DNA of 64,000 bases from a virus. A model generated the notes under the pieces. It saw nothing but the letters and a program-made list of their open reading frames with translations, ran no database searches and was not told the origin of the DNA. The DNA is taken from IMG/VR virus record IMGVR_UViG_3300032053_000049, positions 1 through 64,000 of that record. One strand, given 5' to 3'. Shown here one piece after another: positions 1 through 64,000 of this stretch. Every line of letters begins with the position of its first letter. Positions within the stretch are counted from its first letter, which is position 1. The position numbers and the translations under genes were made by a program.

Positions 1-1
1 A

Positions 2-662
2 TCTAATTTTGATTTCATAATAGCAGAAAAAATACCAAATGATAATCTTCTTATAGTTGAGCAAAAATATTTAGATTTGTGTAATAATGATAAAAATATT
101 AGTTACAATATGAGTAATGATACTAAAAGCACCAATGAAAGGAAAACATCATATTAATACTGCTAAAGAAAAAATTAGAATGTGTAATATAGGAAGAAAA
201 CATACCTTACAAACTAAATTAAAAATGAGTATATCTAAAAAAGGAATAAAAAATCCAAAATTGGGAAGAAATATGTTTGGAGAAAATAATCCAATGTATG
301 GAAAACATCATACAGAAAAATCTAAAGAAAAAAATAGATTATCTCATTTTGGAAAATATGATGGAAACAAAAACCCAAATTATGGAAAAAAACATAGTTA
401 TATTACGAGACAAAAAATTAGTAAATCGTTATTGGGCATTCCATCACCAATGAAAGGAAAACATCATACAAACGAATCAAAAGAAAAATTGAGTATATCA
501 CACAGAGATAAAACCACATTTAACTTTAAAAATATAAAAACAAATGAAATATTTATTGGAAATTCCTATGATTTTTCTCAAAAATTTAATTTTCCTTCAG
601 GAAATGTTAGGCCATTTGCTAAAGGAAAAATTAAACATTTTCATAATTGGATTATTTTCTAA
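2..662 (+). pseudogene. GIY-YIG/NUMOD3 homing endonuclease, 5' partial and frameshifted
   Basis: This is the only plus-strand gene. The first frame (from base 2) encodes the end of a GIY-YIG nuclease domain, including IVEQKYLDLCN with the family's catalytic glutamate, and runs to a stop at 155-157. From base 114 the next frame encodes several NUMOD3-type DNA-binding repeats (PMKGKHH, NNPMYGKHH, NPNYGKKHS, PSPMKGKHH) and a short C-terminal domain. Dropping one A from the AAAA run at 125-128 joins the frames smoothly as ...YNMSNDTKAPMKGKHH. The nuclease N-terminus is outside the window. It is either a dead endonuclease with a one-base insertion or a homopolymer sequencing error. Its 3' end overlaps the 3' end of the convergent minus-strand gene by 11 bases. 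Confidence 0.8.
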
Positions 663-894
663 ATTTTCCTCTATTGTAAATAAAATCGTTGTATTCCTCA
701 TCATTCTTACATCCTATAGATTCCAGAAATATTTGATGTCTCCACTCTGAAAATTTTTTACATATTTCTCTATGTCTTTCTTGAGACAATCCCTTTTTAG
801 TTATTAAATATGGAGCAGGTCCAATATGACTTAACCTAGTAGTCAATTCTAAAACATCTAGGCCAAATATTTCTTGTAATTCTTCCGTTGTCAT
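652..894 (-). CDS. hypothetical protein, 80 aa
   Basis: Small soluble, charged protein of unknown function, with no signal peptide or membrane segment. It begins MTTEELQEIFGLDVLE and has a basic, aromatic middle (KKFSEWRHQIFLES). Its start codon overlaps the stop of the upstream 97-residue gene by four bases, so translational coupling is likely. It is the last minus-strand gene before the convergent endonuclease. The family was not recognised. Confidence 0.7.
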   Translation of the reverse strand: MTTEELQEIFGLDVLELTTRLSHIGPAPYLITKKGLSQERHREICKKFSEWRHQIFLESIGCKNDEEYNDFIYNRGKFRK

Positions 895-1184
895 TTGCTT
901 ATTGTATTTAATCCACCACTAATTTTAGTACATTTCCATTTTGATTTCTTTGCTTTTTGTTTATCTTTCCATTCACGAGTTTTTGTCCATTTCATGTGGT
1001 TATATCTATTTTTTAATGGATTAAGAAAACAATGAATTTCTCCCATTTCATTTTCAGTATAAGGAACAAATTTTTTCTTTCCTTTTGGATCTATTTCATA
1101 ATATCCTCTTGATACTTGTTCGTGGATAGAAGCAGACACTTCAGTTGGTACACTAAAATATTTTAATGTTTTTGCTATTCTCAT
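891..1184 (-). CDS. hypothetical protein, 97 aa
   Basis: Basic small protein of unknown function. The C-terminal half is rich in Lys and Trp (KWTKTREWKDKQKAKKSKWK), which suggests nucleic-acid binding, but no known domain is visible. Both ends overlap neighbours by four bases, giving a tight three-gene run with the genes on either side, all downstream of GMP reductase. A TATAAATA octamer in coding orientation lies about 21 bases before its start, inside the preceding gene, and may be chance. Confidence 0.7.
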   Translation of the reverse strand: MRIAKTLKYFSVPTEVSASIHEQVSRGYYEIDPKGKKKFVPYTENEMGEIHCFLNPLKNRYNHMKWTKTREWKDKQKAKKSKWKCTKISGGLNTISK

Positions 1185-1426
1185 ATAATTTCACGTGTTT
1201 CTGTATTTATAGTTTTAGTAAAATTAGGACCGTTGGTTTCTATTATTGTAATTTGATCTGCTCTTTCTATAACCACATCTTTAAGATTTTTTTCTTTAAT
1301 ATGGTCTTTAGCATTTTGTTTTGAAAGAAATTCAAATAATCCTATATGATTATTACTAACATATCCTTTTTCTTTTCCTACTTTTTTAATTCTATATAAT
1401 ATTCGTGTATAATTTTTAGTTTTCAT
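1181..1426 (-). CDS. hypothetical protein, 81 aa
   Basis: Small basic protein starting MKTKNYTRILYRIKKVGKEKG, with no recognised domain. An in-frame GTG start at 1456 would add ten residues. The ATG at 1426 is preferred because it sits just after the GMP reductase stop, while the GTG lies well inside that gene and has no better leader. The stop overlaps the next start. The function is unknown; a small early or accessory phage protein is the most that can be said. Confidence 0.7.
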   Translation of the reverse strand: MKTKNYTRILYRIKKVGKEKGYVSNNHIGLFEFLSKQNAKDHIKEKNLKDVVIERADQITIIETNGPNFTKTINTETREII

Positions 1427-1428
1427 AA

Positions 1429-2409
1429 TTAATGATAAGGTAAAATCCGTTCCCACTCTATTTCTTTAAAACAATCTAAATCCGTGCCGCCGCCATATGA
1501 AATTGACGATTGCAACGCTTGTTGTATTTCATTCATTCTCTGTGAATATGTAAGACCTTCTTCTAATTCAAGAGTTCTACCTTCAACGTGTCGTCTTTCT
1601 CCTTTGACTTCATATGAAGTAGATCCACGATAAACTTTTTTTCCACCAACAATTTTAGCCGGTGAATCAATACAAGAAGCAAACCAGCCACCCGCCATTA
1701 TCATAGTGGCTCCGAAGGTCAATGCTTTAGCAATATCTCCATAATATTTGGCACCACCATCAGCAATAATTGGTTTAGGATTTAAACTAAAAGTTACTAT
1801 AGCATTAGCCTCATAAACAGAATGTAAAGTTGGAAGATGAAAACCAGTTTGATAACGAGTAGTACAGATCGAACCGCCTCCTATACCTACTTTAATAGCA
1901 TCAATATTTAAACCAGCAAGAAATTCCACTCCTTCAGCAGTAGCAACATTTCCAACAATAAGTTTTGAAGTAGGAAATTTCTCACGAACCCACGGTATGA
2001 CATCATCAACACTTTCATGATGAGCATGAGCAACGTCGATTGTTATATAATCTATTCTATAATTTTTATTACGAATATCATTTAAAATATTTTGATCTTT
2101 TTCATTAATACCCGTAGAAATGCTAATTAATTTCCAATTTTCTTCATTAGCTTTGGCTACAAAACTATGAATCGGCATATATTCTGTGTTATATTCTCCA
2201 AATCTATGAAAAATATAAAAATAATCATTTTCTGATAACCACTTGGCATTATCGTATGATATAACATCCTGCATATTTGCCGGAATAATTGGTAGTTTAT
2301 ATGTTCTTCCCAGAAATTCTACAGAAGTATCAGCCTTACTTCTACTTTGTAGATAAGAATATTTAGGGCGAAGACAAACCGTATCGTATGATAATAAAAA
2401 ATCTTTCAT
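1429..2409 (-). CDS. guaC: GMP reductase (GuaC2-type)
   Basis: Predicted to convert GMP to IMP with NADPH, recycling guanine nucleotides in the host cytoplasm. At 326 residues it has the usual length of the Firmicute GuaC2 type and lacks the CBS domains of IMP dehydrogenase. Visible landmarks are PANMQ (43-47), YITIDVAHAHH (121-131), GNVAT (153-157), the catalytic loop GIGGGSICTTR with Cys182, PIIADGG (213-219), GATMIMAGGWFAS and the GuaC2 ending SSISYGGGTDLD. It is free of inteins and looks intact. The start codon lies inside a long stem-loop (2401-2443), so translation may be controlled by RNA structure. IMP dehydrogenase is the main alternative but fits less well. A purine-salvage enzyme in a phage is an auxiliary metabolic gene. 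Confidence 0.88.
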   Translation of the reverse strand: MKDFLLSYDTVCLRPKYSYLQSRSKADTSVEFLGRTYKLPIIPANMQDVISYDNAKWLSENDYFYIFHRFGEYNTEYMPIHSFVAKANEENWKLISISTGINEKDQNILNDIRNKNYRIDYITIDVAHAHHESVDDVIPWVREKFPTSKLIVGNVATAEGVEFLAGLNIDAIKVGIGGGSICTTRYQTGFHLPTLHSVYEANAIVTFSLNPKPIIADGGAKYYGDIAKALTFGATMIMAGGWFASCIDSPAKIVGGKKVYRGSTSYEVKGERRHVEGRTLELEEGLTYSQRMNEIQQALQSSISYGGGTDLDCFKEIEWERILPYH

Positions 2410-2443
2410 TTACGTGGATAATATTACCACACAAATGAAAGAT
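2401..2443 (-). promoter_or_regulatory. start-codon-sequestering stem-loop of GMP reductase
   Basis: Arms ATCTTTCATTT (2401-2411) and AAATGAAAGAT (2433-2443) are perfectly complementary over 11 bases. A 2x2 internal loop separates them from a second four-base stem, GTGG (2414-2417) with CCAC (2427-2430), and a nine-base loop. Read on the minus strand, the 3' arm contains the ATG, AAA and GAT codons that open GMP reductase. The structure could be a translational switch or, as DNA, an operator. No U-run follows, so it is not a standard terminator. Confidence 0.7.
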
Positions 2444-2471
2444 GTAAATTTATTTTAAATGCTTATGTTTT

Positions 2472-3209
2472 TTATATATTTTGTTCGTCAACAACTTTTT
2501 TAACTTCTTTAATTAATGCTTTGAGTTGTTCTTTTGTAATACTTTCTTTATATGTTTTTACAACTCCTCTTGGAGCGTATTTGGCCATTGGTACTTTAGA
2601 TTTTTTAGTTTTTGGTGCCACAGAAACTTTAGGAGTATTCGTAGGCTTTGCTGCTGCAATTACATTGCCAGAAGCCGAAACAGGTCTATTAAAATTGACA
2701 TCTTTTTTTGTCATTTGAATGGGTTCTAGTTTTTTAAGTTTTGGTTCTGGCTTTACAGTTTGAGATTGTTGTTGTGCTATTTTTTTATTTGACTGTTTAG
2801 ATAAATCACTCAATCCTTGCCATGCTTTTTGTAAAATATTAGATTTTTTAGGAATTGTTGGCGTCGATGCAGAAGGAATTTCGAATTTATTTCGTATAAC
2901 AGGCGGTTTAATAACAGGAGGAACATTTCCTTGTGGAGAATATGTAAAATTATCACCTGCTCCTGTAGAAGAAGTAGATGTAGGTGAAGAATCACTCCTA
3001 GAAACGTTTGATGTTGTTTGTGGAGAAACCTTTTTGGAATTAGATGTTACATTTTTTCGTAATAGTGTTAATAATTGTTGATTATTAGGTCGTTTTGCAT
3101 TTTTAATTAAAATATCAATAATAGATTTTTTTTCTGTAGGTGAAAGATTTTGAATTACCTTTTTTAAATCAACACCTGAAAATGTTTGTTTTGCTTGAGT
3201 TTCATTCAT
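2472..3209 (-). CDS. low-complexity virion/scaffold-like protein, 245 aa
   Basis: Probably disordered protein of unknown function. It has an N-terminal helical region (to about residue 55), a long Ser/Thr/Pro/Asn-rich linker, and a Lys-rich C-terminus ending ITKEQLKALIKEVKKVVDEQN. That last helix resembles the N-terminal helices of two head-region proteins (MKKSELKVLLKHIIKEV and MIKLRSLITLIEQ). It is the next non-endonuclease gene after the prohead protease, where T4 has its scaffold gene 22, so a head core or scaffold role is possible. That is positional inference only. Confidence 0.6.
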   Translation of the reverse strand: MNETQAKQTFSGVDLKKVIQNLSPTEKKSIIDILIKNAKRPNNQQLLTLLRKNVTSNSKKVSPQTTSNVSRSDSSPTSTSSTGAGDNFTYSPQGNVPPVIKPPVIRNKFEIPSASTPTIPKKSNILQKAWQGLSDLSKQSNKKIAQQQSQTVKPEPKLKKLEPIQMTKKDVNFNRPVSASGNVIAAAKPTNTPKVSVAPKTKKSKVPMAKYAPRGVVKTYKESITKEQLKALIKEVKKVVDEQNI

Positions 3210-3231
3210 ATTATTTTATATATACATATAT

Positions 3232-4917
3232 TCATTTTATCCATATATATTTTAAATTTCCACAATCCCATATTCTATCCCAACCATTGTTTTTCATATT
3301 TTCCCATTCTGATAATGAAGAATTAAACATTAACAGTTTTTTTGAAAGAGTGTGTTTAGCAAATCCATATCGATGAAATCGTTTATAATTAATACCACGA
3401 TTAAAATACCAATAATTCGGTATTCCATCAGATATTTTTTTAAAACCAATTTTTTCATATATATTATTTTCTTTGGAAGTCCATCTCCTATCAGCATAAC
3501 TTGTTATTTTTGACGGATTATAGTTTTCAATGAAATAATTTAATAATTTACCTGCACCACCCAAAACATTGCATGTATTTAAAGAAGCATATCTAGATAA
3601 TTCATATTCATCCTTTTCGCTTTTTTGATTCATAAATATTCTTTTTTTACAAAAAGTCATTACTGCTACAAGTTCTTCATTATAAAATAATCCTAAATTT
3701 ATAGTAGATATATCATTTCCTTGTATATGATTTTCATTTAAAAAGTATTTTTTTTCATCAGGAATCAATATTTTAATTTTACATTTTCTAGCATATATTT
3801 TTTTCATTTGATTCACTCCTAATAAGTGTCTTAGTTTAGATTTTACAATTTCTTGTTTTTTTAACCATTCATCTTCAAAAATATGAATCAATTTTATATT
3901 TTTATTATTACAATCTATTAATTTTGAAAGATGATAATTTTTATCTTTATTTCCATTTATTTCTCCGTGCCAAAACAAACCATCGCATTCTATAGCAATA
4001 TTTTTTGATGGTATATAAATATCTAATTCTTTGTTATTTAATAAGATAGATTTAGTATTTTCTATAATAATTTCATTTGGCAATAAAAATTTAACATATT
4101 CAGTTATTTCTTTTTCAAATAAAGATGATCCGGATGATGGATAACACGTTAAGCATCTAGGAATTCTATCCCATCTTAACTGATAAGAAAAAATATTTTT
4201 ACAATATAAACATTCAAAATTATATTTTTTACCAACTCCTAAATATTCATCTTTTGTACATAATATTTTTACTTTATCTTTAAATCTATCAGATTGTAAT
4301 AAATTATTATAAAAATCATCTCTTTTAGTTTTACTTGTTTTTTCTGATATATCTTTAATTTTTTGGATATTATTTACACCATATTTTTCATTTATTATAT
4401 TTTCTTTTATATCTTGTCTTTCCAAAAACCATTCCGTTCCAAAATGTTTTAAACAAGTTTGTTTTTTCTTTTCTGATATTTCTTTTAGTTGAGAAATATT
4501 AGATACTCCATATCTATTCTTTATAGTAACGTTTCTTTTTTCTATTATTTTTCTATTAGAAAGACCATATTCAGTACCATAACGTTGTAAATTTGTGGAT
4601 TTAATTTTGTTAATAGTATTTGGATCAAACTGTGCACAAGAACAACAACACGTTCTCAAATAACCATTAGTAAAAGCAAAAAATGTAGTGATATTATTAC
4701 AAACGGGATTACAACATTTATTTTTTTCTAAATTATCATTTACTATGTGCCATATTCTTTGGGGTAAGATTGGATTTATGTCATCCAAAAAAGAAGTGAT
4801 ATCTAATATTTTTTGATATTCTTTTGAATATCCATATTTTTCAAACCACTCTTTTTTACACCGTTTTGAAACCAATTTGTTATTTATAATAAGATTAATT
4901 TGTATCCAAGTTTTCAT
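3232..4917 (-). CDS. large homing-endonuclease-like protein (Vsr-like core plus GNAT-like domain)
   Basis: A 561-residue free-standing mobile endonuclease of a type common between phage genes. The N-terminal region has Cys pairs (CCNPVCNN, CCCSC) and repeated units with the pattern RYGTEYGLSN, RYGVSNISQ, HFGTEWFLE, KYGVNNIQK that are likely DNA-binding. A zinc-ribbon pair (CLYCK, CLTC) precedes a Vsr-like nuclease core with IAIECDGLFWHGE (about 307-320). The C-terminal part (about 415-515), with LGLFYNEELVAVMTF and ELSRYASLN, resembles an acetyltransferase-like fold often attached to such enzymes. It lies between the prohead protease and the 245-residue protein. The stop is 22 bases before the next start. 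Confidence 0.8.
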   Translation of the reverse strand: MKTWIQINLIINNKLVSKRCKKEWFEKYGYSKEYQKILDITSFLDDINPILPQRIWHIVNDNLEKNKCCNPVCNNITTFFAFTNGYLRTCCCSCAQFDPNTINKIKSTNLQRYGTEYGLSNRKIIEKRNVTIKNRYGVSNISQLKEISEKKKQTCLKHFGTEWFLERQDIKENIINEKYGVNNIQKIKDISEKTSKTKRDDFYNNLLQSDRFKDKVKILCTKDEYLGVGKKYNFECLYCKNIFSYQLRWDRIPRCLTCYPSSGSSLFEKEITEYVKFLLPNEIIIENTKSILLNNKELDIYIPSKNIAIECDGLFWHGEINGNKDKNYHLSKLIDCNNKNIKLIHIFEDEWLKKQEIVKSKLRHLLGVNQMKKIYARKCKIKILIPDEKKYFLNENHIQGNDISTINLGLFYNEELVAVMTFCKKRIFMNQKSEKDEYELSRYASLNTCNVLGGAGKLLNYFIENYNPSKITSYADRRWTSKENNIYEKIGFKKISDGIPNYWYFNRGINYKRFHRYGFAKHTLSKKLLMFNSSLSEWENMKNNGWDRIWDCGNLKYIWIK

Positions 4918-4929
4918 TTGATTTTATTG

Positions 4930-4958
4930 CTTTTGATATATAAGTATACATTCAAAAG
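4930..4958 (-). promoter_or_regulatory. inverted repeat upstream of endonuclease gene
   Basis: Arms CTTTTGA (4930-4936) and TCAAAAG (4952-4958) flank a 15-base AT-rich loop, in the short gap between the prohead protease stop and the endonuclease start. No U-run follows on the minus strand. It may be an RNA stem-loop affecting transcript end or endonuclease translation, or chance. Confidence 0.35.
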
Positions 4959-4980
4959 GAAATAAAGTCAAAATCTTTAT

Positions 4981-6654
4981 TTATTTTATTTCAGATAAAA
5001 TATCTCTTATAATTGATTCTATTTTCATCCATTTATCGAAAATTGGGGGATTTATACTGGTTTTTACACCTTCGCTTAGATTACCAGCAGGAAACATAAA
5101 TGCTCCTCTCGTGCTTGGATTTGAAACAAAATCAAATGCGATTAGTTCGAAGTCATCTTGAACAAAATCGGCATCTTCATGTATACTCTTTTTAATTGTT
5201 CCAAGACCTCGGCTAGAAATACCTAAACGAATATTAGCACGAAATAATTCTCGTAAAATATTACCGTTTGGAGTAGGAAGAATTTCAATAGAGCCAATTA
5301 AGTCGTCCCCTTCCCAATGCATTTCAACAACATTATGAGAAACATTTTGAAGATTTACTACGGACGATTCCGGGTGATCGCAATTATGTGTCCACGTTAT
5401 TTTTCCATTATATCGCATTAACCAGGTGGAATTTGGAATGGTAACACAATATACATAATCATTAAAATCTACTAATTCAGCATATAAAAATCTACAATCC
5501 AAATAAATTCCCTTTGTAGTTTTTTCGTGTATTATATGTAAAGGTTTAGTGTTTTCAGCAAGAATCAATCTATCTGCAAAAATCCTATCTTCTGGTGTTC
5601 TTATGCTTGTAGTTGCACCACTTCCAAGTTTTAACATTATTTCAAACGTATCTTCAGAAAGTTGTGGCGATATAGTACAATATTCTCGAATTACTTTTCC
5701 ACAAACCATTCTATTTTTTCCATCTCCTAAAAGCATCCATTTCAATAAGATATTTAGTAATCTTACACTCCATTGTTTTGCGTATTCCGGTATTTTTTTA
5801 GTATAAGAATTACCAAGATCAAACAAATGGTTGTGTAAAAACTCATTAACAATAATGAACTGTCTATTATTTCGTAATACATATTTAAACGGAAGTCGTT
5901 TAAGAAGTTCTTCGATCATTGCTTTTGTATCTTCTTTAACTTGAGTTATTCCGACCAAATTACTTTTTCTTCCTCCTTTGGTTCCCGCACAATGTCCCTC
6001 GGCGAGATAGATACCTAAGAAAGCTGCCCAATCATCTGTCTTAATTTTTATTTCAGTATTGGGCAAAGTAAAATATTCATTATCTTCACCAATCCAATTT
6101 CCCGAATTCCTTATATAAGAATGAGAAACTCCAGAATCATTATTTTTGATTTTTTCATATAATTCTTCAGCAGTTATAACATATGGTTTATCATATCTAT
6201 CCCATAAAACTACTTTGTGTTTTTTTGTAACCATTATATCTAAGTTTTTTGAGTTATAAATATGAACCATCTGATCATTGTATAATTTTTCAACAGTATC
6301 GGTTACTTCTTGTATTTCTAACTGGTTATTACTAATGTTCAATGTAAAAACTTCGTCACCCACAGAAATATTTTCGATATTTTCCCATCCATCTTTTGTG
6401 AATATTTCTGTTCCTGCCGGCACACATTCCCCAATAGCCCGTCTTTCCTTTACAAAATTTTCTTCATATTTTTTTGCTTCTCGCATTAAAATATCTTTTC
6501 CATATACACGACCATTCTGGTTTTTTATTCCAGCACGTTGAAGAATTCCTTTCACGATAAGTTTTCGCATAGGATCTCTACTTGCTTCTTCAAAAATTAT
6601 ATCCCGAATTGGTTCAAAGGATATACAATCGATTAATAATTGTCTGTTGTCCAT
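4981..6654 (-). CDS. prohead protease (T4 gp21-like) precursor with intein
   Basis: Serine protease that cleaves scaffold and core proteins during head maturation. The precursor is 557 residues. Removing the intein (residues 77-424) leaves 76 + 133 = 209 residues, close to the 212 of T4 gp21. The joined sequence reads ...RRAIGE-CDHPESS..., matching the conserved G-E-x-D-H-P-E-S motif. His427 of the precursor is therefore the likely active-site histidine, and LGISSRGLG further on supplies the conserved serine region. Cys425 is the +1 residue of the intein. The gene follows the portal and core genes, as in T4 heads. Protease activity should depend on splicing because the intein separates the N-terminal strand from the catalytic part. 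Confidence 0.92.
   Translation of the reverse strand: MDNRQLLIDCISFEPIRDIIFEEASRDPMRKLIVKGILQRAGIKNQNGRVYGKDILMREAKKYEENFVKERRAIGECVPAGTEIFTKDGWENIENISVGDEVFTLNISNNQLEIQEVTDTVEKLYNDQMVHIYNSKNLDIMVTKKHKVVLWDRYDKPYVITAEELYEKIKNNDSGVSHSYIRNSGNWIGEDNEYFTLPNTEIKIKTDDWAAFLGIYLAEGHCAGTKGGRKSNLVGITQVKEDTKAMIEELLKRLPFKYVLRNNRQFIIVNEFLHNHLFDLGNSYTKKIPEYAKQWSVRLLNILLKWMLLGDGKNRMVCGKVIREYCTISPQLSEDTFEIMLKLGSGATTSIRTPEDRIFADRLILAENTKPLHIIHEKTTKGIYLDCRFLYAELVDFNDYVYCVTIPNSTWLMRYNGKITWTHNCDHPESSVVNLQNVSHNVVEMHWEGDDLIGSIEILPTPNGNILRELFRANIRLGISSRGLGTIKKSIHEDADFVQDDFELIAFDFVSNPSTRGAFMFPAGNLSEGVKTSINPPIFDKWMKIESIIRDILSEIK
5383..6426 (-). mobile_element. intein in prohead protease, LAGLIDADG type, 348 aa
   Basis: Runs from Cys77 to Asn424 of the precursor. 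Block A is CVPAGTEIFTKDGWENI, block B is MVTKKHKVV, and the end is ITWTHN followed by Cys+1, giving the standard His-Asn/Cys splice junction. DWAAFLGIYLAEGH and LLKWMLLGDGK are the two LAGLIDADG-type helices, with acidic residues kept (Glu in the first, Asp in the second). The homing nuclease may therefore still be active. Confidence 0.93.
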
Positions 6655-6655
6655 A

Positions 6656-7687
6656 TTAAGATTTCCATCCGATTTCTTTTATATATTCCATAAGATATAA
6701 TCTTCCAATTTTGGAAATACTAATGGAACCATTACTAAATTTTTGTCCAATATTTCCGCATTCCCACAAAGCTTCTCTAGCAACTAATTGTATATCTCTT
6801 GTATCTACTGATTCTCTAATATGATCTATTGGAATCTCTAAATTACATCGATATGAACGAGTTTTAGATTCATTAACAGTAGAAGTAACTTTTTTAATAT
6901 ATTTACCAAAATTTTTGGTTTCATTTACCATAAAGTTTGATAAGATAGATTTCAAATCATTGTTTATTTCTTCAGCAATAGCTCTTTTTTTCTTTTTAAC
7001 TGGTGGAATTTCCATTTGTGGAACTCCCGTATCTTGTGGAGTAGTTGCTATTGATGGTTGTGGCTGTTGAGCAGGAACTTGTCCAGAAGGAATAGTTGGT
7101 GCCGCTGGCGGCACCATAGGAGGAACAGTTTGTCCGCCTTGTGCTACATTTGGTTGTTCTTCTCCAGGAGCAGCTGTTGATGCGTCCTCTGGTTCTCCAG
7201 GAGCTTCAGTTTCAGTAGATCCACCTTCAACACCCTGTTCAATCTTAATATTAACTCCAGGTGTCAAAAAATATTTTTTATCATTCTCATCTTGAACAAT
7301 AACAACCCACTCTTTATACCAAAATTCTACATTAATCTTTTTAATTTTATCGATTGTATAATCTGTTTTTGGTTGACCATAACCACGAGAAGCATTGGTA
7401 GAAACACTTTTACCAACCAATTGTTTATTCATTTTATCAAGAAGTTTTTTCTTTGCTTCAGATTCAGCACGATTCTTTGCATCTTCAAATGCACGAAAAT
7501 CTTTAGTCCAATCGTATTCGTTTGGATCTTCTGGAGTAGGAGTACTATCCATTTCTGGTTCTGGTACGGGTGGTTGTTGATCCATAGCTGGTGCTGGTGG
7601 AGCTTGTAAAGGCTCTGGTGCTCCCATAGCTGGCATCCCCGCTGGAACTTGTTCTATAAGGGTGATTAACGAACGTAATTTAATCAT
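6656..7687 (-). CDS. Pro/Ala-rich head-region protein, 343 aa
   Basis: Unrecognised protein between two head-assembly genes. It opens with a short amphipathic helix (MIKLRSLITLIEQ), then a Pro/Ala/Glu-rich segment (about 15-58). A charged folded part follows with FRAFEDAKNRAESEAKKKLLDKM and VEFWYKEWVVIVQDENDKKYFLTPG. A second Pro/Gln/Thr-rich linker (about 165-235) leads to a C-terminal domain ending IGRLYLMEYIKEIGWKS. The start overlaps the upstream stop by four bases and the stop is one base before the protease start, so the three genes are tightly coupled. A head core or scaffold component is plausible by position. Confidence 0.75.
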   Translation of the reverse strand: MIKLRSLITLIEQVPAGMPAMGAPEPLQAPPAPAMDQQPPVPEPEMDSTPTPEDPNEYDWTKDFRAFEDAKNRAESEAKKKLLDKMNKQLVGKSVSTNASRGYGQPKTDYTIDKIKKINVEFWYKEWVVIVQDENDKKYFLTPGVNIKIEQGVEGGSTETEAPGEPEDASTAAPGEEQPNVAQGGQTVPPMVPPAAPTIPSGQVPAQQPQPSIATTPQDTGVPQMEIPPVKKKKRAIAEEINNDLKSILSNFMVNETKNFGKYIKKVTSTVNESKTRSYRCNLEIPIDHIRESVDTRDIQLVAREALWECGNIGQKFSNGSISISKIGRLYLMEYIKEIGWKS

Positions 7688-8592
7688 AATTTCTTTTCCT
7701 CTTCTGAAATACTTTTTACAACTTTAAATCCTAATTTCTCACTAGCATCGATAGCTTTCATAGACCCCATTTTATTCTTACTTCCCCAGGCAGGAGTTTG
7801 ATATCCTGATACAGCTCCAGTTGATGTCATTTCTTTCAATCCAGTTGTTCTTGATAATCTACAACCATCTTCCATATCATCTGAATATGTTCCGTCAGGA
7901 TTAGTCATTTCATTTGATTTTCTTCTACCCATTGGAGGACTAAATCCTGCTACTGCTCCTGTTCCTGATTCTTCTTCAATATCACCAATGTGAGTTATTT
8001 GAAATTTTTTTACATACCAACCACGGCCGTCTTTATCTCCGATCCATCCTCTTCTTCCATCCCACTGAGAAAGAGTAAATACTTCATTACTTTCAGCATA
8101 AGGTGGTTTTAATCTTACTTTATCACCATTTTTAAATTCTTCTTCATTTCCAATTTCTTCTTTTAAATCTGGAATATCCATTTCATCAGCAGTAATAAGA
8201 TTATTCCTATCAGGATTTGTGGTTTTACTCAAAATAGCTGGTTTTCCATTAAACATTCCTACAGCACAACAATAAGCATTACCACGAGTTTTAAACTGCC
8301 ATACACCTTTATCATCTTCTTCTTCTCCAAAAATATCCCAATAATTTCTAGCAATTTTACTAGCCGTATCATAATCAACTCCTGGTCCTAATTTAATAAC
8401 GCCCCGTGGCACGAAAATACCTTCCGGTTCATATTGTTTATCTACTTCATCGTCTTCTGCAGATTCTTCTACATTTACAGCACCAAAAAAATCAGGAGAT
8501 TTATCTTTGTTAGCAATCATTTCATTGACTTTCAAAGATTTAACTTCTTTTATTATATGTTTTAAAAGAACCTTAAGTTCTGATTTTTTCAT
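7684..8592 (-). CDS. head-region protein with repeated TGAVxG motifs, 302 aa
   Basis: Unrecognised acidic protein. It starts with an amphipathic helix (MKKSELKVLLKHIIKEVKSL). Two related motifs, GTGAVAGFSPPMGRRK and STGAVSGYQTPAWGSKNK, lie in the C-terminal third. A middle segment with NGDKVRLKPPYAESNEVFTL and DGRRGWIGDKDGRGWYVKKF looks like a small SH3/KOW-type beta barrel. The repeated motifs may be binding or cleavage sites for head-assembly partners, but that is inference. It lies between the core-like 292-residue gene and the 343-residue gene in the portal-to-protease interval. Confidence 0.75.
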   Translation of the reverse strand: MKKSELKVLLKHIIKEVKSLKVNEMIANKDKSPDFFGAVNVEESAEDDEVDKQYEPEGIFVPRGVIKLGPGVDYDTASKIARNYWDIFGEEEDDKGVWQFKTRGNAYCCAVGMFNGKPAILSKTTNPDRNNLITADEMDIPDLKEEIGNEEEFKNGDKVRLKPPYAESNEVFTLSQWDGRRGWIGDKDGRGWYVKKFQITHIGDIEEESGTGAVAGFSPPMGRRKSNEMTNPDGTYSDDMEDGCRLSRTTGLKEMTSTGAVSGYQTPAWGSKNKMGSMKAIDASEKLGFKVVKSISEEEKKL

Positions 8593-8623
8593 TCTATTTT
8601 CTCACAATCCAGTTATATAATAG

Positions 8624-9502
8624 TTATTTATTTATAGTATCTTTTATAGATTTAATTAATTCATAAGAAAGTAATACTGTCATAATAATACCATCCTTAA
8701 CAACTTTACTCGGTTTTATACGACCAAGTTGATGTATAACTTCATTAATTTTAATTTTAACTACCTCGGAATCCTTTATCTTTGTATTGAGTTCAGTAAG
8801 TTGTGCCTTAACGTCACCAATTTTTTCACAAATAAAGGTGCCAAGAGAGTTAGTATTGGAAATATTATTAATATATTCTCTCAATACGGATTTTTGATCA
8901 TCATCAAGTGATTTGTATTTTTTATTAAGACCATCAACTAACAATCTATATGAAAGTAAACGAATCTCTTCGCTTTGTTGTTCATAAAACTTAAGTAAAT
9001 TTTCTTCCTCACTTGGCGATTTCTTTCTATCAGATACGTGTTCAACTAAGTATGTCTTAGCTTTATATATTTCCCTAACGTCAAATTTAACATCTTTTGA
9101 AGTAGCATCCTCGAAGAGTTTAAATATGGAAGCTAACGTCTTATAATTTCGAATGTTGGATTTTAAAAACTCATCAATTGGATATGTCTCTTTTATTTCC
9201 TTGATAAGTTGATATTTTTCTCTCAAAAGTTTAGCATCACTAAGTTTCTTTCGTTGTTCAAGTATAACTGATAAAAATCGTTCTGCGAAGGTCGTATCCT
9301 TGACCTTTTCGTTTAAAATAAAATTATAAAGTCGCCATTCCTTCCCCAGTTCTGTATTTTCTTTGAAATATTTGAAGAGAATTTCTTTGGCTTTGGAATC
9401 ATCGGTTCCGGCAATAATATCAGCTGTAATTTGACGCGTTAATAGCTCAAATAAAATGCCGGTATTTCTAAATTTAGAATGGCGCTTTTTCTTGATAGAC
9501 AT
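8624..9502 (-). CDS. conserved helical phage assembly protein, 292 aa
   Basis: Almost wholly alpha-helical protein beginning MSIKKKRHSKFRNTGILFELLTRQIT. This opening looks like proteins found between portal and prohead protease in marine T4-like phages (from memory). No enzyme motif is visible. By position it matches where T4 has the prohead core genes 67 and 68, so a prohead core or portal-associated role is likely but unproven. The start is an AT-rich ATG without a Shine-Dalgarno. A TATTTATA octamer lies 19 bases upstream. Confidence 0.78.
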   Translation of the reverse strand: MSIKKKRHSKFRNTGILFELLTRQITADIIAGTDDSKAKEILFKYFKENTELGKEWRLYNFILNEKVKDTTFAERFLSVILEQRKKLSDAKLLREKYQLIKEIKETYPIDEFLKSNIRNYKTLASIFKLFEDATSKDVKFDVREIYKAKTYLVEHVSDRKKSPSEEENLLKFYEQQSEEIRLLSYRLLVDGLNKKYKSLDDDQKSVLREYINNISNTNSLGTFICEKIGDVKAQLTELNTKIKDSEVVKIKINEVIHQLGRIKPSKVVKDGIIMTVLLSYELIKSIKDTINK

Positions 9503-9521
9503 AAATTTAATTCTTCTATTT

Positions 9522-9529
9522 TATAAATA
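9522..9529 (-). promoter_or_regulatory. TATTTATA octamer, 19 bases before the 292-aa gene
   Basis: Reads TATTTATA on the coding strand and TATAAATA on the plus strand. The latter matches the T4 late-promoter core but faces away from the gene. It lies in the 59-base gap after the portal start region. Confidence 0.35.
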
Positions 9530-9561
9530 TGATATATATACGTCAAAATATATTATTTCAA

Positions 9562-12500
9562 TTATTCATCTATTAGAATTTCTGGATCCATAATAGACTT
9601 GTTTCCATTGGTTTCCTTAATTAAATTTTTCTTTTCACTTCCCTTTTTTGACAGATAAGCATCTAGACTTTTGATTACATTTCCTTTTTTCATTGTAGCC
9701 ACTCTTTTTTTATTCTCTTCCTTTTTCTTAGCCTCATCTATTGATAATGGAGATTTTTTAGAAAATTTATGAGTTATAGCACTACCAGGACGAGGTTTAC
9801 TATTATTTTCTATATTTCCTAGAGGATCTTCTCCAAACGGATAATCTGCTCTAGCATCTTTTTCTCCACTTTGATCACGGTTTCTTTTATATTCTTCTGA
9901 GTGATCATCATTACTTTCCTCTACAGGATTTTCTATTACAACTTCTTTATCTTCATTTTTTTCAGTTTCCATAATTGGTGGGCCGCCTAGTCCTCCTAAT
10001 TCTCCACCAGGACCACCCAATTCAGATCCACCGATTCCCCCACCGCCGACCAAACCTCCACCTCCACCTAGACCTCCACCTCCTAAACCTAAATCTCCTC
10101 CACCACCCATACCCGGTTGAGCGTTAGGATTTGGATTGATCTTCTTGAACGGTTGAGCAGGATCATTACCTTCTTCCTCAATAGAACGAAAACGGTAAAG
10201 TTGCTTAGAATCATCCACAATTTCATCTCTAAGACCTTCAACATCGTCTTCTGATAAATTAAATACATTTTTATATACCCATTCCTTCGGAAAGAGTTTG
10301 ATTTCCATCATACGAGAAGCAACCTCAACTTTATTACTCCAAACCTCAATCTTCTCTTTTTCAAAGATGGTCGATGGATTAGTAAGTTCTAGTTTAAAAT
10401 TAACCAATGATTCATCCCTATATCCTTGGGCATATAAATGAACTATAGCAATTTTTTCTAATTCAGAAATGAGGATTCTTTGAACACGTTGAATTGTACG
10501 AGCAAAGCGAACGTCTTCTGAATTATGTATTATAACTCCTGCCGAAGTAGCAAAATTATGATAATTTTTAATAGTTATATCACAAGTATCTCTTTTTTCA
10601 GATAACCGTTCAATTTTTATTACTTTATGATTTTTTACATATTTTTTAGAAAAATCTCTTATAGAGTTATAACCGTTTTCATAAATCAATTTATGTATAT
10701 ATGCTTTTCCACATTCCAGAGATTTGGATACTAATTTTGTATTATATCCATTTTCAGTAGAAAATTGAACTAAATCAATAAATGTTGGTAATGGGTTATT
10801 AAATCCTTTAGATTTCCTAAATGCTTCCACCATTAATGAAGATTTTTTATATTTTTTATTATTTTCTCTCAATAATTCTTTTCTATTACCACTATCTTTT
10901 TTCCATTTATTTTTACACATTTCAGACCATTCTATAGAATTAAACTTATATTGAGCAAGATTTTTCTTTAACCGCTCTTTTTCCTCTGGATTATTATTTA
11001 TATAATTTATTCTTTCTAAAGATTTTTTCTTTCTAAACTCATCAGATTTTTTGTAAGCAATAGCTTCTGGAGAACAAAAAGTTTCATATGTATGATCTTT
11101 GTGAATATTTCTATGCTCAAGAAAAGTTAATCTTTTAAGATTTGGTGGGGAATTATCACTTCGCGAAAAATTATCATGGTGTACAATTACTAAATCATTT
11201 CTATTAAACTTAGTTTTATTTTTAATATGTGGTTGAATAAGTTTTCCATTAATATGATCATCAATACGTTTATGAGTCCATTCCCATTTTTCCGTAGCAG
11301 GATTATAAATCTGTTCATAATCTGATTTTCCATACATTAATTTATTTCTCTTATATAATGGCATCAAAGATTGTCCTTCGGTAAGATCTTTCGCTTCAAT
11401 CCATTTTCCATCTCTAGTCATAAAATTATGATCAGGAGTACAATCAATATATTCATTGTTATCAAGATGAACTCTAATAATATCAGTATTCATTCTTGTA
11501 TAACCAGCCCATTCTATTTCTCCCGGAACAATATTTTTTGTGGTTTCATCTATAGAATATACATAATTTTTAATACCAATTTCATAATCTTTAATTAATT
11601 CTTCAACAGTCTTGGTTATTCCACTTAATAAAGGTATTTTTGTTTCAGGAACAATGCATGCAAGCGTGGCTTTTCCACTTAGCTCAGATTCGTACCCTAA
11701 AAAGGCCTTTGGTATCTTTAAAGCAGCCATCATTTTATTACGAATGTATTCTACATCATCAATACCAGTCCATTCAATACCACTTAATGTTTCAATTGAT
11801 GTTCCACTATCAGTACCACGAACTGGCAAATAAAAATCCTCAACCATATTTTGTAAATTAAATCGAAGATTATAATCACCTGTATTTTGATCTACATAAG
11901 GAACTTTTTTAGTTTTAGAAATCATTTTTTCCATAAATGAATCAACATCTTGTGGAGGAATATTACCAATATCAATTTTGAAAATACGTCTTTCAGGAGC
12001 ACGCATAATACGATTTATAAGCATCGCGTCTTCCAAAAGTGAATTATGTACAACCACGCCATTAGCAATAAAATTATGGTTATCTGATTCTACCATTATA
12101 TCATAAACTGAAGAATTTTCTTCATAAGTTTCAATTGATAAAATTCTCTCAAAATCTAAATCATATTCTTGATTAAAATTAATATATAATTTATATGTAG
12201 GGAATCTATGAATACCCAGTTCATCAATAGTTTCTTCTGGTTTATAACATTTTACTTCATTACACATTATTCCCGATTGTTGACATAAATGTTTTAATTG
12301 AGTAATCATTTCTTTATTAGATAAACCTATTACCGACCATTTCCAAGAACCATCAGCATCAAATAATCCCTTTATAAATTCTTTCTTATTTTGTTTAGAT
12401 AAATTAAATACCCATTCTGGAATTCTCTTATTTCTAAATCCTGTTAAATAACCAGCGGTTTCCATTATGTATTTTAATTCTTTACTATAAGTTAAAGTAC

Positions 12501-15500
12501 ATCCTGGATGCGTATCATTATTTTTTGGATATGTTACGCAAATAGAATCTGAGTATTTTTTAATAATAGAAGTATATTTTTCATTTATTTCGCTATAAAT
12601 ACCATTAGCAAATCCAAGTCCATTTTTAGTTGTCCAACCATCACCCAACATAAAACCAAAAAATCTTATAAAATTTTCATCTAATGTAAATGTAAAATCT
12701 TTATTAACGAAAGAAGGATTTTTGGAATTTTTGATATGTAAAAAATACATTTCGTTGGTTATCTTAAATTCCTTTTGAACATCAACAAAAATATTAAATG
12801 GTAATGATTTATCACCCATTAAAAAAGCATGTACTTGTTTATAAGGATGATTTTTTATAGTAGATTTAATTCGGTTAATAATACCAACTTTATTATAATT
12901 TTTAATATACTCAATTCCAATATTATTAAGTTTAGCATAATACAATTTTGGATTTAATTTGATAGTATAATCTTTATTATCTGATTCTATTGTCGGTAAA
13001 ACCAAACAATCCCCATTCTTTTTATTTACAATTAAATCTTTAGCTTTTTTATACAAATAATTTCCATCACTATTTTTTACTAAAACATCATGGGTTTCAG
13101 TTAAATGTAAAACTCTATGTTTGGTTTTAACTTCCAATGTTTTTTTATTTCCAGTTTTTACACAATTTATAACCTTTGTTGGTTCAACCACGCATTTTTC
13201 GTAATTATAAGAATATACAACTGTATTCGGTTTAATATCTTTTATTTTTTGATATCCAATATTTGTCCATATTTCCGAATTTTGATGTAAACAAAGTTGC
13301 TTCCATACCCTACGGCCGCCCTCGATCATTGAATTGTGAACTATTATACCATTTGCAATGAAATTAGAATTTAACGATTCTACTTGAATATCATATGTTT
13401 CTTTTTCTCCTCTATCTTCTATTTTTCTAACAGGTTCTAAAAATATATTTTTATTATCAATAAAATTATACTTTTCCATTTGTTGCTTTTCATCCGCATC
13501 AAAATAATAATTAAAAGAATATTCTCCGTGCTTATTACATTTTATTCCACGAATTTCTACCTCTTCTATTTTATCATTTTCTTTTGGATTTGATGATTTT
13601 ATATTATTTAACTGAACTAATTTCTTAAAATCATAAATTAAATCTTTGTTACATAACATTATAGAATAACATTTTGCCCATTCATCTTCATGTGTCCAGC
13701 CATCAGCATTTCCCAACCCAATTATAAAAGCGTTTTGAATTTCATTATTTGATTCAAATACCCACGAAGGAATTCTTTTTTCTTTAGCATTATCACCAAA
13801 TCCCATATTTTTTAATATTTTATATAATCTTTTAGAATATAAAATAGCGGTTCTAGACTTGCCGCCATGAAATGTGATATTAGCTTTTTTTCCAGCATAT
13901 TTTTCTAATATTGACAAATATCTTTTATTCTGTTCTTCATCGACACCAAGAGAAAAACATACTCTATAATTTGCAGATATACCATTTTTATTAGGATAAT
14001 ATTTAGCCCAACCATCACCTACCATAAATCCAAAAAATTCAGCAAATTCATTATCTATCACATCTGGAATTTCATCCTTTTCTGGAACAAAAATAGGACA
14101 AGTAATTTGTTTATTATCTAATATATTTTTATCAATTAAAATGGTTTCTTTTGATTTTTTATTTTTATTAGAATTTATTACTAATAAATCACCGATTTTA
14201 ATATTCTCTGCAATTTTATATTCTAAATTTTTATTTTCGGTATTAAAAACTAAAAATCTATGATTTTTACTGGAATCCACAAAATTGTGTTGAGTAGATA
14301 TTCTAATGATTTCTTTTGTTCCAGAACAAATTTTATTTACAACCTTAGTTAATTCAAAATTTTTAGTTTTTGTATTAAAAGACCACACGAATTCTCCTAT
14401 ATCTAAATCCTTTATATATTTCGAACCAAACTCTGTATCAATATGTGTAGTAGATACTAAACACTTCCCATAGGGTAAGAAATTGCTGTCGCTCAGCAAT
14501 CTAAAATGAGCACACTCAAAGGATTCAAGAGTTTCTACTTGTGAAGTATCGGTAGGACGAATTTGAAATTTTACGTAATTTTTATTAAGAGGATCTGTAT
14601 TTTCGAGACGTTCAACATTATAAGCAGAGATTGGTTCTATTTGATAAACACCATATTCTGGTGAAATATACAATCTCATAAAAAAATCACCATATTTACA
14701 TGTATTTCTAGTCCATGACCAAAGATTATGTTCAATATTTAATACGTCATAAAAAAGATTAGTTAAAATACCTTTAATATTATCATCTTCAGCATTAACC
14801 ACTAATACTTTACCCATTTCGTTAATCGTGAGACAATTATGGGTAAAAAGTTTAGAACCATCTTGAGTTTCTATAGCATAAAGATGAGTAGAATTTCCAA
14901 CATTTACTAAATCATAAGCATTATACTCCCCATCTTCTTGAATTGATACTACACGATGATTATTTGAATTAATTAAATCTTTTATTCCTTTATATCCTTT
15001 AGATCTTATATACCACCAAAGTTGTTTATTTGTTAAATTATATTTACTAGATACTATTGATAAATTTCTTAAAATATTATTTCCACATTTAAGTTCTTCT
15101 AAAGCTAAGTTTTTAATATCAATAATAGGAATAGTTATACTATTTTCAAAAACATTTTTTAATTGATATATTCTATAAATATTATATTTTTTACATATTT
15201 GATTATTTATATCATTTCTATCTTTTCTACTAATATTATATTTTTTCCCTAAATCGACCGATTTTAATCCATTTATAATATCATTTTCATATTCATTGAT
15301 ATTTATTTTGTTTATTGAATTGAAATTCTTCCATCTACCATTTTTATTCCCAGAAAGTTTTTCTCCATACCCAAACATTCCATTTTTTAATCCATTTAAA
15401 CCATACATTTCTTTTCGTTCTAATTCTGTCATATTAGATATGAAGTTATTCATAAACGCTTTTTGTCTAACAGATACAAATTTTCGTTTTTCTTCTGTCC

Positions 15501-16455
15501 AATATTTACGATGTCCTTCTCTCGTTTTTTCTTTATATTCATGAGTTCTAGAATCATCTGCCCATAATTCTTTATTAAATTGAGAATGAACTAATCTATG
15601 CTCTTTATAAGTCATCCACTGTAATACAGATGGATCATTATTTTTTTTGTTAAATGAAGAATGGTGAATAACTTTGTCTTCAGATAATATTTTATTTCTA
15701 CATTCAATTAGTTCTGGAATATAATTAGCCACAATTCTATGAGTATATTTCCATTTTCCATTTTCTAATAACATTTCATACCCATTCATAAACTTATTTG
15801 TAGAAAGAGTAGTTCTAAACACTTTTAAAGAAGTTCCGTGTTCTAATTTATCGGTAGTTATAATTGTTCCATCTGATTTTACCCATTGATGATTAGCCGT
15901 ACATTTTATTTCGGTTCCGTCATCTAATAAAACTTTTAACATTTTCTTTTTTCCATTTAATGCTACTTTTTCACATTTAGAAGGAATAAATCTTCCATTT
16001 TCATCAATAGAATACACCCAAAAATCTTTTCGGTTCTGTAAATAAAGATCTGAAATTTTTATTTTTTCTCCGTTTAATAGTGGGATAATGGTGTCTCCAT
16101 GAACACACTCATCTGAATAAATATCCAATGCACTAGCGATGATGGGATCAAGGTCCATTGTGTCGTAATCTCTAAACAAATCAATTCTCGCAGCTTGATA
16201 GGCTAGTGAAAAGTCTCTGGTATAAGCATTATAAGAAGTTGAACGGACACGATTAAAACGATCACGAAGACTGTTTCTGTCTGTCGCATACATTAAATCA
16301 CTGGTGTCTTTAACTTTTAATTTTTTTCCACCAACATTTCTAACTACTACGCCTGCAGAAAACAACTTTTTTAGACGAGCGAATAAAGATTTTTGTTTTA
16401 CATCGATTTCGTCGCCATTTATTCCTGAGCTTGGTCTGATAATGTCGTTATTCAT
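9562..16455 (-). CDS. portal protein (T4 gp20-like) precursor with four inteins
   Basis: The portal forms the dodecameric head vertex through which DNA is packaged. The precursor has 2297 residues. Exteins are 1-116, 541-664, 1042-1054, 1472-1599 and 1979-2297, which join into a 700-residue protein (T4 gp20 has 524). Diagnostic portal sequence includes GGRRVWKQL-SLLEDAM, RIMRAPERRIFKIDIGNIPPQ, VEDFYLPVRGTDSGTSIETL and RNKMMAALKIPKAFLGYE. The extra length is a C-terminal tail with a Gly-rich stretch (GGGG repeats) and a charged end. All four inteins end in His-Asn, with Cys, Ser, Ser and Ser at +1. It follows TerL directly. A failure in any of the four splicing steps should block head assembly. 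Confidence 0.95.
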   Translation of the reverse strand: MNNDIIRPSSGINGDEIDVKQKSLFARLKKLFSAGVVVRNVGGKKLKVKDTSDLMYATDRNSLRDRFNRVRSTSYNAYTRDFSLAYQAARIDLFRDYDTMDLDPIIASALDIYSDECVHGDTIIPLLNGEKIKISDLYLQNRKDFWVYSIDENGRFIPSKCEKVALNGKKKMLKVLLDDGTEIKCTANHQWVKSDGTIITTDKLEHGTSLKVFRTTLSTNKFMNGYEMLLENGKWKYTHRIVANYIPELIECRNKILSEDKVIHHSSFNKKNNDPSVLQWMTYKEHRLVHSQFNKELWADDSRTHEYKEKTREGHRKYWTEEKRKFVSVRQKAFMNNFISNMTELERKEMYGLNGLKNGMFGYGEKLSGNKNGRWKNFNSINKININEYENDIINGLKSVDLGKKYNISRKDRNDINNQICKKYNIYRIYQLKNVFENSITIPIIDIKNLALEELKCGNNILRNLSIVSSKYNLTNKQLWWYIRSKGYKGIKDLINSNNHRVVSIQEDGEYNAYDLVNVGNSTHLYAIETQDGSKLFTHNCLTINEMGKVLVVNAEDDNIKGILTNLFYDVLNIEHNLWSWTRNTCKYGDFFMRLYISPEYGVYQIEPISAYNVERLENTDPLNKNYVKFQIRPTDTSQVETLESFECAHFRLLSDSNFLPYGKCLVSTTHIDTEFGSKYIKDLDIGEFVWSFNTKTKNFELTKVVNKICSGTKEIIRISTQHNFVDSSKNHRFLVFNTENKNLEYKIAENIKIGDLLVINSNKNKKSKETILIDKNILDNKQITCPIFVPEKDEIPDVIDNEFAEFFGFMVGDGWAKYYPNKNGISANYRVCFSLGVDEEQNKRYLSILEKYAGKKANITFHGGKSRTAILYSKRLYKILKNMGFGDNAKEKRIPSWVFESNNEIQNAFIIGLGNADGWTHEDEWAKCYSIMLCNKDLIYDFKKLVQLNNIKSSNPKENDKIEEVEIRGIKCNKHGEYSFNYYFDADEKQQMEKYNFIDNKNIFLEPVRKIEDRGEKETYDIQVESLNSNFIANGIIVHNSMIEGGRRVWKQLCLHQNSEIWTNIGYQKIKDIKPNTVVYSYNYEKCVVEPTKVINCVKTGNKKTLEVKTKHRVLHLTETHDVLVKNSDGNYLYKKAKDLIVNKKNGDCLVLPTIESDNKDYTIKLNPKLYYAKLNNIGIEYIKNYNKVGIINRIKSTIKNHPYKQVHAFLMGDKSLPFNIFVDVQKEFKITNEMYFLHIKNSKNPSFVNKDFTFTLDENFIRFFGFMLGDGWTTKNGLGFANGIYSEINEKYTSIIKKYSDSICVTYPKNNDTHPGCTLTYSKELKYIMETAGYLTGFRNKRIPEWVFNLSKQNKKEFIKGLFDADGSWKWSVIGLSNKEMITQLKHLCQQSGIMCNEVKCYKPEETIDELGIHRFPTYKLYINFNQEYDLDFERILSIETYEENSSVYDIMVESDNHNFIANGVVVHNSLLEDAMLINRIMRAPERRIFKIDIGNIPPQDVDSFMEKMISKTKKVPYVDQNTGDYNLRFNLQNMVEDFYLPVRGTDSGTSIETLSGIEWTGIDDVEYIRNKMMAALKIPKAFLGYESELSGKATLACIVPETKIPLLSGITKTVEELIKDYEIGIKNYVYSIDETTKNIVPGEIEWAGYTRMNTDIIRVHLDNNEYIDCTPDHNFMTRDGKWIEAKDLTEGQSLMPLYKRNKLMYGKSDYEQIYNPATEKWEWTHKRIDDHINGKLIQPHIKNKTKFNRNDLVIVHHDNFSRSDNSPPNLKRLTFLEHRNIHKDHTYETFCSPEAIAYKKSDEFRKKKSLERINYINNNPEEKERLKKNLAQYKFNSIEWSEMCKNKWKKDSGNRKELLRENNKKYKKSSLMVEAFRKSKGFNNPLPTFIDLVQFSTENGYNTKLVSKSLECGKAYIHKLIYENGYNSIRDFSKKYVKNHKVIKIERLSEKRDTCDITIKNYHNFATSAGVIIHNSEDVRFARTIQRVQRILISELEKIAIVHLYAQGYRDESLVNFKLELTNPSTIFEKEKIEVWSNKVEVASRMMEIKLFPKEWVYKNVFNLSEDDVEGLRDEIVDDSKQLYRFRSIEEEGNDPAQPFKKINPNPNAQPGMGGGGDLGLGGGGLGGGGGLVGGGGIGGSELGGPGGELGGLGGPPIMETEKNEDKEVVIENPVEESNDDHSEEYKRNRDQSGEKDARADYPFGEDPLGNIENNSKPRPGSAITHKFSKKSPLSIDEAKKKEENKKRVATMKKGNVIKSLDAYLSKKGSEKKNLIKETNGNKSIMDPEILIDE
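10522..11658 (-). mobile_element. portal intein 4, HNH type, 379 aa
   Basis: Residues 1600-1978 of the precursor, between KATLA and SEDVRFAR. Block A is CIVPETKIPLLSG, block B is CTPDHNFMTRDG, and the end is AGVIIHN followed by Ser. The nuclease insert holds an HNH core (VIVHHDNFSRSDN and LTFLEHRNIHKDH), followed by a helical DNA-binding part. Its layout parallels portal intein 1. Confidence 0.93.
12043..13293 (-). mobile_element. portal intein 3, LAGLIDADG type, 417 aa
   Basis: Residues 1055-1471. Starts CLHQNSEIWTNIGYQKIKDI, has HLTETHDVLV as block B and ends NFIANGVVVHN followed by Ser. LAGLIDADG helices are RFFGFMLGDGW and FIKGLFDADGS, both with aspartate kept. Its C-terminal block closely matches that of intein 2 (YDIMVESDNHNFIANG against YDIQVESLNSNFIANG), so the two are relatives. 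Confidence 0.93.
13333..14463 (-). mobile_element. portal intein 2, LAGLIDADG type, 377 aa
   Basis: Residues 665-1041. Starts CLVSTTHIDTEFGSKYIKDLD and ends NFIANGIIVHN followed by Ser. LAGLIDADG helices are EFFGFMVGDGW and FIIGLGNADGW. Block B appears as SSKNHRFLVF with Ser in place of the usual Thr. Only 13 extein residues separate it from intein 3. Confidence 0.93.
14836..16107 (-). mobile_element. portal intein 1, HNH type, 424 aa
   Basis: Residues 117-540. Starts CVHGDTIIPLLNGEKIKISD, has KCTANHQWVKSDG as block B and ends SKLFTHN followed by Cys. The insert contains an HNH core (KVIHHSSFNKKNNDPS and WMTYKEHRLVHSQ) and a long C-terminal DNA-binding region with NUMOD-like helices (KYNLTNKQLWWYIRSKGYKG). 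It is the only portal intein with Cys at +1. Confidence 0.93.
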
Positions 16456-16476
16456 AATAATAAGTATATGTAGAGA

Positions 16477-16499
16477 TGTGGTTTATTTAAGTAACCACA
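16477..16499 (-). promoter_or_regulatory. stem-loop across the TerL stop codon
   Basis: Seven-base arms TGTGGTT (16477-16483) and AACCACA (16493-16499) with a nine-base loop span the last TerL codons, its stop and the start of the TerL-portal gap. It may influence coupling between TerL and portal. There is no U-run for a classic terminator. Confidence 0.35.
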
Positions 16500-18117
16500 C
16501 TAATGATTCAACATCTCCAGGTCTTCCACCAGTTTTCATAGTCCATTGAGCCTGTCCTGATGTCATAGATGCAGCAGTATATATTGGTGTGTTAGTATTA
16601 TCTGATTTCTTAACACTAATGTTATCTATCATATTTCTTGTAAGAATGATACCCTCCTGTCTTAATCTTATAGCTGTATCTCGTACCCACAATCCCAAAC
16701 TCAAAGCTATAGTTAAATCATCATTACAGTTCTTAGATGCTTGAGCTTTTCCATTATCCCAAACAAATGTTTTAAGTTCATTAATTGTCCTAACCGAATG
16801 AATATCTACTACTCTTTCACGAAAATATGCTTCTAATTTTGAAATAAGAAGAGGTCTTGTGCTAAGAGTTGTAGTAAATCCGGGTTTTAATTTCTTTTCT
16901 TCAGCATAATATCTACTAGTAATCCGCCGTTGAACTTCTACTACTTTAAGATCCAAACTACTATAAAAAGTATTTTTATATTCTCTATCTATAATACGTT
17001 GTAATACAGCAGGTCCCAAACCATTATATTCTACAATAAGAAGAGCATCATTATATTCTGTAGATAAATTAACCAAAACATCACCAAATTCCTTTGGTGT
17101 TATTTGTTGATGAAACTCAGCAACTTGTTCTAAAGTTTCTAGATTTAATACGTGAGCAGCAGAATAATCAGATCCGTCACCACGAGCTGGATCTGCGGAA
17201 ATTATGTAGCTTTTTTCTTCTTTTGGTAATTCCCATATCCATAAAAAGTTAGAATATCTTAATTCTATGGGATCTTTAATTCCCATTTCAGGTCGATTTG
17301 GTATATTTCTTTCTTCATATTCACGAAGAGTAAGTAAATCAATTACACTTGTACCGGAAGTCAAGAAATCTGTGTCGCATTCTTGGGCAGCTTGTCTAGC
17401 ACCCATATTTTTTGTTTGTAAATCTCTCCATTTTTTATCTCGTTTTGGGTGAAGATTCCAAGGCAATCGAAGTATTTTAAAATCGTTTTTACCTTTTTCA
17501 GCATCAACCCACATCTTATGGAACCAATTTCCAACTCCAGAAGGAGTTGAAAGAACGATAGCAGATCCGCCGGTAGATAATGTGTTAAAAGATGAAGTCC
17601 AAATTTCATCAGCACAGTCAATAAAAGCAGCTTCATCAAGAACCAATAAACTAACAGCTTTAGAACGTCCGGCGTCTGTTGAAGATGAAGTAGCTTGAAT
17701 TTGTGAACCGTTTTTAAGACGTAAAGATAAACGATTATCTTCTGTAGCTATTACCTTTAACCACGAGGGAAGATGATCATTAGCAAATCTAACTTTAGTA
17801 ATAATTTCTTTTGAAACTTCTTGTTTAATAGAAATAATAAGAATACTTTTATCACTATTGAATATCATTTGCCAAAGAGAATAAGCAGCAACTAACGTAG
17901 TGATACCCATCTGTCTTGATTTAAGAATGAGAAGAAATCTATCTTCGTGATATCGTTTTAATGTATCTTCCTGAAAAGGATAAAGATCAAATGGAACAGT
18001 ACCTCCTTCATTTGGATTTTGAATCTTAACATATTTTCTTATAAAGTATATGGGATCTACCATACACTTTTTAGTTTCTTCGAAAATATATTTTCTTAAA
18101 TCTTTTTCATTTCCCAT
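16483..18117 (-). CDS. terL: terminase large subunit (T4 gp17-like)
   Basis: ATP-driven packaging motor and headful nuclease that docks on the portal. The N-terminal ATPase has a Walker A-like SRQMGITT (67-74) and Walker B with catalytic Glu in LLVLDEAAF (157-165), followed by VLSTPSG as the coupling motif. The C-terminal RNase H-like nuclease shows IISADPARGDGSD (Asp309), LLIVEYNGLG (Glu363) and NDDLTIALSLG (Asp466/467). At 544 residues it is slightly shorter than T4 gp17 (610) and, unlike the portal, has no intein. Its start overlaps the zinc-ribbon gene by 11 bases, and the portal follows after 27 bases. Confidence 0.95.
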   Translation of the reverse strand: MGNEKDLRKYIFEETKKCMVDPIYFIRKYVKIQNPNEGGTVPFDLYPFQEDTLKRYHEDRFLLILKSRQMGITTLVAAYSLWQMIFNSDKSILIISIKQEVSKEIITKVRFANDHLPSWLKVIATEDNRLSLRLKNGSQIQATSSSTDAGRSKAVSLLVLDEAAFIDCADEIWTSSFNTLSTGGSAIVLSTPSGVGNWFHKMWVDAEKGKNDFKILRLPWNLHPKRDKKWRDLQTKNMGARQAAQECDTDFLTSGTSVIDLLTLREYEERNIPNRPEMGIKDPIELRYSNFLWIWELPKEEKSYIISADPARGDGSDYSAAHVLNLETLEQVAEFHQQITPKEFGDVLVNLSTEYNDALLIVEYNGLGPAVLQRIIDREYKNTFYSSLDLKVVEVQRRITSRYYAEEKKLKPGFTTTLSTRPLLISKLEAYFRERVVDIHSVRTINELKTFVWDNGKAQASKNCNDDLTIALSLGLWVRDTAIRLRQEGIILTRNMIDNISVKKSDNTNTPIYTAASMTSGQAQWTMKTGGRPGDVESLVWLLK

Positions 18118-18706
18118 ATTTAGTCGTAACCTCTTTTTCTAATTCCTCAATTAATTTATTAACTTTTTCTAAATCTAATTCGGCTTCTTTAAGTAACTTT
18201 TTATTTTGAGAACCCGTCCATGTAGTAATATCTCCATTAGCGTGAACCATCTCAATTTTTGAATTGTCTTTTTTTAAATAATCAATGGTTTCTATGACAT
18301 TTTTTCTAAATTCTTTTGCTACAGAAAGTTTATTTTTAAGCATTTTTTCTTCTGTATAATTTTTAAATGTTCCATCAAATACCATTCTTGTTTCTTCTGC
18401 TTGAACACAATCACAACACATACCGGTTTTAGAGAAAAATTTTTCATCGAGTCTATTTCCTAACATACCAACATTAAATCCACATACAGAACACTTTCTT
18501 TTGGTAAATTCTCTTATTAAATTAGCCTGTTCATTTATTCTTATTTTGACCCCATTTTCCATTTTCCATTTAATATTATTTATATCTGTCCAAGAAGTTC
18601 CTTCTTTATGTCGAATTTTTGGTCCTTCATAACCAATCTGTACAAATGCATTATCTCCATCAACTATACGTTTAATAATTTCTATATTATATTTTCTTCG
18701 AGCCAT
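18107..18706 (-). CDS. zinc-ribbon protein upstream of terL, 199 aa
   Basis: Protein with a four-cysteine cluster, KCSVCGFN (about 72-75) and GMCCDC (about 96-99), likely a zinc ribbon. A helical, charged C-terminal half follows, ending in a probable coiled coil (LLKEAELDLEKVNKLIEELEKEV). The gene directly precedes and overlaps terL, the usual place of a small terminase subunit. It does not look like T4 gp16, so a small-terminase or DNA-recognition role is only a suggestion. The leader contains GAAAGGA about 12 bases before the ATG, one of the few Shine-Dalgarno-like sequences here. Confidence 0.75.
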   Translation of the reverse strand: MARRKYNIEIIKRIVDGDNAFVQIGYEGPKIRHKEGTSWTDINNIKWKMENGVKIRINEQANLIREFTKRKCSVCGFNVGMLGNRLDEKFFSKTGMCCDCVQAEETRMVFDGTFKNYTEEKMLKNKLSVAKEFRKNVIETIDYLKKDNSKIEMVHANGDITTWTGSQNKKLLKEAELDLEKVNKLIEELEKEVTTKYGK

Positions 18707-18798
18707 AACTTTAATTTTCCTTTCTCAAACAAATTTTTTATACTCCATCATCCATATAATTTATATATTGTTGTACATATTGTTACAATAATTATAGT

Positions 18799-21093
18799 TC
18801 ATGGATCATCATGTTTAACATTCGGAAGACCAGCGCCGTCAAGAGTAAAATATATATGTCTGTTATATATTGTTACTAATGATTGTTTTGTTCCTATAGG
18901 ATTATTAGTACCACTAGGATCTATACTAAATGAACCAGTAGATAAATAAATATATTTATCATCATGTCGTAAATCGGCAATTTGTGTGGTAGCAAGTCTT
19001 CCACTATTAGAACTCAATCCCAATTTTGTTACAAATCTACTAGAACTTATTTCGTCGGTCGGCCTCTGTATCATTTCAGGAATGTAAAGTTGTCCTACAC
19101 TAATTATTATACTTCCTGCTGTATCCGTTATAGTTCCAGTAACAGTTAAATCACCAACAATATTAGTGCTTCCAGAAGTGCTACCAGGAATATATGGAAT
19201 TAATGAACTTCCTGATGGATCGAAATTTTGAAGAATATTTAAATCGGAATATACTAGATTATGATTGATATCAAATAATTCTGATTTAATAACAAAAGTT
19301 TCATTTGCTACGCTTATTGACCAAGGAACTCTTGTTGTAAATACATCAGGAGAAAAACCATCATCTCCATATACTCTAAAAGATATATTTTTTAAATATG
19401 GTTTACATTTATAAGGAACAATAACCATCGTTCCATATAAATCATTTTTCGGAGTAAAAAAGAAATATTGTTTATCAAAATTACTTAATATACCCACTTT
19501 ATTAGCAACTATTGTTCCTAATAATATTCCGTGTTTGTTATTATAATTTGAATGAAGAGCAGCCTCAGGAACAGAACTAGTTAAATAAAATTTAAGTGAA
19601 GCATCAACGGAAGTGGATTCTTTTTCTATAGATGTATCCACCTGTAAAATATATTGAACTCCCGATTTCAATTCTAAAAAGTTTGAATCATAAGCAGATC
19701 CAGACGTAGCATTAAATTGATAAGAATTATAAGGCACATAAATGGCATTTCTATTACTACTAACAGAATCATTTTTTACAATAGCATATTCATTTCCATC
19801 CCACATACTGTAAGTTGTGGCAGTTAAATGACATGAATCTATAAAATTACTTGGAGAGTGTGACATTCCTACATATTGACTACTCGTAAACCAATATCTA
19901 CCTATATGTTCATCGTTATAAAATTTTCCTAATAATTCATAAAATTTATTTTGTGTTAAATTATCTCTGAGTAATTCATTTACAAACAAAGGTTCATCCG
20001 AAATTATAGAATAATCTGCATTAGAAACCAAACTTTTACGATATAATTTATGACGAGCAAGAAATCCAGTAAATGTTCTGATATTTCTATAAGTTAGATC
20101 AGCATAAGATTGTTTTACTATAAAAGAAACACCACCTATAGCCGAAGTTTGATAACTTGATGTTTCATTATTATAAGAAATATAAGGATATGTTATATTA
20201 AAATTTGTATCATTAATATTTGTTAGAATTATATTATTTTTTGTATCACTATAATAATAAGGATCTTGAAATTTAGCTGTTTTATTATCCACTATCTCCG
20301 AAATAATAAAAGAAGCCGTTCTTACTGTTGGTATAATATATGCGTTAGAATAAGGAACTTGGATGGTATTAATATATAACGTAACTGTAGATCCAATCAT
20401 TTGAGAATTAAAAGCATCTTTATCATTTACAGGATTTGATGGTATAACTGGATATGTACAAACTAATCTATAATCTACATTTATATTTCTTCGATTTATT
20501 GAAGGTAAAATCGTATCCTTGGGAGGATCTACTGATATACCGTATCCTCCTCCATTAAATACTATAGTTTCTTTTAATGTAGAAGTAACATTACTACTTA
20601 TAACAGGAACCAAAATAGAATCAATTTCTATAGTTGGTCTGGCATAAAAACGAACTTTGGATGAATTTTGAAGAGTTTTATCGATGGTGATGTTTTGCTG
20701 CCATTTTACTGTTCTTCCATCAATTAAAGTTCCAAAACATATTAATTTACCAATACCATCTGACGTATCATTATATACATGAATAGATAAAACAAATGAT
20801 GTTGCCTCTTTATAAGCATATGTTCTAGCCGCTTCATCTGTAACCTTGGCCATTTCAATATAGAGATTATTTCCAGCAGAATCTATACATTCTACAATAA
20901 TCTCTGAACCTGTTTTAAGGAAGGAGGAACCATTTAAGGCAAAAGCGTTTCTACCGGCCGTAAATTTTGGATTGAACTCGCTGATTATAAAATACCGCGA
21001 TAAATACTGAGTATCATTTACATCTGCTCGACGAGTCAATAAACCATAATAAATTCCTTTACGTCCAAAACTATCTAATAAATTCAATGACAT
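18799..21093 (-). CDS. virion structural protein, 764 aa
   Basis: Large beta-rich protein with no known enzyme motif. It has many Tyr/Asn/Ser/Thr-rich strands and a C-terminal region with SGSTNIVGDLTVTGTITDTAG, typical of phage fibre or appendage proteins that display repeated 'VTGTI' segments. It is likely a tail-associated or neck fibre protein. It sits alone between the fused SbcDC-like gene and the packaging genes. Its start codon lies in a CATATG/CATATG inverted repeat with the TATTTATA octamer in the loop. Confidence 0.75.
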   Translation of the reverse strand: MSLNLLDSFGRKGIYYGLLTRRADVNDTQYLSRYFIISEFNPKFTAGRNAFALNGSSFLKTGSEIIVECIDSAGNNLYIEMAKVTDEAARTYAYKEATSFVLSIHVYNDTSDGIGKLICFGTLIDGRTVKWQQNITIDKTLQNSSKVRFYARPTIEIDSILVPVISSNVTSTLKETIVFNGGGYGISVDPPKDTILPSINRRNINVDYRLVCTYPVIPSNPVNDKDAFNSQMIGSTVTLYINTIQVPYSNAYIIPTVRTASFIISEIVDNKTAKFQDPYYYSDTKNNIILTNINDTNFNITYPYISYNNETSSYQTSAIGGVSFIVKQSYADLTYRNIRTFTGFLARHKLYRKSLVSNADYSIISDEPLFVNELLRDNLTQNKFYELLGKFYNDEHIGRYWFTSSQYVGMSHSPSNFIDSCHLTATTYSMWDGNEYAIVKNDSVSSNRNAIYVPYNSYQFNATSGSAYDSNFLELKSGVQYILQVDTSIEKESTSVDASLKFYLTSSVPEAALHSNYNNKHGILLGTIVANKVGILSNFDKQYFFFTPKNDLYGTMVIVPYKCKPYLKNISFRVYGDDGFSPDVFTTRVPWSISVANETFVIKSELFDINHNLVYSDLNILQNFDPSGSSLIPYIPGSTSGSTNIVGDLTVTGTITDTAGSIIISVGQLYIPEMIQRPTDEISSSRFVTKLGLSSNSGRLATTQIADLRHDDKYIYLSTGSFSIDPSGTNNPIGTKQSLVTIYNRHIYFTLDGAGLPNVKHDDP

Positions 21094-21111
21094 ATGTTAT
21101 AAATACATATG
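21091..21111 (-). promoter_or_regulatory. CATATG inverted repeat with TATTTATA loop at a start codon
   Basis: CATATG (21091-21096) and CATATG (21106-21111) flank TTATAAATA. On the coding strand the octamer TATTTATA ends four bases before the ATG, and that ATG is part of the downstream CATATG. It is either a weak start-codon hairpin or a promoter-like element; so short a spacing would imply a nearly leaderless transcript. Confidence 0.4.
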
Positions 21112-21213
21112 GTAATATAGTTTTAACTGTTTAAATATGATACAGCAGATTCCATTAAAAGATTACATTTGTGGCATAGAATAATTTATAATTAAGAGAA
21201 ATGTCTAACAAAA

Positions 21214-24200
21214 TTAAATATATTGTATTTTTGAAAATCCATCTTTTTTAGTTATCTCTATATTATCATTAGATATATCCTTAATAGAATCAATATGCGA
21301 CACTATGATAATATAATCGAAAAAAGTTTTCAGATATGAAAAAAATGTACTCATAGATGATAAATTTTCAGCATCTAAAACTCCACATGGTTCATCAAGG
21401 GCAAGAAAATTAGAACGCGGCAAATTACTCAGGCTAATTAGGGCCACACGAATTGCTGTTGATAAAATAAACTGTTCCATCCCACTTCCAAGACTCATAA
21501 GCCATCGTCTTTCATCATATACAATGTAAGGAATGATATTCTTACCATCGACATCAAATTTAGCGTGAAATTCTACAATTTGACTTAAAATACTATTAAC
21601 TTCATTCTCAATGGCTGGTACCGCAGAACAAATAATTTCATAAGGAATTCCGTCTCGGCAAATAGATTGAACATAAAGATCATACGCTTTATATTGTTTT
21701 TCAACTTCTTTAACTTTAGAAATTTTATTTGTTAACTCTTCAATTTTAGAATGTAAAACGGAAGTTTTACCAATAAGAGTTCTAAGTAATTGATTTTGTT
21801 TATTTTCTTCATACGCAACCATAGACCATTTATTTTCTAATATATTACCAATCCTTTTAACTTCTATGTTATTAATAATGGATTCTTTATGATTATTAAA
21901 TTCCACCAATTTCTTTTCAAATGATTCTAATAATATCTTCTTATTATCACGAGTTTTGATAGAATCCTCTTGTCTCTTAGTATATCCTAAATATTTTTCC
22001 TGAATATTCATTCTCTCTTTTAAAAGAAAATTATATGTTTTATTTTCTTCTTCGACCCATTTAATATCATCTATTTTCTTAATTGTGTTATTTTTACGTG
22101 TAACCAATTCTTCTATAATAGGTTTATATGTAATAAGACGTTCATTCGATTTAGTTGCTTCAATAGAAATATTGTCAGCATTTTTTACACAAAATCCACA
22201 ATTAGGATCAAATTGATAATTCTCCAATCGACCTGCCTTTTCTTTAAAAATTTTCGCTTCTGCTACTTTCTGTGATAATTCGATTTCTATTTGATTTTTC
22301 TCAACATTTAATTTTTGGTATTGTTCATACAACTTAAAAATATTCTTATCTTCTATTTTTTTAATTTTATTTCTAATATCAATCATAATATTATCACATT
22401 CCTTCATTTCTTTTTGTAAAGAATCTAAGGTTGATTGATATTGTAAAATTAAATGTTTATTTGATTCGATATCTTCTATAATATCTTTTTCTGATAAATT
22501 AGAAATTCCTTCTATTTTTATTAATTTAGCATTATTTTCAGTTACCAAACGTTGTAATTGTTCCTTTTTATCACATACAATTTTAAAGTTTTCATTCTCA
22601 ATTTTAAAAAGCAATTCTACTTGAGATAAAGCATCAGAATTTGTTTTTAAATCTTCCTCAAAATCTTCATTTTTATACACACGAAGAATGGAAATAATTT
22701 CATTCAATTTAGAATTGGCTTCTTCATGAAGAATATCAAAAACATTAAGACCTAAAAATTGTGCCAGTAAATCTTTTCGTCCTGAATCTCCAATATCAAT
22801 AAATGAAGTTTCATATTTACCAGATCGTTGAACACTTAAACTGGTTAAAAGAAAATCTTCATAAGTGCCTACATAATTACGTATGGTAGAATTAGTATCT
22901 ACTCTCTCCACTCCGGTAAGATTTTCTTCAACTCCATTTATCATTCTCCAAAATTTAACGTTAACCTTAACGTTGCCTTTTTTATCCATTTTACCAACTC
23001 TTTCGATGAAATAATGGATTTCGTTAATGTTAATCTCCAATTGTGCTCGACAACTCATTTTTTGATCATTGATAATATTATTGGTTTTAAAATCTCGTTC
23101 ACATTTATCAAAAATACACCACGATAAAGAACTCATAATACTACTTTTTCCTAAAGCATTTTTACCAAATATACCAACTAATCCATTCATTTTTGTAAAA
23201 TCTATTATATTATTTTCTCCATAACTAAATAAATTATCCCATTCAAATTTAATAGGATTCCAACGAATATTTTTTGCTATATTATCGGTTTTTACTTCGT
23301 CATTAGTCTTATTATTAATATCAATTACTGTTTTAATCAATTCTTCATCTTTAATACCAAGTTTATTATTAAGATATTCTGTAATAAGTTTAATTTGATG
23401 TTCTTTATTTTTTATATCACCACGAATTAAATTTTCAGTTAAAGTTGTTTGTCTTTTTTCTTCATCCTTAACATTTTCTCTCGTATAAGTCGGTGGTTCT
23501 ACAAATTCTGTAATTTCTTTTAATTTCTTTAAAACCTCTTTTGTTTCGGTTGGTAAAGTCTCATATAAAGATAATCTGATTCTTGATTTCTTGGGTATAT
23601 CAGAAAGATCAGTTTTAATCTTTCCTTCATCAACTTTAATCGTAAAATAACCATAATCATTTGGTATTTCTATGTGTTGATATGATTTTTCTTTAAGATT
23701 CCATAATGTATAACCATGTCCTTTTAAAGATTCTCCGTGATTTTGTTGGCATAAAGAGCCACAATATCGAATATATGGTTTATTTTGATCAAAATCATAT
23801 TCTTGAAGAGTCTGTTGGAGGTGTATATCGCCAAGCATGCAAATTTCGTGTCCATCAAACATTGAAAGAGGCATTGATTTATCAGATATTTTAAATCCTA
23901 AATCTGTAATTGCACCATCAACTTGTCCGTGATATAAACAAATAAAATATTCATATTGATTTCTATAAATTGATGGTATATCTTTACCTTTCAAATATTT
24001 CTCCGATTCATCAAATATACTATAATTATTTATACAAATATTACCTAATCCATATAAACCACTTTCTTTTAAATAAAATAAATTTGGATGATTAATTGCC
24101 TCAACAATTGGACTTAATGGATCTAATCTATGTTTATTGGCTAAATTTAAGTCGTGATTACCAGCAATTAAAATTGTAGGTCTTAAATCTGATAAACAAC

Positions 24201-24432
24201 ATAAAAACTCTTTTGCTAATTGAATACATTCCGCGGTTAAATCTAATTTTGAGTGAAATAAATCTCCACAAAAACAAATTAACGTTTCTTTCGGAGTTTC
24301 TTTTACTAAATAAAATAATCTTTGAAATACTTCACGAAATTCATCGTGACGTTTTAAAAGCCTAATATGGCAATCCGCAATTTGAATAACAAAATCTATA
24401 TTTTTAATTTTTGTATCTAATATCTTTATCAT
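21214..24432 (-). CDS. fused Mre11-Rad50 (SbcD-SbcC; T4 gp47-gp46) recombination nuclease
   Basis: A 1072-residue single chain joining both subunits of the DNA-end processing complex used in recombination-dependent replication. The N-terminal phosphodiesterase shows QIADCHIR (Asp20, His22), CGDLFHSK (55-62), AGNHD (90-94), LYHGQ (167-170) and GDIH (201-204). The Rad50 part begins near residue 390 with Walker A GKNALGKSS (423-431), then long coiled coils and a zinc hook Cys745-x-x-Cys748 (DPNCGFCVKN). It ends with the ABC signature LGSGMEQ (981-987) and Walker B NFLALDEP (1008-1015). All key residues are present, so it should be active. T4 encodes these as two genes. No frameshift or stop separates the halves. 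Confidence 0.92.
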   Translation of the reverse strand: MIKILDTKIKNIDFVIQIADCHIRLLKRHDEFREVFQRLFYLVKETPKETLICFCGDLFHSKLDLTAECIQLAKEFLCCLSDLRPTILIAGNHDLNLANKHRLDPLSPIVEAINHPNLFYLKESGLYGLGNICINNYSIFDESEKYLKGKDIPSIYRNQYEYFICLYHGQVDGAITDLGFKISDKSMPLSMFDGHEICMLGDIHLQQTLQEYDFDQNKPYIRYCGSLCQQNHGESLKGHGYTLWNLKEKSYQHIEIPNDYGYFTIKVDEGKIKTDLSDIPKKSRIRLSLYETLPTETKEVLKKLKEITEFVEPPTYTRENVKDEEKRQTTLTENLIRGDIKNKEHQIKLITEYLNNKLGIKDEELIKTVIDINNKTNDEVKTDNIAKNIRWNPIKFEWDNLFSYGENNIIDFTKMNGLVGIFGKNALGKSSIMSSLSWCIFDKCERDFKTNNIINDQKMSCRAQLEININEIHYFIERVGKMDKKGNVKVNVKFWRMINGVEENLTGVERVDTNSTIRNYVGTYEDFLLTSLSVQRSGKYETSFIDIGDSGRKDLLAQFLGLNVFDILHEEANSKLNEIISILRVYKNEDFEEDLKTNSDALSQVELLFKIENENFKIVCDKKEQLQRLVTENNAKLIKIEGISNLSEKDIIEDIESNKHLILQYQSTLDSLQKEMKECDNIMIDIRNKIKKIEDKNIFKLYEQYQKLNVEKNQIEIELSQKVAEAKIFKEKAGRLENYQFDPNCGFCVKNADNISIEATKSNERLITYKPIIEELVTRKNNTIKKIDDIKWVEEENKTYNFLLKERMNIQEKYLGYTKRQEDSIKTRDNKKILLESFEKKLVEFNNHKESIINNIEVKRIGNILENKWSMVAYEENKQNQLLRTLIGKTSVLHSKIEELTNKISKVKEVEKQYKAYDLYVQSICRDGIPYEIICSAVPAIENEVNSILSQIVEFHAKFDVDGKNIIPYIVYDERRWLMSLGSGMEQFILSTAIRVALISLSNLPRSNFLALDEPCGVLDAENLSSMSTFFSYLKTFFDYIIIVSHIDSIKDISNDNIEITKKDGFSKIQYI

Positions 24433-24445
24433 AACTTATTTTGTT

Positions 24446-25414
24446 TTATTCTATAAAATTTACACCTGAATTATAATCAATCATAATATTTTTTTTCTCT
24501 TCCAACAAAATAAAATTACATTTAAGATAATTTTTTATTTCATTTGTTCTATTTAAATCTTTTTTCTTTATATTTCCATCTTTATCATAATGGTGATGAT
24601 TATTTTCAAAATATTCTATTACTATATTTTTTTCTTTATCATAACCATCAACCCAATAACCTAATTCCTTAATATAATATTCTCCGCCATTCATTGCATG
24701 CTGAAAATTATATCCATTTTTCTTTCCATATTCATCTATCAACTTACAAGCATTTATATTAAAATTAGGTTTTAATTGATGTCCACCATTTTTAATTTTT
24801 TCTACTCTTTTTATATGAGATAATCTAACTTTTCTTTTGTGTTCTTCAGATAATGGTTTATGATTTCCATAATTTGGATTTTTTTCTCCGTTCCAACGGC
24901 CAGTTCTAATGGCTAATATTTTCATTTTTTTAATAGTTTCGTCTGAATAAGGATTTTTTTTCCCTTTATTCCAGGCATCTAATCCATAGGTTGGACTTAA
25001 TGAACCAGACATTCCATACATTGGATGTAAAGAACCAATCCTTCCATAACAAGGATTATTTTCTCCTTTATTCTTTTCAGAAAGTTTTTTTCTTGTTTCA
25101 TTAGATGGGTGTCTTCCTAGCATTCTTTCTCTTTGTTTTTGCTTTTGATCTTCAGATATTTTTTGTCCTTTATGACAAAGAGATGAAGCACACGATTTAC
25201 AAATATAAGGTTCTTTTGATTCTTTATAATATCTGTAATTTAAAAATGTGTGAATATATCCACATTTAATACATTTTTTATCCAACGTTCCTTTATATCC
25301 CCTTCGCCTTGACGCACAGGCCCTACAGGTTCTATTATACTTGATACTTTCATTATATTGACCAACAGATTTATATTCTATTACTTTATTACATTGTGGG
25401 CATATCTTTATCAT
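24446..25414 (-). CDS. NUMOD3-repeat homing endonuclease, 322 aa, possibly inactive
   Basis: Free-standing mobile endonuclease. The N-terminus has zinc-binding Cys pairs (CPQC, CRAC, CIKC, CKSC). The middle has NUMOD3-type repeats (NNPCYGRIG, HPMYGMSG, NPNYGNHK). The C-terminal nuclease has YWVDGYDKEKNIVIEYFENNHHH (split here as VDGYDKEKN and IEYFENNHH). Its paralogue at 49561-50517 reads LEVDEKQHF at this place, so the usual Asp is Phe here, which may impair catalysis. The neighbours are primase upstream and the SbcDC-like gene 13 bases downstream. An AAGGA sits 13 bases before the ATG. Confidence 0.82.
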   Translation of the reverse strand: MIKICPQCNKVIEYKSVGQYNESIKYNRTCRACASRRRGYKGTLDKKCIKCGYIHTFLNYRYYKESKEPYICKSCASSLCHKGQKISEDQKQKQRERMLGRHPSNETRKKLSEKNKGENNPCYGRIGSLHPMYGMSGSLSPTYGLDAWNKGKKNPYSDETIKKMKILAIRTGRWNGEKNPNYGNHKPLSEEHKRKVRLSHIKRVEKIKNGGHQLKPNFNINACKLIDEYGKKNGYNFQHAMNGGEYYIKELGYWVDGYDKEKNIVIEYFENNHHHYDKDGNIKKKDLNRTNEIKNYLKCNFILLEEKKNIMIDYNSGVNFIE

Positions 25415-25446
25415 ATATCTAATTATCCTTCAACAATAAATATAAA

Positions 25447-26391
25447 TCATTTACAATTTATTCTCATTTTTTCTTTAATTATAAAGGAAAAATCTACTTT
25501 TTTAGCATCTTTTATCAACTTATTCATTTCTATAAACCCAATTTCATTCGGATCTTTTTTTGTTAATTTTACAAATTTTATATTATTTAATCCCAATTTT
25601 AAAAATTCTTCACAAATACGAATAGAATCTCTTTCAGCATCTTTATCTAAACAAACATTAACAGAAACATTAGTTTGTATTAAACGTTCTAATAAAGAAT
25701 CTGATATGGTTTTTCCAAATAAAGGAATAGAATTATTTCTTATAGTTATCGCATTAAATGGAGATTCTACAATAGTCACCGGTTCATTCCAATTTATAAA
25801 AACCTCAAAACCAACAATATCTTTTGTCCAAGGAGAAAGCATATATTTAAACGGTGATTCTCCAGAAAAATCTCGTGCTGAGAAAAAATTTAAATTTCCA
25901 TCTTTATCGTAAGAAGGAATTATAATACGTTTAGCATATTCTCCCCATTCACAATAACCGATATTATATCTTATAACGTCATTTTTTGTAACCCCCCGTT
26001 CATTTAGATAATACCAAGCATTTCCATATAAAAATGAATCGGATTTACATATCATTGATTTGAATTCTTTTGGAAGAACGTGAATTTCTTCAGGTTGAAA
26101 CTCTTTTTTTTCACGATAAACGTTTCCAATTATCGAAAATAATTCTTCTATATACTGTTTTGGGGCATGAAGTTTAAAAAATAAACTTTTTAAAGTGGTA
26201 CCTCGAGCATGACAAATCCAACAATGATAAGATCCAAAGTCTACACCATCAAGACAAATTTCAAGTTTAGGAACCTTTTTCTGTTCAAAACAAAAAGGAC
26301 AATGTACCATAGCTTGAACATAATTACGAAGCTTTACATTTTGATTCAATACTCTACTAAGTAAAGAAACAAGTTTTTCCTGTTGTAGCAT
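25447..26391 (-). CDS. DNA primase (DnaG/T4 gp61-like)
   Basis: Makes RNA primers for lagging-strand synthesis. It has an N-terminal zinc-binding module (CPFC at 31-34 and CWIC at 57-60) and a central primase region (RIIIPSYDKDGNLNFFSARDF). The TOPRIM core shows VTIVESPFNAI (Glu209) and VCLDKDAERD (Asp249, Asp251). At 314 residues it is close to T4 gp61 (342) and lacks a helicase domain. Upstream of its start is a 52-base gap after a fibre gene. Replication genes here are scattered among virion genes rather than grouped. Confidence 0.88.
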   Translation of the reverse strand: MLQQEKLVSLLSRVLNQNVKLRNYVQAMVHCPFCFEQKKVPKLEICLDGVDFGSYHCWICHARGTTLKSLFFKLHAPKQYIEELFSIIGNVYREKKEFQPEEIHVLPKEFKSMICKSDSFLYGNAWYYLNERGVTKNDVIRYNIGYCEWGEYAKRIIIPSYDKDGNLNFFSARDFSGESPFKYMLSPWTKDIVGFEVFINWNEPVTIVESPFNAITIRNNSIPLFGKTISDSLLERLIQTNVSVNVCLDKDAERDSIRICEEFLKLGLNNIKFVKLTKKDPNEIGFIEMNKLIKDAKKVDFSFIIKEKMRINCK

Positions 26392-26443
26392 TATGGAGGT
26401 ACAATATCAGAATTGATAGAAGAGTCAATTTTTTATAGGTTAT

Positions 26444-27592
26444 TTATGCAAAACTGGATGATCGCCATGAAGTTCCGTTATAAACATATAATAAATTACT
26501 CGAACTATCAAAAGTCATTAAACCTTTTGTCGGGGTTAATACAGGAGAACCACTAATAACAGGAATAACCATTGTATTAGGAGCATATATTGAAGCAGTA
26601 ATAACACTACAGGAGATATTACCATAAATATCCAGTATATTTACCGCTGTTGTTCCACCGATAGTTACTTTAACAGCATCTGCACCACCAGCAGCACCAC
26701 CTATAACGCAGGTATTACTACTAGAAACTTTTGCGTTATAACCAATTGCAATACTTCTTTCAACATTAAGATTTGCATTCAATGTATCAGCATATGAACC
26801 AACGAAGGTGGTATAACTTCCGGTTTTTGCCTGATTTCCAGCAAATGATCCAACTTGAGTTGCATTAGTTGCATTAGTTGAATATTGCCCAGTAAATGCT
26901 CCAACTTGCACAGCATTGGTTGCTGTAGTTGAACCGCCGCCGACTGAATTTCCAATTTGAACGGCGTCAGTTGCATCAACGGCATTTTGTCCAGCAGATA
27001 CTCCAATTTGAACTGCGTTGCTCGCAGTAGATGTATTAGCTCCTGCAAGTGCGCCCACTTGAACAGCATAATTAGCAATTGTTGTGTTTACTCCTGCCTG
27101 TATTCCTATTTGAACAGCGTTACTTGCCGTAGCAGAGTTATTTCCTGCTCCCCATCCAACTTGAACGGCTCCATCAGTCTTTTTGTTAGTAGTTGGCGGT
27201 GCATCGCCCGTTCCAATTTGCACCGTGTTTGTAGAAGTCACTCCCTCACTCATACCACCAATTGACGCTCCATCACGAACTATGAGAGTTACTGCATAAG
27301 AGGAAGATGATGCTAATATTGCGGAAGAAGCCCACGATGAAGATATAGAAAACGAAGATGTTCGTGAAAACGATGAAGTTATAGCAAACGAAGATGTGCC
27401 TGCTAAAGATGCGGTTTCTGCATATGAAGATGACGTTTCATAAATAATTTCGTAAGAAGCAGATATTGCTTGAGATGCTGTAATATTGACATTGATAACT
27501 GCTGAACCAGTTCCATTATATAGATAACCATCCTCGATAGTCACCAAAAATGGATATGTGTCTATTGGTCTTTTTCCTCTTAAATCTTTCAT
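26444..27592 (-). CDS. tail fibre/adhesin with Ser-repeat stalk and YadA-like repeats
   Basis: A 382-residue fibre. After a short N-terminal anchor, residues about 45-100 form a near six-residue repeat (TSSFAI, TSSFSR, TSSFSI, SSSWAS) shared with the fibres at 60745 and 61941. Residues about 120-265 hold at least six copies of a NAVQIGxxAG repeat, like the left-handed beta-roll head of trimeric YadA-type adhesins. A C-terminal region ends LMTFDSSSNLLYVYNGTSWRSSSFA, common at fibre ends. It is likely a trimeric receptor-binding protein. The TATTTATA octamer lies six bases before the ATG. Confidence 0.82.
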   Translation of the reverse strand: MKDLRGKRPIDTYPFLVTIEDGYLYNGTGSAVINVNITASQAISASYEIIYETSSSYAETASLAGTSSFAITSSFSRTSSFSISSSWASSAILASSSSYAVTLIVRDGASIGGMSEGVTSTNTVQIGTGDAPPTTNKKTDGAVQVGWGAGNNSATASNAVQIGIQAGVNTTIANYAVQVGALAGANTSTASNAVQIGVSAGQNAVDATDAVQIGNSVGGGSTTATNAVQVGAFTGQYSTNATNATQVGSFAGNQAKTGSYTTFVGSYADTLNANLNVERSIAIGYNAKVSSSNTCVIGGAAGGADAVKVTIGGTTAVNILDIYGNISCSVITASIYAPNTMVIPVISGSPVLTPTKGLMTFDSSSNLLYVYNGTSWRSSSFA

Positions 27593-27598
27593 ATATGG

Positions 27599-27606
27599 TA
27601 TAAATA
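27599..27606 (-). promoter_or_regulatory. TATTTATA octamer, 6 bases before a fibre gene
   Basis: Coding-strand octamer ending six bases before the ATG of the YadA-like fibre, in the gap after the small GIY-YIG gene. Confidence 0.35.
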
Positions 27607-27656
27607 GTAAGAAGGAAGACTTAATTTAGTTTCTTATTACAAACTCTCTAAGATTA

Positions 27657-28061
27657 TTATTTTCTATTTCTTATCCTAATATTAACGATTTCATTATAAT
27701 AATTAACATCAAAAATAGCGTTTTTATCTATTATCTCCTTGGTTTCAAAATACGATAATAACATCTTAGATGGTTGGAACGATAAGATTTCAAAGGAAAA
27801 ATTCTCTTTACCAAATTTGATTATGTCTTTATTAAGTTTATTACTACTTCCACAGTATATTTTCCAGTCACTCTCAATTAGATAACGTCGAGCATTTATC
27901 CTACCTTTTAAAGGTTTTCTTTTCTTTTTGTTTTGAAGAAGCTTTTTCCCTATATATTTTTTATCAATCAAAGTATTGGTTATTAAATAAATAAACCCAA
28001 TCGAGTCGATTGGGATTTCTTGTGAGTTATTTGGATGTAATTTCCAATGTCCAAAATTCAT
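27657..28061 (-). CDS. small GIY-YIG endonuclease-like protein, 134 aa
   Basis: The N-terminal half carries a GIY-YIG signature in variant form (GFIYLITNTLIDKKYIGKK), followed by WKIYCGSSNKLNKDIIKFGKENFSFEIL, typical of short phage GIY-YIG proteins. A conserved Glu in LLSYFETKEI is the likely metal ligand. There is no clear DNA-binding C-terminus, unlike larger homing endonucleases. It is probably a mobile or host-DNA-cutting nuclease and sits between two virion-type genes. Confidence 0.75.
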   Translation of the reverse strand: MNFGHWKLHPNNSQEIPIDSIGFIYLITNTLIDKKYIGKKLLQNKKKRKPLKGRINARRYLIESDWKIYCGSSNKLNKDIIKFGKENFSFEILSFQPSKMLLSYFETKEIIDKNAIFDVNYYNEIVNIRIRNRK

Positions 28062-28079
28062 AACTTATTTTTAAATCAA

Positions 28080-28358
28080 TTATGGTTTATATTTTCGGTT
28101 ACTCAAACCTTGAGAATCTACAAAATTTAATGCTTTAGCTTTAAATTCGGTAAGAAGAAAAGCCATCTTGGTTTTAAATCCAGAAGGCGTCCATTCGGAT
28201 GATTGATAACTCGAATTACCAGCTTTTGATAAGGATGAATGCTTGCCAGAGGTTTCAATATCTTTAGCATCAAAAGCTCCACCAACGCGTTGAGTTTTAT
28301 AACGACCTTCCAATGTTGTTTCTAATGAATCTCTTTCAATTGATGTTTGTGCGGGCAT
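28080..28358 (-). CDS. hypothetical protein, 92 aa
   Basis: Small Ser/Lys-rich protein starting MPAQTSIERDSLETTLEGRYKT, with a C-terminal helix (FLLTEFKAKALNFVD). No known domain. It is set between two endonuclease genes and preceded by a perfect inverted repeat and the TATTTATA octamer, so it is probably a real late gene, perhaps a small virion protein. Confidence 0.65.
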   Translation of the reverse strand: MPAQTSIERDSLETTLEGRYKTQRVGGAFDAKDIETSGKHSSLSKAGNSSYQSSEWTPSGFKTKMAFLLTEFKAKALNFVDSQGLSNRKYKP

Positions 28359-28370
28359 ATGTTTATCTTT

Positions 28371-28388
28371 CTATTTATCTATAAATAG
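28371..28388 (-). promoter_or_regulatory. inverted repeat with TATTTATA octamer upstream of the 92-aa gene
   Basis: CTATTTAT and ATAAATAG are complementary, separated by two bases. The element includes TATAAATA at 28380-28387 on the plus strand, so it reads as the octamer in the coding direction, 21 bases before the ATG. It may be an operator-like or promoter-like palindrome. Confidence 0.35.
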
Positions 28389-28390
28389 TA

Positions 28391-29533
28391 TCAAAAACTA
28401 ATAATCTTTGGAATATTTACTTTCCCATCTTTATATTCTTTCCAATTGGATTCCCAAATGTATTTTATATCATAACCAACATTTTTTAATTTCAAAAATT
28501 TTTCTACAGTTTCATTATATAATTTTCCAAAGGTCTTTTTACAACGTTTATTCAAATCATCTTTATTATATTTCCAAGGATTTCCGTGCCAATAATCTCC
28601 AAGAAATTCATATATTGTATTTGTTTTTGGATCTAAACCATCAACCTTTTTTTGAGATATACAAATTTGTCTATTGACATTATCAATTCCAATATAATCT
28701 AAAAATTCCATTTCTGGTTTAGAAATTCTATAACAAGAACATTTAGGACAACCAAACCCATACCAATGGCTACTAGGTTTTTGTGAAAATTCTCCGTGAG
28801 TTGGACAAAGTATAATAACATTAGTATTACTGTTTATATATACAACTCTACTATAATCATACTTTCTACCATGTATTAATCTTGATTTTTTAATAAAAAT
28901 TTCATAATCAAAATTATAACGGCCATAACATATTGAACACCCTTGTCCATTTAAATGTGCATTTGGTTGTTGAAAAAATGGCCCGTGATTTGGACATATT
29001 ATTTCAATTTTTTTATTGCTTTTCTCATAAATCACTTTACTATAATCATACTTTCTACCATGTATTAATCTTGATTTTTTTATGAAATCATTTGTATTAC
29101 TTTGAATATTATTTTTTATATAATTGTTAGTTCTTAATCTAGCACAAACCGGACATCCCGCACCATTTAAATGATTATTTGGTGTTTGAGGAAACATCCC
29201 ATGTAATTTACAAATTATTTTCACATTATTTTTATTACCCAAATAATTAACTAAAGAATAATCGTATTTATTTCCATGAATTTTAATTGATTTTTCTATA
29301 AACTCCTTTTTGGTAGATAGTTGTTTTTTTATTTTTTCAATTTTCCCACAATTTGGACAGTTATGGAAACGCAAATGACTATTTGGTAATTGTAAAAATG
29401 TTCCGTGTATGGGACATATTATAATTATATATTTATTACTTTTTTCATAAATAACACCGGAATAATCATACTTATCACTATGTATTTTCTTAGCTTTTTC
29501 TATAAATTGTTCAGTTGTTAATTTTCTTGGCAT
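28391..29533 (-). CDS. DUF723-repeat homing endonuclease, 380 aa
   Basis: Mobile endonuclease with four DUF723-like zinc repeats, each of the form HxxKYDYSxVxY...CPxHGxFxQxPxxHL...GCxxC (for example CPIHGTFLQLPNSHL and CPNHGPFFQQPNAHL). These probably bind DNA. The C-terminal Vsr-like nuclease has KTNTIYEFLGDYWHGNP (about 304-320) and ends with LKNVGYDIKYIWESNWKEY. It is a close paralogue of the gene at 59306-60253, which has three repeats. It lies between the 92-residue gene and the FG-GAP virion gene. Confidence 0.85.
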   Translation of the reverse strand: MPRKLTTEQFIEKAKKIHSDKYDYSGVIYEKSNKYIIIICPIHGTFLQLPNSHLRFHNCPNCGKIEKIKKQLSTKKEFIEKSIKIHGNKYDYSLVNYLGNKNNVKIICKLHGMFPQTPNNHLNGAGCPVCARLRTNNYIKNNIQSNTNDFIKKSRLIHGRKYDYSKVIYEKSNKKIEIICPNHGPFFQQPNAHLNGQGCSICYGRYNFDYEIFIKKSRLIHGRKYDYSRVVYINSNTNVIILCPTHGEFSQKPSSHWYGFGCPKCSCYRISKPEMEFLDYIGIDNVNRQICISQKKVDGLDPKTNTIYEFLGDYWHGNPWKYNKDDLNKRCKKTFGKLYNETVEKFLKLKNVGYDIKYIWESNWKEYKDGKVNIPKIISF

Positions 29534-29654
29534 AATATCTTTCTAAATTTTTCTTTCTAATTTTCTTAGCATTTTTCCAGTAATACCGCATATATTTGTC
29601 TTTATTGGCCTGTTGTTTTTCTTCGTTGGTGATATATTTTTTCTTTCTTCCCAT
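29511..29654 (-). CDS. small basic protein, 47 aa
   Basis: Short ORF starting MGRKKKYITNEEKQQANKDK and continuing YMRYYWKNAKKIRKKN. Its style matches small Lys/Tyr-rich helical proteins often found next to phage HNH and homing genes. It overlaps the start of the DUF723-repeat endonuclease by 23 bases. It may be an accessory DNA-binding protein or a remnant of a DNA-binding domain. Without it the 178-base gap before the FG-GAP gene would be empty. Confidence 0.5.
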   Translation of the reverse strand: MGRKKKYITNEEKQQANKDKYMRYYWKNAKKIRKKNLERYYAKKINN

Positions 29655-29711
29655 ATTAATAAATAATATTCAGGTAGGAAAAAAGTGGAAAAATAATAAT
29701 TTTAATTTGAG

Positions 29712-32414
29712 TTAGAAGTCTATTTTTAAAATAATGTTAAGAGGAAATATCCCACTATTCTTGATTGGTGAACCAAGCTTGCCCACAGCGACCAGATCAG
29801 TCCCGGAATAGAGTCCGACGCCAGAAATATATGGTGCAAGATAGCTACCCGTAGGATCTGCTTTAGACAATCTCCCATAATCTAAGAAATTTGTATTAAT
29901 ATTAGGAGCAACTCCCCTCATAGTTCTATCATTTAAAAAATCAAGAATTTGACTTAAAAATTTCTTTCTAGAATTTGGAGTCACATATGTTTCGTAATTC
30001 TTTTGGGTAAGACGATTTATGAAATATTTCCATAGAATATTCATATCATTAATATCTATTTTATTATCTTGATTAAAATCTAAATCGATATACAGATTAT
30101 TATTTATATAAGAATAACTTGAAGTAAATAATGCTCCAGATCCATTCGGCCACTGAGAATTATACATATTATAGACTGACGCTTCTTCGTCAGTGGCAGT
30201 ATTGATAATAGAAGAAGACCAATCTGTGCTAGGACCTAAAGCTTCAGTACTCTTATATTTCATATATTTTAAAAGAACATCACAATCTTGAAAATCAAAT
30301 ATTCCATTATTATTGATATCAAATGAAGATGTAGGTAATAAAATAGCTGTAGGATTTGTACTTACATTAAACTCTCCAACATCTACGGCACACACAATTT
30401 GTTTTTCGTAAATAACTTGTTTAGATTTAAAATTTAAATCATATTCATAATCATTATTATCTGCATTAACGAGTAACAATCCATCAAATGCTGAACCAGA
30501 AGACATAATAACTAATTTACCATTTCTATAAAATACATTACCAACATAAAAATTTTCTCTTAAATTTTTTAAATTATAGATATAAGTTTTTCCAGTCAAA
30601 TCTCCTATTTGATCTAAATTTCCTGTAAAACTACCTGTGTTGGATGCTAAATCCATAATTCTACTTGATCCAGATATTAATAATGGAGCACCGATCATTA
30701 TAAAACTATCAGAAATATCACACGAAAATCCATAATCACGATATGGTTGTAAAATTTTCTTTTTAACTTGATAAATATTAATAATCTGCCAATCTTTATT
30801 AGATGTATCAGGAATAAATGAACCGGTGGCTTGTTGCCATAAAACAAACTGACCATCTACAGAAACTTCTTCAGTCTGACCACAATAATTTGATTGAAAT
30901 AAAGATCCACGAAGATAACATATAGTCGCTAGTTCTGAGTCAATTTTCGGAGAACCTGCTATAGCATAATTATTATATACGCCAACCGAAGTTCCTAGAG
31001 CATTATTATCTAAAATCTTTTCGTTTCCATAACTCTTTCTAGCTAAATAAAATCCCTTTCCAACATCAGGACAACGTTCAAAGAAATAAACAGATCCTTG
31101 TCGAAATACAGATGAACCACTATATTCATAAATATATCTGTCGGTTGGAGCACCAACCATTATGGTATCTTTATATATGCTAACAGATATTCCAAAACTA
31201 TCAGCCGTATTTGTTGAACCAGATATAATTGGAAATGTATTATAAAATGTTAATGGATATATTGTTGTATTGTCTGGTAATAAAGTGTATGAATTTGCCC
31301 AATTATATCCGTTAAATTCGTATACATAAGCTTTAGAACCGGAGGGTCTGGCCGTACCAACTACCATACTAGCACTATAAGATCCTGTAGCTTTATTTAA
31401 ACAGATACTCTTTCCAAAATTATCCCCCGTATTGATTTCTGATGGAGTAACAAGAGTTTGAAATAGCGACCAACTGGCCATAGCTCCTAACGTTTTTCGA
31501 TACATATACACCAAACCTTTGCTACCAGATTCCGATGGAGATCCTATCGATAACCATTCATTATTAATTGAAACGGCATATCCAAATGATTCTACAACAG
31601 AAGTTGATGGAGTTTCAATTGTCATTAAATATGGATCGGTCCCAACTATTCCGGTGACTCTTATTTCATAAGGATATAAAGAAGTAGAATAAATTGTAGG
31701 AATTGTGATCGTTCCACCATCATTGGATGTTATTACTATATTAATAGAAATCCACGGATTTGTTATATCAGTAGTATCTCTTGATTCAAGTAAAACCTGA
31801 GAATATTGTTGATATGGAGGAACATATGCTACCACGTTGATTATTCCACTAGAAGTGGTATAACCAGTAATACTCACAGGAAGTCTATTAGCATATGGAT
31901 CAATATCTAATCGAGATAAATCGTAAATGTCAACTTGACCAGAACCAGTAAAATAAAACGAAGAAGTTTCTGAGTTCTGAACAGAAGCAGTACTTGTAAA
32001 ATAAGGACAACCAACAGCAAGATATGTTCCATTTAAATCAATACTATATCCATATCCATCTTCTGATGATGTATAATAAGCCGACCAATCTATAATAAGA
32101 TTTTTATTAGCCGTTAAAGGACGTGAACCCGTAAGTTCAGTTTGTAAAATGTAATTGGGACCTTGAGGATTGATATTATTCTGTTCGGTAATCAAATATA
32201 TATATTCATATGGACTGAGGTGTCTTGTTAAAAGAGTTTTCTTATCGTGGATATCAGTATTAATATTGTATTTATAAACCTCAATAGAACCTGTTCTCAG
32301 ATAACTGGAAGAAGCATATTCGTAACGTAACGAACTAGGATTTGATACTGCTGCCCAATTGCCGTCACAGGCTACAGAATATCCATAGTAATCGTTTGTA
32401 ATGGTTGTAATCAT
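29712..32414 (-). CDS. virion protein with FG-GAP propeller and dockerin-like repeats, 900 aa
   Basis: Large surface protein. It contains repeated FG-GAP-like blades (DGYGYSIDLNGTYLAVGCP, ESFGYAVSINNEWLSIGSP, DSFGISVSIYKDTIMVGAP, NALGTSVGVYNNYAIAGSP), so a beta-propeller is expected over most of the first 600 residues. Two calcium-binding dockerin type I-like repeats follow: DINNNGIFDFQDCDVLLKYM (about 696-720) and DFNQDNKIDINDMNILWKYF (about 774-800). The C-terminus, with ISGVGLYSGTDLVAVGKL and ILKIDF, matches the end of the 382-residue protein at 39606. It is probably a tail- or baseplate-attached adhesin. Confidence 0.8.
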   Translation of the reverse strand: MITTITNDYYGYSVACDGNWAAVSNPSSLRYEYASSSYLRTGSIEVYKYNINTDIHDKKTLLTRHLSPYEYIYLITEQNNINPQGPNYILQTELTGSRPLTANKNLIIDWSAYYTSSEDGYGYSIDLNGTYLAVGCPYFTSTASVQNSETSSFYFTGSGQVDIYDLSRLDIDPYANRLPVSITGYTTSSGIINVVAYVPPYQQYSQVLLESRDTTDITNPWISINIVITSNDGGTITIPTIYSTSLYPYEIRVTGIVGTDPYLMTIETPSTSVVESFGYAVSINNEWLSIGSPSESGSKGLVYMYRKTLGAMASWSLFQTLVTPSEINTGDNFGKSICLNKATGSYSASMVVGTARPSGSKAYVYEFNGYNWANSYTLLPDNTTIYPLTFYNTFPIISGSTNTADSFGISVSIYKDTIMVGAPTDRYIYEYSGSSVFRQGSVYFFERCPDVGKGFYLARKSYGNEKILDNNALGTSVGVYNNYAIAGSPKIDSELATICYLRGSLFQSNYCGQTEEVSVDGQFVLWQQATGSFIPDTSNKDWQIINIYQVKKKILQPYRDYGFSCDISDSFIMIGAPLLISGSSRIMDLASNTGSFTGNLDQIGDLTGKTYIYNLKNLRENFYVGNVFYRNGKLVIMSSGSAFDGLLLVNADNNDYEYDLNFKSKQVIYEKQIVCAVDVGEFNVSTNPTAILLPTSSFDINNNGIFDFQDCDVLLKYMKYKSTEALGPSTDWSSSIINTATDEEASVYNMYNSQWPNGSGALFTSSYSYINNNLYIDLDFNQDNKIDINDMNILWKYFINRLTQKNYETYVTPNSRKKFLSQILDFLNDRTMRGVAPNINTNFLDYGRLSKADPTGSYLAPYISGVGLYSGTDLVAVGKLGSPIKNSGIFPLNIILKIDF

Positions 32415-32478
32415 TATATATACATATCAAATTGTTTTGATTTTACTATTACATTGATACTGTATTAACCGTCATACC

Positions 32479-33039
32479 TTATTTTAATGTTATAAAACCA
32501 CTCGGCAATTTAACAATTGGAGTGCCTTGTCTATGTGTTACTTGAGCAAGAGATCCCTCTTTACTCCACCCATCAATTTCATCCATATTATATGCACGCA
32601 AATTAAGTCGTTGAATCGATTTTGTTAATTCTATATCCTGATATCGGCACATTCCAGTAAAAAGATTATCGGCTAATATTTGTTCTACAGCATTTTTTGT
32701 ATAATATTGACACGCACCAAACCAAATCCACCCCAAGCCAGTTTTTCTGAAATCGCCAGCTACATCACAATCTATAGGCATTTCAGGAAGAGTTTTTATC
32801 ACAGAGTCCGGATCAATTTTTACAAGAATATCATAGGATGATTCTTCTATAAATTTACGTAAATATCTTTTAGTCCATTCTACATTATTTTTAATGGAAT
32901 CAGAAACTTTCCACGATATTCCAAAATCAATATCCAAAGGAGTTACAACGCGAAAATTAGGGCAAAATCTTTCGTTCAATGATCTAACCGCATTTAATTC
33001 TCTATTTTGCCAAATATTTGTTATTATTAAAGTATTCAT
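32479..33039 (-). CDS. glycosyltransferase-like protein, 186 aa
   Basis: Resembles a compact GT-A type glycosyltransferase: a short N-terminal nucleotide-binding-like stretch (MNTLIITNIWQNRELNAVRS), then YDILVKIDPDSVI with a D-x-D motif (Asp76, Asp78), and GLGWIWFGACQYYTKNAVEQIL further on. No membrane segment. The fit to a family is moderate. It lies between two tail/fibre genes, five bases after the FN3-type structural gene, so it could modify virion fibres or host surface sugars. It is small for a full enzyme, and activity is uncertain. Confidence 0.6.
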   Translation of the reverse strand: MNTLIITNIWQNRELNAVRSLNERFCPNFRVVTPLDIDFGISWKVSDSIKNNVEWTKRYLRKFIEESSYDILVKIDPDSVIKTLPEMPIDCDVAGDFRKTGLGWIWFGACQYYTKNAVEQILADNLFTGMCRYQDIELTKSIQRLNLRAYNMDEIDGWSKEGSLAQVTHRQGTPIVKLPSGFITLK

Positions 33040-33044
33040 TTTAA

Positions 33045-34439
33045 TTATATACTACTACTTATAAAATTTATTATATATGGATTTACAAATCCATTTACAT
33101 ATATTTTTAATTGATCAATATCTATAGGATCTGGTAAAAACTTAAGTGTAATCCATGCTCTAATAATCGTGCCTAGATTACCATCTACAGTATATGGAAG
33201 ACTTATTGGTATCCAACCATAATCATATAATTGTGTTAGTTCATAATTACTTCCTGATATTCTATCAATACTACTTCCAGTTATTTCAATATTATTTACA
33301 ATGTAATTTGTATCAACATCAGCATAAATTGAATAAATGTGTGGATCGTTTGGAACAGGCAGAGTAGGATAAAATGTTTCATCTATTATCCACCAATTAA
33401 CATATCCATTATACTGTATTGGATTTACAATATATTGATCCTCAATAAGAACAAGAGGATAAAGTATAGAAGATGTAGGAGAAGTAAATGTAATACTTGC
33501 TGTATTACTGAAACTAGAAGTTCCTATAGTATTAACTGCAGCAATTCTATACCAATATGTAGATCCCCCTACACTAGATGTTACTAGTGTATCAATACAA
33601 GTATTTGATTCAGATATTGAGGTCGTATAATCGGTAAATAAAATACCATTTATAGAACGTTGAATACCATAATAATCAAAAGTATCGTATAATGAAGATG
33701 TCCAAATTAATACTGAAGATCCACTATATACTGACAACAAAATAGATCCTGATGGTGGAGTAGGAACAGATGATGAAATAAATGAAAAATAATTATCACA
33801 CGTATTACTGCGTCCCACCTCAAATACATTATAAAACTTTCCTAATTCCTGTTGTTTAGAAAATAAATTTGTTCCAGCAATAAGATTTCCATTACCATCA
33901 TCTGTTATTGTATAATCTGTATCCAATGCTCGATCATTAATTGCAATACTATTAGGTATAATTTTATCTCCGTATATCATGTGCGGCACATCAAAAAGTC
34001 TAAATTCATCACTAATTTTTCTTTGTGTTTTACTTAAATTAAAATCAATATTATTAATACCCCACGTTTTAGTCGGATCTTTATAATTATTATAGAACAT
34101 TGTTCTTATTTGAGAATATACTACTCGTTTATATGTTCCATCTTCATTAACCGGATCTGTTTCCGGAAAAAATAATCCTGAATTTTTTAATCCAATTCTA
34201 GTTTCAACCAAATCATCATCTTGTTTCTCTAAAGCAATATTACAATCATAATTAAGTATCGGTAAATCTGTAATTCCTCTAAAATCAATAAATTCAAGAG
34301 CCACTGGCACTTCAGAATCAATATAAGAACCAGTATCATGCAACAACAAATTTTGATTATTTGTTGTGCTCATTTCCCAGTTTTTAGTCGCGTCAAACGG
34401 AGTCAGTTTTATTTGATATCGTTTTATTAATTTTATCAT
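33045..34439 (-). CDS. tail/baseplate structural protein with FN3 domain, 464 aa
   Basis: The N-terminal 230 residues are clearly related to the N-terminus of the gene at 36106-38505. Shared blocks are ATKNWEMS / ATKNWELS, GLKNSGLFFPE / GLKTSGLFFPE, TMFYNN(Y/F)(K/R)DPTK and AGTNLFSKQQ(E)LG / AGTNLFSKEQLLG. A fibronectin type III-like domain follows (TYWYRIAAVNTIGTSSFSN), then a unique beta-rich C-terminal part. The shared N-terminus probably anchors both proteins to the same virion site. The following gene starts five bases after its stop. Confidence 0.78.
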   Translation of the reverse strand: MIKLIKRYQIKLTPFDATKNWEMSTTNNQNLLLHDTGSYIDSEVPVALEFIDFRGITDLPILNYDCNIALEKQDDDLVETRIGLKNSGLFFPETDPVNEDGTYKRVVYSQIRTMFYNNYKDPTKTWGINNIDFNLSKTQRKISDEFRLFDVPHMIYGDKIIPNSIAINDRALDTDYTITDDGNGNLIAGTNLFSKQQELGKFYNVFEVGRSNTCDNYFSFISSSVPTPPSGSILLSVYSGSSVLIWTSSLYDTFDYYGIQRSINGILFTDYTTSISESNTCIDTLVTSSVGGSTYWYRIAAVNTIGTSSFSNTASITFTSPTSSILYPLVLIEDQYIVNPIQYNGYVNWWIIDETFYPTLPVPNDPHIYSIYADVDTNYIVNNIEITGSSIDRISGSNYELTQLYDYGWIPISLPYTVDGNLGTIIRAWITLKFLPDPIDIDQLKIYVNGFVNPYIINFISSSI

Positions 34440-34442
34440 GCT

Positions 34443-35321
34443 TTATGTAATTTGTACAACATATATGTCTCTAACTGCTAATTGTACTCCTAAAGATGAA
34501 GACCAATAAAGATTAAAACTATTCATTGGTCCATAAAGATCTTCACGAAATACATTTGTAATGGTCGTTGTATCTAAAAAATTTCTATTTGGTATAGCAA
34601 TATATCCCACATCCGAAGCATAACTTGACCAAGTTCCCATTATTCCACTTGTATTAGTTTGAAGACTTTGTAATCCTTCTCTGTAAAGTTTTTGCGGTAA
34701 TCCCAGAGTGTGTCCCATACCAGCGACACTAAAATCATTATATATACTAGCAGCGATGGTATACGTATTTCCTCTATAAATATCTATTTGCATAGGAACC
34801 CAAGATTGTCCTGCTATAGATGCTGATATCCAAGAAGATGTATAATGAGTTTCATATCTACACATATAATGTTCAACGATGCCACTTGTACTCCACACCG
34901 AACCCGTAACTATTCTCTGACCCAATATCGACTGTCCAAACCCAACGTTGATATTGGGAGGATCGGTATTTGCATTGGTTTTTGTCTCCATATCAAATGG
35001 TTGTTTTCCTGGTGGGCCGACGTTGGTGCCGGCATTTCCTTTTATTACTGTTCCAACACAATGTTCATTACCAAAATTACCCCACCCGTGATCTTTACCT
35101 GAACAAACTCCCGCAAATAACAGTCCCTTAAATAACGAGCCTGACGGTGAACCTATCAACATAGTTCTAAAGGATATTCTAATTTTATCCCAAGTTCCAT
35201 CTGGAACAACAAAATCTCTTATAAGTTCTCCCTGACTATCCAAAAGAAGACAATTTACCGATGAAGTTACAAATGTTGTAAATTCATTTCGAGCTTGTAA
35301 AGTTGTAGATACTATACTCAT
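34443..35321 (-). CDS. virion structural protein, 292 aa
   Basis: Beta-rich protein of unknown function, probably secreted into virions only by assembly as it has no signal peptide. It includes TWDKIRISFRTMLIGSPSGSLFKGLLFAGVC, echoed weakly in the next upstream gene (NEVWIGLRCRV ... AIGVC), so the two may be distant relatives. Start and stop are tight with neighbours (four-base overlap upstream, three-base gap downstream). A fibre-tip or decoration role is inferred from position among fibre genes. Confidence 0.7.
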   Translation of the reverse strand: MSIVSTTLQARNEFTTFVTSSVNCLLLDSQGELIRDFVVPDGTWDKIRISFRTMLIGSPSGSLFKGLLFAGVCSGKDHGWGNFGNEHCVGTVIKGNAGTNVGPPGKQPFDMETKTNANTDPPNINVGFGQSILGQRIVTGSVWSTSGIVEHYMCRYETHYTSSWISASIAGQSWVPMQIDIYRGNTYTIAASIYNDFSVAGMGHTLGLPQKLYREGLQSLQTNTSGIMGTWSSYASDVGYIAIPNRNFLDTTTITNVFREDLYGPMNSFNLYWSSSLGVQLAVRDIYVVQIT

Positions 35322-36100
35322 ATAAATTTATAAACTATATCATTTATCTCTAACGTTTCAAATCTTGCTTCCCACGAAACAAATGCTGCATCAAAATAAC
35401 CATTTACTGCTCTATTAGCAGTAAGTTCAGATGTCCAACTATCTGTTCGTAATCCAAATACACTAGCTGACGTTACTGCAGCTGACCAAGTTTTACTCTC
35501 CATAAAATCTGCTAATATAGCCGAAGATGATATATCATTAAATGAACCAGAAGAATATAATGTATCCATTTTCCATTTAATCGCACTACTTCCTGTAACA
35601 AATCTAATCATTAAAATATCTCTATATTTTGGATTGTCTGTAAAATTTATTGTTGCTGTTTGAGCAAACGAACCATTATTATTTTTACTTCCCGTAACAT
35701 TTACATATCCGGTACTAGTCGTGATAGCCCTATTAAAACTACTAGAATAATTCACACCAGTCCAAGTACTTAATTGAACATACATACTATGCGATATACT
35801 AACATTACTAAAAGGAATACTTCCTGATTCACCATATACTAACCCCGGATACTTACAAACTCCTATAGCTGGATTATTAGCATCGTACCAACCTTTTTGT
35901 ATATTAAAATTTGAACGATTATATTTATTATTTACTCTACATCTTAAACCTATCCAAACCTCATTCCACGAACCAGAAACTACAATAGCGGGATCAAATT
36001 TACGAACCATAACAGCCGATCCCAAAGACAAAAATTTATTGTTTATGTCTGTTCCAACCGTTCTTGAATCTACAACACTACTTGATGATATATTTTCCAT
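35318..36100 (-). CDS. virion structural protein, 260 aa
   Basis: Beta-rich, Ser/Asn-rich protein without a recognised domain. It starts MENISSSSVVDSRTVG and ends AFVSWEARFETLEINDIVYKFI. It overlaps the next gene by four bases and follows the FN3/LamG-like gene by five, so the genes from 33045 to 38505 form one compact transcription unit. It is likely a small tail or fibre component paired with the 292-residue protein. Confidence 0.7.
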   Translation of the reverse strand: MENISSSSVVDSRTVGTDINNKFLSLGSAVMVRKFDPAIVVSGSWNEVWIGLRCRVNNKYNRSNFNIQKGWYDANNPAIGVCKYPGLVYGESGSIPFSNVSISHSMYVQLSTWTGVNYSSSFNRAITTSTGYVNVTGSKNNNGSFAQTATINFTDNPKYRDILMIRFVTGSSAIKWKMDTLYSSGSFNDISSSAILADFMESKTWSAAVTSASVFGLRTDSWTSELTANRAVNGYFDAAFVSWEARFETLEINDIVYKFI

Positions 36101-36105
36101 AAACT

Positions 36106-38505
36106 TTATAATCCGTCGCCATTATTATACAGTTGTATAATTTCAGTTTGGGATAATGGTCTAGTCCAAACAGCAACTTGATCTAGCCGGCCACCATAAT
36201 ATACATTAGACCATCCTCTACCAAGCCAATACACAGAACCCAAAGCATAATTTGCATCAGGATTCAATGATGTGGTGTTTTCTGTTCCATTAATAAATAA
36301 TGTTCTATTCGATCCTGATTTTCTAGCCACTAAATGAGTCCATACAGAATTGGTAATTGGGTTCCTGCTAGTAACTGATACATCTCCAGCCGTAAGAATA
36401 CCCCATTTAGTAAGTTTAGTTTCAACTATACCCATATTATTGAATATAACCACACCACAATATTGACTCCAACTACTTGCAGATGCCCACGCTTGAATTG
36501 TCCAATCACCAGAATCCAGTGTATCTAACGGAGTAACTGAAGCAGTCACACTCAAAAATTCAGAACTAGCTAATGTAAAGTGAGCAGAACCAGTAACTTT
36601 ACCAATACTAGCAGATACCGTATTATTATCTGTTAAATTATGTCCACCGACCCAATCTGTTCTTGAACCACTATGTTCATCCAAATTCCAGAATGCCGTA
36701 GCATCTCTGTATATTGTATGTACGGCGGGAAAAATTCCAGTAGTAATAGATGCGGTCGAGGTAAATGAAGATGTATAATTGGGAACAGAATTTACATTTC
36801 TTACTTTATAAATATATGTACTAGATGTTTGTAATCCATTATCAAAATAAGTTACATTTGGAGTACTAATATTAGAATTACCAATATATACAAAATCAGT
36901 ATTTGCTGATGATGATCTATATATCTCGTATTGTGTAGTTAAATATTGATTTCCAAACGCTGACCATAATAAACTTCCGGTAAAATCAAATGTGCCTAAT
37001 GGACTTGCAGAAAATACAGATGCAGTATCAGGTGTAAAATCCGTATACCACGATCCAGACCAACCTTCCCCACCATCAACAAAATCTCTACTACTTCCAC
37101 TAAGATACGAAGTTTCATCATGAGCAATAAACATAATGAAATCTGGTGCATACGATCTCCTGAATTCCCACGATTCCGACCATCCATATCCTTTATTAGT
37201 AGCACTTGATCCTGAATCATAACATTCAAATGTATCATATGGTCCTAAAACATATTCATTTCCATTTGAATCTTTTAATGTACACGCAGAAGAACCGGTG
37301 AAACTAAGTGTCACAACATTACTCCAAGAACTAGTACCTGTTCCATTATAAGCATTAATTCTATAATAAGTGCTACCGGTTACTATAGGAAAATCATAAA
37401 CAGAAAGAGAAGAAACAGGAAAATAAGAAAAAGCAGCAAAAGGAGAAGATCCGCTAATTGCTTTTTCCATATAAAATCCAAAAGGAGAAGGTGTTGGTAA
37501 CGTCCAACTTAAACTAGAAGTTGCTGCGGATCCTGTTATATTAATAACACTTCCGATGAGAGATGGGGCAGTTGGAACAGGAACAAAACTAAGTGTCACA
37601 ACATTACTCCAAGAACTAGATCCCCAACCATTATAAGCATTAATTCTATAATAATAAACACTACTTGTTATTATAGGAAAATCATAAACAGAAAGAGAAG
37701 AAACAGGAAAATAAGAAAAAGCAGCAAAAGGAGAAGATCCGCTAATTGCTTTTTCCATATAAAATCCAACAGGCGAATTTCCTGGTAATGTCCAACTTAA
37801 ACTAGAAGTTGCTTCGGATCCTGTTATATTAACAACACTACCGGTAAGAGACGGAGTATCCGGAGCATCAAAAATAAAATAACTATCACATGTATTATTA
37901 CTTCCTGTTTCAAATATATTTTGAAAATATCCCAAAAGTTGTTCTTTAGAAAAAAGATTTGTTCCAGCAACTAAATTACATTTTCCGTCATCGGAAATAC
38001 TATAAGCATTATCTAAAGTATTATCAGTTAAAATAACAGTATTTTTAATGATATTCTCACCCATTATTTCTTGTGGTATACTAAAAACTTTTATATAATC
38101 CGAAAGAAATTTTTTGGTTTCTGAAGTATCAAAATCAATTTTTTCAGTACCCCAAACTTTAGTTGGGTCCCGAAAATTGTTATAGAACATAGTTTTGACT
38201 TGAGTATAAACAAGTCTTTTATATGTTCCATCTAAATTTTTAGATTCTAATTCAGGAAAGAAAAGACCAGATGTTTTTAATCCTTCACGATATGATAATA
38301 AATCAGCATCTTGATTTTCTTTTGCTACTGCACATATAGAAGTAGGAACAGTATATGTGGGAAAATAATTAACTTTTTCCGATGCAACTGGATTACCATT
38401 CTCTGCTAATACTACGTCATTATTTGCTACATTGGATAATTCCCAATTTTTTGTAGCAACATACGGGGTTACAGCAATATCATTTTTCTTAAGGCCCTTG
38501 AGCAT
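36106..38505 (-). CDS. tail fibre protein with tandem FN3 and LamG-like domains, 799 aa
   Basis: The ATG at 38505 (MLKGLKKNDIAV) is preferred over an upstream one at 38574 that lies inside the preceding endonuclease gene. The N-terminus is the anchor module shared with the gene at 33045. Two nearly identical fibronectin type III domains follow (about residues 235-415; SGSSPFAAFSYFPVSSLS in both), then a third FN3-like region. The concanavalin/LamG-like C-terminal domain (about 610-795) has AFWNLDEHSGSRTDWVGGH and LDQVAVWTRPLSQTEI. It probably binds surface glycans. Confidence 0.82.
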   Translation of the reverse strand: MLKGLKKNDIAVTPYVATKNWELSNVANNDVVLAENGNPVASEKVNYFPTYTVPTSICAVAKENQDADLLSYREGLKTSGLFFPELESKNLDGTYKRLVYTQVKTMFYNNFRDPTKVWGTEKIDFDTSETKKFLSDYIKVFSIPQEIMGENIIKNTVILTDNTLDNAYSISDDGKCNLVAGTNLFSKEQLLGYFQNIFETGSNNTCDSYFIFDAPDTPSLTGSVVNITGSEATSSLSWTLPGNSPVGFYMEKAISGSSPFAAFSYFPVSSLSVYDFPIITSSVYYYRINAYNGWGSSSWSNVVTLSFVPVPTAPSLIGSVINITGSAATSSLSWTLPTPSPFGFYMEKAISGSSPFAAFSYFPVSSLSVYDFPIVTGSTYYRINAYNGTGTSSWSNVVTLSFTGSSACTLKDSNGNEYVLGPYDTFECYDSGSSATNKGYGWSESWEFRRSYAPDFIMFIAHDETSYLSGSSRDFVDGGEGWSGSWYTDFTPDTASVFSASPLGTFDFTGSLLWSAFGNQYLTTQYEIYRSSSANTDFVYIGNSNISTPNVTYFDNGLQTSSTYIYKVRNVNSVPNYTSSFTSTASITTGIFPAVHTIYRDATAFWNLDEHSGSRTDWVGGHNLTDNNTVSASIGKVTGSAHFTLASSEFLSVTASVTPLDTLDSGDWTIQAWASASSWSQYCGVVIFNNMGIVETKLTKWGILTAGDVSVTSRNPITNSVWTHLVARKSGSNRTLFINGTENTTSLNPDANYALGSVYWLGRGWSNVYYGGRLDQVAVWTRPLSQTEIIQLYNNGDGL
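37384..37481 (-). repeat. 98-bp direct repeat, copy A (FN3 duplication)
   Basis: Identical to 37672-37769, with the copies offset by 288 bases (96 codons). It encodes the same FN3 core in the tandem domains. Similarity continues with few mismatches on both sides. Confidence 0.9.
37672..37769 (-). repeat. 98-bp direct repeat, copy B (FN3 duplication)
   Basis: Second copy, perfect over 98 bases. Synonymous sites have not diverged, so it is a recent duplication or is kept identical by recombination. In-frame loss or gain of one FN3 unit is possible. Confidence 0.9.
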
Positions 38506-38507
38506 TA

Positions 38508-39551
38508 CTAATAAATATAAGGAGAAATGCTTCTTAAGATAATAGTTGGGTCTTTTTTGATGCAACTTTCCCACAATCTAATCACTTTTATACCTCTTTT
38601 TAATGCCATTTCGTCTTTTAATTTATCATTTAATACCGTTTTGTTTATATTGATGTGATGACTTTTAGTATTCGGATTACCGTGCCAGAAATCTCCATCT
38701 ACTTCTAAAATTATATTTTTTTCTTTTATCTTAAAATCATAAGATTTACAAATACCATTTTCTGTAATAAAATATTGAAAATAATATGGAATACCAACTT
38801 TATCTAATTCATCTGCAACTATTTTTTCTAATTTATTCATTGGTCTGTGAGACATTATATTTTTTATAGCTTCGGATGTATGAGTTTTACCGAACATTCC
38901 ATTTTTTTCTCCTTTAGCAACGCCTCGTTCTATACGAGTTTTTGATATTTGTTCACGAACCTCTTTTCTACAGGCCGGATTTAATTTTCCACTAATCATA
39001 GGTTTTTTAATTCCTATATTAGATTTAGATATTTTTTCTTTTGTTTCATCTGATAAAACCGCACCAAATCTTATACTTTCTTCTCCTACCCAAGTTTTTC
39101 TTAATTCAGACGAACATTTAGTAGAACACGTTGGTCGATTTGTATAAGATTTACAAATATTTTTACATATAATACATTCTGCCCAATTAAATCGTTTAAA
39201 TTCTTCAAGATGCGTTTTCACATAATTTAAAAATTTAATATTATGATAAATTTTAAGATGAATGGATATCATTTTAGAATGAATAGATTTATCACAATAA
39301 TGACATTGAATATATTGGTCTTTTTTAATTTGGTGATTTTTTGTGTAACATTTACCACATTTATTTGATCTTTCTTTAAATGGAGAACCGCATTCAACGC
39401 ATTTTTTCCATCCAAATCGAATAAAATCTTCAAAATTATCTTTAATATATTGACTACAATCTATTTTGTGCGTCGATTTTAAATGATGTGTTAAATATTG
39501 TTGTTTAACAAATTCTTTTTTACAAATTCTACAAATAATAATGTCGTTCAT
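38508..39551 (-). CDS. zinc-finger/NUMOD3 homing endonuclease, Vsr-like, 347 aa
   Basis: Mobile endonuclease. The N-terminal half has C2H2-like and CxxC zinc fingers (CRICKKEFVKQQYLTHHLKSTH, split as CRIC and HHLKSTH; CHYCDKSIHSKM; CIIC). The middle has NUMOD3-type features (KPMISGKLNPACR, NGMFGKTHTS). The C-terminal Vsr-like core is IILEVDGDFWHGNP (about 281-294), ending RGIKVIRLWESCI. It stops two bases before the FN3/LamG fibre start. Its own start codon lies in a strong stem-loop (39542-39572), hinting at translational restraint. Confidence 0.85.
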   Translation of the reverse strand: MNDIIICRICKKEFVKQQYLTHHLKSTHKIDCSQYIKDNFEDFIRFGWKKCVECGSPFKERSNKCGKCYTKNHQIKKDQYIQCHYCDKSIHSKMISIHLKIYHNIKFLNYVKTHLEEFKRFNWAECIICKNICKSYTNRPTCSTKCSSELRKTWVGEESIRFGAVLSDETKEKISKSNIGIKKPMISGKLNPACRKEVREQISKTRIERGVAKGEKNGMFGKTHTSEAIKNIMSHRPMNKLEKIVADELDKVGIPYYFQYFITENGICKSYDFKIKEKNIILEVDGDFWHGNPNTKSHHININKTVLNDKLKDEMALKRGIKVIRLWESCIKKDPTIILRSISPYIY

Positions 39552-39572
39552 ATGATATACATATAAACGACA
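39542..39572 (-). promoter_or_regulatory. stem-loop over the start codon of the 347-aa endonuclease
   Basis: Arms TGTCGTT (39542-39548) and AACGACA (39566-39572), then one mismatch, then ATATG/CATAT (39550-39554 and 39560-39564) and a five-base loop. The start codon is buried in the stem. T4 homing genes are known to be restrained by similar structures around their start sites. Confidence 0.6.
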
Positions 39573-39605
39573 CTATCAAAACGTAATTTTATTTACAATT
39601 CAGTA

Positions 39606-40754
39606 CTAAAAGTCCAATCGGATTTTGCATAAAATTTCGTTAGAAAATGTTTTAATAGCTGGCCGAGAAAGCTTGGCCACGGCAACCAGCTCATTATTAT
39701 TGTTATATAAACCAACACTTGTTATATAAGTTCTTGGATCAGAGACAAAATCTGACCAACGAATCGTTCCTCGTGAGTGAATATTATCTTCGGTTCCATC
39801 ATACACATAAGTAGGATTGTTTGAATAATTGAAATCACGATTTTTTACACGAACAAAATAATGTTGAGCTGGAACATATTCTGATTTACGAACTATTATT
39901 GCTGAATTAGCTTTTTGAAGACTCCAGAATAATACTTGAGGATTTACAGTAGTAGGAACTATTGTTGAATTAATTAACATTCCTTGTGTACTTCCAGCTG
40001 TATAATTTGCTGGTGCTCCTGCTCCAGTAATATTACTTAATCCAACTAATTGATTGATAATTTTAGCATTTAATATAACAACTCCATCATTCGGATATAT
40101 CATTCCTATTCCTTGATATGCTGGAATAGATGTTGTTGAATCATAAATTGAACCTGTAATTAAATCATATACATTATATTTTTGAGTTAAAAATGGAGAA
40201 TCGTCACGAAATGTAAATAAACCATTAGATCCACTAAGACTAATCTGAAATACACCTTCATCAATTCTATCTTTCATTTTATATGATGAAAAATTAAGAA
40301 CAAAAATATCATCTGGAATGTCAGGAGTACTTGTAGCACTACCACTGATAAATGAAAATTGATCTTCTACATTAGATGAACCAAGAAGAAGATTTTTATA
40401 CTGAGTATAAATTGTCTTAGTAGGAAATACTTTGATACTTCCTGTATCCAAATCAAATGAGCCAGAACCTAAATTTCCATAAAAATTTCCATAAGTAATT
40501 GAAAAATATGAATCGTTAGAATTATGATATGTGGTATTTGGAAATACATCAACATAAAACATAGTTCTTCTTATATCATAAATTGAAGAACCGTAAGATG
40601 GTGAAGGAGTAGCAGCAGACTGAGTTAGATCAAAAAATCCACTTTCAAGTAAACTAGCACTCCATACTGTTGTCGAATCAGGCCAAAAACCACTAGCAAT
40701 CCGTGAAGTCCGCCCGGCAACGATGTCTGTCGAATCAAATTTGTTGAAAATCAT
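39606..40754 (-). CDS. tail/baseplate structural protein, 382 aa
   Basis: Virion-type protein with the block TKTIYTQYKNLLLGSSNVEDQFSF, similar in place to the anchor modules at 33045 and 36106. The C-terminus reads TYITSVGLYNNNNELVAVAKL and ends CKIRLDF. The same ending closes the 900-residue propeller protein, and I recall it from marine T4-like baseplate or tail proteins. A tail/baseplate role is likely. The TATTTATA octamer is 17 bases upstream and an AAAGGA lies between them. Its start overlaps the HNH gene stop by four bases. Confidence 0.75.
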   Translation of the reverse strand: MIFNKFDSTDIVAGRTSRIASGFWPDSTTVWSASLLESGFFDLTQSAATPSPSYGSSIYDIRRTMFYVDVFPNTTYHNSNDSYFSITYGNFYGNLGSGSFDLDTGSIKVFPTKTIYTQYKNLLLGSSNVEDQFSFISGSATSTPDIPDDIFVLNFSSYKMKDRIDEGVFQISLSGSNGLFTFRDDSPFLTQKYNVYDLITGSIYDSTTSIPAYQGIGMIYPNDGVVILNAKIINQLVGLSNITGAGAPANYTAGSTQGMLINSTIVPTTVNPQVLFWSLQKANSAIIVRKSEYVPAQHYFVRVKNRDFNYSNNPTYVYDGTEDNIHSRGTIRWSDFVSDPRTYITSVGLYNNNNELVAVAKLSRPAIKTFSNEILCKIRLDF

Positions 40755-41299
40755 AAATTTTGTATTTCCTTTATAAATATATCTATTGGAGTTATTGTAT
40801 TATTCATTGTAGTTATTTTTGATACATTATTACACATATCTACAAAATAAAATTGTTCAAAATCCTGTTTCATCCAATTTATATCTTTATGAACCCATTG
40901 AACATTCCCCTCAACATATCCAAGATTTGAATTAATCCGGTCAAGAGAAGCTGTAGAAAACTTAGTCATCTTACGTTTTTTTGGAAATGTTAAATCTAAA
41001 CCACTATAAACACACTTTTTATTTTGTTCTATGAATATCTTCCACAAATATTCCATTGTTAAATTAAATGGTATATTTCTTTTTTTAGCTCCTATTTTAG
41101 TTTGATTAAAATATGTCAAGGATATTTCTTCATATCCTTTCCAAAGTTTATTGTTTTTTCCAAGTGGTAAATTCCTACATTTTCCAGCGCAACTCCAACA
41201 TACATCATTAGATTTTATAGCATGATACCATGCTGCATAACACGAATATGGTAATAAAACATCACATTTTGGACATACTCTATTATATTTTTTAGTCAT
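40751..41299 (-). CDS. HNH homing endonuclease, 182 aa
   Basis: N-terminal zinc-binding pairs (CPKC and CWSC) and a C-terminal HNH-type core: KCVYSGLDLTFP, then ASLDRINSNLGYVEGNVQWVH and NWMKQDF. This layout is common in phage-borne HNH homing enzymes. The stop overlaps the start of the next gene by four bases, so the insertion sits exactly at a gene boundary. It is probably active because the core residues are kept. Confidence 0.85.
   Translation of the reverse strand: MTKKYNRVCPKCDVLLPYSCYAAWYHAIKSNDVCWSCAGKCRNLPLGKNNKLWKGYEEISLTYFNQTKIGAKKRNIPFNLTMEYLWKIFIEQNKKCVYSGLDLTFPKKRKMTKFSTASLDRINSNLGYVEGNVQWVHKDINWMKQDFEQFYFVDMCNNVSKITTMNNTITPIDIFIKEIQNL
40772..40779 (-). promoter_or_regulatory. 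TATTTATA octamer, 17 bases before the 382-aa gene
   Basis: Lies inside the end of the HNH gene, 17 bases before the ATG of the tail/baseplate gene. A promoter here could drive that gene independently of the endonuclease. Confidence 0.35.
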
Positions 41300-41306
41300 A
41301 TGTTAT

Positions 41307-41948
41307 TTACTGGGCTGTAGGGACCATTACACTAACTTCTATACTCAAACTCCCGCCGCTCTCATTACCAATGATTGTTAAAGTTGTGCTAGTAGTATTT
41401 CCAAGACTACTATTTGGAATAAACTTAAAAGATTGACCTACTACCACCTGAGCACTAGTAGTATTCACATCTCCAGCAAATGTAGGAATTGTACTAGAAA
41501 TCGAATTAATTGAATTAGCCTGTTGAACAACCAATGCTCCTACGTTCTTATTTGACAAAATTGCTGTATATCCGAGAGAAAGATTATAGGCTGGGTTTGT
41601 AGAAGGAGATATAATAATGTCGCCTGTATAATCTCTTGGAACAGAAATCTTGTCTTGAGCAATGCTTATAACCGGAATTGATGTTACACCCTGATTTAAA
41701 CTCACCAACTTATACTTCATAGTCTGTGTTTCGTCAGAAACCGGTTCAAAAATAGGAGTGTTTCTTATAGCAATATCATAAAAAGCACTACCATTTGGAT
41801 GATTTGGTTGATAAAGTGTATAATCAATTTCATCATCGGATAGAGCAAAACTGGTTATGTTCAAATTCCCGTTTTGAGCTAAAAGTTCTCGACCCTTTTT
41901 TGTAAGGATCGCATCAACGGTTACGGTAGAACTGTCCAAATATGACAT
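41307..41948 (-). CDS. virion structural protein, 213 aa
   Basis: Starts MSYLDSSTVTVDAILTKKGRELLAQNGNLNITSFALSDDEIDY (quoted in parts: VDAILTKKGRELLA and ITSFALSDDEIDY), a module that recurs in myovirus structural proteins of marine phages as I recall them. The C-terminal half is beta-rich, with QVVVGQSFKFIPNSSLG. No enzyme motif. Placed between the 1637-residue baseplate-type protein and fibre genes, it is likely a tail or baseplate component. Confidence 0.75.
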   Translation of the reverse strand: MSYLDSSTVTVDAILTKKGRELLAQNGNLNITSFALSDDEIDYTLYQPNHPNGSAFYDIAIRNTPIFEPVSDETQTMKYKLVSLNQGVTSIPVISIAQDKISVPRDYTGDIIISPSTNPAYNLSLGYTAILSNKNVGALVVQQANSINSISSTIPTFAGDVNTTSAQVVVGQSFKFIPNSSLGNTTSTTLTIIGNESGGSLSIEVSVMVPTAQ

Positions 41949-42041
41949 ATATTATATTCCTATTCTTTTTAAAAGTTTATTCATACTTCTCTTCTATAAG
42001 TATTCCTATAAAGATGTTTTTTCTATCTTTTCCTTCTTATA

Positions 42042-45000
42042 TTAAAATCTCCAATTAATAGGACCAGGTTTCCAACTGTCCGACGATGAAGTTATTGAAT
42101 TTGATTTTTTAGATAAATCAGTCAATATTGGTTGAGTTGTTGATTTACTAAAAACTGCAGATTTCTTAGTAATATTAGAAAACATAGATACCGTTGATGA
42201 TGGTTTGGTTTCTGATTCTCTATTGAGAGGATTTGAAATCATTCCTTGAGGATTTGATGTAATAGATGTTCCGTCTGGAATAAGTGTACCAGCGGAAGAC
42301 GGAGCATATTGAATAACATTACTAGCATTTACAACATTAATGTTACTGGTGTTACTGGATAATACAGGATATGTTCCGTCATCAATACCAAACTCATTGA
42401 TGGTTGTATCAATTGTTTGTTGTCCTTTTATATAAATTACGTTGGCAGTCAACGTGCTATATTTACCATATTTAGTTTTACTAAATTTTTCCATTTTATG
42501 AGTATAATGATTTTTAGGATAACCACTCACAATTTCAAAATAACGATTTGTTGGTCTAAGTGCTAATGTATAATTGCTTAAATCGGATGGAAAAAATGGT
42601 CCAGGAACTAAATAAACATTACTGACTGTTTGATCTGGAGTTCCAATAAATGTACTATCAGCATGTCTATAATTGCCAAACCAATAATCTAAAGACGGAT
42701 CTGAATTACCATTAGCATCATTCGTTTTATAATACCAATAAACTAAATCTCTCATCATTGCTTCTGATACCACAATGTATTTATAAAGATAAATTGAAGA
42801 TGAATCATATAGATTTTCAGATGGATTTTCTGACCTTATATATTCTCCGGTTTTAGCATAATAATGATACTTATCCCACGCTTTTAATATGTAAGAAAGT
42901 TTTTGATGAACTGGATTGGCCGTGAGATTTATTGAATCATATATTGGTTTTTGACTAGATGTAATAATTAATCTTTCATCCATTCCAATATCATACGTTG
43001 TAGATCCTTTTATTCCAAAAATAGGTAAACTACCAGAACTTTCCCACTGACGATCAAACATTTGAAAATTTGGATATTGACCAAACTGAATCTCATCTGT
43101 AAAATCTGTTATATATCCTCCAATTCCAACATCTATATTACACGGCATAATTTTTAAAGGATTAGAGATGTATCCAAGATCTATTGTTTCAGAATATCCT
43201 ATAAATCTAGAAGAAGTATCAAATTGTCCCCATAAAACACTCATCGAAAAATTATATAGATTATCTATTGTCGCTGGTGTTGTAAAATCAACTATACTGG
43301 ATGATATTGGTTTATTTTGATACTTTGGACGCTCTAATATTGTAGGTTCAATCACTACTCCTGTAAATAAATTCGTTCTTGCTGGAACTACATTCTTAAT
43401 TGCTTCAAAAATTGATTTATCAAAATAAAACTTATAAATTGTTAACATTTCATTGAATAATGTCTTTTTATTTCCAAAAGAATTATATTCAACATTTTTA
43501 TTTATTAAATCGGAATATCTACTCTTATAAATATTTCTTGGATCTCCTATTAATTCCATTATTCCTGATCTACCAATATATCTTAGGATGTCTTTATTTT
43601 TAGAATCTTGTGGATCAATAAAAAATCCAATTTGATTTGATTCTCCAGTAACAGTTACATGTTCATCAAACGTAGATTTATCATTAGAATCAAATCTGGC
43701 CTCTACCGAATAATCCATTTTACGAATTTTTCTATTTTTAAATTTATTAGGTCCAAATTTAGATCCGTCAATATCTTGTTGATATTCATATTCTCTGAAA
43801 TGCCACGGATAAACAGATGAACTAATCCAAACACAATTATAAGATGCAGACCAATTTGGATCAATTACTTCTGGAAAATTTAAAGCGACTATATCCGTAG
43901 ATCCTGTAGGATAATATGTTTGCCATAACGTTGTAATTATTTCTTGAGATGCTGAGTATGCTGTAGGTATTACCGAAGAACTAAGATAAGTGGAAGATCT
44001 ATAATTAGGAATGTAGAAATAATCAGATTGATTGTCAATCCACATTTCTGATGGACTTCCAGTATGCATACTTTGTGGATAATCCCAATTTAAACGAACC
44101 CAAAGGTTTCTAAAAGCGTTAGAACCACTAAATCCATAAGAATTTAAATCGTTTACATGTTCTTCAAAATCATTATCATCAAGAGAAATATCCCAAATAT
44201 TTAATTTGTCAAGAGTTCCTACAAATGTTCCATCACTTAACCAAAATCTTCCATATTGAGAAAAAATTCTATTATCTTGAGCATAAAAATTTAAAGATGT
44301 AGACGAATAAAATATTTTCCTTCCATCTTCATTTCTTTGTATTGTTAAATCATAAAGACACGGAGTAGCATTAGAATCAACATTATATTCAAAATCTGGA
44401 GATACATCTTTCCTTCTAACCATTACACTAAAAATTTTACCATTAAAGATTGGAAGGACATCACTTGTTAAAGTTGCTCCTGTAGACCCACTTCCCATTT
44501 GTAGTGCTATTTTACCAGTATACTGTCCAGGGGTTTTATAAATATCGACATACCATGCTGATTCAGAACTTCCATATGGATATAAAGTAAATAACCTAAT
44601 TCTTTGCCATTCTTCATAATTCTCTGGGTTTTCTACAGAAAACTTAAATTCTATTGTTTTTGCTGATTGAGGAAACGGACCTTCGATTCTATCATTAACT
44701 CCTGAAAACCTAAGCATATAAGTTTTTTCATCTAACTTATAAGTTGGAGTAGAATCTTCGGATGAATCTATTCCACCATATTCTCTTATACTTATTAAAG
44801 ACGAAGGAAGTCCATAACAAGACATTAAATATTTTACACATTCTTCCGTTCCTTTTGTCTTATAAATTCCAGGTAAAGTAACAAGTATTCTATTCCAAAT
44901 TATCTGTAATCTGTTCTGAGCTGATAGAACATTATAAGTTGGAGAATTTAAACTATTTAAATAAACATCGTCTACGTTAAGATTGTTAATAATATCATCA

Positions 45001-46955
45001 ACATTCCAACCAAACGAATACAATAATTCTTTTAAAGTATTTGTCGGTAAACTCGAACTTATTTGATTAAAAACATGTGTTTCAATCGGCAGGGCTGAAA
45101 TATAAGTATAAATGTTATCAAAATGATGCCCCACCATTGATAAAAATGTAAGATAATCTCCGTTATCTTTTGAATTTTCAGTTAAATATTCAGGAGTATT
45201 ATTAACTAAATTATCTCTATTATATTTATCGTATTTTGAAGCCGATATTGTATAATTTTCTACATAAAGTTCATTTTCAAATGAATCAGACGTTACATTA
45301 TAAATAAAATTTTCGCCATCAAACAAATATGATTCATAACCATCAAACGATGATATCAATTCATTTATTTGTTCTTGAACTTTTGTTTTTTCTGTTAAAT
45401 AGAATGGATATATTACAGACAAAGAAAGACTATTATTGTATTTAGTATTGATTTCTGATAAAGAACTACTAAGAGTATAATAGGTTGCCATTTTTGTTTT
45501 AAAGATATTAATTCTAGTAGCAGCAGAAGAAAATACAATAAAATTATTAAAATCCGAATAATCTGTATCTAATTTTTTTAATTCTTTATTTACATAAACA
45601 TCATTATTTATATCATTTGATAATGTTAAATCATCTTCGGAGTATAATTTATTAACATTTTCTTTATTTATAAATTTAGTTGTGGTTCCGAAATTTGGAG
45701 GACCGATAATTAATGTCTTATATTTTACTGGATTTTGAAGAATAGCAGTAAACACATAAGGAGACATACCAAAGTTAGATATCCAACATTCATCTTTGAT
45801 AATAAAATCAGGAGGTAATGCGTTTGCTAATTTTATTACTAATGTTAATGGATCTCCAGAGGACTGTCTTTCATCAAGATAATTGTGATCTATAATAGAA
45901 AAATATAAATTTTCACCAAAATTTAATACGTTTTTAAATGGTCCAAAATATTTCTTTTGGTGTTCATTTTGAATGGTATATATGAAATATTCATAAAAAT
46001 ATTGTACAAAAAAATCATAACAAAATACCTTAGCATCATAATAATCTTGACCTTTTTGTTCTTTATATTGTGAAAATGCTTGATCAATACGAAGAATAGT
46101 AAATTCTTTAAATTTATTTTCAATATCATCAAAATCAGCAATAATATTATTACCTTGTAAAAGATAATTGTTAAAATAAGATTTAATTCCTTGAATTCTT
46201 TGTATTCTTGTCGGGTCTAATCCCAACGAAATTTGTTCTTCTGTTAAACTTGTATACCTAATATAATCTTCATATAAATTTTTCAAAAATCTTATGACAG
46301 ATGCATCATCATTTAAAAAGAAAATATTTTTGAAAAAATTGATACTCTCTTCGTATCTGTCATACATAAGAGTATAAATATTATCATATGGACAATTTTG
46401 AGTTACTGATAAAAGTACAGGAGAAATATCACTTATAGGAAATTTTTTGAAACAAAATGCTGTATAAGGTATATTATTTGTATTAATAGGCAATAACTTA
46501 ATTTCTGTTCTTGATGGAGAAATGTCATTAATGACTAACTTACTACTTGGATTTCCTGCCATTTCTCTTGTAAAAATATATGAAACTTTATATGATCCGT
46601 CGGTAATTCCCATTGTATCCAAATCATTTATTGGATCTATAAGAATATTTTTACTTTTGTAAATTACAAATTGACTATTTAATTCGTTATAAGTGTATTC
46701 TATAGAATTATTTAAAGTATTGGTGTATGTTAAAGTAACTTTATTGTAGTCCTTTTTTTGATCCGACACACTCCAACTAATAAAATTATCATTGGTATCA
46801 TAAACTGATATTTCTGTTACATCTCTTTCAGAATAACCAAAAAATATATCTACACTTTGAGAAGATAAAAATAATGAAGTATCTTGTTCATTTAAAAATG
46901 ATCCGGAATAAATACTACCTGTAAAATTTCCTAATATTGGATATGATAATGACAT
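42042..46955 (-). CDS. very large baseplate/tail structural protein, 1637 aa
   Basis: One of the largest structural proteins here. It contains an RNRILVTLPGIYKTKGTEECVKYLMSCYGLP-type segment (here IWNRILVTLPGIYKTKGTEE), characteristic of tail/baseplate proteins that thread a helical motif before a beta domain. A LamG/concanavalin-like domain follows (RFSGVNDRIEGPFPQSAKTIEFKFSV), then long Tyr/Asn/Ser-rich beta regions. It comes after the gp6-like gene in order, where T4 has the large wedge gene 7, so a gp7-type wedge role is suggested by position and size only. No intein is seen. Confidence 0.75.
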   Translation of the reverse strand: MSLSYPILGNFTGSIYSGSFLNEQDTSLFLSSQSVDIFFGYSERDVTEISVYDTNDNFISWSVSDQKKDYNKVTLTYTNTLNNSIEYTYNELNSQFVIYKSKNILIDPINDLDTMGITDGSYKVSYIFTREMAGNPSSKLVINDISPSRTEIKLLPINTNNIPYTAFCFKKFPISDISPVLLSVTQNCPYDNIYTLMYDRYEESINFFKNIFFLNDDASVIRFLKNLYEDYIRYTSLTEEQISLGLDPTRIQRIQGIKSYFNNYLLQGNNIIADFDDIENKFKEFTILRIDQAFSQYKEQKGQDYYDAKVFCYDFFVQYFYEYFIYTIQNEHQKKYFGPFKNVLNFGENLYFSIIDHNYLDERQSSGDPLTLVIKLANALPPDFIIKDECWISNFGMSPYVFTAILQNPVKYKTLIIGPPNFGTTTKFINKENVNKLYSEDDLTLSNDINNDVYVNKELKKLDTDYSDFNNFIVFSSAATRINIFKTKMATYYTLSSSLSEINTKYNNSLSLSVIYPFYLTEKTKVQEQINELISSFDGYESYLFDGENFIYNVTSDSFENELYVENYTISASKYDKYNRDNLVNNTPEYLTENSKDNGDYLTFLSMVGHHFDNIYTYISALPIETHVFNQISSSLPTNTLKELLYSFGWNVDDIINNLNVDDVYLNSLNSPTYNVLSAQNRLQIIWNRILVTLPGIYKTKGTEECVKYLMSCYGLPSSLISIREYGGIDSSEDSTPTYKLDEKTYMLRFSGVNDRIEGPFPQSAKTIEFKFSVENPENYEEWQRIRLFTLYPYGSSESAWYVDIYKTPGQYTGKIALQMGSGSTGATLTSDVLPIFNGKIFSVMVRRKDVSPDFEYNVDSNATPCLYDLTIQRNEDGRKIFYSSTSLNFYAQDNRIFSQYGRFWLSDGTFVGTLDKLNIWDISLDDNDFEEHVNDLNSYGFSGSNAFRNLWVRLNWDYPQSMHTGSPSEMWIDNQSDYFYIPNYRSSTYLSSSVIPTAYSASQEIITTLWQTYYPTGSTDIVALNFPEVIDPNWSASYNCVWISSSVYPWHFREYEYQQDIDGSKFGPNKFKNRKIRKMDYSVEARFDSNDKSTFDEHVTVTGESNQIGFFIDPQDSKNKDILRYIGRSGIMELIGDPRNIYKSRYSDLINKNVEYNSFGNKKTLFNEMLTIYKFYFDKSIFEAIKNVVPARTNLFTGVVIEPTILERPKYQNKPISSSIVDFTTPATIDNLYNFSMSVLWGQFDTSSRFIGYSETIDLGYISNPLKIMPCNIDVGIGGYITDFTDEIQFGQYPNFQMFDRQWESSGSLPIFGIKGSTTYDIGMDERLIITSSQKPIYDSINLTANPVHQKLSYILKAWDKYHYYAKTGEYIRSENPSENLYDSSSIYLYKYIVVSEAMMRDLVYWYYKTNDANGNSDPSLDYWFGNYRHADSTFIGTPDQTVSNVYLVPGPFFPSDLSNYTLALRPTNRYFEIVSGYPKNHYTHKMEKFSKTKYGKYSTLTANVIYIKGQQTIDTTINEFGIDDGTYPVLSSNTSNINVVNASNVIQYAPSSAGTLIPDGTSITSNPQGMISNPLNRESETKPSSTVSMFSNITKKSAVFSKSTTQPILTDLSKKSNSITSSSDSWKPGPINWRF

Positions 46956-46958
46956 AAA

Positions 46959-47432
46959 TTATGGTGCATTATCTTGTTCTTCAACAGATAAAGGTAAATA
47001 TGGAAATTCCGATTGAAAATTTGCGGAAGAAAATCCCTGACCAAGTTGAATTCTCAACGGTATAATAATATCTCTTACAGACTGAATACTTGCTGCTGAA
47101 TTATTTTGTTCATTTTCTAAAATTAAAGTATCTAATCTGTTTTGTAATTCTTGATTTTTAATAGTTACAGAATTTAATTGATCTATTATTTCAATTGATG
47201 TCGAAGCGGTGACATTAGTTTTAACAGGTTGAGCAAATTCTGTAAAGGTAATATCATAAAAAGATAAAATTTTATCATTATTATAATTGATATTAGACAG
47301 AGGAATTGATAAATAACTTTGCTGAAATATAGAAGAAGATGGATTTAAAATAACATTACCAACATCATCAAATCGATAATTATATGTTCCATATTTCTCA
47401 AAATTTGTTATTTGAAGTGCAAAATCAATCAT
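46959..47432 (-). CDS. hypothetical virion protein, 157 aa
   Basis: Starts MIDFALQITNFEKYGTYNYRFDDVG and has a short coiled coil (SVTIKNQELQNRLDTLILENEQ). The end, FPYLPLSVEEQDNAP, is acidic. Unrecognised. It starts 32 bases after the DNRLRE-like gene and stops three bases before the 1637-residue gene, so it is likely part of the same baseplate transcription unit. Confidence 0.7.
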   Translation of the reverse strand: MIDFALQITNFEKYGTYNYRFDDVGNVILNPSSSIFQQSYLSIPLSNINYNNDKILSFYDITFTEFAQPVKTNVTASTSIEIIDQLNSVTIKNQELQNRLDTLILENEQNNSAASIQSVRDIIIPLRIQLGQGFSSANFQSEFPYLPLSVEEQDNAP

Positions 47433-47464
47433 TGTATGTATTTTCTATTATTTGTGAAGTGTTT

Positions 47465-49555
47465 TCATCTTATCACTTTAAATATACTACCATCGTCGAT
47501 AATATATACACTTGAACTTTGTTCAATTTTTATTAAAACTTTAAAATATCTTTCTTGTGGTAATCCAGAAGTATCTAACATAAAATAACTACCGTTAAGA
47601 TCACAAGATATTCTTGTATTATCATCAAAATCGAGAATAATTTCTTCGGTTTGATTGTCTTTTATTGCGTAATAAGATCCTGAGGGTAAATATTGAGGAG
47701 TAAGAAATTGAGAAAATTGTGGCAATCTCTGAAAATTTTTCAATGGATATTGTTCTCTTCCAAATATTTTTACTTTTATAATTTGATTATTTTTTACCTT
47801 TTCTGGTATTTTCACAACTGTTATAAATGGATTAGAAACTTGCATTGGTTGTAAACTACTTGAAGCCATTATTACACTACCAGTATATGAATAAGAAGAA
47901 GTATAAACGCTTCCTGTTAATTGAAGTGCCAACGTTCCACCTATATAAATTCCATCAACGAATTGTCCATTAAAACTAGAACTTGTAGATGATGATACAG
48001 TATAAGTTCCTAGTGCTTTACCATTAAATATACTTCCGCTAACATAAGCATAAGCAAAAGGATATATTCCGGACGGAAGTGGTATTGTTACTGTGTGACT
48101 GTAGATATTAGAAATAGGCCAAGAACCTGATAAAGAAGCACTAATAATTTGATAGTTTGTATACCAACCATTAAATGTACTTCCACTAAATGTACCATTG
48201 GAAAATGATCCAGTAATAATATAAGCATCAAATGTCTTACCACAAGGACCGGTTTGCCAAGACGAACTTAAAGTACTACTTCCCGTCATAGTTCCTACTA
48301 TCTTTAATCCTTTAATTAATCCCAATGTTCCATATCCAACTACTGGTCCACCAATTGATTGAATAGTTCTTGTAAGATAAGCATCTCCATTAAACATTCC
48401 AGATATTCCACCAAAAGGCATAGAAAATGTTGATCCAGTGGTTATTGATCCAGAAATACCTTCATTTATTTGTGCTATTGATATACTTGATGTTGTTAAA
48501 CTGCCTGTTACAATAGTAGTATCATTCCATCCTACATCTAAATATGGTGAATAAATTGTATTAGAATCTTGACTGAAGAAATATAAAGACATTCCACTAC
48601 TTGTGGGATTGGTTTCTTCACTAGTCATAACAACTAGTCCACAATTAGATATAGTATTATTAATCCAAGCATTAGCTATATTTGTAACATCCATTGAAAC
48701 ATCTCCCGCTTGATAATTAAATGCTTGAGATGCTGATGGAGTTATTAAATAGGAAGAACCTGTCATTGCCCAAAGACTTCCATTATAACGATCACGAAAT
48801 GACCAACTAGCTCCCTTTGAAGATCCTCCGTCGAAATAATATCCGTCGCCCATATCCCATCCTTCATAAAGAGGATAAGCAATAAGAGAATATCGAATAG
48901 GTAAATTCTCTTCACGGGCACATTTCATTATCAATTTATAAGTTGGATTAACAATACCTCCTGATGAAATAGATTGTGATATAGTAGTTAAATCAAATTG
49001 AAGAAGAGCTCTATTTGCAAAAGTTTTTGTAATTACAACGACATTTTGTTGATTTAATACTTGATATCCATCTAAATTTCCACTATAAATTTTTCCGGTA
49101 AAATTTAAAACTTTACCATTAATATACGAAAGATAATCAGACCATATAGAACCAGATACAGAACCACTAAAAATTCCACTAAAACTTCCACTAAATGAAG
49201 CGGATAACGATCCAGTAAAATTAGAAGAGCTATAAGAAGAAGATAGATAACTTCCCGTTAATGTTCCATTGAAGAAAGATGTGGTAACATTTGATACTGT
49301 ACTACTTGAAATAGATACAATAGCATTAGATGCAGTTCCATAAACCGTAGCATTATAAATTGATCCGGAAAAATTTGTAATACATAAATTTGAAATTGAT
49401 CCTGTGACTGGGTATGATTTAGTAGTCAATGTTTGTTTTGAAGTTATGCTCGGAACTCCTACTCGTAAAACTTCATTTAAACCAAAATTTGAGGTTTCAT
49501 AACCACTAATATTGGTTATGAATGTATCTTTTTCGGGATATAGAAAAATATGCAT
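47465..49555 (-). CDS. virion protein with DNRLRE-like domain and Gly/Ser/Phe repeats, 696 aa
   Basis: The N-terminus, starting FLYPEKDTFITNISGYETSNFG and including RALLQFDLTTIS, matches the DNRLRE/CBM96 style of beta-sandwich used for carbohydrate or surface binding. It flanks a repeat-rich insert of the SGSFSGIFSGSVSG and FNGQFVDGIYIGG kind that may form a beta-solenoid. The C-terminal part has KVKIFGREQYPLKNFQRLPQ. It is probably a baseplate or short tail-fibre protein. It follows an endonuclease after five bases. Confidence 0.75.
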   Translation of the reverse strand: MHIFLYPEKDTFITNISGYETSNFGLNEVLRVGVPSITSKQTLTTKSYPVTGSISNLCITNFSGSIYNATVYGTASNAIVSISSSTVSNVTTSFFNGTLTGSYLSSSYSSSNFTGSLSASFSGSFSGIFSGSVSGSIWSDYLSYINGKVLNFTGKIYSGNLDGYQVLNQQNVVVITKTFANRALLQFDLTTISQSISSGGIVNPTYKLIMKCAREENLPIRYSLIAYPLYEGWDMGDGYYFDGGSSKGASWSFRDRYNGSLWAMTGSSYLITPSASQAFNYQAGDVSMDVTNIANAWINNTISNCGLVVMTSEETNPTSSGMSLYFFSQDSNTIYSPYLDVGWNDTTIVTGSLTTSSISIAQINEGISGSITTGSTFSMPFGGISGMFNGDAYLTRTIQSIGGPVVGYGTLGLIKGLKIVGTMTGSSTLSSSWQTGPCGKTFDAYIITGSFSNGTFSGSTFNGWYTNYQIISASLSGSWPISNIYSHTVTIPLPSGIYPFAYAYVSGSIFNGKALGTYTVSSSTSSSFNGQFVDGIYIGGTLALQLTGSVYTSSYSYTGSVIMASSSLQPMQVSNPFITVVKIPEKVKNNQIIKVKIFGREQYPLKNFQRLPQFSQFLTPQYLPSGSYYAIKDNQTEEIILDFDDNTRISCDLNGSYFMLDTSGLPQERYFKVLIKIEQSSSVYIIDDGSIFKVIR

Positions 49556-49560
49556 AATAT

Positions 49561-50517
49561 TTAATGAATTAGAGGTAATCTTATAAATTTACACTTTAGA
49601 TGTTTTTCTATTTCTTTTTGCCTTCTAATATCTTTTTCTTTAAGATTACCGTTAAAATTAAAATGCTGTTTTTCATCTACTTCTAATACCACATTTTTTT
49701 CTTTGTCATATCCATCAACCCAATATCCCAATTCTTTAATATAATATTCTCCACCATTTATAGCGTGCTGAAAATTATATCCATTATTTTTCCCATATTC
49801 ATCTATTATTTTACAAGCATTTGCATTAAAAGCCGGTATTAATTGTTGACCATTATTTTTAATATTTTCTATTCTTTTTATATGAGCCAATCTTAAATTT
49901 TTACAATGTTCAACTGAACGTATTCGTGCTTTCATTGCTTTTGATTTATTTTTCTTATAGTCTTCAGAAGAAAAAGTTTTTTTCATTTTTTCTTTAACTT
50001 CTGGTCTTGACATTGCTTTTTTAATAATATCAGATAATTTTTTTCTTGTTTCTAAACTATGATGTTTACCATACATACCATTATTTTTACCACTTCGAAG
50101 AAAAGACAGTTTTCTTCTATATTCTGGATTATCTAATAGCTTTTTTCTAGTCAATACTCCTTTTTCTATAACATCTTTAGGTATAATTTTTCCTGTTAAA
50201 GATTTAGATATTTTCTTTATTGTTTCTTCACTTTTTGGTGGTCTTTTTAATGCAGAGCATTTTTTGCAATCAAAAAATCGTTTATAAGCATATTTAACAT
50301 AATCTTTTCCAGCTTTTCCACTATAACTTATAATTCTATTACAACTTGGACAATTTCTATACCAATTTTCATTTTCTTTCCATAAACCATCAGGAATACA
50401 TTTTGATGCTGCACATTTCCTACAATTTCCATTGCGTTCAATTGCTACACGAAGAAGATTTTCATTTTTATGAACAATATTCTCATTACAAGTTTTACAT
50501 TTTCTTATATATTCCAT
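49561..50517 (-). CDS. NUMOD3-repeat homing endonuclease, EDxHD-like, 318 aa
   Basis: Mobile endonuclease with N-terminal CxxC zinc pairs (CKTC, CRKC, CPSC, CKKC), a NUMOD3-like KNNGMYGKHHSLETRKKLS region and a C-terminal nuclease. The nuclease has YWVDGYDKEKN, then LEVDEKQHFNFNG (about 274-286) with Glu, Asp and His kept. It is the active-looking paralogue of the gene at 24446, sharing NGYNFQHAxNGGEYYIKELG. It separates the gp6-like gene from the DNRLRE-like gene, with small gaps on both sides (13 and 5 bases). Confidence 0.85.
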   Translation of the reverse strand: MEYIRKCKTCNENIVHKNENLLRVAIERNGNCRKCAASKCIPDGLWKENENWYRNCPSCNRIISYSGKAGKDYVKYAYKRFFDCKKCSALKRPPKSEETIKKISKSLTGKIIPKDVIEKGVLTRKKLLDNPEYRRKLSFLRSGKNNGMYGKHHSLETRKKLSDIIKKAMSRPEVKEKMKKTFSSEDYKKNKSKAMKARIRSVEHCKNLRLAHIKRIENIKNNGQQLIPAFNANACKIIDEYGKNNGYNFQHAINGGEYYIKELGYWVDGYDKEKNVVLEVDEKQHFNFNGNLKEKDIRRQKEIEKHLKCKFIRLPLIH

Positions 50518-50530
50518 ATCTTTAAAAATT

Positions 50531-52492
50531 TCAAAGGCAACTACCGCGTATATCTTTTTCCGGATATTTGCATTCCCAGATACTCGGATCTATTGAGGGG
50601 TACACCATGTCATTTTGCGTAGCTGCTTGAATATCGTAGGAAATTGGTGAATAGTTATCCCCATTAGTAGTTAATGGAGTAAGATTTTTAATGATTAATG
50701 ATGCAACGGTTTGTACACCTTCTGTCTTAGCAATTTCTAATCTTAAACTACTCAAATTGATTGGTTGTGAGAATTCCCATTTATCGATATCAAAAAAGTT
50801 TTGAACTGCACCAATTGCATTTCCTAAAACTTCTTTTTTATTATATCCTTTATATACAGTGATGATAAATTCAACACCAATGTTTATAACATAACCATCA
50901 ATTATATTAATTCCATCTGTTAACATTCTATATTGTTTCAAGTATGTTAAAAGATTAGAAATTAAAGCATCATTTGTTGTAGTTAAATTTTTATTACTAT
51001 CATAAGTTAACACATATAAATTTATAGCAAATGGATTACTTCTATCGTAAGCAATCTTACGAAAATAATTCTGAGTATTATTATTGATAACAGTAGCAAC
51101 ATTATTTTGATCCACGGTTCCTACTAAAATTTGATTTTGATTTACATCCAAACTATTATAAGTAATTACTTGAGCTTTTGATACCGTTCCGTATTTTGGA
51201 GGCAATGAATATACTCTAGTTAAATAGTCATTTTGAGTGACAATTCGGTTTTGAGCAGCAAACATAGCAATAGCATTTTGCTTAATTTCTTCATTTTCTT
51301 CCGGACCTTTACCTCCTGTAGTGGCTTCTTCATTATTTACTCTCAACGAAGTTTTAACTGTATTTAATAAATTTACTTCTTCAGGAGCTAAACCTTCGGT
51401 AGTATTGTCAATCTCAACATTACCTATATTAATAACAGAATTAGAGGGTGAATTAGACTCCAAACCTCCTCCTATAGTATACGTTACTGTTAAAGTAGTA
51501 TTATTAGGAGCAAGACCATATGTATCATTTTTTAAAAAATTGGATGGATCAAGAGATAGATTAAGAGCAGTAAGATTAGTGAGTCCTACCCCCACCTTTT
51601 CAGAACTTAAATTAATAATTTCGTCAGCAAAACCATTAGTACCTCCTCCGAATTCTAAAAATGTTCTATTATTTTCATCTACATTTATTGTAAATCTACG
51701 AGAAGTTTTCAAATATTTTAAAATATAAGGCACAGATCCTTTATATTGAGAAAGAGATCCTTCAAAAGCATCGTTATTTGGAACCCCATATAACACATTT
51801 TCTTGTGCCAGAAAATCTACTTCGTACCACTTGTTATTATCGGAATCTGTCACACTTATGATCTCTATAACATTCTCTTCATCGAGATACAAATCTAAAA
51901 ATGATTGCATTTCTCCAACTACGAACTGTTTAGTAACAGTTTTTCCAGATCGAATATGTGCCGACTTTTGAAGTAAGAAATAAATAGGAACATTTGTATT
52001 ATCTCTTGAATACACGGTTTGTATAAGAGGAGATATTGCTGTATTTACAGAAAAATTTATTGGTTCTGATGTTAAAAATGATTGACCAGAATTATTTGTG
52101 ACCTGCATATTTTCTTTAATATTCAAACAAAATTTTGAATCTGGAACATAATTTCCATTGTCATCTGTAATAGATGGACAAAGTTGATATATGTTAATTT
52201 TACCGGTGGCTCCTCTAGTAGGTTTAACTTTGTAGTTTAAATATCTCGACAAAGAAATTATATTTTTTCTTTCCTGAGTATTAATAAATAAACTTTCTTT
52301 AAAAATATAATCTGTATAATATGATAAAACGTCTCCAACATAAGATGCCATATCTATAAACATAAGACCTGGTGATGCATCTGTGAAATCTTTATAAGTA
52401 TTTGGATAATAATACTTTGCGAAATTTATCAATCCATCTCTAAATGAAGCAAAATCTCTATTAAGATATCTTATATCTTTACTTTGAGGCAA
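50531..52492 (-). CDS. baseplate wedge protein (T4 gp6-like)
   Basis: Forms the baseplate wedge ring. The N-terminal block IRYLNRDFASFRDGLINFAK and ASPGLMFIDMASYVGDVLSYYTD is the classic gp6/gpJ-like signature, and a conserved SLRLEIAKTEGVQTVASL sits near the C-terminus. At 653 residues it is close to T4 gp6 (660). The start at 52492 is TTG, because no ATG occurs before the signature and the frame is closed 16 codons further upstream. The endonuclease relic directly upstream probably removed the original start, so translation may be weak or use another codon such as ATT. Confidence 0.88.
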   Translation of the reverse strand: MPQSKDIRYLNRDFASFRDGLINFAKYYYPNTYKDFTDASPGLMFIDMASYVGDVLSYYTDYIFKESLFINTQERKNIISLSRYLNYKVKPTRGATGKINIYQLCPSITDDNGNYVPDSKFCLNIKENMQVTNNSGQSFLTSEPINFSVNTAISPLIQTVYSRDNTNVPIYFLLQKSAHIRSGKTVTKQFVVGEMQSFLDLYLDEENVIEIISVTDSDNNKWYEVDFLAQENVLYGVPNNDAFEGSLSQYKGSVPYILKYLKTSRRFTINVDENNRTFLEFGGGTNGFADEIINLSSEKVGVGLTNLTALNLSLDPSNFLKNDTYGLAPNNTTLTVTYTIGGGLESNSPSNSVINIGNVEIDNTTEGLAPEEVNLLNTVKTSLRVNNEEATTGGKGPEENEEIKQNAIAMFAAQNRIVTQNDYLTRVYSLPPKYGTVSKAQVITYNSLDVNQNQILVGTVDQNNVATVINNNTQNYFRKIAYDRSNPFAINLYVLTYDSNKNLTTTNDALISNLLTYLKQYRMLTDGINIIDGYVINIGVEFIITVYKGYNKKEVLGNAIGAVQNFFDIDKWEFSQPINLSSLRLEIAKTEGVQTVASLIIKNLTPLTTNGDNYSPISYDIQAATQNDMVYPSIDPSIWECKYPEKDIRGSCL

Positions 52493-52523
52493 AAATGATT
52501 TTTGGGTTGTAGAAGAAATAAAA

Positions 52524-52706
52524 TTACCCTTCCCTTTCTAAAATATTCTTACATTGTTTATTAACAACATCATATCTCCAAAACTTTTTTGGTTTTAAAA
52601 TGTTTATTATTTTTTCTTGTCTTACTAAATCTTTTTGTTTTTGTCTGTTATGATATTTTGAATCATATTCCAAAACAATATTTTTATTATATTTATCAGT
52701 CTCCAT
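52524..52706 (-). pseudogene. relic of a homing endonuclease C-terminus, 60 aa
   Basis: Encodes only the last 55 or so residues of an EDxHD-type endonuclease: NIVLEYDSKYHN then KDLVRQEKIINILKPKKFWRYD. It is nearly identical to the end of the intact gene at 56729-57604 (ALEYDSKYHN, KDLVRQQKIINILKPKKFWRYD). The DNA-binding N-terminus is lost, so it should not home. It sits between the gp25-like gene and the TTG start of gp6. An ATG lies two bases after the gp25 stop, so a short peptide may still be made. Confidence 0.85.
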
Positions 52707-52708
52707 AT

Positions 52709-53122
52709 TTAATTATTTATAGTGATATTAATTGTATCCTGTTGTTTCGTCATATTCACTAAAAAAGTCACGGCTATATCTAATTTATAAATATCTTGAT
52801 CGTGACTTATTTCGTCGGATGTATATAATGTAGAAGTTACGTTTAATACGGTTACGTTTGGTATCCACATAGAAATATCTTCAGATATTATATTATTAGC
52901 TATATCTGATAGAGTATCTACGTTTTGTTCAAATGTTATATTCCATAATCGACACCCAAATGTTGGTTGGAATCTTCTCTCACCTTGTCTGGTATTTAAA
53001 AGATTAATAATGTTAGTTTTTGTTTGGGTGATTGTATCATACGATTGAGCAAAAAATCCATTATTTCCATTTTCAATGGGAATTGTTATACCAATAGGCT
53101 GTTGAGTTAATGTTATAGCCAT
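52709..53122 (-). CDS. baseplate wedge protein (T4 gp25-like)
   Basis: Small 137-residue protein with the gp25/GPW-type fold. It initiates sheath assembly at the baseplate. Typical residues are INLLNTRQGERRFQPTFGCRLW (here IINLLNTRQGERRF) and the C-terminal strand DIYKLDIAVTFLVN. Length matches T4 gp25 (132). It starts four bases after the stop of the 199-residue gene. Order gp5-like, 199-aa protein, gp25-like, gp6-like is typical of contractile-tail modules. Confidence 0.88.
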   Translation of the reverse strand: MAITLTQQPIGITIPIENGNNGFFAQSYDTITQTKTNIINLLNTRQGERRFQPTFGCRLWNITFEQNVDTLSDIANNIISEDISMWIPNVTVLNVTSTLYTSDEISHDQDIYKLDIAVTFLVNMTKQQDTINITINN

Positions 53123-53125
53123 AAA

Positions 53126-53725
53126 TTATCCAGACAATACAGTAGATGGATTAATAAGACCACCAGAACCATTTTTCTTTTGTTCATCGATTTTTCTTAA
53201 TACCGCTCTAAAATCTTTCTTAAATACACCTTTTAATACATCAGGAACAGCAGACGTTCCTAAAACTGATTGTTGTGGTGTTCCGGTCGTGGCTCCTTCA
53301 GAAACAATTTGTTTTAAAAATCCCATATTAGTTCCATCTGAAACTACTGGTTTTGGAAATTGTCGTTGTTCTTCATAAGCAACTTCATTTTCATCCCCCA
53401 CCTTATCAAATCCACCATCCAACAACTCAGCTAAACTTGTTCCTGAATTTGCTACTCTTTGTAAAGGTTTAAAATTTCTAGCTGTCTCAGCCAATACCGA
53501 ATTTAATCTAGGATTATTAGTATAAATTGGAGTTACTGTCGGTATAGATTCAACGTCTTCTGTTTGTTTAGATGGTTTTCGTGATTCTTTTAAAACCTCA
53601 ACCAGTATTTTCCCCATAGCCTTATTTATTTCAGAAGATACTTCTTCTCTGATCTGTTGACGAATCTTATTCATCTTTCTTTCTACCAATTTATCAATCA
53701 TTTTTATTAAATCTTGTGCTTTCAT
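53126..53725 (-). CDS. coiled-coil protein between gp5- and gp25-like genes, 199 aa
   Basis: Unrecognised. The N-terminal 50 residues form a charged helix or coiled coil (DLIKMIDKLVERKMNKIRQQIREEV), followed by a Pro/Ser/Thr linker and a C-terminal basic patch (KGVFKKDFRAVLRKIDEQKK). Tight spacing on both sides (three bases from gp25 start and two from gp5 stop). It is probably a baseplate assembly factor or minor baseplate component. Confidence 0.72.
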   Translation of the reverse strand: MKAQDLIKMIDKLVERKMNKIRQQIREEVSSEINKAMGKILVEVLKESRKPSKQTEDVESIPTVTPIYTNNPRLNSVLAETARNFKPLQRVANSGTSLAELLDGGFDKVGDENEVAYEEQRQFPKPVVSDGTNMGFLKQIVSEGATTGTPQQSVLGTSAVPDVLKGVFKKDFRAVLRKIDEQKKNGSGGLINPSTVLSG

Positions 53726-53727
53726 AA

Positions 53728-55353
53728 TTATCTTTTATCTTGACCTTTCCATCCTCCAGGGACACCAGTACCAGATAATACTCCTATACTTACAGGAGAA
53801 ACACCATCAGTAATGTTTCCACCATTTTTACCAGGAGCAAACCCTCCTCCGGTCGTAAATACTCTTCTACTCATTAAAATATCCAATTTATCTCTAAGAG
53901 TTTTAAGTGATTCGGCCTGTACTGTAACCTGAGTTTTATCAGCTTGAGGTCCACCAGTGGTCCCCCCCTGAGCATCAGGATGAGTATGAGTATACCAATG
54001 TGTGTGAGATAATAACCACTCACACAAATCATACAGCCAATTTACAGACGTTTGTCCCAATAAAATTGGTTCATCTGTCACATTATACTCTCCTAAATAA
54101 ATAGCCGGAGAATTTATGACAGTCTTGTTATTTGTGGTAATTACTATTTGGTTATGAGCATCAACAGTAAATTCGCCATCGGTTACAAATGCTATTCTTT
54201 TCTTAGCAAATTGAAACATTTCTGCACTTTTGGCCGAAATTACAATTCTATCACTATTCATAACAATTTGATCACCAATAGCAGGACTTGGATATATAAA
54301 AAAAGTAGATCCTCTAGGCTGAAATGATGGTTGTTCTTCCCCAGTTCCCCACATTTTTTTATAACAAGTAGTCAAAAAAAGACTTGGTGTAACTCCAGAA
54401 GTCATATGAATAGAAGATCCATCATTATTTATATCTTCTATCATATATCCGCCTACGTTCTTCTCATCAGCATTATCCGTCAATGGTCTTTGACGATTTC
54501 GTATTAGAACCATAGGATTTCCTCCGCCGGCTTCCTGCATTTTTCCGTTTAAATCTGTATATTTATTTCCAATTCCTTTGTAATCCGTATATCCTCCAAA
54601 AACGGAATTATAACCTTTATCATTTTTTCTATCATCATCATACGCCCCAAATCTAATAGATTGACCGAATCTACTTTCTATAACCAAATCTCCCTCACGA
54701 TGTTTTAAAGAACGAATATTTTTATTAAATAAAAAATATCTTCCCAATACTCCTTGATATCCTTGGTTACCCTGTTTAGTGAATTTTGATTGTGGACCTA
54801 TATATGATTGAAGAGAAACGTTTGGATTGGAATCTAATATTAATTCTCTATTTCCTTGAATTGGCGATAATCTATTAGCAGAAAATCCTCCAATAGATTG
54901 TTCTATAGAAAAATCGGCATTAACATTTGGAAGATTAAACATATTAATCTTTCTAGTATAATAATATTTCCCCAAATATTGAATTATACCGACAATCTCA
55001 TTTAATAATGGATATTCTAAAATATTAGATTCTAATGGATAAGCCCATATTAAATCTTCCTTTTCGGACATTTGTTGACTATAATATAATCTAACTAAAG
55101 CCCTACCAACCCAAGTATAATCTAAATCTTTTGATTTTGCTAAATTTCCGTTTTTATCAGGAGGCCATTGAGTAGGATTTAATGTATGTTGAGGAAATTC
55201 TTGAAAATACTTATGACTTTTATCTAAAATTATATCTAACACAACAGCAGGTTCCATTTCATAAAATTCTACTCTTTTTTGTGAAGGATTATTGAAGATA
55301 GTATTACTATCTAAATTTACAGATGCATTTTTTGGAGTATTCCAGTAAGGCAT
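53728..55353 (-). CDS. baseplate hub/spike protein (T4 gp5-like)
   Basis: Predicted needle at the tail centre. An OB-fold-like region (about 65-130) has YTWVGRALVRLYYSQQMSEK and NEIVGIIQYLGKYYYTRKIN. A beta-helix-like middle with RSLKHREGDLVIESRFGQSIRFG follows, and the C-terminal part has a His/Thr-rich strand (LCEWLLSHTHWYTHTHPDAQ) of the kind that binds a metal at spike tips. I see no lysozyme domain, unlike T4 gp5. Being next to gp25- and gp6-like genes supports the call. Confidence 0.75.
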   Translation of the reverse strand: MPYWNTPKNASVNLDSNTIFNNPSQKRVEFYEMEPAVVLDIILDKSHKYFQEFPQHTLNPTQWPPDKNGNLAKSKDLDYTWVGRALVRLYYSQQMSEKEDLIWAYPLESNILEYPLLNEIVGIIQYLGKYYYTRKINMFNLPNVNADFSIEQSIGGFSANRLSPIQGNRELILDSNPNVSLQSYIGPQSKFTKQGNQGYQGVLGRYFLFNKNIRSLKHREGDLVIESRFGQSIRFGAYDDDRKNDKGYNSVFGGYTDYKGIGNKYTDLNGKMQEAGGGNPMVLIRNRQRPLTDNADEKNVGGYMIEDINNDGSSIHMTSGVTPSLFLTTCYKKMWGTGEEQPSFQPRGSTFFIYPSPAIGDQIVMNSDRIVISAKSAEMFQFAKKRIAFVTDGEFTVDAHNQIVITTNNKTVINSPAIYLGEYNVTDEPILLGQTSVNWLYDLCEWLLSHTHWYTHTHPDAQGGTTGGPQADKTQVTVQAESLKTLRDKLDILMSRRVFTTGGGFAPGKNGGNITDGVSPVSIGVLSGTGVPGGWKGQDKR

Positions 55354-55354
55354 A

Positions 55355-55723
55355 TTATTTCTTTTCTATTACTTGAATAACCGCATTATCAGATTTAGAA
55401 ATAGAATCTAATTCCATCATAATAGATTTTCTTTCTTCTTCTGACAGGCCTATCCCACCCCCGGCCCTAACTTCTTCTTCAACAACTATGAGTTTTTGAA
55501 TAATAGAGGCCAATCTAATTAAATGTTCATCATTAACATTAGCTGCATTAATATAATCTTTTATAAATGGAATAATAAGAGGAGCATCGTCTATTTTAGT
55601 ACACATCCTACGAAGGTCATTGATAAGTTGTTCGATTTGTTCTTTACGGTGCAATTGATTGCTGTAAATATCTTTACACAAAGACGAAAAACTTTTCCCA
55701 GGAAATAATTCAAAATCAGTCAT
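55355..55723 (-). CDS. hypothetical baseplate-module protein, 122 aa
   Basis: Helical acidic protein (LHRKEQIEQLINDLRRM, ASIIQKLIVVEEEVRAGGG). No recognised domain. It directly precedes the hub gene by one base and may be a chaperone or regulator of hub assembly by position. The TATTTATA octamer is six bases before its ATG and lies in a small hairpin CCTAT/ATAGG. Confidence 0.68.
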   Translation of the reverse strand: MTDFELFPGKSFSSLCKDIYSNQLHRKEQIEQLINDLRRMCTKIDDAPLIIPFIKDYINAANVNDEHLIRLASIIQKLIVVEEEVRAGGGIGLSEEERKSIMMELDSISKSDNAVIQVIEKK

Positions 55724-55729
55724 ATAACC

Positions 55730-55737
55730 TATAAATA
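55730..55737 (-). promoter_or_regulatory. TATTTATA octamer, 6 bases before the baseplate operon
   Basis: Coding-strand octamer that may start the baseplate transcript. It follows directly on the 130-base gap after the sigma gene. Confidence 0.38.
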
Positions 55738-55777
55738 GATAGGATTATATATTATTGTAAAGTAAATTCTTCCAACA

Positions 55778-55817
55778 CTTGAAAGATATTGGGTTTCAAG
55801 AAAGTTTTTATACTTTC
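55778..55817 (-). terminator. two adjacent stem-loops after the sigma gene
   Basis: CTTGAAA (55778-55784) pairs with TTTCAAG (55794-55800), and GAAAGT (55800-55805) pairs with ACTTTC (55812-55817). Both lie in the gap after the gp55-like gene. There is no clear U-run on the minus strand, so factor-dependent termination or RNA processing is as likely. The gap also holds a broken short reading frame that starts at 55861 (MFEYNGKMWVGMDSLKV) and stops after 17 codons. Confidence 0.35.
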
Positions 55818-55853
55818 AAAGAGTCCATTCCGACCCACATTTTTCCATTATAT

Positions 55854-56732
55854 TCAAACATATGTTTTAATCGTGTGAAGATAATTATTTACATCAACAT
55901 TTCCATAATCTCTATATGAGATATATAAATTAGTTTGATATTGCTTCATTTTATTTATTACTTTCGTAATTTGTTGAGTATGACAATTAGAAATTTCACG
56001 TATCATCAAATAAAGGGCTTTTTTATTAAATACTTCTAGTCGATTTGATCCACGAAACAACTCTATAACTGCATTAGCTATATCAAGATCACGTTGCTTT
56101 GTAAAGATTTTACCAACATTATTTTCCCAAAATCTAACCATTAAATCCATAAATTCCATCATTTCAAATTCTTTATAATATTTATCTTCACTCTGAAGTT
56201 GAACGGTATGTTCATCTCTCTCCTCACTAATATCTACGTGTTGGTTAAATCTTTTATAGGTAGAATTATTTAAAGCAATAAGATAATGTTTAGCAATAAT
56301 AGAAAAATAACTGAATGCTTTTCCTTTACCCTTTTCAAATTTATGAATATTTGCAACAAGATGAGTGACCGTTTCTCTCTGAACTTCTAAAGGTCCTGTT
56401 TCGAAATAACTAAATTTAAAAGTATTGAATATACACTCAACAAGCTTCTCAAATGGATACTTTATCTTTTCATTATAAAGTTCTTCTCGTTTATTATGTT
56501 TTTCAGTTTTATTAAATTCAATAATTGCATCTTCTGTCATTTGAGAAAAATAATTTAAACCTTTAGTTTTTTTTCTCCTAGTTTTTCTTACTTTAACTGG
56601 AAACAAATCTAATTTAATAATCTCTGGTCTTTTTATTTGTTTTTTATTTATTTTTTTGAATTTTAAAATTTTTTTAATAATTTTCTTTTTATGACTATAT
56701 ATTTTTTTATTTTTTTTAATAATCTTTTTCAT
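55854..56732 (-). CDS. late-transcription sigma factor (T4 gp55-like), 292 aa
   Basis: Directs host RNA polymerase to late promoters. The core matches gp55-type proteins: YPFEKLVECIFNTFKFSYFE, EVQRETVTHLVANIHKF and KAFSYFSIIAKHYLIALNN. T4 gp55 is 185 residues; the extra length is a Lys-rich N-terminal tail (first 70 residues) and a C-terminal helical region. The Lys tail could bind DNA. It overlaps the upstream endonuclease by four bases (ATGA), so the sigma may be translated from the endonuclease mRNA. Confidence 0.82.
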   Translation of the reverse strand: MKKIIKKNKKIYSHKKKIIKKILKFKKINKKQIKRPEIIKLDLFPVKVRKTRRKKTKGLNYFSQMTEDAIIEFNKTEKHNKREELYNEKIKYPFEKLVECIFNTFKFSYFETGPLEVQRETVTHLVANIHKFEKGKGKAFSYFSIIAKHYLIALNNSTYKRFNQHVDISEERDEHTVQLQSEDKYYKEFEMMEFMDLMVRFWENNVGKIFTKQRDLDIANAVIELFRGSNRLEVFNKKALYLMIREISNCHTQQITKVINKMKQYQTNLYISYRDYGNVDVNNYLHTIKTYV

Positions 56733-57604
56733 ATTTTATTGATAAAATTTTCCAAAACATTGTTCCACAATTTATTTACCGAATCATATCGCCAAAATTT
56801 CTTTGGTTTAAGAATATTAATTATTTTTTGTTGTCTAACCAAATCTTTTTTCTTTTGATATGAACAATTGTGATATTTAGAATCATATTCTAACGCCACA
56901 TTGTGTTCTTTATCATAACCATCCAAATATGCTAAAAAATCTATATTATTTGTGACCTGATAATTTATTTCAAAATTGAAACCTAACCGATTCCATTTTT
57001 CAATTAATTCCAACTGGCCACTATCCATTTTTGTTTTTAACCATGGCGTTTTGAACATAGATTCTATATATTTTTTTCTAATATCTGGTCTATGTAATGC
57101 CAATTTAATGCATTTAATTATATATTTTCTTTTTTGTGGATTTTTCCACATTTTTATAGATGACAAAGAAATTTCTTTTTTAGATTTGTCTGTATGCTTT
57201 TTTTTGCCTTTATTTTTTAATCCTATTTTACATTTCCATTCTGAAGATATAATTCTTCCCTGTAGTCTTTTTGATATCAATTTTCCAAACCACTTCGGTC
57301 GCTTATGATTTCTCCAAGGATGATTTTTATTTTTTCTAGCTGAAATAGAAAGTTTTTCTTTATGTTCATCAGTAAGTGGTCTTCCCTTTTGTGATTTAAT
57401 AATTTTTTCTATTGTAATTTTAGAATGATGCATGCCTATTCTTTTGCAAAAATGACAAGTTCTATTTTTTTTAATAGATTGAATTACATAATTTTTACCA
57501 CTTTTTGATTCTATTATATTTTTACATTTTGGACATTTTCTACACCAATTATTTAATTCGGTTTTCCAAATTAATCTTTTTTCTATTATTTCTTTTAAAA
57601 TCAT
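56729..57604 (-). CDS. NUMOD3-type homing endonuclease, EDxHD-like, 291 aa
   Basis: N-terminal zinc-binding Cys pairs (CRKCPKC, CHFCK), a NUMOD3-like region (HKRPKWFGKLISKRLQG) and a C-terminal nuclease with VALEYDSKYHN (about 235-245) plus ILKPKKFWRYD. Glu, Asp and His are kept. It is joined at both ends by four-base overlaps with the neighbours (57601-57604 and 56729-56732). The relic at 52524-52706 is a decayed copy of the same element. Confidence 0.85.
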   Translation of the reverse strand: MILKEIIEKRLIWKTELNNWCRKCPKCKNIIESKSGKNYVIQSIKKNRTCHFCKRIGMHHSKITIEKIIKSQKGRPLTDEHKEKLSISARKNKNHPWRNHKRPKWFGKLISKRLQGRIISSEWKCKIGLKNKGKKKHTDKSKKEISLSSIKMWKNPQKRKYIIKCIKLALHRPDIRKKYIESMFKTPWLKTKMDSGQLELIEKWNRLGFNFEINYQVTNNIDFLAYLDGYDKEHNVALEYDSKYHNCSYQKKKDLVRQQKIINILKPKKFWRYDSVNKLWNNVLENFINKI

Positions 57605-57909
57605 TTTTCCTTTGAAATTTCTTCATCTTCTTGAGTTAGTTCGTTGAGTTCTTGAAGTATGTTCAATATCTCAGCAAATGACTGGCCAACCTCATCATCT
57701 TTAGAAAAGATATTCTTATCATCTAGTTGTTTCATTGAAACATAAGTGGTAAGAATTCTGTCTTTTATTTTGAGGATTGTATCTTGATACATTTGTTCGT
57801 ATGCGTCAGCTCTATTCATATGACGCATAGCAGCTATATACAAGAGAATATTGGCAATAAGTGATGCTATTGAGATCACTCCCAAAACTACGGTTATTGT
57901 TATAAGCAT
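57601..57909 (-). CDS. small membrane-anchored helical protein, 102 aa
   Basis: An N-terminal transmembrane segment (about 2-26, ITITVVLGVISIASLIANILLY in outline), then a charged, coiled-coil-prone cytoplasmic tail (SFAEILNILQELNELTQEDEE). Small single-pass proteins of this kind are common in marine T4-like phages. Unknown role; lysis or membrane remodelling are possible but unsupported. It precedes the endonuclease and sigma genes with a four-base overlap. Confidence 0.75.
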   Translation of the reverse strand: MLITITVVLGVISIASLIANILLYIAAMRHMNRADAYEQMYQDTILKIKDRILTTYVSMKQLDDKNIFSKDDEVGQSFAEILNILQELNELTQEDEEISKEK

Positions 57910-57915
57910 ATACTA

Positions 57916-58053
57916 TTATTCTTCTTCAAGATAAGGATCGTCTTGAAACTCGATTATATATTCAACGGCTTCATTGACTGCATCCCAATCTTCTTCTTTA
58001 ATGGCATTGCTTAATAATTTTGCTAGATATTCGAAGTCTGATTGATTCATCAT
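57916..58053 (-). CDS. small acidic protein, 45 aa
   Basis: Short ORF MMNQSDFEYLAKLLSNAIKE, then EDWDAVNEAVEYIIEFQDDP and LEEE. The style (short, acidic, helical) matches small phage proteins that precede membrane-protein genes. Two ATGs open it; either could be used. It ends six bases before the start of the 102-residue membrane protein, so it is co-transcribed with it. Confidence 0.65.
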   Translation of the reverse strand: MMNQSDFEYLAKLLSNAIKEEDWDAVNEAVEYIIEFQDDPYLEEE

Positions 58054-58122
58054 CGAAATATATAGTATTAAAATTATTAAAATACCAATTTTATTTAATA
58101 ATAGTACATTTTATTTGATTTG

Positions 58123-58413
58123 TCAAGCATCAAGTTTGAAATATTTTTTAAAAAAATCATTTATATGTTCTTGATCTCTTACCTTATGACTGTGTAATTG
58201 ATTATCTGTACGAGCATCTGTTAAAACTTGAGGTTTTGGAATAGGATCAGTTTGAATTGCTGGTTCTTCTTGTTTGATTTCTTTTGAAGAATCAACTTCC
58301 TTTTCTACCACAGGTTCTATCGTAGTATTAGTTTGAATCTCTGGCGGATCTTGTTCGATTTCTTTTTCTATATTAGGTTGAACTTCCACATCATTTTCTG
58401 TGGAATCAATCAT
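58123..58413 (-). CDS. acidic repeat protein, 96 aa, likely the frameshifted C-terminus of the upstream membrane protein
   Basis: Gln/Glu/Pro-rich, with the repeat PxIQTxxxIxP seen as PEIQTNTTIEP and PAIQTDPIPKP. A third copy, VAIQSNSIE, lies upstream of the ATG in the same open frame, which runs back to the A run at the end of the preceding gene (58479-58487). This argues that the real product begins by -1 frameshifting from that gene and not at the ATG. If the ATG is used, the product lacks a repeat. The C-terminus HINDFFKKYFKLDA is basic/helical. Function unknown. Confidence 0.65.
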   Translation of the reverse strand: MIDSTENDVEVQPNIEKEIEQDPPEIQTNTTIEPVVEKEVDSSKEIKQEEPAIQTDPIPKPQVLTDARTDNQLHSHKVRDQEHINDFFKKYFKLDA

Positions 58414-58472
58414 TGTTTCTATAGAATTAGATTGAATTGCTACAGGTATTGAATCGACGTTTTTAGAATATT

Positions 58473-59309
58473 CTATTCTTTTTTTTTAACTATCTCATCT
58501 GGAATGTCTATGATATCATCATATACATTCTCATCCTCTTTTTTATAAATAGCCACATTGTAAGCCGCCACATTATAAGCTAATATTAAACAAATAGAAA
58601 TTGGATCAAAAATAGTAACTATTGTTATAATAAACCATTTGGCTACAACATCTAATGTTACTCCTAAAGAATCAGCAACAAATTTAAAGATTTGTATATC
58701 TTTATGGGAACTAGCACCAATTTTTAATTGATTTATTTTATCATTAATTTTTTGTATTTGATCAATATCGGTCTGAATTTTTGTATTTTCTTCTTTTATA
58801 TTACTATCAGTATCCGACATTTGTTGTTGAACTTGTTTAAATTGAAGAGGATTTCGAAGAATAAATTCATTAGTTTGATTAGATTCTTGAGAAAATCTAA
58901 GTTTTATTAAAGTATCAATTCTTGTTTTTGATGATAGAATATTATCTTGATAAAAAACTTTCTGATTTTCTGTGGTTTTTATTTTTTCTTGTATAATTCC
59001 ATATTCTATAGATGTAGTTTGATATGCCTGAGAAAGAAATCCAAATATACCGGCTGACGTGATTCCCATTATTATGGATGTAAATATTATTAAAAGAGTT
59101 TTAAGATAAAATTTACATTTTTTCCAATAACGATAAAGAAATGTTACTGACATTATTTTAGAAAATTCTAAAGATCCAGCCATAATAGCCGCTGATATTA
59201 AAGAACCACTAAAAAGAGTCGATATACCTATTATACTAAAAAATGCTGAAATACTAGCAGCTAATAAAGCAGAAATTACCAATAATATACCAAAATTTAT
59301 TTTTATCAT
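58473..59309 (-). CDS. multi-pass membrane protein with coiled coil, 278 aa
   Basis: Predicted membrane segments near residues 6-28, 33-50 and 67-92, a central coiled-coil region (about 100-195, Gln/Lys-rich) and another hydrophobic segment (about 228-252). Related membrane proteins occur in marine phages (FLYRYWKKCKFYLKTLLIIF and GITSAGIFGFLSQAY resemble them). Its start overlaps the endonuclease stop by four bases. The ending is VKKKE* over a nine-A run at 58479-58487, where a -1 shift would extend it by about 118 residues. Function unknown; membrane or cell-envelope modification is a guess. Confidence 0.78.
   Translation of the reverse strand: MIKINFGILLVISALLAASISAFFSIIGISTLFSGSLISAAIMAGSLEFSKIMSVTFLYRYWKKCKFYLKTLLIIFTSIIMGITSAGIFGFLSQAYQTTSIEYGIIQEKIKTTENQKVFYQDNILSSKTRIDTLIKLRFSQESNQTNEFILRNPLQFKQVQQQMSDTDSNIKEENTKIQTDIDQIQKINDKINQLKIGASSHKDIQIFKFVADSLGVTLDVVAKWFIITIVTIFDPISICLILAYNVAAYNVAIYKKEDENVYDDIIDIPDEIVKKKE
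58476..58490 (-). other. candidate -1 frameshift site (nine-A run)
   Basis: The sequence GTT AAA AAA AAA GAA TAG allows -1 slippage on A-rich heptamers (A AAA AAG type). After the slip the frame reads RIEYSKNVDSIPVAIQSNSIET and enters the 96-residue ORF. The repeat upstream of that ORF's ATG supports translation across this region. A homopolymer sequencing error would look the same. Confidence 0.5.
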
Positions 59310-60253
59310 AATATATTATATTCTTGTATGAGTGGAACATTTTCATCTCCACATTTAAATTTATTCCAATCATTTTCCCAGATATATTTTACATTATATC
59401 CTAATCTATTTAAATTATAAAATCTAGAAAATGTATTATCATATAATTCTTTAAATGATTTTTTTAAAATGGTATTAGTTTTGTTAAAATCAAACTTTTT
59501 AGGATTTCCGTGCCAAAAATCTCCAAGAAATTCATAAATTGTATTTGTTTTTGGATCAAATCCATCTATGAAATAACCAAATACATTTTGTTGTCTATCA
59601 TTTTTATTTACATCAACATAATCTAAAAATTCATTTTCACCTTTTGAAGAAATAATATGTAATAATTTTTCATATCCACATTTTCTACATCCTCTTCCCA
59701 TTAAATGACTATTAGGAATTTGAAAAAATGATCCATGCTTAGAACATATAATTTCAATTTTTGTTTTATAATTAATATAATTTATTTTAGAATAATCATA
59801 TTTTAATCCATGTATTTCTTTTGATTTAATTAAAAAATCTTTAACAGTTAATTTTTTATTTTTACTACATATTGAACATCCATACCCAGATAAATGATCA
59901 CCGGGTCTTTGTAAAAATTCTCCATGAATTGGACAAATAATTTTTATTTTTATATTTCTATTAATATAATTTATTTTAGAATAATTAAATTTATTATTAT
60001 GAATTATTGATGCTTTTAAAATAAAATCTTGATCAGACTTTCTACATATATTTCCTATTTTTTCATTTTTACACTTAGGACACCCACTTCCTCGTAAATG
60101 ATGATTTGGTATTTGTAAAAATGATCCATGTTTTTTACATATTATTATCACTTTTTTATTAGAATATTCATAAATAATTTTAGAATAATTATATTTGTTA
60201 CCATGAATTTTTCTAGATTTTTTAATAAATTCTCTTTTGGTCAATCTTTTCAT
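59306..60253 (-). CDS. DUF723-repeat homing endonuclease, 315 aa
   Basis: Start chosen at 60253 (MKRLTKREFIKKSRKIHG); the longer version overlaps an upstream short ORF. Three DUF723-like zinc repeats (CKKHGSFLQIPNHHL, CPIHGEFLQRPGDHL, CSKHGSFFQIPNSHL) are followed by a Vsr-like nuclease (KTNTIYEFLGDFWHGNP, about residues 237-253). It is a close relative of the gene at 28391-29533. It stands between a truncated and a full copy of a membrane-protein gene, so it probably inserted into or beside a tandem pair. Confidence 0.85.
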   Translation of the reverse strand: MKRLTKREFIKKSRKIHGNKYNYSKIIYEYSNKKVIIICKKHGSFLQIPNHHLRGSGCPKCKNEKIGNICRKSDQDFILKASIIHNNKFNYSKINYINRNIKIKIICPIHGEFLQRPGDHLSGYGCSICSKNKKLTVKDFLIKSKEIHGLKYDYSKINYINYKTKIEIICSKHGSFFQIPNSHLMGRGCRKCGYEKLLHIISSKGENEFLDYVDVNKNDRQQNVFGYFIDGFDPKTNTIYEFLGDFWHGNPKKFDFNKTNTILKKSFKELYDNTFSRFYNLNRLGYNVKYIWENDWNKFKCGDENVPLIQEYNIL

Positions 60254-60375
60254 ATTAATATAATTAAACTTCCAATACCATAAACAGAAAATGCTGCTGC
60301 ACATAGAGCAATCAATAATGCTGAAGAACCCAAAACTATTGGGAACCTAGATTTAGAAATAAATTTGTCTTTCAT
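60250..60375 (-). pseudogene. truncated N-terminus of a membrane protein, 41 aa
   Basis: Encodes MKDKFISKSR then a hydrophobic stretch (FPIVLGSSALLIALCA, AFSVYGIGSL) and stops. Over 28 aligned residues it is 50% identical, without gaps, to the start of the membrane gene at 58473-59309. The match ends exactly where the endonuclease begins, so this is most likely the first half of a tandem duplicate cut short by endonuclease insertion. It could also act as a small membrane protein. Its stop overlaps the endonuclease start. Confidence 0.7.
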
Positions 60376-60422
60376 TATTTTATATATTTAATTAAATATA
60401 AAAAACTCTATAAAGATTTTAT

Positions 60423-60740
60423 TTATTTTTTAATGGGCCATACAATGGAATTTGCATCAGTATATTTTTGTGGAATATCTCTTAATGCTTGCCTATAATT
60501 TTTTAATTGTAGAGAACAAGATGAATTATTTTCTATACATTTTAAAACATCTATATCAGATTCATCTAAAAGTTTATCTCTTTGTTTTTTAATATCATCC
60601 CACGAAATATTAGATATAAGTTCTTTGTAAGAACATTTTGGATAAGCTAGTTTAACAAAATCAGGATTTAAATTCAAATCTAAAATAATTGTATTTACTA
60701 CATTTTTGTTTTTATCAATTATTTGATATATTTTTTCCAT
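60423..60740 (-). CDS. tail fibre assembly chaperone (Phage_tail_APC-like), 105 aa
   Basis: The C-terminal half has the hallmark WDDIKKQRDKLLDESD (about 46-61), NYRQALRDIPQ (81-91) and VWPIKK. These are typical of tail fibre/tail assembly chaperones encoded next to fibre genes. It follows the Gly-rich fibre gene by four bases, which agrees with a fibre-folding role. Confidence 0.85.
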   Translation of the reverse strand: MEKIYQIIDKNKNVVNTIILDLNLNPDFVKLAYPKCSYKELISNISWDDIKKQRDKLLDESDIDVLKCIENNSSCSLQLKNYRQALRDIPQKYTDANSIVWPIKK

Positions 60741-60744
60741 AATA

Positions 60745-61896
60745 TTAAAAAACTAAAACTACTAACCCATTTATTCCAGCAGTCGTACCATAGCCACCGC
60801 ATCCCTCTTGATCAACACCACCCATAACTAATGTTGGATATACGCCGCCGCCGAAGCAATTCAGCCAGCCCGGCCCCCAACCAGTAGATCCACTACAACT
60901 AAAATCTGCATTAGCACTACCAGTACCATATATACCACCGGCTCTTACTAATACAGCAGGAGCTGTATTCCCCTTTCCTCCGTAACCTCCATTTCCTCCT
61001 TCTGCAGCTACACTTGGTGTTGAATTTCCTAATATTGTAACTGATGTTTCTCCTCCCGGATAACCATTCCCAGGATTAGCCGGCCCCCCGTTTTGATTAT
61101 AACCAGCAGCCCCACCAGCGCCCACAACAATCACTAATTGTTGATTAGGAACAACACTTATAACTCTTCGAGCAAAACCAGCACCGCCTCCTCCCTGACC
61201 AAAGGCGTAACCTGAGACGCGAAGGTCCCGACCGCCGCCGCCACCTCCACCTCCGTACACTACCATTTCAACTTTATATACATCAGGAGGAATTGCAAAT
61301 ATAGTACTATTATAAAAATAATATGGATAATATATGGCAGATGCACCCGCAGTTAGAGCAAAACTTGATGTTCTAGATACATCAGAATAACTTGAACTAA
61401 ATGATCTAGAAGCCCAACTTGAACTTATAGAAAATAATGCATTATTTGAATTTATGGATTGAGTTGCCCACGATGATGATAAATTATATGACGAAAATCT
61501 TGAATATGATGATGTTAATGAATATGAGGATGATACTGCTACAGACGATGTTTTAGCATAAGAAGCACTAATGGCATCAAATGCATAAGAAGCAGTAGAT
61601 GATTGAAATGAATAAGAGGCTGTTACTGCATTACTTGCTGTGGTGGCATATGTTTTCCAAGGAAATAAATAACTAGCCGTATCAGCTTGTATTGCGTGTG
61701 ATGATGAAAAACTTCTGGATGCAAAAGATGCACTCCAAGCAGATCCAGATTTATTAAAATAATCACCAAGAACGGTAATAGCAGTTCTATAAGTCGTTGC
61801 TGTCGATAATGAACCACTCTGTACAATTGGAAAATAATCTACACCTTTTATTTGAGTGAGAGCATTTAAACCGCTTATTCTAATATTGTCTGACAT
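60745..61896 (-). CDS. tail fibre with Gly-rich tip domain, 383 aa
   Basis: N-terminal anchor (MSDNIRISGLNALTQIKG), then a Ser/Tyr/Ala repeat stalk (ASYSFQSSTASYAF, SSYSRFSSYNLSSSWA) shared with the fibres at 26444 and 61941. The glycine-rich C-terminal domain (VYGGGGGGGGR, GQGGGGAGFARRV, GNGGYGGKGN) resembles polyglycine-type receptor-binding tips of phage fibre adhesins. It is likely a receptor-binding protein. A TATTTATA octamer ends seven bases before the ATG. The fibre chaperone gene follows directly. Confidence 0.85.
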   Translation of the reverse strand: MSDNIRISGLNALTQIKGVDYFPIVQSGSLSTATTYRTAITVLGDYFNKSGSAWSASFASRSFSSSHAIQADTASYLFPWKTYATTASNAVTASYSFQSSTASYAFDAISASYAKTSSVAVSSSYSLTSSYSRFSSYNLSSSWATQSINSNNALFSISSSWASRSFSSSYSDVSRTSSFALTAGASAIYYPYYFYNSTIFAIPPDVYKVEMVVYGGGGGGGGRDLRVSGYAFGQGGGGAGFARRVISVVPNQQLVIVVGAGGAAGYNQNGGPANPGNGYPGGETSVTILGNSTPSVAAEGGNGGYGGKGNTAPAVLVRAGGIYGTGSANADFSCSGSTGWGPGWLNCFGGGVYPTLVMGGVDQEGCGGYGTTAGINGLVVLVF

Positions 61897-61903
61897 AATA
61901 TAC

Positions 61904-61911
61904 TATAAATA
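61904..61911 (-). promoter_or_regulatory. TATTTATA octamer, 7 bases before the Gly-rich fibre
   Basis: Coding-strand octamer in the 44-base gap between two fibre genes, seven bases before the ATG. Confidence 0.38.
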
Positions 61912-61940
61912 TAATAAAATGCAACTAAACCTTCTGTTTG

Positions 61941-63953
61941 TTAAAATACTACTGTCCAATTATTTAAAATTAATAATGAAATATTAGATAATAATGTTGG
62001 AGTCATTGTATATCCTTGCATAAATAATGATCCTGATAATATTCCATTTGATACCAAATCTCCGGTCATTATTTCCATTGTTGTACTATTAAATACATTA
62101 TATGTAACATTTAAATATGACATAGATAGAGGTAGTGGAGATGGAAATGTTGATAATCCCGATGCATATATATCCAAGTATGACATAGATTTAGGTAAAC
62201 TAGATGGAATACTACTTAACAGAGTAGAATTAAACGATGCTGTAAATAATGTATCGGGAAGAGATGTAATTGACCAAATAGGAAGAGATGCAGACCCAAT
62301 ACCAATATCATCAGCAAATATTGTTAACAAAGAAGAAGTTGCAATTGTTGGAAATGATACAATATTATTGGCTGAACAATTTAAATATGTTAAAGTTGGA
62401 TTAGCAAGTGTCCCCAACGATGTCAATAAATTGGTTGAACAATTTATATAAGATGTTGTTATAGGAATGTTTGGAAACACCGTTAATAAATTATTACTAC
62501 AATCTAATGTTTGTAAATTTGTATTACTTAAATCGTAAATACTTAAAATACTACAAGATTGACATAATAATGTTTCTAATGTATCAGGCATTTTATAAAA
62601 TAATCCAACTAATGTACTATTATTACTACAATCTAAATGTGTTAAACTTGTTGCCTTCCATGTATATCTTATACTAGAAACATTTTTATTTTGAACACTT
62701 ATCCACGTAATATTTTGAGATCCAGTATCTAATAAACCAGATAAATTATCTTCAAACGGTCCTCCTAAACTAGATGAAAATGAAATGGTAACATTTGAAG
62801 GAGCAATTATCAAATCGATTGGTTCATCAAAATATGTTGTTAAGTGATCACTATAACTAGAAAATTTAAATTTAACTGTTCTATAAGGATCAATTATAAG
62901 ATTAGGAGATGATGACGATAATTCTAATAAATAATTTCCATAACTTCCTGTTTGTGAAATTAAATTAAATGGAATATTTATAGAACTTGTAGATAATGAA
63001 TCCCATTGATTTATAATTGGCGTAACATTAAAAGATACAGGAACAGAATCAAGAAAAAATTTATTTCCTGAATACCTATCAGTATAATGTAATGAAATAG
63101 AATAATTATTACCTACAGACGATGTGGAATTTAAAATTGTATTACCTATCACTTCTATCATTGTTTGTTGTGCCGTATTTAACGAAGAATGTATATCTAA
63201 ATTATTTATTATTGCTGAATAAGATGTTTGAGCAATAGCATTTACCATTCCATAATTATTCATAACTCCTGCTATAGTTCCTGCTGATATAGCATAACTT
63301 GCAGTACCATTTGTAGGAGAAAATACTAAATAAGATGCAGTTTTAGAATTATTTACAGTATTTACAACATCTTTAGCTAAAATAGCATAAGATGCTGTAG
63401 CTACTGTTCCAACCGAACTATTAAAATAAGAAGCCGTATCTGCGGTTGTAGAATGATTTACATTTTGAGAAGTTAATGAATAAGATGCTGTACCATTATT
63501 AATTCCTATGGAATGAAGTAAAAATGATGATGTTTTAGAAGAAATGGCAGTCGTTGCCCAACTAGAAGTTATTGGATATGTAGATCCCGTTATTAATGTA
63601 GTTCCTCCTCCTATAGCATTTTCTGCCCAACTTGCTGTTTTAGCATAAGAAGATGAAATAGAGTCAGAATTAAGAGAATATGACGATGTTATAGCAATAG
63701 AAGAAGTAAAAGAATAACTAGAAGATGGAACGCTTCCGCCTACAATATTTATTGCCCAACTTGCTGTCCCTGCTTGATCAGCATATATTGATATTATGCT
63801 TCCACTTGCATTTAAATAAGCAGATAAATTATTAACTTTAATTTTTTTTGATTCATAAGCACTAGAATCAATGATTAGAAATAAATCATCGTTGGCAACT
63901 TCTGCCGATGTCAATTCTATTAATTGTGATACTCTTTTATTTCCTGAACTCAT
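61941..63953 (-). CDS. tail fibre with leucine-rich-repeat domain, 670 aa
   Basis: N-terminal anchor (VSQLIELTSAEVANDDLFLI), then a Ser/Ala/Tyr repeat stalk (TASYAISAG, TASYLVF, SSYSFTSS) related to the other two fibres. Residues about 430-610 hold a series of leucine-rich repeats, each with an L-x-C-S-x-N-x-L pattern (LDCSNNSTLV, LQTLDCSNNLLTVFP, LTYLNCSANNIVSFP, MSYLDIYASGLSTFP). These would form a curved binding surface. The last part is a beta-rich cap. It is a probable receptor-binding fibre. The gene is complete, with 47 bases left before the window edge. Confidence 0.85.
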   Translation of the reverse strand: MSSGNKRVSQLIELTSAEVANDDLFLIIDSSAYESKKIKVNNLSAYLNASGSIISIYADQAGTASWAINIVGGSVPSSSYSFTSSIAITSSYSLNSDSISSSYAKTASWAENAIGGGTTLITGSTYPITSSWATTAISSKTSSFLLHSIGINNGTASYSLTSQNVNHSTTADTASYFNSSVGTVATASYAILAKDVVNTVNNSKTASYLVFSPTNGTASYAISAGTIAGVMNNYGMVNAIAQTSYSAIINNLDIHSSLNTAQQTMIEVIGNTILNSTSSVGNNYSISLHYTDRYSGNKFFLDSVPVSFNVTPIINQWDSLSTSSINIPFNLISQTGSYGNYLLELSSSSPNLIIDPYRTVKFKFSSYSDHLTTYFDEPIDLIIAPSNVTISFSSSLGGPFEDNLSGLLDTGSQNITWISVQNKNVSSIRYTWKATSLTHLDCSNNSTLVGLFYKMPDTLETLLCQSCSILSIYDLSNTNLQTLDCSNNLLTVFPNIPITTSYINCSTNLLTSLGTLANPTLTYLNCSANNIVSFPTIATSSLLTIFADDIGIGSASLPIWSITSLPDTLFTASFNSTLLSSIPSSLPKSMSYLDIYASGLSTFPSPLPLSMSYLNVTYNVFNSTTMEIMTGDLVSNGILSGSLFMQGYTMTPTLLSNISLLILNNWTVVF

Positions 63954-64000
63954 AATTTATTTTTCATTAATATATTTCATGGATTAGAATATACGGTAAA

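What the first reader, a model, noticed from the sequence alone, without database searches (positions are those of the whole stretch)
10522..16107. Portal protein precursor carries four inteins
Four precise intein insertions, each with block A, block B and a His-Asn end, split one portal gene into five exteins. The 2297-residue precursor should splice to a 700-residue portal, so about 70% is removed. Proteins with four inteins are rare. Total splicing failure would give no portal, so head assembly depends on all four reactions.
Basis: partly seen in the sequence, partly recalled or inferred. Interest (0 to 1): 0.82.

Follow-up and report, generated by a model that had tools for sequence, protein, structure and literature searches.

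The report
Phage portal gene with four inteins
The gene for the DNA gateway of an uncultured T4-type phage is interrupted by four self-splicing protein parasites (inteins) that make up 70% of the precursor, and relatives show that this gene is a hotspot in which at least ten different positions have been invaded.

Summary
Confirmed. ORF 9562-16455(-) encodes 2297 aa: four inteins (424, 377, 417 and 379 aa; 69.5%) between five exteins that join to a 700-aa T4 gp20-type portal. Each insert matches the Intein_splicing profile and has Cys1, a block B His, a terminal His-Asn and a Cys/Ser at +1. A model of the weakest-scoring one (I1) has a Hint fold. Inteins 1 and 4 look HNH-type; 2 and 3 are LAGLIDADG. 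Close relatives (L008: 86% identity) lack all four and show the empty sites. Inteins 2 and 3 are separated by an extein of only 13 residues. Wider sampling: T4-type portals of environmental phages are an intein hotspot, with 56 distinct inteins at ten sites. Intein trees sort by insertion site, while presence on the portal tree is patchy, as expected of site-specific homing. One other portal also has four, at a mostly different set of sites. One near-identical pair shows the endonuclease deleted between short repeats, leaving a mini-intein. Four inteins in one protein has precedent (Trichodesmium ribonucleotide reductase), and portal inteins are known in mycobacteriophages, so this is a new, unusually rich member of a known kind. 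Splicing and cutting are inferred, not shown.

The parts
9562..16455 (-). complete portal precursor ORF, 2297 aa, T4 gp20-type
16108..16455 (-). extein 1 (116 aa), N-terminal region
   Evidence: 89% identical to intein-free L008
14836..16107 (-). intein 1, 424 aa, site 117 (DE|C); HNH-like endonuclease
   Evidence: Intein_splicing 7e-9, HNH phrog 3e-6, Hint fold of model, s117 clade
14464..14835 (-). extein 2 (124 aa)
   Evidence: 92% identical to L008
13333..14463 (-). intein 2, 377 aa, site 241 (PYGK|S); LAGLIDADG endonuclease
   Evidence: Intein_splicing 2e-18; s241 clade of 13; family profile hits DnaB intein, PI-PfuI and PI-PkoII structures
13294..13332 (-). extein 3, only 13 aa (SMIEGGRRVWKQL), first half of the stem helix
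   Evidence: T4 gp20 about 252-264
12043..13293 (-). intein 3, 417 aa, site 254 (KQL|S); LAGLIDADG endonuclease
   Evidence: Intein_splicing 1e-18, LAGLIDADG_3 1.3e-4
11659..12042 (-). extein 4 (128 aa), stem and clip
   Evidence: Portal_T4 3e-37
10522..11658 (-). intein 4, 379 aa, site 382 (ATLA|S, tunnel loop); HNH-like endonuclease
   Evidence: Intein_splicing 3e-22, HNH phrog 1.6e-5, s382 clade with L178
9565..10521 (-). extein 5 (319 aa), C-terminal part with Gly-rich tail
   Evidence: Portal_T4 1e-10

Best explanation
A T4 gp20-type portal gene of an uncultured tailed phage carries four class 1 inteins at four conserved positions. The 2297-aa precursor is translated as one chain. Each Hint domain folds, performs the Cys1 acyl shift, the transesterification to the +1 Cys or Ser and the cyclisation of its terminal Asn, and the five exteins are ligated to the 700-aa portal subunit (inferred). 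Each intein also holds an endonuclease domain (HNH-like in 1 and 4, LAGLIDADG in 2 and 3) that would cut intein-free portal alleles at its own site during co-infection, so that repair copies the intein in: homing (inferred from allelic families, patchy presence and selection on the domain). Inteins 1, 2 and 4 are residents of their sites that are kin to inteins at the same site in other phages, not copies of one another made in place. The T4-type portal gene of this phage group is an intein hotspot with at least ten such sites.
For: Profiles and motifs. Empty-site alleles L008, L027, L028. Splicing residues are invariant in the s117 family (C1, T70/H73, D399, H423 N424) and in the s241 family (C1, H68, D358, H376 N377). 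Carriers always have Cys, Ser or Thr at +1, although intein-free alleles at the same position are mostly Ala or Gln at sites 378 and 382. The intein tree sorts by site: 11 changes, minimum 10, shuffled mean 35.7. Presence is patchy on the portal tree: s241 15 changes for 18 carriers; L126 carries two inteins and is 98.4% identical to intein-free L049. dN/dS estimates are 0.07-0.36 for Hint and endonuclease parts of inteins 1 and 2, and 0.09 for the Hint of intein 4. Model of I1: Hint region pLDDT about 95, best PDB matches are inteins. No RNA intron family. No stop in 1597 intein codons.
Against: No splicing or cutting is measured. The HNH calls rest on PHROGs hits and motif, not on a Pfam hit above cut-off. 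Intein 3 is not firmly grouped with the other site-254 inteins; its dN/dS is higher (up to 0.55) and partly saturated. Most pairs are divergent, so the dN/dS values are rough.
Confidence: 0.93

Rival explanations
1. The inserts are inteins, but one or more has lost splicing activity, so the gene is a dying allele or a second portal gene elsewhere does the work.
For: Only a 72.7-kb record is held, so a second portal cannot be excluded. Ser replaces Thr in block B of intein 2.
Against: All splicing residues and +1 nucleophiles are kept. The same Ser recurs in the s241 family. Hint parts of inteins 1, 2 and 4 look selected. The gene sits next to the terminase, as in relatives.
Confidence: 0.05
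2. The four inteins are kept because splicing is a regulatory switch that times portal formation (conditional protein splicing), rather than as parasites only.
For: Conditional splicing is reported for mycobacterial DnaB inteins (PMC6195587, PMC7360933, abstracts). Sites sit in working parts of the portal: wing-stem border, stem helix, tunnel loop.
Against: Close relatives do without any; presence is patchy and sites differ between phages.
Confidence: 0.07
3. The inserts are group I or II introns, or an assembly artefact.
For: Some gut phages interrupt genes with introns (PMC7886860, PMC12363816).
Against: Inserts are in frame, end in His-Asn before Cys/Ser and match Hint profiles; no Rfam intron hit. 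The same sites are occupied in many independent contigs, and the other four-intein portal was assembled twice with 100% identity.
Confidence: 0.01

Closest known systems
Trichodesmium erythraeum ribonucleotide reductase with four inteins (Liu et al. 2003, cited in PMC1635734)
   Same: Four inteins in one essential protein, all to be removed by splicing
   Different: Cellular enzyme whose gene also has group II introns; here a phage structural protein, no RNA intron found
Portal inteins of cluster C1 mycobacteriophages (PMC5050341, Table 1)
   Same: Inteins in a phage portal gene
   Different: Six inteins counted in one phage subcluster; no multiple inteins per portal mentioned in the text read. 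Here T4 gp20-type portals, ten sites, up to four per gene
TerL inteins of mycobacteriophages, seven insertion sites (PMC5050341)
   Same: Phage packaging gene invaded at many sites
   Different: Another gene; sites spread over several terminase families; splicing and cutting were tested there, not here
Haloarchaeal MCM helicase with four intein sites close together (PMC10643990)
   Same: Neighbouring inteins in one gene, each with its own endonuclease
   Different: Archaeal replication gene; interference of homing was tested there by experiment
LR756508.1, 484-kb uncultured phage (INPHARED; L001)
   Same: Portal with three inteins, two at the window's sites 241 and 254
   Different: Inteins at 241 and 254 are minimal (150 and 141 aa); the third site lies 4 residues upstream of the window's site 382; the record carries no annotation

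Membership tests
Class 1 intein (Hint) | N-terminal Cys or Ser | tested here: met
   All four begin with Cys
Class 1 intein (Hint) | Block B Thr-x-x-His | tested here: met
   TANH, SKNH, TETH, TPDH; Ser for Thr in intein 2, His invariant in its family
Class 1 intein (Hint) | C-terminal His-Asn and +1 Cys/Ser/Thr | tested here: met
   HN|C, HN|S, HN|S, HN|S
Class 1 intein (Hint) | Hint fold | tested here: met
   Profile hits for all four; model of I1 matches intein structures; the other three were not modelled
Class 1 intein (Hint) | In-frame insertion with uninterrupted homologues | tested here: met
   L008, L027, L028 are intein-free at all four sites
Class 1 intein (Hint) | Splices in vivo or in vitro | not testable with these tools
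   needs expression
LAGLIDADG homing endonuclease (inteins 2, 3) | Two LAGLIDADG motifs with acidic residue | tested here: met
   FFGFMVGDGW/IIGLGNADGW and FFGFMLGDGW/IKGLFDADG; LAGLIDADG_3 in I3; profile of the I2 family hits PI-PfuI and PI-PkoII
HNH endonuclease (inteins 1, 4) | HNH motif | tested here: inconclusive
   HNH phrogs 3e-6 and 1.6e-5, HH...N...H conserved in the I1 family, but Pfam HNH_3 below cut-off for I1 and absent for I4
T4 gp20 portal family | Portal_T4 profile and portal fold | tested here: met
   Portal_T4 3e-37 on extein 4; low-confidence model of the L008 portal matches T4 gp20 best, 2e-18
Active homing element | Endonuclease cuts the empty site and the break is repaired from the intein allele | not testable with these tools
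   indirect only:

The most novel reading that the evidence does not exclude
The T4-type portal gene of environmental large phages is a standing arena in which ten or more intein lineages compete, hop to neighbouring sites within the gene and co-reside up to four at a time, with two of them 39 bases apart so that homing at one should affect the other; the number carried may set when functional portal appears.
Probability: 0.25. Interest if true: 0.68.

Novelty: new member of a known kind. Interest (0 to 1): 0.52.

Why it matters
A structural gene that phages of this type need for head assembly carries about 4.8 kb of splicing parasites here, while other carriers have relatives up to 98% identical with none. 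With full, endonuclease-less and empty alleles of the same sites in hand, questions about intein gain, decay, competition between neighbours and cost to the host gene become directly testable in a phage system. Practically, gene finders will miss or misname such portals, which serve as phage markers.

Tried and rejected
RNA introns: no Rfam hit in 64 kb. Copies of one intein spread within this gene: rejected for inteins 1, 2 and 4, which the tree puts with inteins at the same site in other phages; open for intein 3. Co-conversion footprint: within 20 codons of the four sites the window shares 36% of codons with L008 against 57% elsewhere (p about 1e-4), and GC3 is raised there in the window more than in L008; but L008-L028, both without inteins, show a weaker tendency of the same kind (p = 0.05), and the other carriers tested show no significant signal, so it is only suggestive. 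A circular-shift test of GC3 alone gave 4-10%. The portal model is of low confidence (pLDDT 58) and was used only for topology. The Bacillus phage SP-15 hit is not annotated as a portal.

Full report
WHAT IS THERE. The frame 9562-16455 on the minus strand is open for 2297 codons. Four inserts of 424, 377, 417 and 379 aa (1597 aa, 69.5%) divide a protein of 116 + 124 + 13 + 128 + 319 = 700 aa. All four inserts match Pfam Intein_splicing above its cut-off; exteins 4 and 5 match Portal_T4 above its cut-off and extein 2 just below; extein 4 also matches the PHROGs portal family (4e-35). All four inserts start with Cys, have a block B His, end in His-Asn and are followed by Cys or Ser.

EMPTY SITES. 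Three IMG/VR contigs (L008, L027, L028; portals 86-88% identical to the window's joined exteins) encode the uninterrupted portal, and the joined window exteins align with L008 across each junction. So the boundaries are observed, not only predicted. L028 lies in a 365-kb contig with no Intein_splicing match anywhere.

THE ENDONUCLEASES. Inteins 2 and 3 have two LAGLIDADG motifs each; the profile of the intein 2 family matches DnaB inteins, PI-PfuI and PI-PkoII. Inteins 1 and 4 match HNH phrogs. Intein 1, the weakest by sequence, was modelled: its Hint part has pLDDT about 95 and its best PDB matches are inteins. dN/dS estimates for inteins 1 and 2 are 0.07-0.27 in the Hint part and 0.18-0.36 in the endonuclease part, and 0.09 for the Hint of intein 4; intein 3, compared only with distant kin, gives up to 0.55. 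Both parts therefore look selected, the splicing part more strongly. This is a simple count on divergent pairs and is rough.

WHERE THE SITES LIE. In L008 numbering the window's sites are 117, 241, 254 and 382. By alignment with T4 gp20 and the domain limits of Sun et al. (PMC4493910), 241 falls at the wing-stem border (about T4 251|252), 254 inside stem helix alpha5 (about 264|265) and 382 in the tunnel loop (about 397|398; loop 374-398). Residues around the ten sites found are more conserved than average (0.79 against 0.69; 22 of 2000 random sets as high). Extein 3, between inteins 2 and 3, has just 13 residues; those two sites are both occupied in only one other portal, LR756508.

A HOTSPOT. 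Pattern and profile searches of viral contigs gave 128 distinct portals, 32 with inteins; 56 distinct inteins sit at ten sites: 99, 103, 108, 117, 162, 241, 254, 375, 378, 382. The search was aimed at carriers, so 32 of 128 is not a frequency. Sixteen carry one, ten two, four three and two four; some rows are near-copies and some contigs are cut. The second four-intein portal, L178/L179, has sites 99, 108, 162 and 382, was assembled twice with 100% identity, and shares only site 382 with the window.

HOW THEY MOVE. On a tree of the Hint domains the insertion site changes 11 times (the minimum is 10; shuffled mean 35.7): inteins are kin by site. On the portal tree presence is scattered: 15 changes for 18 carriers at 241, 8 for 11 at 117, 8 for 9 at 99. 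L126 (two inteins) and L049 (none) are 98.4% identical. Site-specific horizontal movement, that is homing, explains this; the cutting itself is not shown. A few jumps to a neighbouring site are visible: L125's site-117 intein groups with the site-99 kind, and L151's site-375 intein is sister to the site-382 kind. L004 and L007, nearly identical, differ by a 792-nt deletion between CATAGAAT repeats that removes the endonuclease of the site-117 intein and leaves a 165-aa mini-intein.

THE +1 RESIDUE. In every carrier the residue after the intein is Cys, Ser or Thr, whereas intein-free alleles mostly have Ala at 378 (107 rows) and Ala or Gln at 382 (86 and 22 rows). This is what functional splicing requires; related sequences are not independent, so no probability is given.

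HOW IT MOST LIKELY WORKS. Shown here: the anatomy, the empty alleles, the site-wise kinship, the patchy presence and the signs of selection. Inferred: that all four inteins splice out of the precursor by the class 1 pathway, that their endonucleases cut intein-free portals in co-infections, and that head assembly waits for the ligated 700-aa portal. A regulatory use of splicing is possible but has no support beyond the position of the sites, and close relatives do without any intein.

KNOWN OR NEW. Four inteins in one protein are known from Trichodesmium ribonucleotide reductase (cited in PMC1635734), portal inteins from C1 mycobacteriophages and seven terminase sites in mycobacteriophages (PMC5050341), two inteins in a crAss-like TerL (PMC7886860), and four sites in haloarchaeal MCM (PMC10643990). 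I found no paper in the held library that describes T4-type portals as an intein hotspot, but that library is not complete. I file it as a new member of a known kind: rich, but not a new mechanism.

Noticed in passing
window 4981-6654 (-), insert about 5383-6426: A fifth intein: the prohead protease (Peptidase_S77) is split by a 348-aa insert starting CVPAGTEIF and ending WTHN|C. Relatives L180 and L181 also have protease inteins, in L180 at a slightly different site.
   Followed up: partly
window 3232-4917 (-): A free-standing 561-aa homing endonuclease (phrog_3339, 4e-117) lies directly downstream of the intein-bearing protease gene.
   Followed up: no
L178 and L151, portal site 162: Inteins that begin with Pro instead of Cys/Ser and end KN|C; L178's has a Cys in block F (VYCMTV). 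They resemble class 3 inteins, but no Trp of the WCT motif was recognised.
   Followed up: partly
L004 8298-9584 and L007 1721-2215: Near-identical inteins, one lacking the endonuclease through a 792-nt deletion between CATAGAAT repeats: a mini-intein newly formed by deletion (or an assembly effect).
   Followed up: yes
L180 1-1707: The terminase gene beside the three-intein portal also holds the end of an intein (HAVVHN|C), so terminase, portal and protease are all interrupted in one phage.
   Followed up: no
window 9562-16455: Exteins near the four sites have raised GC3 (0.35 against 0.14) and share fewer codons with intein-free relatives; possible co-conversion footprint, controls mixed.
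   Followed up: partly
window 1429-2409 (-): An IMP dehydrogenase / GMP reductase family gene (PF00478, 2e-50) in the phage.
   Followed up: no
L001 portal site 378 versus window site 382: Related inteins occupy sites only 4 residues apart (378 and 382) in different phages.
   Followed up: partly
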